This document shows positions 1 through 5,685 of a stretch of DNA of 5,685 nucleotides, in pieces. The stretch is from Nitrospinota bacterium. GTDB lineage: Bacteria; Tectomicrobia; Entotheonellia; J063. Position 1 is the stretch's first letter; every line of letters starts with the position of its first letter. The DNA lies in the NCBI GenBank assembly GCA_003696125.1, contig RFHZ01000097.1, positions 1 to 5,685 of the forward strand, written 5' to 3'. The translations under genes and the position numbers were made by a program. The notes under the pieces were generated by a model, which saw only the letters and a list, made by a program, of their open reading frames with translations, searched no databases and was not told where the DNA came from.

Positions 1-840
1 CTTCTCGTTGGAGAGGAGGGAGACGCGTTTCAGGGCCCCTAAAAGCATCTCGCGGTTGAGGAGTGCCCGCTTCTCGTATCCGCGAGGGATCACCTGTTCG
101 TAAGGGGGAAATTGTCCTTCGATGAGACGGCTGGTGAGGAGCACATCATCCTTCTTAAAGATGAGATGGCTGCCGGCGACACCCAGGAACGAGGTCTCCT
201 CTTCCCCCTTGCTCTCCTCCAACAGCTTTCGGATCTCTTCCAGCGCCTTTTTCGGTACAATAACCTCCTGCGGGGTGGGTATCCCGGCATGGGGTCGCCT
301 GATGTACGCCAGCCGGTGCCCATCACTGGAGACCATCCGCATCTCGTCGTCGTGTAAGGCAAACAGGGCACCCTTGAGGGCAAACCGGGTCTCGTCTTGC
401 GAGATGGAGAAGATGGTCTTCCCGATCATCTCGCGGAAGGTCTGGTCGTTAATCTCTATGCCATCCTTTTCCTCCGAAGAGGGGAGAGGGGGGAAATCGT
501 CTCCCCGCAGACTGGGGATTTTGAAGACAGCCCGGTCAGCGGTGAGTTGCACCCAGTTATTCTCCAGCGCGGTCAGGGTGATCGGGGTCTCGGAGGAGAG
601 TTCTCGCACGATGTCATAGGTCTGTCTGGCGGCAAGGGCCAGGCTGCCAGGGGTGATGGTCTCTGCGGCCAGCGTACCACGAAAGCCGAGTTCCAAATCG
701 GTGGCACTGATCCGCACCTCTTCTGCCGTGGCTTCCAGGAGGAAATGGGTGAGGATCGGAGTGGTGTTCCTCCGTTCCACGATCGATTGGATACGGTGTA
801 AACCTTTGAGAAAATCTTCTCGGGTAATGGTGATTTCCAT
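1..840 (-). CDS. dnaN: DNA polymerase III beta subunit (sliding clamp), 3' end cut by window
   Basis: This is the ring-shaped processivity clamp that tethers the replicative polymerase to DNA. The minus strand reads 280 uninterrupted codons from an ATG at 840 to the window edge; the family is about 370 residues, so roughly 90 C-terminal residues are missing. The protein begins MEITITREDFLKGL. Clamp hallmarks are GDDFP at residues 114-118, SSDGHRLA at 171-178, EGQFPPYEQVIP at 241-252 and RVSLLSNEK at 272-280, all close to E. coli DnaN (TDGHRLA, DGRFPDY, LSNEK). Residues 1 to about 120 form the first clamp fold, about 130-245 the second, and the third has just begun. A purine-rich Shine-Dalgarno-like stretch lies about 12 nt upstream. 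The gene is transcribed away from the origin next to it. I could not assign its promoter, because the upstream DNA is the AT-rich unwinding region. Confidence 0.97.
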   Translation of the reverse strand, partial: MEITITREDFLKGLHRIQSIVERRNTTPILTHFLLEATAEEVRISATDLELGFRGTLAAETITPGSLALAARQTYDIVRELSSETPITLTALENNWVQLTADRAVFKIPSLRGDDFPPLPSSEEKDGIEINDQTFREMIGKTIFSISQDETRFALKGALFALHDDEMRMVSSDGHRLAYIRRPHAGIPTPQEVIVPKKALEEIRKLLEESKGEEETSFLGVAGSHLIFKKDDVLLTSRLIEGQFPPYEQVIPRGYEKRALLNREMLLGALKRVSLLSNEK

Positions 841-851
841 TTTCTCTTACG

Positions 852-859
852 TCCTCTCT
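852..859 (-). promoter_or_regulatory. dnaN ribosome binding site
   Basis: On the minus strand the sequence AGAGAGGA precedes the ATG at 840 by 11 nt. It supports this ATG as the dnaN start, although the spacing is on the long side. Confidence 0.55.
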
Positions 860-867
860 CCAGCCGG

Positions 868-894
868 TTAACTATTTTTACTATTTTAAAAAAT
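868..894. other. Candidate DNA unwinding element
   Basis: This 27-bp tract has only two C residues and no G, made of short A and T runs. It lies between dnaN and the trinucleotide motif, which is where the melted segment sits in origins of the Bacillus type. A dnaN promoter may overlap it: TAAAAT on the minus strand at 883-888 resembles a -10 element but has no good -35. Confidence 0.65.
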
Positions 895-905
895 GAGAAA
901 GATCG

Positions 906-917
906 TAGTAGTAGTAG
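906..917 (+). other. DnaA-trio element
   Basis: Four consecutive TAG triplets are seen; read 3' to 5' on this strand they are GAT repeats, the DnaA-trio consensus known from Bacillus subtilis and many other bacteria. They are separated from two abutting DnaA boxes (922-939) by a 4-bp GC spacer (918-921) and followed on the other side by the AT-rich tract. The order box-box, GC spacer, trios, AT-rich DNA matches the described basal unwinding system, in which DnaA spreads from double-stranded boxes onto one strand. Confidence 0.75.
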
Positions 918-921
918 GGGC

Positions 922-939
922 TGTGGATAATGTGGATAA
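922..939 (-). other. Two abutting DnaA boxes beside the trio
   Basis: Two perfect 9-mers TGTGGATAA lie head to tail with no spacer (922-930 and 931-939). They point toward the trio and AT-rich tract, so they are the best candidates for the anchoring boxes from which DnaA loads onto single-stranded DNA. Confidence 0.9.
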
Positions 940-962
940 CTTTGTAATCCCCGTTTTTTCAA
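931..962 (+). repeat. Left copy of a 32-bp imperfect direct repeat in oriC
   Basis: It matches 1229-1260 at 29 of 32 positions in the same orientation. It begins with a TGTGGATAA box and ends in a six-T tract followed by CAA. Confidence 0.8.
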
Positions 963-982
963 TGCCTTATAAGGGAGGGGGC

Positions 983-1014
983 TGTGGATAAAGTTGTGGA
1001 TAACCTGTGGATAA
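983..1014 (-). other. Three DnaA boxes, minus orientation
   Basis: Perfect boxes at 983-991, 995-1003 and 1006-1014 have starts 12 and 11 bp apart, about one helical turn, so they face the same side of the helix. The last is the left half of an inverted repeat with the box at 1023. Confidence 0.9.
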
Positions 1015-1033
1015 CTTCCGAGTTATCCACAGG
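1004..1033. repeat. Inverted repeat at the point where box orientation flips
   Basis: CCTGTGGATAAC (1004-1015) and its exact complement (1022-1033) are 12-bp arms around a 6-bp spacer. All boxes to the left (922-1014) read one way and all boxes of the central cluster read the other way, so this is the symmetry axis of the main array. Confidence 0.85.
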
Positions 1034-1094
1034 CTCAAGTTATCCACAAGTTATCCACAGGGTTATCCACAAGTTATCCACAGGGTTATCCACA
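1023..1094 (+). other. Six DnaA boxes, plus orientation
   Basis: Perfect TTATCCACA boxes start at 1023, 1040, 1051, 1063, 1074 and 1086. The last five follow alternating 11- and 12-bp steps, close to helical phasing. This is the densest part of the origin and probably nucleates an ordered DnaA assembly (inference). Confidence 0.92.
1048..1093 (+). repeat. Perfect 23-bp tandem repeat, two copies
   Basis: Bases 1048-1070 and 1071-1093 are identical. Each unit holds essentially two DnaA boxes separated by GGG and begins AAG. Bases 1037-1047 repeat the first 11 bases of the unit, which suggests that the array grew by unit duplication. Confidence 0.9.
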
Positions 1095-1202
1095 GGCTAA
1101 GCTATTGAAAAGAAAGGGAAATTATGTATCTATTTGATTTGTAAGGCGTTAGAAATCCCTCTTTTTCCCCGCATCAAAAGAACAAAATCACCATCTTTTT
1201 GC
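1095..1202. other. Box-free AT-rich spacer between the origin sub-clusters
   Basis: About 108 bp, AT-rich for most of its length with A and T runs, separates the main box array from the right-hand group. I see no perfect DnaA box and no convincing gene. It could be a second melting region or a bending or architectural-protein site; no clear IHF site was found. Confidence 0.45.
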
Positions 1203-1239
1203 AGTTATCCACAGGATTATCCACATCCTGTGGATAACT
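1203..1239. other. Detached three-box cluster within a 14-bp inverted repeat
   Basis: Boxes lie at 1205-1213 (+), 1217-1225 (+) and 1229-1237 (-). AGTTATCCACAGGA (1203-1216) and its exact complement (1226-1239) form 14-bp arms, and the 9-bp spacer between them is itself a perfect DnaA box. The three starts are 12 bp apart. Confidence 0.9.
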
Positions 1240-1260
1240 TTTTAATGCCCCTTTTTTCAA
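1229..1260 (+). repeat. Right copy of the 32-bp imperfect direct repeat in oriC
   Basis: This is the second copy of the repeat at 931-962, with three substitutions. It marks the right end of the box-containing region and is the only right-side box in the left-cluster orientation. Confidence 0.8.
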
Positions 1261-1454
1261 AGAGTTATACAATCCATTCCCCTCACCAATCCCCCATCCC
1301 GGGGAAAAGCCTCTCTCGGCCAGGAGGAGAGAAAGAGACTTTAATAGATAGCTTAAAATCAGTTCATTATAGCAAATACCTGGTCCCGGAGCAATAAAAT
1401 TGTTGCCGGGTCCGGCACAGGGTTTGCACTCCGGGATAAGAGGGGGAGTTGTCG

Positions 1455-1483
1455 TTGATCTTCCTCCCCGGGTGAGGTAAGAT
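1455..1483 (+). promoter_or_regulatory. Candidate promoter for the MFS gene
   Basis: TTGATC (1455-1460) and TAAGAT (1478-1483) are separated by 17 bp, each matching the sigma-70 consensus at four of six bases. The predicted start of transcription would be about 40 nt before the GTG at 1532. The spacer contains a short imperfect inverted repeat (CCTC/GAGG). Confidence 0.4.
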
Positions 1484-1518
1484 GGGAAGGGCTCGAGAAC
1501 GAGAAGGACAACCCTAGC

Positions 1519-1525
1519 AAAGGAG
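1519..1525 (+). promoter_or_regulatory. Ribosome binding site of the MFS gene
   Basis: AAAGGAG ends 6 nt before the GTG at 1532. This strong site decides the choice of the GTG start. Confidence 0.8.
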
Positions 1526-1531
1526 ACGAGC

Positions 1532-2710
1532 GTGGAAACCCGTCCTCAAAAGCGAGGAGCCTTCGTACTGCTCAGCATCGCCCACTTCTTTAACGATGCC
1601 GCCTCCAGTTTTCTCTCCCCCCTGCTCCCCCTGCTGGTACAGAAACTCCACCTCTCCCTGACCCTGGCCGGGTCCCTGGCCTCCTTCTACTCCTTAAACT
1701 CCTCCTTTTTACAACCGGTCGCCGGGATGATCGCCGATAACCTGCAGGGACGCTATTTTATCCTGGGAGGACCGTTGATTGCGATCGGGTTCATGAGCCT
1801 GCTCGGTCTTGTTCCTTCCTATCCGGTGGCCGTGCTCTGCGTTTTGCTGGCCGGGATAGGCTCGGCAATGTTCCACCCCCAGGCGGTCTCCACCGCCGGT
1901 GCCCTGGTAAAAGAGCAGCGAGGCTTCGGCATCTCCCTCTTCCTGCTGGGGGGAAACCTGGGGATGGCCCTGGGACCGGTCTATATCATCAGCGTTGTCT
2001 CTCTGGTCGGCCTGCAGCGGGCATGGATCGCCGCCCTTCCGGGAATAATCACCGTGGCACTGCTCTACCTCTTCTTCCCCAAAACAGCAGGGGGAGGGGG
2101 GAAAGGGCAGGTGATGCGGATAAAAGAGGCCTTCCTTCCCCACTGGAAACCCCTCCTTCTCCTCTCCTTCCTGGTGATCCTGCGCTCACTGATCCAGCAG
2201 GGGATGAACACCTTTCTCCCCTTGCTCCTGACGACGCAGGGACGTTCCTTATTCGCCGGTGGGCTGGCCCTCAGCCTCTTCTCCCTGGCCGGGGCCGGCG
2301 GAGGGTTGCTGGGGGGATACGGGTCGGATCGCTGGGGGAGGCGGACCATCATCATCCTCTCCAACCTCTGCATCACCCCCTTTCTCTTCGGCTTTTTTCA
2401 GAGCCAGGGCCTGCTCTCTATGATCTTCCTGGCCCTGGCCGGCATGGCGGTCAAGGCGACCAATCCGGTGGTGGTTGCCTTTGCCCAGGAACTGGTGCCG
2501 GAGAGGGCCGGTACCGCCTCCAGTCTGGTCATGGGGTTTAGCTGGGGTTTTGCCGGTATCGCCCTTACCGGCTTGGGAAAACTCGCCGATATCCTGGGGA
2601 TCGCCCATGCCCTGCAACTGCTCATGCTCTTGCCGCTGGTGGCCGTGCTGGCAGCCTGCTTTCTCCCCCGCACGGCCAGGGAGACGGAAAAGGTCTTGAC
2701 ACAGCGTTAG
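1532..2710 (+). CDS. Major facilitator superfamily exporter, fosmidomycin-resistance (Fsr)-like
   Basis: This is an inner-membrane secondary transporter of 392 residues, the usual size for a 12-helix MFS protein. The start is a GTG with a strong AAAGGAG site. After a short basic N-terminus comes AHFFNDAASSFLSPLLPLL (18-35), which resembles the HFLND...LLPLL opening of E. coli Fsr. Other signs are QPVAGMIADN (61-70, motif-A loop), MFHPQA (113-118, matching the FHPE/FHPQ signature of Fsr-like proteins), GGNLGMALGP (140-149) and a second motif-A loop GGYGSDRWGRR (261-271) opening the C-terminal half. A glycine-rich, basic cytoplasmic linker (about 184-200) separates the halves. Family knowledge suggests proton-driven drug or metabolite efflux; the substrate cannot be read from sequence. 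It is transcribed away from oriC and converges on the DMT gene, with stops 3 bp apart. Confidence 0.92.
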   Translation: METRPQKRGAFVLLSIAHFFNDAASSFLSPLLPLLVQKLHLSLTLAGSLASFYSLNSSFLQPVAGMIADNLQGRYFILGGPLIAIGFMSLLGLVPSYPVAVLCVLLAGIGSAMFHPQAVSTAGALVKEQRGFGISLFLLGGNLGMALGPVYIISVVSLVGLQRAWIAALPGIITVALLYLFFPKTAGGGGKGQVMRIKEAFLPHWKPLLLLSFLVILRSLIQQGMNTFLPLLLTTQGRSLFAGGLALSLFSLAGAGGGLLGGYGSDRWGRRTIIILSNLCITPFLFGFFQSQGLLSMIFLALAGMAVKATNPVVVAFAQELVPERAGTASSLVMGFSWGFAGIALTGLGKLADILGIAHALQLLMLLPLVAVLAACFLPRTARETEKVLTQR

Positions 2711-2713
2711 CGG

Positions 2714-3610
2714 CTATAAGACCAGCCAGATGCCGAGGACGGTGAGGAGGATGCCGAGGACGATCGGCCAGGTCAGCTCCTCTTTGAGGATCAGGAGGGA
2801 GAGGGGAGCGCCAAAGAGGGGGGAGGTGGCGCTAAAGATGGCCGCCTTGGCCGCACCGGCATAGCGAAGAGCGGTGAGGTAGAGGAGACTGCCGATGCCG
2901 GTGCTCAAGGCACCGGAAAGGGCGAGGATAAGGAACAGACGCTTGTCGTAAACCCGCAGATAGGGATCCTTTTTCTGGGAGAGAGAGGCGAGAAGGGCCA
3001 GAATACAGGTGGCTGCCGGCATGCGCAGGGCATTGGCCGTGATGGTATCCAGGTCGAGGAGACTGACCTTGAGCAGGATGATGGAGAGGCTCCAGCAGAG
3101 AGAGGCGAGAAGGGCGAACAAGACCCCCTTGCGATGCAGGGCAGAGGGGAGGAGAGCAGGGGAGGAGGGAAGCGCCCGGGGAGGAATGGATAAGGGATAG
3201 ATCCCGGCGATCACGAGCACGGCTCCCACCCCCAGACGCCAGGTAAAAGGTTCCTCCAGGAAAAGGGTGGCCAGGAGCAGGGTAAAGAGGGGATAGGTGC
3301 TGGAGAGGGGAAGGCTTTTAGATACGCCGAGGAGCGCCATGCTCTGGTAGTAGAGCGTATCCCCGATGGCCAGGCTGAAGAAGACAGAGAGGAGGAGGAG
3401 AAAGAGAGAGAGGGGTGGAGTGGTGAACAGGCGGTCAACCTGGCCAAAGAGGGGGAGGAGGAGCAGGAAGAAGAGGGAGGCAAAACAACACCGAATCAGG
3501 TTGAGCATGAGGGCATCCAGTTTGGTCATCTGGGTCTTGAGCATGATGCTGTCGCAGGCCCAGATGAGGGCACACCCCAGTCCGCTTGCGGCACCGATCC
3601 ACTCTACCAC
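2714..3610 (-). CDS. DMT-superfamily permease with two EamA domains
   Basis: This is a 298-residue integral membrane protein, almost wholly hydrophobic, with about ten predicted helices. It has two homologous halves: EamA repeat 1 at about residues 6-138 and repeat 2 at about 162-298. The duplication is visible in matching segments GVSKSLPLSSTYPLFTLLL...LEEPFTW (95-124) and GAAKAAIFSATSPLFGAPL...LKEELTW (252-281), each followed by a glycine-rich helix ending in G(I). The family exports or imports metabolites such as amino acids; the substrate is unknown. The start is a GTG at 3610 with AGGAGG 10 nt upstream. A good promoter lies at 3688-3716 on the minus strand. The gene runs against the replication fork expected from oriC. 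A 13-bp direct repeat (2729-2741, 2750-2762) encodes a repeated VLGI segment in the last helix. Confidence 0.92.
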   Translation of the reverse strand: MVEWIGAASGLGCALIWACDSIMLKTQMTKLDALMLNLIRCCFASLFFLLLLPLFGQVDRLFTTPPLSLFLLLLSVFFSLAIGDTLYYQSMALLGVSKSLPLSSTYPLFTLLLATLFLEEPFTWRLGVGAVLVIAGIYPLSIPPRALPSSPALLPSALHRKGVLFALLASLCWSLSIILLKVSLLDLDTITANALRMPAATCILALLASLSQKKDPYLRVYDKRLFLILALSGALSTGIGSLLYLTALRYAGAAKAAIFSATSPLFGAPLSLLILKEELTWPIVLGILLTVLGIWLVL

Positions 3611-3620
3611 GCTGCCCTAT

Positions 3621-3626
3621 CCTCCT
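3621..3626 (-). promoter_or_regulatory. Ribosome binding site of the DMT gene
   Basis: AGGAGG on the minus strand stands 10 nt before the GTG at 3610. A full-consensus site supports this non-ATG start. Confidence 0.75.
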
Positions 3627-3687
3627 CTCTCCATCCCCTCTGGAGTCTTCAACGTTACCCTACACTCTTCATAGAGGAACGGTCTTC

Positions 3688-3716
3688 ATTATCCCGGACG
3701 GGAAGCGACGGGTCAA
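3688..3716 (-). promoter_or_regulatory. Promoter of the DMT gene
   Basis: On the minus strand TTGACC (3716-3711) and GATAAT (3693-3688) are 17 bp apart, five of six consensus bases in each. Transcription would start near 3681, giving a leader of about 70 nt. A short palindrome TCCCG-GA-CGGGA (3692-3703) overlaps the spacer and the edge of the -10, and could be an operator. Confidence 0.65.
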
Positions 3717-3743
3717 GAGGGGGAGAGAAATTCCGGGTTTTTC

Positions 3744-3773
3744 TTGACAAACGGTCTTGCGGTCTGCTATTTT
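3744..3773 (+). promoter_or_regulatory. Promoter of the hisZ-purA operon
   Basis: A perfect -35 TTGACA (3744-3749) is followed after 18 bp by TATTTT (3768-3773), preceded by TGC, an extended -10. Transcription would begin near 3780, about 50 nt before the ATG of hisZ. Its -35 stands back to back with that of the divergent DMT promoter, 27 bp apart. Confidence 0.7.
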
Positions 3774-3779
3774 CTACCG

Positions 3780-3796
3780 CTGCCCTTGCAGGGTAG
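3780..3796 (+). promoter_or_regulatory. Hairpin at the predicted 5' end of the hisZ mRNA
   Basis: CTGCCCT (3780-3786) pairs with AGGGTAG (3790-3796), a 7-bp stem with one G-U pair and a 3-nt loop. It sits where the transcript is predicted to begin and may protect the 5' end or be a regulatory structure. No U-run follows, so it is not an intrinsic terminator. Confidence 0.35.
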
Positions 3797-3831
3797 AGAG
3801 GACAGAGAGCGGACACCATAGGATAGTTATC

Positions 3832-5145
3832 ATGCTTTCCCGTACGGAAATTCCCAAGGGGGTAAAAGCCCTCCTGCCGGTACAGGCGGCCCAAAAACGC
3901 GAGATCGAAAACCGCCTCCTCTCCGTTTTCTTTCGGTGGGGATTCCAGGAGATCATTACCCCGGCTTTCGAGTATTACGATGTCTTGGCACCCTGCCTGG
4001 GAGCGGATTTTGAAGACCAGACGATCAAGGTGGTGGACCGCGAAAGCGGTCGGCTCTTGGTCTTACGTCCCGATATTACCCCCCAGATCGCCCGGATTGC
4101 CGCCACCGTCCTCAAAGATCATCCTAAACCTCTCCGTTTCTGCTATTCCAGCAATGTCTTTCGTCATCACTACCCCCAGGTGGCTCGCCAGCAGGAGTTT
4201 TATCAGGCCGGTGTGGAACTGATCGGGCTCGACCTCCCAGAGGCCGATGTCGAGATGATCGCCATTGCGGTGGAATCGATGAAAGAGGCGGGGCTGGTCG
4301 ATTTCAAGATCGCGGTAAGCCAGGTCGAGTATGTGCGAGGCCTGCTCAAGGAGCTGGGATTGAGTCGGGAGAAAGAGGAAAAGATCAAGACGGCCCTGCG
4401 CAAAAAAGACCGATCAGGGTTAGAGACGCTCCTCCAGGAGTTCGACCTCTCCGATGCCCAGCGGAACGTCCTGTTGGAGCTTCCCACCCTCTTTGGCAAA
4501 GAAGAGGTCTTTGCCCGGGCCGAGGCGCTGGCCAATAACCCCGGGTCCCGGGCCGCCCTGGAGAACCTGGTGCGCGTGTACGAGATGCTCCAGGTCTATG
4601 GACTGGAGGAGTACATCCTGCTTGATCTGAGCGAGATTCGGGGTTTCGATTACTATACCGGTGTCGTTTTTGAGGGGTTTACCAGCCATCTCGGCTATGG
4701 CATCTGCAGTGGGGGACGCTATGACCACCTCATCGGCAAATTCGCCGAAGAATGCCCTTCGACCGGTTTTGCCATCGATATCGAGCGGCTGATCCTGGCC
4801 TTAGAGAAGCAGGGCACCTTCCGACCGGGAAAGGCGGTCGATTTCTTGATCATCGATTTTTCCCCGGATAAACGCAACGCGTTACGGATTGCCAAGGAGC
4901 TCCGGGCACGAGGGTTCAGGGTGGCTCGTGATATCATCCGGCGGGAGCTGGCCGGCTCCCTCGCCTATGCCCGGCAGATGCGCATCGCCCAGGGGATCAT
5001 CCTGGGAACACCGGGGCTGGCCGCAGATGAAGTATTGCTCAAAGAGATCGATCCACCGGAGAGAGAGGTAAAGGTGAAGATGGATCAGATCGTTGCTTTT
5101 GTAGAAAGTCAGAGAGGGAAACAGGGGGACCCTCCACGCAGATAA
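3832..5145 (+). CDS. hisZ: ATP phosphoribosyltransferase regulatory subunit (HisRS paralogue)
   Basis: HisZ binds short-form HisG to make the ATP phosphoribosyltransferase complex that starts histidine synthesis in the cytoplasm; it is also involved in histidine feedback. I choose the ATG at 3832 (437 residues): an in-frame TTG at 3757 lies inside the promoter, and the conserved sequence starts at [13 protein letters not shown]. It has the class II synthetase fold: motif 1 near PAFEYYDVL (44-52), motif 2 from [11 protein letters not shown] (78-88) to FRHHYPQ (110-116), [13 protein letters not shown] (270-282), GGRYDHL (294-300) and motif 3 [10 protein letters not shown] (311-320). RPDITPQ instead of RPEGT and FRHH instead of FRHE point to HisZ, not an active histidyl-tRNA synthetase. 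Residues about 336-425 look like the anticodon-binding domain. The Shine-Dalgarno site is weak (AGGA, 8 nt before the ATG). purA follows after 13 bp. Confidence 0.9.
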
Positions 5146-5151
5146 AAGGAG
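5146..5151 (+). promoter_or_regulatory. Ribosome binding site of purA
   Basis: AAGGAG directly follows the hisZ stop codon and lies 7 nt before the purA ATG. The tight packing argues for co-transcription with hisZ. Confidence 0.8.
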
Positions 5152-5158
5152 AGGAAGG

Positions 5159-5685
5159 ATGGCGTCTATCGCAGTTGTTGGTACCCAATGGGGAGACGAG
5201 GGGAAAGGGAAGATCGTTGACCTCCTGGCAGAACGGGCCGATATCGTTGCCCGCTATCAGGGAGGGCCCAATGCCGGACATACGGTGGTAATCAAAGGAA
5301 AGCGCTACGTTCTCCATTCCATTCCCAGCGGTATCCTCTCCCCGGGAAAGCGGTGTATCATCGGGGGAGGGATGGTGATAGATCCGGCCTTACTCCTCCA
5401 GGAGATTCAAGAGTTGAAGGAACAAGGCGTGGCAGTGGATTCCAACCTGTTGATCAGCCGGAGAGCGCACCTGATCATGCCCTATCACCGCATTCTGGAC
5501 CAGGTACGCGAGCGCCACCTGGGCAAGGGGAAGATCGGAACCACAGGACGGGGCATCGGGCCGGCGTACACCGATAAGGCGGCACGTACCGGTATCCGGG
5601 TAGGGGATCTGTGGAACGAGCAGTGGTTTCGGGCCAAACTCCGCTCCAACCTGGAGGAAAAAAACTGCCTCTTAGTCCAGCTCTA
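5159..5685 (+). CDS. purA: Adenylosuccinate synthetase, 3' end cut by window
   Basis: PurA joins IMP and aspartate at the cost of GTP to give adenylosuccinate, the first committed step to AMP, in the cytoplasm. The visible 175 codons (of about 430 in the family) start [18 protein letters not shown]. They contain the GTP-binding loop GDEGKGK (12-18) with the catalytic Asp13, [10 protein letters not shown] (34-43) with the catalytic His41, IPSGIL (55-60), and the IMP-binding stretch [14 protein letters not shown] (127-140), followed by RTGIRVGDL (143-151). Two small departures from the commonest family sequence are Pro37 and GGGMVID (69-75) where GNGVVxx is usual. It lies 13 bp after hisZ with its own AAGGAG site, probably in the same operon. 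The product name is very secure. Confidence 0.97.

Follow-up and report, generated by a model that had tools for sequence, protein, structure and literature searches.

In Bacillus subtilis, DnaA bound at two DnaA boxes seeds an oligomer on the strand that carries the DnaA-trios, and this oligomer stretches the strand and opens the adjoining AT-rich DNA. The same model proposes this strand as the loading site of the first helicase; distal boxes aid the process by delivering DnaA, probably via a loop (PMC6669920, PMC8287927, PMC10201434). Pelliciari et al. (2021) predicted such a basal unwinding system (BUS) in 85% of 2,070 origins, and the mechanism has been reported to be functionally conserved in six tested species. 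The published search rules (PMC8287927) comprise one or two boxes, the better of which has at most two mismatches and reads 5'-TTATCCACA-3' toward the trios; a spacer of at most 16 nt, typically a GC-rich gap of about 4 nt, with 10-13 nt between the conserved upstream box and the trios; and at least three 3'-NAN-5' trios, 3'-GAT-5' being preferred. The commonest published spacer between the upstream box and the trios is 13 nt (PMC8287927).

The stretch analysed herein (the window, 5,685 bp) makes up one whole contig of a genome bin that is fragmented into 990 contigs and is 95% complete with 7.98% contamination. Its left end (1-840, minus strand) is occupied by the 5' 280 codons of an open reading frame for dnaN (beta clamp; TIGR00663, 233 bits against a cut-off of 137.65), and the contig ends inside the gene. 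An intergenic region follows (841-1531), and beyond it lie genes for an MFS transporter and an EamA-type transporter, hisZ and purA. The intergenic region contains 14 perfect TTATCCACA boxes, which all fall within 922-1237; boxes with a single mismatch are absent. In addition, all nine matches to the tandem-box pattern in the 4.18-Mb bin fall at this locus, upstream of dnaN, and the backward control pattern gave none. Because the 14 perfect boxes and every tandem-box match of the bin are found here, region 841-1531 is likely the chromosome origin (oriC). The boxes are unusually uniform, many being 11-12 bp apart, in a leftward array and then a rightward one. An Rfam scan gave no match. Local GC skew did not support divergent forks and partly opposed them, and is not informative on a contig as short as 5.7 kb.

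The block at 868-939 has all the elements of a BUS. Two perfect boxes, each reading TTATCCACA on the minus strand (TGTGGATAA on the plus strand), abut one another at 922-930 (trio-proximal) and 931-939, and both are oriented toward the trios. A GC-rich spacer, GGGC/GCCC, occupies 918-921, which places the second box 13 nt from the trios. The four trios, TAGTAGTAGTAG, lie at 906-917 on the plus strand, where each 5'-TAG-3' corresponds to the preferred 3'-GAT-5'; the DnaA filament is predicted to bind this strand. An 11-bp gap of mixed sequence, GAGAAAGATCG (895-905), separates the trios from an AT-rich tract (868-894, 25/27 A+T, 93%), the predicted site of initial melting and helicase entry. 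The trio run stops at four unless the frame is moved by 2 nt. Read on the minus strand, the order is TTATCCACA-TTATCCACA-GCCC-CTACTACTACTA, the 11-bp gap, the AT-rich tract and dnaN. A preliminary description of this DNA had given the coordinates of the boxes, the GGGC, the four TAG triplets and the AT-rich tract, and these were exact to the base. It had also called the layout complete; the elements and their order bear this out, but the AT-rich tract does not abut the trios.

Further boxes lie to the right of the block. Three perfect boxes at 983, 995 and 1006 (983-1014, minus strand) face the same direction as the BUS boxes and form a candidate upstream loading array. Six perfect boxes at 1023, 1040, 1051, 1063, 1074 and 1086 (1023-1094, plus strand) face the opposite direction and are mostly 11-12 bp apart. 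The last three are found within 1205-1237, at 1205 and 1217 on the plus strand and at 1229 on the minus strand; the inverted pair within this stretch also scores as a terminator-like hairpin.

Among the closest known systems is the B. subtilis BUS (incC DnaA-boxes 6/7; PMC6669920). Both loci have tandem boxes directed toward the trios, a short GC spacer, 3'-GAT-5' trios opposite the strand with the box consensus, and AT-rich DNA beyond, with unwinding toward dnaN, which for the window is a prediction. The likening of the window to a B. subtilis-type layout in the preliminary description thus agrees with the definition in PMC6669920 and PMC8287927 in order, orientation, spacing and polarity. 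The window differs in that both boxes are perfect and abutting, the four trios are identical, the box array has an MFS transporter gene beside it, and dnaN is not accompanied by dnaA. Like the 1,755 bacterial origins with a predicted BUS (PMC8287927), it follows the search rules, in its case with a 13-nt spacer from the upstream box; unlike them, it comes from a sparsely sampled phylum. A close match in sequence was found in the dnaA-dnaN origin of Priestia megaterium (NZ_CP140268.1, 1436-1476), which shares 92.9% identity with the window block over 42 bases (TTATCCACATTTCCACAGCCCCTATTACTACTACTA). This origin belongs to a Firmicute, however, has an imperfect second box and lies between dnaA and dnaN. 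The record itself (L303) is listed as the 'plasmid' p2_CACC119; since it begins with dnaA-dnaN-yaaA-recF, it probably represents part of a chromosome or carries a chromosomal origin.

The box-spacer-trio arrangement in the window is not due to chance. The block was the top BUS candidate on either strand, with a trio score of 20 compared with 7-8 for the next independent candidates. We fixed the 14 boxes and shuffled the rest of 841-1531, a procedure that preserves only base composition. None of 20,000 shuffles placed four or more CTA at a distance of 16 nt or less from a perfect box, 7 of 20,000 placed at least three there, and 4 of 2,000 reached the observed trio score. Duplex stability calculated from nearest-neighbour energies points to the same place. 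At lengths of 20, 27, 40, 60 and 100 bp, the weakest stretch in the entire window falls within 868-972, and the least stable 27-mer is exactly 868-894.

We then compared the locus across genomes. Of 386 genomes, 12 had a box followed after 0-16 nt by CTACTACTA, whereas none had the backward-read control. Among the 11 other genomes with the pattern, dnaN was in the same locus of about 3 kb in 10 and dnaA also in 9. A 4-nt GC spacer (GCCC or GGCC) is common to several of these unrelated genomes, G224 (TTATCCACAGCCCCTACTACTA) and G308 (TTATCCACATATCCACAGCCCCTACTACTA) being two of them. In 18 of 50 dnaN-upstream regions (17 besides that of the window), no more than 5% of block shuffles equalled the sense-strand BUS. 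The preliminary description had considered the four perfect trios especially regular, which is true, but they are not unusual, as three or four perfect CTA occupy the same place in several other genomes. In G042 (L011), 18 consecutive trios, far more than usual, follow TTATTCACA upstream of dnaN.

The sample from the phylum comprised four genomes besides that of the window, all of the same class and none of the same order. In G004, TTATGAACA-TCCC is followed by seven trios upstream of dnaN. G001 and G002 have in common TTTACTA(C/A)TGTTTAATTTT before dnaN; the nearest box-like site, with two mismatches, precedes these trios by 18 nt, where the published limit is 16; G003 has scattered isolated trios only. 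Trios are therefore retained upstream of dnaN in three of the four genomes, in two of the three beyond the spacing limit and with a different exact sequence. The conservation check proposed in the preliminary description spoke partly in favour of the module: the block recurs upstream of dnaN in these three and in many unrelated genomes, but its letters are not identical. The architecture thus appears to be conserved, and the letters are not.

Taken together, we interpret the 868-939 block as the BUS of a chromosome origin and a canonical member of its kind, with a probability of roughly 0.87. Counting against this interpretation are the lack of a dnaA match in the bin, the isolated trios of G003, the 18-nt distance in G001 and G002, the local GC skew and the 11 bp that separate the last trio from the AT-rich tract. 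By analogy with B. subtilis and the other tested species, we infer that DnaA would bind and oligomerise at the block, melt the DNA and bring about helicase loading. DnaA would bind the abutting boxes at 922-939 via domain IV, and the array at 983-1237 would deliver extra DnaA to them. The protein would then be guided over the 4-bp GC spacer onto the four plus-strand TAG trios, where an oligomer with one subunit per trio would stretch the plus strand. Because the trio strand is the plus strand, DnaA is predicted to load there and the opening to proceed leftward toward dnaN, as the preliminary description had anticipated. The duplex would open into the AT-rich tract at 868-894 beside dnaN, where the plus strand would receive the first helicase.

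Three other readings were weighed. In a bipartite origin, the main opening might take place in the AT-rich DNA at 1095-1202, between two box arrays, and 868-939 would be secondary or unused. The second weakest 27-mer of the window (1119-1145) does lie there, and the six boxes at 1023-1094 point at it. However, none of those boxes is followed on the correct strand by a run of at least three trios, and the trio position on the dnaN side is the one common to other genomes, so we consider an opening at 1095-1202 improbable. It is less probable still that the contig was misplaced in the bin and carries the origin of a plasmid or a contaminant, in which case the block would be real but would belong to the oriC of another genome. 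The number of contigs and the contamination of the bin speak for a misplacement, whereas the neighbours dnaN, hisZ and purA are chromosomal, this dnaN is the only dnaN match of the bin, and its best matches among the searched genomes are in same-class genomes. A plasmid origin was also looked for and rejected, as no plasmid record covered the region. Finally, we give very little credence to the tract at 868-894 being chiefly the dnaN promoter, with the TAG repeat a product of chance or regulation and the boxes autoregulating dnaN: the tract immediately precedes dnaN and shares the AT-richness of promoters, but it contains no sigma-70-like site (the only one found, 1245-1216, is at chance level), and both the shuffle test and the cross-genome placement of box, spacer and trios argue against it. 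As part of a BUS, the tract may nevertheless have a dual role in the origin and as the dnaN promoter.

The initiator gene itself was also sought. Searches of the bin with the PF00308 and TIGR00362 profiles found no dnaA. The sole weak match, C887, was rejected because it resembles a REP-type transposase whose C-terminal helix is DnaA-like. The absence of dnaA from the bin is probably due to incompleteness. In the window, dnaN points away from the origin and has no dnaA beside it, unlike in the four same-class genomes (G001-G004; L066-L069, L090-L103). Each of these four has two dnaA genes. The full-length gene lies away from dnaN and without a box cluster. The shorter gene adjoins dnaN, and the DnaA model matched it only from about position 100-107; this copy apparently lacks domains I-II. 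In G001, the dnaN-adjacent DnaA has an altered Walker A motif (RAGDSLGKSH), and in G003 the second copy appears in two frames.

The same module was encountered in phages. A phage contig with terminase and capsid genes (IMGVR_UViG_3300025010_001129; L114, 2441-2480) contains an exact 25-mer of the window block. Raw counts in viral contigs of a box followed after 0-16 nt by CTACTACTA showed no enrichment over the reversed control (74 vs. 98 stretches); only co-occurrence with further boxes was enriched, at least three perfect boxes being nearby in 27 of 74 contigs with the pattern and in 1 of 80 with the reversed trios. When the pattern-bearing contigs (L128-L201) were searched by tblastn with a small number of dnaA and dnaN queries, neither gene was detected. 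Genes for terminase, portal, capsid or tape-measure proteins are present in several of these contigs. Gokushoviruses, with ssDNA genomes of about 5 kb, show this layout too, in regions where no gene is annotated (KT264804.1, KT264798.1 and KT264801.1; L300-L302), as exemplified by TTATCCACATTTCCACAGCACCCTACTACTACTACTA in KT264804. Within the partly covered literature matching phage and DnaA-trio, no title or abstract announced such a module. We see about even odds that box, spacer and trios make up a portable origin module, copied or converged on by unrelated DNA phages (tailed phages and gokushoviruses), with host DnaA opening the phage DNA as it does the chromosome. The phage module may be an origin that host DnaA operates, which, if true, would be a new way of coupling phage replication to the host initiator.

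The block at 868-939 is near-ideal but ordinary, since Bacillus and most other bacteria are known to have the same layout, and the phage module and the paired dnaA genes are stronger leads than the block itself. The putative BUS confirms the existing picture and does not change it. It offers a compact, testable substrate and would extend an experimentally grounded unwinding module, in near-ideal form, to a sparsely sampled phylum.
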